This document shows positions 1-8,495 of a stretch of 8,495 nucleotides of DNA, piece by piece (position 1 is the stretch's first letter; the number at the start of each line of letters is the position of its first letter). Source of the DNA: Treponema sp. (GTDB lineage: Bacteria > Spirochaetota > Spirochaetia > Treponematales > Breznakiellaceae); assembly GCA_009776715.1 (NCBI GenBank), contig WRNF01000058.1, positions 1-8,495 on the forward strand, read 5' to 3'. Below the pieces are notes generated by a model. That model saw only the letters and a program-made list of their open reading frames with translations. It was not told the origin of the DNA and did no database searches. The position numbers and the translations under genes were made by a program.

Positions 1-214
1 CTGGGACTGGTTCGGCTCGGGATATTATTCGGAAAGCGACAACACCGTAGATCCCACGGGGCCGCTTTGGGGGACGGATCGGGTCAGGCGCGGCGGAAGC
101 TGGAACAACGCTGTTGCCAATGTTCGAAACGTTATCCGCAGCAGCTTCCCCCCGACCAATGAAACATGGGTCATGGGATTCCGCGTTACCCGCGGTCCGT
201 CAGAGATTTATTGA
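1..214 (+). CDS. C-terminal end of a formylglycine-generating-enzyme (SUMF1)-type protein, partial
   Basis: The reading frame is open from the window edge (first full codon at base 2) to TGA at 212-214, about 70 residues. It contains the hallmark C-terminal pattern of the FGE-sulfatase/SUMF1 fold: a GTDRVRRGGSWNN segment, an R-rich stretch (VRNVIRSSFPP) and a closing GFRVTRG motif. Proteins with this fold include sulfatase-activating enzymes, EgtB-like oxygenases and many poorly understood secreted or lipoprotein forms, which are expanded in treponemes. The catalytic cysteines and any signal peptide lie upstream of the window, so enzymatic activity cannot be judged. The family call is firm; the specific function is unknown. 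It is followed by a strong inverted repeat that may be its terminator. Confidence 0.88.
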   Translation, partial: WDWFGSGYYSESDNTVDPTGPLWGTDRVRRGGSWNNAVANVRNVIRSSFPPTNETWVMGFRVTRGPSEIY

Positions 215-243
215 CGAATGGAGCTATTGTTAATTGAAACCAT

Positions 244-436
244 GAGCGCGCCGCCGGTTAGGAGCCTGTCGGACTTGTAGAATTTTGCAGCAAATTGCCG
301 CAAAATTCTACGATTCTCGGGCTCCTTACGGAGTTTGCAGAGAAAAAATGCTCAAACCGGTGTTTTTCGCATTTTTTTTCATCGGAATGGGCAAAGCCCG
401 ACAAACTCCTAGGGTAAATTTAACCGGCGGCGGCTT
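244..436 (+). terminator. Terminator-like hairpin split by an inserted element
   Basis: Bases 249-260 and 421-432 are perfect 12-bp inverted repeats (CGCCGCCGGTTA / TAACCGGCGGCG). Allowing one bulged base at 248, pairing extends to 244-247 with 433-436. The arms now lie 160 bases apart because a 149-bp element (261-409) plus one TA copy sits between them. With that insert removed, the arms enclose a 9-base loop (412-420), giving a compact GC-rich stem 35 bases after the stop codon of the upstream gene. There is no clear T-tract after the stem, so the terminator role is an inference from position and stability. Confidence 0.6.
259..411. mobile_element. 149-bp MITE-like structured element with TA flanks
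   Basis: The element (261-409) is bounded by TA at 259-260 and 410-411. Its ends are imperfect terminal inverted repeats (261-272 GGAGCCTGTCGG against the complement of 398-409, 10 of 12 matching). It folds into two side-by-side stem-loops. The first, 261-325, is closed by GGAGCC/GGCTCC and contains a perfect 12-bp stem (277-288 with 300-311). The second, 330-409, is closed by an 8-bp GGAGTTTG/CAAACTCC stem and contains a 9-bp stem (343-351 with 369-377) and a GGGC-AAA-GCCC hairpin (389-399). It has no coding capacity. A TA duplication is typical of the IS630/Tc1-mariner transposase group, so it may be a non-autonomous derivative mobilised in trans; that is inference. Confidence 0.65.
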
Positions 437-508
437 CCTGCCGATTACATTCTTTAATGGATACAAGGGAAAGGGGAATGAAATACATATGTTCAATGAT
501 TTGTGTAA

Positions 509-1060
509 GGTATAGTTGTTGGGCTCTCAAATGCAAAAAAACTCCTTGACGAATTAATATTTCGCAAGTATGGCCGGACATGGGATTCCGCAAGATGTAG
601 AAATCAGCAATGCTGCGATACTCAATGCTTTGAAACTGACAAAGGGTAATTACATTTTAAAGGCAGGAGTCCTTCTTTTTCACCAGGCCCCGGATCAGTG
701 GTGTTATGGTTCTTATGTGAAAATTGGCTACTTTGATAATGATGTAGACTTGCGGTATCAGGATGAAATAAACGGTCTGCTTATCAGTGGACTTGTTCGA
801 CAACCCGGTTGGTTGTCTCACAAGTCAGGCACTTTTTAAGGCAAAGCCTTAAAAAGTGCTGTTTTTCTAAGGATGTTGTTCAGAAACTGAAGTTTCCGAA
901 CAACTCTAGTATCGCCGATCGTGTGATGGATGTCATATACGCCAAATATTTCAAGGGTTGGATTCGCTACGAGGGTATTCAACGGATAGATAAATATCCT
1001 TTGCCTGATGCTGTTCTGCGTGAGGCTGTACTGAACGCTGTTGGAATTCCTACCTCCTAA
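509..1060 (+). pseudogene. Decayed AlbA_2/Schlafen-type ATP-binding regulator gene
   Basis: Remnants of one protein are recognisable in several frames. A piece at about 515-590 reads VGLSNAKKLLDE then LIFRKYGRTWDS, resembling the end of the AlbA_2 (Schlafen-type) nucleic-acid-binding domain. A one-base shift near 587-592 leads into 570-frame sequence (QDVEISNAAILNALKL ... DEINGLLIS). After a 122-base insert the frame resumes at 911 with ADRVMDVIYAKYF and ends in YEGIQRIDKYPLPDAVLREAVLNAV, the ATP-binding N-box of RecG-like C-terminal domains. The expected HRDY after LNAV is missing and a stop follows at 1058-1060. The N-terminal part of AlbA_2 and the end of the ATPase-like domain are absent. 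At least one frameshift, one insertion and deletions are therefore present, and the gene is not functional. An intact relative of the superfamily lies at 3545-4873. Confidence 0.75.
786..910. mobile_element. 119-bp three-hairpin element with AGT flanks
   Basis: Bases 789-907 are bounded by AGT at 786-788 and 908-910. The ends are imperfect inverted repeats (GGACTTGTTCG against the complement of 897-907, 9 of 11 matching). The interior is almost wholly three consecutive hairpins. Hairpin 1 pairs 791-805 with 811-825, broken only by TC/TC. Hairpin 2 is a perfect 14-bp stem, 829-842 with 846-859, loop AAA. Hairpin 3 pairs 875-887 with 892-904, 12 of 13 matching. It has no coding capacity. It interrupts a Schlafen-type gene; removing 122 bases (element plus one AGT) joins ...GLLIS to IADRV... 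in frame, which fixes both borders. Confidence 0.75.
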
Positions 1061-1150
1061 CTCCAATTTCCCCTCGGAGTGTATTTTACGGTTATTTTTT
1101 TCTCTTTTTGGGTATTACGATATAAAAACACCGGGTTAATAATCATAATC

Positions 1151-1157
1151 AGGAGGT
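1151..1157 (+). promoter_or_regulatory. Strong ribosome-binding-site-like AGGAGGT left stranded before the IS
   Basis: AGGAGGT lies 13 bases before the left end of the IS5-family element. No start codon with a usable plus-strand frame follows before the IS. It may be the ribosome binding site of a gene destroyed by the insertion, whose 3' remnant could be at 2396-2551. This rests on position only. Confidence 0.25.
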
Positions 1158-1170
1158 AAATTTTAATTAG

Positions 1171-1188
1171 GGAACCTCTAAAAACAGC
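1171..1188 (+). repeat. Left terminal inverted repeat of the IS5-family element
   Basis: GGAACCTCTAAAAACAGC matches the complement of 2375-2392 except at one position (A against T). The repeats can be extended outward by one further G/C pair at 1170 and 2393, so the exact outer border is uncertain by one base. Confidence 0.85.
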
Positions 1189-1317
1189 AATTGTTACGCC
1201 AATTATTCTTTGCTGAATAAAACCCAGCATTTTATTAGAAAAAATATCAAGATAATATATCAAATAGTAACAAAACTGTATCTTCACACTCCATTATTAG
1301 CTTTATTCTCACCATAA

Positions 1318-2339
1318 TTATGCTTTAGCCTCCATTATGTAGGCATACCGGCTCAAGTTATATGTAAGATTCATAAGCCCTATCTGAAATTCTGCCCTCT
1401 TTATGCCTATCGACCGTATGAATAACCCGCCAAAATGATGAATTACAGCAAATACATGTTCAACCCTCGCTCGTATTCGTGACTTCACTGTATTATTCCT
1501 TTTCTGTGTTTTTGTAAGAGGACGATTCCGGTATCCCTTTTCATGTATCCGGTTCAGTGTGGTTTTTGCAATGCAGCTCTGTACTTCTTCTCCGGTGTAT
1601 GCGCTATCTCCATATAACCTCTTGTCTTTTTCCTTCTCAACCAGATTTTTTAATTCTTGACTGTCATGTACTTCTGCACTGGTCGCTCGATATTTTGTTA
1701 TGATTTTTGATTTCTTGTCTATTTTGATATGATTCTTATAACCAAAATGCCTTTCATTGTTTTTGGTTACCCAGCGGGCGTTTACGTCTTTTTGGGCTTT
1801 CTTGTGCCGGTTTTCTTCCTTCTTCCATTCTTCAGGAACTTTCCCCTCCTTTATTTCCTTATTTTCGTCTTTCGAATTCCGTTGCCGGGGGACATCCACA
1901 AAAGTAGCGTCGACAATGCTTCCGCTGCGTGTTATTATTCCTTTATCTTCCAGTTGTTTTACAAATCGGTAGAACACGGTGTCAAGTATATTCGCTTTAT
2001 TCAGCTCCTCTCTAAAATGCCATATCGTTTTGGCATCCGGCACTGTGTCGTACAATTTAAGACCAAGAAAACGCTGGAAACTTAAACGGTCTTTTATCTG
2101 GAATTCGGTTTTATCATCAGCCATATTATACAATTTCTGCAGTATTAAGATTTTAAACATCATTACATAGTCAAAAGGTGGTCTCCCTCCTGGACCTTGT
2201 GTTTTTTTTTATGAGCCCTGGTCAAAATTCCCCGAAGGCTTTCCCAGTTCATGTACTTATTCAGTTTCTCTAATGGATCCCCAAGCCGACTTAATTCCTC
2301 TAAACGGTCATTTTCGTCAAAAAAGCCTTTCTGTTTCAT
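1318..2339 (-). CDS. IS5-family DDE transposase, two frames joined by a -1 shift
   Basis: The transposase cuts and joins the ends of its own IS. The N-terminal part starts at ATG 2339-2337 (MKQKGFFDENDRLEELSRLG...) and runs in one frame to the A9 run at 2210-2202. Continuing in that frame gives unrelated residues and a stop near 2157. A -1 shift on the A run continues as TQGPGGRPPFDYVMMFKIL, the expected IS5-family N-terminal domain, and stays open to the stop at 1318. The joined protein is about 340 residues, normal for the family. The DDE residues are visible as D144 (IVDATFVDV), D245 (LYGDSAYTG) and E294 (ARVEHVF). The second frame alone could start at the ATG at 2163 but would lack the N-terminal region. 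Either the shift is programmed or the copy carries a one-base error. The family call is firm. Confidence 0.88.
2202..2210 (-). promoter_or_regulatory. A9 slippery run in the transposase (candidate -1 frameshift site)
   Basis: On the coding strand the codons CAT AAA AAA AAA CAC span 2213-2199. Slipping back one base on the nine adenines moves translation from the N-terminal frame into the frame that carries the GGRPPFD and DDE motifs. Such A runs support ribosomal or transcriptional slippage in several IS families. A simple indel in a homopolymer, biological or from sequencing, would look the same. Confidence 0.55.
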
Positions 2340-2374
2340 GTAAATATTTTATCATAATAATTTTATTTTAGCTA

Positions 2375-2392
2375 GCAGTTTTTAGAGGTTCC
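2375..2392 (-). repeat. Right terminal inverted repeat of the IS5-family element
   Basis: This copy reads GGAACCTCTAAAAACTGC on the minus strand and lies 35 bases upstream of the transposase start codon. The transposase promoter must therefore lie in the terminal repeat or the AT-rich bases 2340-2374. Confidence 0.85.
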
Positions 2393-2395
2393 CCA

Positions 2396-2551
2396 GTTAA
2401 ATATTTGGAGATAGAATGGTACAAGAAAAAAAATGTTAACCTGGCATATAGAAATTTCTTTCAACATTATGCTGCAATTAATAGGTATAATATTGATCCA
2501 GAGAAATTCTTACAAATATTCTTTGATAGTCATAATACAAATATAAAATGA
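2396..2551 (+). pseudogene. C-terminal remnant of an unknown gene, cut by the IS
   Basis: An open frame runs from the right end of the IS (VKYLEIEWYKKKNVNLAYRNF...) to TGA at 2549-2551, 51 residues. It has no start codon of its own and is rich in aromatic, lysine and asparagine residues, unlike a shadow frame. I do not recognise the family. The left flank of the IS ends with an AGGAGGT signal on the same strand, so the IS may have landed near the start of this gene. The 145 bases from here to the truncated toxin are AT-rich and show no gene. Confidence 0.4.
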
Positions 2552-2696
2552 AAAAAATGGTACAAAAGAGGCAGTACTTCACATAACGAGACTTTCGGTT
2601 TTATCATTTAAATACAATGATTCTCCTCTCGCTAAATAATGAAAAAATATTAATTACATTATTTGCAATATAGATTTTTATTAATATTGTTGGTTT

Positions 2697-2921
2697 TTAG
2701 TGGTTCCCAATAACCATTATCGCTTTTTTAATCGTTTTTCTGCTGATTTTTTTTACTTTCTCAAGCACAAAAACGGTTTCAATAAGTACAGCCTCGGCAA
2801 CAGCAAGGTTTTCATCGGAATCAACAAGAGCTGTTACCAATGCCGATTGTTCCGGTATGTAATCTAAAAGCCAGCGTAAAAGGCAGTTGGTATCAAGGCT
2901 CGGCCTAGCGTTCGCTGACAT
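2697..2921 (-). pseudogene. Truncated PIN-domain toxin (VapC-like)
   Basis: The 74-residue product begins MSANARPSLDTNCLLRWLL. LDTN (D10) is the first metal-binding acidic motif of PIN-domain ribonucleases, and VAEAVLIETVFVLEKV (E48) is the second acidic site in its usual helix. VapC toxins are usually about 130-140 residues and end with further aspartates; here the frame stops after KKAIMVIGNH and no C-terminal half is found in the other minus-strand frames of the next 200 bases. Two of the acidic residues needed for RNA cleavage are therefore lost and activity is unlikely. I chose the start at 2921 because it overlaps the antitoxin end by 17 bases, as in typical vapBC operons. An ATG at 2939 is also possible. 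Confidence 0.75.
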
Positions 2922-3171
2922 GGGCTTCCCATCCATCACCGGAATCCGATGTTACTGTCAGGGTCCCCTTTTCGGTCATTTCCTGCCGCAAAAGCAGCCT
3001 TATATCTTCAATTCCTTTAGACAAAAAAACAGCAGATTCGGTTTGGCTTTTTTGATTCATTGAAGGGAAACTTATTTCAATCCGCGCCTTTGCGCTTACA
3101 GGAATCGAGCGGGGCAATTCGAGGAATATTCGGTAATCAGGAGGAATTTCAACTGTTTGTTCTATGGTCAT
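2905..3171 (-). CDS. Antitoxin-like protein paired with the truncated PIN toxin
   Basis: The product is 88 residues, starting MTIEQTVEIPPDYRIFLELPRSIPVSAKARIEISFP. That N-terminus has the short beta-strand, proline-rich look of AbrB/MazE-like antitoxins that bind DNA and neutralise a partner toxin. The position directly upstream of, and overlapping, a PIN toxin supports a VapB-like role. The C-terminal part (about 45-88) would be the toxin-binding tail and is not distinctive. A GTG start at 3204 would add 11 hydrophobic residues, but MTIEQ is preferred because antitoxins of this type begin this way; no good ribosome binding site helps decide. With the toxin truncated, the antitoxin may be a leftover, or may still repress its own promoter or neutralise a related toxin elsewhere. 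Confidence 0.6.
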   Translation of the reverse strand: MTIEQTVEIPPDYRIFLELPRSIPVSAKARIEISFPSMNQKSQTESAVFLSKGIEDIRLLLRQEMTEKGTLTVTSDSGDGWEAHVSER

Positions 3172-3217
3172 GGCTAAACCATACAGTAATACAGGAAAAA
3201 ACACAAGAAAATAAATT

Positions 3218-3495
3218 GTGAAAAAGCAGATTTTCCTTATCCTTATGGCATTCCTGGTTCCATTCCTTTATGCCGCGCCAAAAAATTCCTTTACCGGGGA
3301 ATGGGAAGGAAGTGTAGACGGCTATAATTTTACTACCATATTAATTCATTTCAATATGAAAATGTTTTGTAAATAATACAAAGGCGAAAATTTGTATGAA
3401 TTATGAACCTACTGTGTATTGAAGGAAAATTAATAACCGCAACAGGACTGACTCCTTTGGAATTTGCGCTTGAAGTCTTAAAAAACAGAATATAA
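3218..3495 (+). pseudogene. Small exported protein, reading frame broken
   Basis: A GTG start at 3218 opens a 52-residue frame with a clear signal peptide (MKKQIFLILMAFLVPFLYAA) and a short mature part containing NSFTGEWEGSVDGYNF. That pattern recalls small lipocalin-like or beta-barrel secreted proteins. It stops at TAA 3374-3376. A second frame, 3403-3495, reads MNLLCIEGKLITATGLTPLEFALEV and looks like the matching C-terminal end of such a protein. The middle (about 3355-3402) is degraded, so the whole is best seen as one gene broken by small indels. The family assignment is tentative. The gene diverges from the antitoxin with only 46 bases between the starts. Confidence 0.45.
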
Positions 3496-3544
3496 TGGAA
3501 AACAGTACCTCAAGCGCATGGTATAGCTCGTTAGTCCGGAGTTG

Positions 3545-4873
3545 TTATAGTACTTTTCTATAACGGGTTTTCTTTCCTCCGTCAATAACCCGAATAGCAC
3601 CCTTGTCTATCAATCCTCGTAAAAGTCGTACAGCCTTAGCCTGAGATATAGCAAGAGCAGTCTCCGCATCATTTCTGGTTATTTCGGCTTTCTTATCAAA
3701 CAAGGCAATTATTTTTTCTTCATTCTCGGTAAAATAGGATGTTAAACCGGTTGTTTTATAGATTGAAGCATTTCTGTTTGGCAGAGTAATTTTGAACGCG
3801 TTGTTTGTTGTCTGTAATTCCGGTTTTTTTGCACAGTAGGCATAGCTGCGCATGATTTTTGGAATACCTGTGCCAAAGGCTTCTATCAGATGGAGCCGGT
3901 AAAATACATTGGCAAGATTTTCATTCCTGGGTACAGATAGGCCCAGCAGTATATCATCAAGAGACACGCCCTTTGGCAAGCCACCAATAGAAACGAACTC
4001 AATACGGTCATCAAAGACGCTGATAAGAGTACTGCTTGAAAAAGCATAATCCCGGTGAACCAGCGCATTAAGCAACGCTTCCCGTAAGGCATCCTCCGGG
4101 TAGTCCCGTTTTTCCAGGCGAGTGAGTCCTTTTATTTCTGCATGGGTACGATTGTGTATATCCAGGTGCTCGTAAACCTCACTGAGTTGCCTTAGCAGAG
4201 AACCGGAAAATTCCCGTCGATCTTTGAAAACCACTTTTTCAAGTCCCTCAAAGACAGCAAGTTTAACAGTGTGCACACATTGGTCGGAAAGTAAGATGCC
4301 CAAATTAGTATACACACCGTCAACAGTCTGCAAGTGAAGTGTTTTATACTGATTCGGACCAAAGGGAACATTTTCCATCTTAAAAAACTGCTCCGTTGCA
4401 CTAAAGGTCAAATCCTGATTTAGAGAGCGTACTTTCTCGTACTGAGTTCCATCGGTCTCTTTTATCATGTTGAGGATAGCCGTCTCAGTGGCCGGAACCG
4501 ATGCTGCCCCCTGGCGGACGTAAACTCCTTCGGGGCGTATACCTTTACCGGCTAAATAATAGGGACAGGCGGTTCCTTTTTGTACAGTCACAATTATTAT
4601 GACGGATCTCCCTATTTTTTCTGTCTTGTAATCCACAAACATGGTAATGTCAGGTTTGATGGAGGAGCGTACTGTATTGGTTATTTGAAGCAGAACATCA
4701 TCAGGATTGTCCACGCCGTATATCGACTTGTCATCATTGACGCCAATATAGAGTGTTCCCCCTGCAGTGTTGGCAAAGGCGATTAAAGCCTTTTTGATTT
4801 CCTCGGTATATTCCCGCTTGAATTCGGTGGTAAGGCCTTCTCCGGCTTCTATGTGTTTTATGTCAAATGCCAT
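3545..4873 (-). CDS. AlbA_2/Schlafen-type regulator with RecG-like ATP-binding C-terminal domain
   Basis: This is an intact 442-residue protein. Residues about 10-130 form the AlbA_2 (divergent AlbA, Schlafen-type) domain, with TEFKRE at 16-21 and AFANTAGGTLYIGVNDD at 32-48. Residues about 255-350 form the GHKL-like domain that databases call ATP-dependent helicase RecG-related: REALLNALVHRDY (264-276, E265 and N269 in the N-box), IEFVSIGGLP (291-300) and EAFGTGIPKI (331-340). Residues about 385-440 look like a winged helix (ITRNDAETALAISQAKAVRLLRGLIDKGAI). Such proteins are predicted transcription regulators or stress/defence proteins; no helicase motifs are present and the exact role is unknown. 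The start at 4873 has AGGAG six bases upstream. A 9-bp tandem repeat lies in its promoter. A decayed relative sits at 509-1060. Confidence 0.88.
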   Translation of the reverse strand: MAFDIKHIEAGEGLTTEFKREYTEEIKKALIAFANTAGGTLYIGVNDDKSIYGVDNPDDVLLQITNTVRSSIKPDITMFVDYKTEKIGRSVIIIVTVQKGTACPYYLAGKGIRPEGVYVRQGAASVPATETAILNMIKETDGTQYEKVRSLNQDLTFSATEQFFKMENVPFGPNQYKTLHLQTVDGVYTNLGILLSDQCVHTVKLAVFEGLEKVVFKDRREFSGSLLRQLSEVYEHLDIHNRTHAEIKGLTRLEKRDYPEDALREALLNALVHRDYAFSSSTLISVFDDRIEFVSIGGLPKGVSLDDILLGLSVPRNENLANVFYRLHLIEAFGTGIPKIMRSYAYCAKKPELQTTNNAFKITLPNRNASIYKTTGLTSYFTENEEKIIALFDKKAEITRNDAETALAISQAKAVRLLRGLIDKGAIRVIDGGKKTRYRKVL

Positions 4874-4890
4874 TGCTCACTCCTGCTTAC

Positions 4891-4926
4891 TAATCATTCT
4901 AATCATTCTAATCATTCTAATCATTC
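4891..4926 (-). repeat. Four exact tandem copies of a 9-bp unit in the promoter region
   Basis: TAATCATTC is repeated four times without a mismatch (GAATGATTA on the coding strand of the downstream gene). The array starts one base after a TTGACA and ends seven bases before the AGGAG of the regulator gene at 4873. Perfect short tandem arrays between promoter and start codon can change copy number by slipped-strand mispairing. Confidence 0.95.
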
Positions 4927-4933
4927 GTGTCAA
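4905..4933 (-). promoter_or_regulatory. Predicted sigma-70-type promoter overlapping the 9-bp repeats
   Basis: On the minus strand TTGACA lies at 4933-4928 and TAGAAT at 4910-4905, with a 17-base spacer. The -10 hexamer is formed at the junction of repeat units 2 and 3. Transcription would start near 4898, leaving a leader of about 25 bases with AGGAG at 4883-4879. Consensus match and spacing are good; use of the promoter is inferred. Confidence 0.6.
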
Positions 4934-4988
4934 GATAAGTACGCAATTTAATTAAAATTTTTTATTCAACAAGTACCGTTATAATGTA

Positions 4989-5042
4989 GGGCCATAAAAA
5001 GCATAAGAATTCGTGTTCAGTCATGCATAATTTGCATGGCCC
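4989..5042. other. Intergenic inverted repeats between the XRE gene and the regulator gene
   Basis: GGGCCAT at 4989-4995 is the exact complement of ATGGCCC at 5036-5042. Inside it CATGCA (5022-5027) pairs with TGCATG (5033-5038), and GTCTGAAAGAC (5045-5055) is a further small hairpin. The first two structures share bases and cannot form together. They may be the transcript end of the XRE gene or a protein-binding site; no T-tract supports a classical terminator. Confidence 0.25.
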
Positions 5043-5073
5043 ATGTCTGAAAGACAAAATCTTCTACAAAAAA

Positions 5074-5421
5074 TCATTTATTCCCTTCGTCTTCCTGTTC
5101 TTTCAGGACCTTAATCAGTTTGATGGCCATGCGGCGGTTTTTGGGACTGAGTCTGTCGGCTATATCAACCAAAAGCCGGATATCCGGCTCTAAAGGAGGC
5201 TGGGTTTTTCCAGCCTTTCCTTCAGTTCCTGTAACAAGGTATTCCACAGATACCCCCAAAGCGCGGGCAATTTTAACTGCCGTCACGGCATTGGGAATGG
5301 AATTATGAGTATTCAGATAATTGTCCAGAGTATGCTTTTTAATGCCGGTTTTGGCGGACAGTTCCTTTACCAGAATACCGGAGTAAATCAGTTCCGATTT
5401 TAAATTTTCCTTAAACCCCAT
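5074..5421 (-). CDS. XRE-family helix-turn-helix regulator
   Basis: The 115-residue protein has an N-terminal Cro/C1-type DNA-binding domain (about residues 5-65). The recognition region is VKELSAKTGIKKHTLDNYL (18-36) and the domain ends ARALGVSVEYLVTG (52-65), a very typical closing motif of this family. Residues 80-115 are charged and helical (LVDIADRLSPKNRRMAIKLIKVLKEQ), probably for dimerisation. There is no ligand or peptidase domain. It lies 200 bases upstream of the AlbA_2 regulator on the same strand, but that gene has its own predicted promoter. The ATG at 5421 has no strong ribosome binding site; the family's usual MGF..NLKSEL beginning supports it. Targets are unknown. Confidence 0.85.
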   Translation of the reverse strand: MGFKENLKSELIYSGILVKELSAKTGIKKHTLDNYLNTHNSIPNAVTAVKIARALGVSVEYLVTGTEGKAGKTQPPLEPDIRLLVDIADRLSPKNRRMAIKLIKVLKEQEDEGNK

Positions 5422-5457
5422 GAATTTTCAGATTAGCTAAAAATGAATAATTAGCCA

Positions 5458-5486
5458 TTGACAGTATTCTTATTTAATGATAATTT
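5458..5486 (+). promoter_or_regulatory. Possible promoter for the sugar-binding lipoprotein
   Basis: TTGACA (5458-5463) is followed after 17 bases by TAATTT (5481-5486), preceded by TGA to form an extended -10. It points toward the small frame at 5582 and the lipoprotein gene at 5728. The surrounding DNA is very AT-rich, so chance matches are likely. Confidence 0.35.
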
Positions 5487-5581
5487 TTACGATATGTATA
5501 TTAGAATAATATGCTGATAGTATGTGAATTTACACAGTTCGGGAAAACCAAATGTCAGCATGGTTTTTTGGAGAATCGGGC

Positions 5582-5668
5582 ATGAAAAACCGGGTATTTG
5601 CGTGTATTTTCGCATTATTTGCTGTAAGGGGCGGCTTTGACCTTTGGCGTTGTATTGAAAACAAATGA
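5582..5668 (+). CDS. Possible 28-residue leader or signal-peptide remnant
   Basis: ATG at 5582 is preceded by GGAGA at a suitable distance (5571-5575). The frame encodes MKNRVFACIFALFAVRGGFD and ends at TGA 5666-5668. The start resembles a signal peptide (basic residues then a hydrophobic run), after which the sequence becomes charged and stops. It may be the remnant of an exported protein, a leader peptide, or chance. It ends 59 bases before the sugar-binding lipoprotein start. Confidence 0.25.
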   Translation: MKNRVFACIFALFAVRGGFDLWRCIENK

Positions 5669-5674
5669 TTCAAC

Positions 5675-5687
5675 GCGCCGTTGGCGC
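5675..5687 (+). other. Short GC-rich hairpin in the lipoprotein leader
   Basis: GCGCC-GTT-GGCGC forms a perfect 5-bp stem with a 3-base loop, followed by ATAAAAAG. It lies 40 bases upstream of the lipoprotein start. It could be a weak terminator of the small upstream frame or a leader structure. Confidence 0.3.
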
Positions 5688-5727
5688 ATAAAAAGATGTT
5701 TGTTTAAGGATTAATAAAGGGGTTGAA

Positions 5728-6810
5728 ATGAAAAAGCTGGTTATTTTGAGCGTGGTTATTCTATCGCTCGCTTTTGCCATGTGCGGAGACGAGTACGGGT
5801 CAGAGCAGAATGACGTTTTTGACAGGAGTTCTGTTTTAATAGGCATTGCTATGCCGGAAAATTATGTTAGATGGCCAAGAGACGGTGAAGAGATAAAAAA
5901 CGCGGCTCTTGCGCTTGGCTATAAGGCAGTATTGGTAAATGCGGATGGCAGTCAGGATACGCAAAACGCCCAAATCAAATCATTAATTGATGAGGGGGCA
6001 AAGCTGATAATCGTGGCCAATATTGATTCCGGTATAAACCCTGCAATAACCGAGGCAAAAAAAGCCGGCGTAATAATAATTGCCTATGACCGCCTTATTC
6101 AAGGTACGGGCGATTACAATTATTACATTACTTTTAACAATTACGAAGTCGGTCAGATGCAGGGGCGGGCCATAATTGACGCTCTTGATTTGACTACACA
6201 GAAAAACATTGTTCTTTTTGCCGGCTCCCCGGCCGATAAAAACGCAGATTTTTTCTTTTCCGGCGCAATGGATGTATTGCAGCAGTATATTAATTCCGAA
6301 AAATTGAACGTATTGGGCGGGACGAGTTTATCCGAAGTCGGTATCCCGGGCTGGTCTCTAAATAACGCCGACTCCAGAATTAACGCTTTATTTGACGGTA
6401 CAACGCCTATTCATGCGATATTAGCTCCAAATGATTCTTGTGCAAGGTACATCATTGGAAAGTACGAGGAAAAATATTCTTCCGGTCCGTTTCCCCTGGT
6501 TACCGGGCAGGACGCTGAATTTGATTCCGCCATGTTCATTAAAAACGGCAAGCAGCTTATGACGGTGTTCAAGAACACGAGCGCCCTGGCTGCAAACGCC
6601 GTAAAATTGGCCGACCAGCTGTTGGAACAGAAAACAGTCAGCATACCGGGAACCGTTTTGGCGGCAGGGAAATTGGCGGAAATGGGAGACACCGGGGTAA
6701 AGAAGGTAACAACCTTTCTGATGGAACCTGCGCTTATCAACAAGGATAATTTAGGGGATTTAATCGGCATTGGCTGGTTTACACAGGAACAGGAAGATCA
6801 ATTGGAATAA
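5728..6810 (+). CDS. ChvE/XylF-type sugar-binding lipoprotein (ABC-type periplasmic binding protein)
   Basis: This 360-residue protein captures an aldose sugar outside the cytoplasmic membrane. Residues 1-19 are a signal peptide with a loose lipobox (LAFAMC, lipid-modified C19), acceptable for spirochaetes. The body has the two-lobed periplasmic-binding fold (peripla_BP_4), with motifs shared with Agrobacterium ChvE and E. coli XylF: GIAMP (39-43), RWPRDGE (48-54), AYDRLI (119-124), a GSPADKNADFFFSGAM segment, GQDAE (260-264) and TVFKNTSALA. The closest resemblance is to ChvE-type proteins, which bind xylose, glucose, arabinose and related sugars; the exact ligand cannot be read. The start has AAAGGGG at 5716-5722. 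No ATPase or permease gene adjoins it, so it must serve a transporter or chemoreceptor encoded elsewhere. A hairpin follows the stop. Confidence 0.88.
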   Translation: MKKLVILSVVILSLAFAMCGDEYGSEQNDVFDRSSVLIGIAMPENYVRWPRDGEEIKNAALALGYKAVLVNADGSQDTQNAQIKSLIDEGAKLIIVANIDSGINPAITEAKKAGVIIIAYDRLIQGTGDYNYYITFNNYEVGQMQGRAIIDALDLTTQKNIVLFAGSPADKNADFFFSGAMDVLQQYINSEKLNVLGGTSLSEVGIPGWSLNNADSRINALFDGTTPIHAILAPNDSCARYIIGKYEEKYSSGPFPLVTGQDAEFDSAMFIKNGKQLMTVFKNTSALAANAVKLADQLLEQKTVSIPGTVLAAGKLAEMGDTGVKKVTTFLMEPALINKDNLGDLIGIGWFTQEQEDQLE

Positions 6811-6838
6811 CGGCCTCTCGCCCGGCGGGATTGCATAC

Positions 6839-6871
6839 GCGGGCTGCCTTTTACAAGCGCCCGCTTTCTTT
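6839..6871 (+). terminator. Probable terminator of the sugar-binding lipoprotein gene
   Basis: GCGGGC (6839-6844) pairs with GCCCGC (6859-6864) and is followed by TTTCTTT. The 14-base loop is long and the stem is only 6 bp, so it is moderate. It overlaps the last codons of the convergent permease gene. It works in the plus direction only, since no T-tract follows on the other strand. Confidence 0.45.
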
Positions 6872-8053
6872 AAGCCATTCCCGCCGCTTCAGTTTTGCGT
6901 TCAGCAGAAGAAGGGCAAAAATAAGGAGCGCGGTGTAAAAAAGGCTTGAACGGTAGCCCCAGGCGGGGCCGAAAATTTTGTTGGTGTAGCCGACAATGAA
7001 CTGCACGGCGGCGTTAAGAAGGCCGCCTATTGCTATCATCGCGCTGGAAAAAACCGGCGCGTCCTTTCCGAAGCTGGCAACGGCGAGGGCCATCAGCGTG
7101 GGCCAGAGCAGGGCGACAAAAAAACCAAGCGCGGGAAGCACGTAGATTCCCCGCCTCCCCATAAAAAAACCGGCCGCAAAAACCGCCAGAATAATAAACG
7201 CGACGCCGAGGAGGGAGCGGATGTACCCTATCCTTTCGACAAGGGGGCCGCAGACCAGCCGGGAAAGGGTAAACACCAGGAAAAAAGCCGAAAGAAACGC
7301 GGCGCCTTCCGTGCCGGGGTTCAGGTTGTAAACGTCGCGGAAATACATCGGCCCCCAGTTGGAACTGTTCATCTCGATGGCGACGGCAAGGCCCAGGGTA
7401 ACGGACATAAGCCATACCATGGGGGATTTCAGCGCGTCAAAAAAACTTTTGCGCCCGGTATCGCCGCCCGGGGTTTTCTGATCGGGGCCGTCCTCGGGGA
7501 AACGGGTAAATACCGACGGGATGAAAAAGATCAGGGCAAGGGGCAGGGAAAAAAGATAAACGTAGCGCCAGCCGAAATTTGCGTTATTCGCTATTAGACC
7601 GGCCGCTTTCGGGCCTATCATCGCCCCGATTCCGTAAAACGAATGGAGCAGGTTCATCAGCAGGGCGGTTTTGGCGACAAAGATCCTTGAGGCCAGGGCG
7701 TTTATCCCCACTTCAAAAAAGCCGAAACCGGCAAAGACCAGGAAAAGGGCCGAAGCGGCCGAAAAAAAGCCCGGCATGAAAAACACCGAAAAGAGGCCGA
7801 GGCAAAGGGCGGCGAAACCGAACAGGAACGAGGGCTTAATCCCGAAGCGGCCAAGGAATATTCCCGCTATGACGCTGAAACCAACATAGGCGACGGAAAG
7901 CATGGATACCATAAAGCCCTGCTGTTCCCACGTGGCGCCGAATTCTTCTTTAATAAGCGGGTAGGAAACGCCTTTGATGTTTTCGATGAGGCCGAAGACA
8001 AACATTGTTCCAAAAAGCAGAAAGAAAAGCAAAACACTCCGGGACTTTTTCAC
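6851..8053 (-). CDS. MFS permease, FHS (fucose permease-like) family
   Basis: This is a 400-residue integral membrane protein with about 12 hydrophobic segments in two halves, joined by a hydrophilic central loop (EDGPDQKTPGGDTGRKSF). It is probably a proton-coupled or facilitated carrier in the inner membrane. FHS-type features are FGFFEVGIN in segment 4 (E114, N118, equivalent to the FucP substrate/proton glutamate region) and NLLHSFYGIGAMIGP in segment 5 (134-148). The FHS family mostly moves sugars, but the substrate is not readable. The start is GTG at 8053, which overlaps the TGA of hflX as GTGA and has GGGAG six bases upstream, so translation is probably coupled to hflX. It converges on the lipoprotein gene, with 40 bases between stops. 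Confidence 0.85.
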   Translation of the reverse strand: MKKSRSVLLFFLLFGTMFVFGLIENIKGVSYPLIKEEFGATWEQQGFMVSMLSVAYVGFSVIAGIFLGRFGIKPSFLFGFAALCLGLFSVFFMPGFFSAASALFLVFAGFGFFEVGINALASRIFVAKTALLMNLLHSFYGIGAMIGPKAAGLIANNANFGWRYVYLFSLPLALIFFIPSVFTRFPEDGPDQKTPGGDTGRKSFFDALKSPMVWLMSVTLGLAVAIEMNSSNWGPMYFRDVYNLNPGTEGAAFLSAFFLVFTLSRLVCGPLVERIGYIRSLLGVAFIILAVFAAGFFMGRRGIYVLPALGFFVALLWPTLMALAVASFGKDAPVFSSAMIAIGGLLNAAVQFIVGYTNKIFGPAWGYRSSLFYTALLIFALLLLNAKLKRREWLKESGRL

Positions 8054-8495
8054 GTAACGCTCCCGTTCAGTTTTTCAGCGATGCGGCGTTTCAGGGCGTC
8101 CAGCCCGAAGCCGTTTTTGGCAGAGACCGCGAGGCTTTCGGGGTACCGCGCAAGCAGCGCCTTCGCCCGCGCCTGATCCTCCAGCCTGTCGATTTTATTC
8201 AAAACGGCGACAACCGGGACTTCTCCCGCCCCAAGTTCCTGGAGCACCGAAACGGTCGTCCGGAAACAGCTTTCCACGCCGGGATCCGAAGCGTCAAGGA
8301 CGTGGACAATGAGGCTTGCGCGGGCAGCCTCCTCCAGCGTTGACCGGAAAGCCCTGATAAGGGAATGGGGCAGCCTCCTGATAAAGCCCACCGTGTCGGT
8401 AAGAAGGACGGGCGTGCCGGGAACCGGCTCAAAGCGGCGGGTGGCGGGATCCAGCGTAGCAAAGAGCTTGTCTTCAACCGGAACGGCCGAGCCTG
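8050..8495 (-). CDS. hflX: GTPase HflX, C-terminal part
   Basis: The gene enters from the right edge of the window; 147 codons of its 3' end are present. HflX is a ribosome-associated GTPase that splits stalled or stress-inactivated 70S ribosomes. Visible hallmarks are the family-specific VEDKLFATLDPATRR segment (G2 region), DTVGFIRRLPHSLI (G3), NKID (G4) and SAKNGFG (G5), ending shortly after the G domain in EKLNGSVT. The P-loop and the N-terminal HflX domain lie outside the window. The stop TGA shares bases with the GTG start of the permease gene, so the two form an operon. The coding DNA is GC-rich, unlike the accessory region to the left. Confidence 0.95.
   Translation of the reverse strand, partial: GSAVPVEDKLFATLDPATRRFEPVPGTPVLLTDTVGFIRRLPHSLIRAFRSTLEEAARASLIVHVLDASDPGVESCFRTTVSVLQELGAGEVPVVAVLNKIDRLEDQARAKALLARYPESLAVSAKNGFGLDALKRRIAEKLNGSVT

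Follow-up and report, generated by a model that had tools for sequence, protein, structure and literature searches.

The three-hairpin insert of a Treponema AlbA_2/RecG-like gene is a MITE, probably of IS5 type, with smallest units of REP size

A segment of three hairpins stands inside a broken AlbA_2/RecG-like gene in the window (the whole stretch of 8,495 nucleotides that was analysed), and this raises the question of what the segment is and how it came to be there. An earlier note, made from the letters alone, had taken it for a small structured repeat that is, or was, mobile. The insert (789-907) belongs to a large MITE-like family found in Treponema and other Spirochaetaceae. We put at roughly 85 % the probability that it is a non-autonomous MITE moved by a DDE transposase, which would probably be supplied in trans by an IS5-type element sharing its ends. 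The evidence on the family, the empty sites and the IS comes from related genomes, not from that of the host itself.

The insert and the gene that it interrupts

The insert is 119 bp long and has AGT on both sides (786-788 and 908-910). These borders, as drawn in the earlier note, were borne out by the sequence and by the ANT-flanked copies of the family. Inverted terminal repeats are present, the left one (GGACTTGTTCG) and the inverted right one (AGAGTTGTTCG) being alike at 9 of 11 positions. As DNA the insert folds at −35.5 kcal/mol, compared to a mean of −13.2 for shuffled sequences (z −8.0; none of 200 shuffles was as good), and as RNA it gave a z value of −7.9. The DNA fold returned the three adjacent hairpins that had been described before: the first (790-826) has 7+7-bp arms around a 2x2 internal loop, the second (829-859) a 14-bp stem with a 3-nt loop, and the third (875-904) a 7+5-bp stem with one mismatch. 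Rfam models gave no match to the window at the gathering threshold. An intact relative of the interrupted gene, at locus L162, codes for a protein of 444 aa with the domains SLFN_AlbA_2 and HATPase_c_4 and served as the reference for the following features; by themselves, the two pieces of the gene in the window matched no Pfam family.

509-592, plus strand: two short gene remnants (509-556 and 545-592), with losses between and around them (tblastn of the L162 protein)
591-788, plus strand: gene remnant left of the insert, 71 % identical to residues 158-223 of the L162 protein
786-788, no strand: left copy of the 3-bp target duplication, AGT (sequence; single AGT in L162/L163; ANT in the family)
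789-907, plus strand: three-hairpin MITE copy of 119 bp, GGACTTGTTCG...CGAACAACTCT (fold; family copies)
790-826, plus strand: hairpin 1, read as an IS end followed by its own imperfect inverse (fold; 17-bp ends of the L142 IS; paired changes)
829-866, plus strand: hairpin 2 (829-859) and a T-run (862-866), terminator-like (fold; middle parts of copies)
875-907, plus strand: hairpin 3 and right end, the most conserved module (fold; basis of the family and right-end scans)
908-910, no strand: right copy of the target duplication, AGT (sequence; comparison with L162)
908-1042, plus strand: gene remnant right of the insert, 78 % identical to residues 223-267 of the L162 protein

The pieces on the two sides of the insert abut exactly, residue 223, which is common to both, being the duplicated AGT codon. 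In L162 and in a second relative, L163, the gene is uninterrupted and has a single AGT at the insertion place, which confirms the insertion and its borders. A third relative, L164, is without the insert and without the AGT too. Related intact genes with the hairpins in frame, which according to the earlier note would have spoken against mobility, were thus not encountered, all three relatives lacking the insert. Further upstream, tblastn with the L162 protein placed residues 39-54 at 509-556 and residues 112-127 at 545-592; residues 55-111, 128-157 and everything past 267 were not found at the window's place. The claim that removal of the insert restores the broken gene therefore holds for the junction, where the pieces join exactly at one AGT codon, but not for the gene as a whole, which because of several further lesions is not restored by losing the insert.

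The window has another gene of this kind, uninterrupted and of 442 aa (3545-4873, minus strand; SLFN_AlbA_2/HATPase_c_4), which shares about 25 % identity with the L162 protein. Just upstream of its start, at 4890-4925, the 9-mer CTAATCATT stands four times in tandem.

Copies, target duplications and empty sites in related genomes

Further copies, the lack of which in every related genome the earlier note had regarded as fatal to its view, were found at many places in related genomes. The hairpin-3 pattern matched at least 120 stretches in named genomes. The matches listed are titled Treponema, Spirochaetaceae, Spirochaetales or Spirochaetia, and with one exception they are marked as metagenome assemblies; the assembly TD114a_bin7 predominates. 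Going by the isolate codes, the hosts are probably termite-gut bacteria. When the whole element was compared with 16 searchable genomes (17 loci), with at most 40 candidates scored per genome, all 16 gave matches, the best being 89 % identical. When the substrate-binding gene was used to look for the closest genome, the best match was 86 % over 83 bp. The right-end pattern, with up to 3 mismatches, was present in 106 of 195 genomes of the same bacterial family, and its reversed control had no match among the rows listed. The highest counts were 112+112 (G001) and 95+100 (G079), sums that are upper bounds, as the near-palindrome may count on both strands. In viral contigs the palindromic hairpin-3 pattern had no match, and the 17-mer GGACTTGTTCGACAACC occurred in six stretches, none of which continued into the rest of the element; five phage records were matched, each over no more than 26 % of the query. 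Five of 98 copies lay within open frames of 100 aa or more, a test which frames split by an insert escape. In searches of open literature, outside which most subscription journals fall, no title or abstract listed dealt with such elements of treponemes or termite-associated bacteria. The family may help to explain the fragmentation of treponeme assemblies, many stretches of TD114a_bin7 starting or stopping in a copy.

Two-ended copies were obtained from 130 hairpin-3 places, 62 of which were dropped because of a contig edge or because no hairpin 1 lay within 400 bp. Identical 3-bp flanks were present in 53 of the 68 copies left (window included), compared to a shuffle mean of 23.6 and a maximum of 36 in 2000 shuffles; 15 copies were without equal flanks. 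In 43 distinct copies of 95-128 bp, chosen by equal flanks only, the flanks were ANT without exception (24 ATT, 13 AAT, three AGT and three ACT). The preferred target is wider, namely YANTR, with a pyrimidine before and a purine after the ANT.

Empty sites with a single AGT, which the earlier note had suggested looking for, are those of L162 and L163 for the copy in the window, and single-triplet sites were found for two other three-hairpin copies, both of which have inserted into repeats. The repeat hosting the copy at L095 is empty with a single triplet in L043, L154 and L067 of TD114a_bin7, the left flanks being 85 % alike over 47-62 bp and the right flanks 92-96 % over 24-25 bp. The repeat hosting the copy at L096 is empty, likewise with a single triplet, in L158 and L039 of the same assembly, with flanks 93-95 % alike. 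The script that was used gave 60 pairs for 158 elements, of which 39 were alignments of the one locus L185 to other copies and were discarded as artefacts; also not used as empty sites were L229/L242 (too diverged), L045/L111, L043 and pairs with a gap of +5 or +7. TD114a_bin7 has other families of hairpin repeats as well, observed at L039, L067, L095 and L103 (e.g. GGACTGTCC... and AGAAGGTGTCCGAACAA...), and these have received insertions of the MITE.

The copies, the duplications and the empty sites in relatives support the view that the structured repeat is or was mobile. The insert has the traits of a MITE: it is short and multi-copy, contains no transposase gene, and has inverted ends, a target duplication and empty sites. 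It thereby resembles the prokaryotic MITEs as characterised in PMC10969869, i.e. short, non-coding elements, usually of 50-500 bp, with inverted ends, a target duplication and presumed mobilisation in trans.

At several loci (L013, L029, L050, L064, L105, L116, L127 and L128) hairpin 3 and the right end are followed by ANT or similar, with no hairpin 1 within 400 bp. These copies, several of them close behind coding sequence, seem to be 5'-truncated or to represent another form.

Among copies with duplications, a start 0-3 bp behind a stop codon was counted for 6 of 65 full copies and 5 of 20 solo units (the single-hairpin units described below), as against 48 of 2948 intergenic YANTR sites, which served as background; stops that the element itself could supply were left out. 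Insertions directly behind stops are apparently enriched, those of solo units especially (L009-L128, L191-L216). As TAAT is one of the targets and an insertion right after a gene may simply do no harm, no mechanism was drawn from this enrichment, which may reflect target choice or survival alike.

The probable IS5-type partner and a proposed origin of the three hairpins

An IS of about 860-900 bp with the same left end as the MITE, ANT flanks and an IS5-like transposase was found in related genomes. The earlier note had pointed to an autonomous IS with GGACTTGTTCG ends as something to be sought, and an IS5-like element with perfect 17-bp ends was indeed found. At L142 such an insertion of about 0.9 kb has the ends AGACTTGTTCGACAACC; the element of the window begins with GGACTTGTTCGACAACC. 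The left end of the MITE agrees with this IS end at 16 of 17 positions and the right end (AGAGTTGTTCGGAAACT) at only 11 of 17. An IS bearing the exact right end of the MITE was not present among the IS loci examined, nor was a transposase found between paired ends in the first loci examined. The L142 IS has flanks that are ANT yet unequal (AAT, ATT). Its reading frame is disrupted, and the pieces gave matches to HTH_Tnp_4 and DDE_Tnp_4. For IS transposase pieces, the Pfam families DDE_Tnp_1 and DDE_Tnp_4 scored above cut-off, and the top NCBIfam match was an IS5 model (E 2.8e-28 for a 200-aa piece), its 99 bits lying below the cut-off of 140. DDE_Tnp_1 transposases occurred in 6 of 8 genomes and DUF4096 transposases in one of 8.

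By inspection, both IS ends were recognised in 7 of 26 further loci (L226-L251), giving eight loci together with L142, and in four of the eight (L228, L233, L236 and L238) the two flanks are one and the same ANT triplet. At their inner positions the ends differ between ISs but mostly agree within a given IS. Seven loci of TD114a_bin7 share an IS right end, each time adjoining ANT in different flanks. All seven stop 112-118 bp into the IS, and in five the match begins 4-7 bases from a contig start, as if the assembler had collapsed an IS present in many copies.

In its length (close to 0.9 kb), its end repeats of some 17 bp and the pair HTH_Tnp_4 and DDE_Tnp_4, the IS resembles the ISL2 group of the IS5 family, to which it may belong, with IS5 model scores below cut-off. 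The ANT duplication is a trait of this group as well. A run of at least 6 A was present at conserved GKKRH codons in 7 of 30 loci examined, and several genomes gave two transposase matches in different frames, overlapping near residues 54-69, from which we infer that the transposase may be made by frameshifting. A possible two-frame transposase would resemble two ISL2-group elements of 914-916 bp, ISCaa2 and ISCaa3, for which a −1 frameshift is given where two frames are used (PMC3196728). The table rows for ISL2 elements in that source give no direct repeats, and neither a three-hairpin form nor one of 36-39 bp appears in its passages on these elements.

Relatives of the 200-aa transposase piece from TD114a_bin7 turned up in 4 of the 39 genomes that represent the genus and in 51 of the 195 that represent the bacterial family. 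By our own count over the 195 genomes, the right end was carried by 30 of the 51 genomes with the transposase and by 76 of the 144 others. With no association between the two, the count gives mobilisation in trans no support, although fragmented assemblies easily lose IS copies and old copies outlive their enzyme. A separate IS is located in the window at 1162-2401. Its 27-nt inverted ends are 89 % complementary and differ from those of the MITE, and its 281-aa transposase frame matches DDE_Tnp_1 and DUF772 and scores 248 bits with the IS5 model (cut-off 140).

The mechanism that we propose begins with a DDE transposase that would cut the YANTR target with a 3-bp stagger, leaving the ANT duplication. 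The enzyme would probably be supplied in trans by the IS5-type (ISL2-like) element of about 0.9 kb, with which the MITE has an end sequence in common. Two IS ends brought back to back would have formed hairpin 1, a second, palindromic end would be hairpin 3 at the right, and hairpin 2 may be read as variable filling; the smallest units, of 36-39 bp, would be two ends fused. Several loci of TD114a_bin7 (L016, L017, L018, L020 and others) have a longer hairpin 1, in whose loop and stem further hairpins are nested (TGCGAACCTTCGGTTCGAGTTGG, CATGTCAGCTACGCTGACCAG), and from these variants the element seems to grow by added palindromes.

It is improbable that the copies are instead kept as RNA elements, i.e. 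portable terminators or mRNA hairpins, with the duplication as a relic. The stems are kept by paired changes, as would be expected of such elements: hairpin 1 has 36 cells with both sides changed, distributed over 8 of its 16 pairs, compared to an average of 9.2 and at most 17 in 1000 shuffles, and hairpin 3 has 14, compared to an average of 4.7 and at most 10. These values come from 33 distinct sequences of hairpin 1, all with one layout, and 20 distinct sequences of hairpin 3, and the shuffles ignore relatedness. Variant IS ends, however, would account for the paired changes of hairpin 1, with no function as RNA or single strand required. Among the middle parts, 38 of 40 distinct ones fold at −4.7 kcal/mol or better, mostly as a stem followed by T, and the position of copies behind stop codons (counted above) would also suit a terminator. 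Against this, hairpin 2 varies and is absent from L043, L063 and L124, all with proper duplications, so it is not needed for movement. The copies also have no preferred orientation relative to the upstream gene (34 same, 32 opposite), which does not support a terminator kept by selection, and this candidate was rejected.

The hairpins could also be recognised as single-stranded DNA by a tyrosine transposase, in an element like those of REP/RAYT or IS200/IS605. The families of these two kinds are not known to leave a target duplication on insertion. Such a derivation was rejected, as 3-bp duplications are present at most copies and the empty sites have one triplet; together with ends in common with a DDE-type IS, this makes it highly improbable in spite of the palindromic build, the high copy number and the REP-like size of the solo units. 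REPs and REPINs, as described in PMC3733652, are likewise palindromes of 20-40 bp in high copy; they differ in being linked to RAYT tyrosine transposases, whereas here there are a 3-bp duplication and a DDE-type partner. That the insert is part of the gene, as an in-frame insertion or an intron-like segment, can practically be dismissed, for although its start is open in the frame of the gene for 16 codons before a stop, in three relatives the gene lacks it, and its sequence is met again at places that have nothing to do with this gene.

Single-hairpin units of 36-39 bp

Relatives of the MITE that consist of little beyond two fused ends appear to have jumped too. A pattern of left-end and right-end motifs with 18-21 bases between them had 26 matches in 11 of 39 genomes, compared to one match of its reversed control in the 39 genomes, and all 26 units were 36-39 bp long. 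Identical 3-bp flanks were present in 20 of them (19 ANT and one CTT), with a shuffle mean of 10.5 and none of 5000 shuffles as high; six were without identical flanks. Of 156 cells at inner positions of the stem, 131 are paired, compared to at most 125 in 2000 shuffles. For a 37-bp copy (L054, the same place as L204) there are three distinct empty sites with a single ATT in the same assembly (L103/L160, L095 and L063/L215). The repeat that hosts it is diverged and the junction is exact, the left flank being 90-94 % alike over 32-42 bp and the right flank 68-72 % over 120 bp. A general scan for solo hairpins was discarded: it gave 204 candidates, 5 of them with equal flanks, and mostly found hairpins inside larger elements.

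Bacterial genomes commonly contain very small palindromic repeats, and it is not well settled how the smallest ones move. Very small repeats of cyanobacteria have reportedly been described as mobile (Elhai et al. 2008). What seems new here is the size range, which goes down to two fused ends. Units this small are not without precedent, given that copies of the Coxiella QMITE1 are listed at 39 to 400 bp, the short ones being less conserved, in the account of that element in PMC10969869.

We consider it possible, but rather doubtful, that the unit of 36-39 bp, palindromic throughout, is in its own right a transposable element of an IS5-type transposase, used as a cruciform or through the ends of paired copies. 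Outer ends about 37 bp apart could hardly be joined on a straight helix, and the unit may therefore work as an extruded cruciform, in which both ends would meet at the base of the hairpin. Alternatively, the ends of two solo copies could be paired together. If this were true, the palindrome would be needed for transposition, which would explain inner stem positions that differ and are yet complementary. With units of 36-39 bp that carry 3-bp duplications, one of them with empty sites in its own genome, and a candidate enzyme with ends of the same kind, the question of the smallest workable transposon could be put to the test on a substrate of about 40 bp, for which a single small gene would be enough.

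Other hairpin-rich sequences were observed as well. In the window, a second such element (259-411; fold z −7.0) has imperfect inverted ends (TAGGAGCCTGTCGGACTTG / TAGGAGTTTGTCGGGCTTTG) and is flanked by GC-rich sequences that form an inverted repeat with one another; among the fetched loci, only L127 has similar ends. The plasmid pTS1 of Treponema saccharophilum carries a 36-bp palindrome between two ATT (L008, L218), a single case. In pTS1 and pTS2 together (L007, L008, L217-L225), one pattern gave nine palindromes of the form CCTGTTC...GAACAGG, of which one lies between two ATT and the others share in part a flank of the AACATCGC type.
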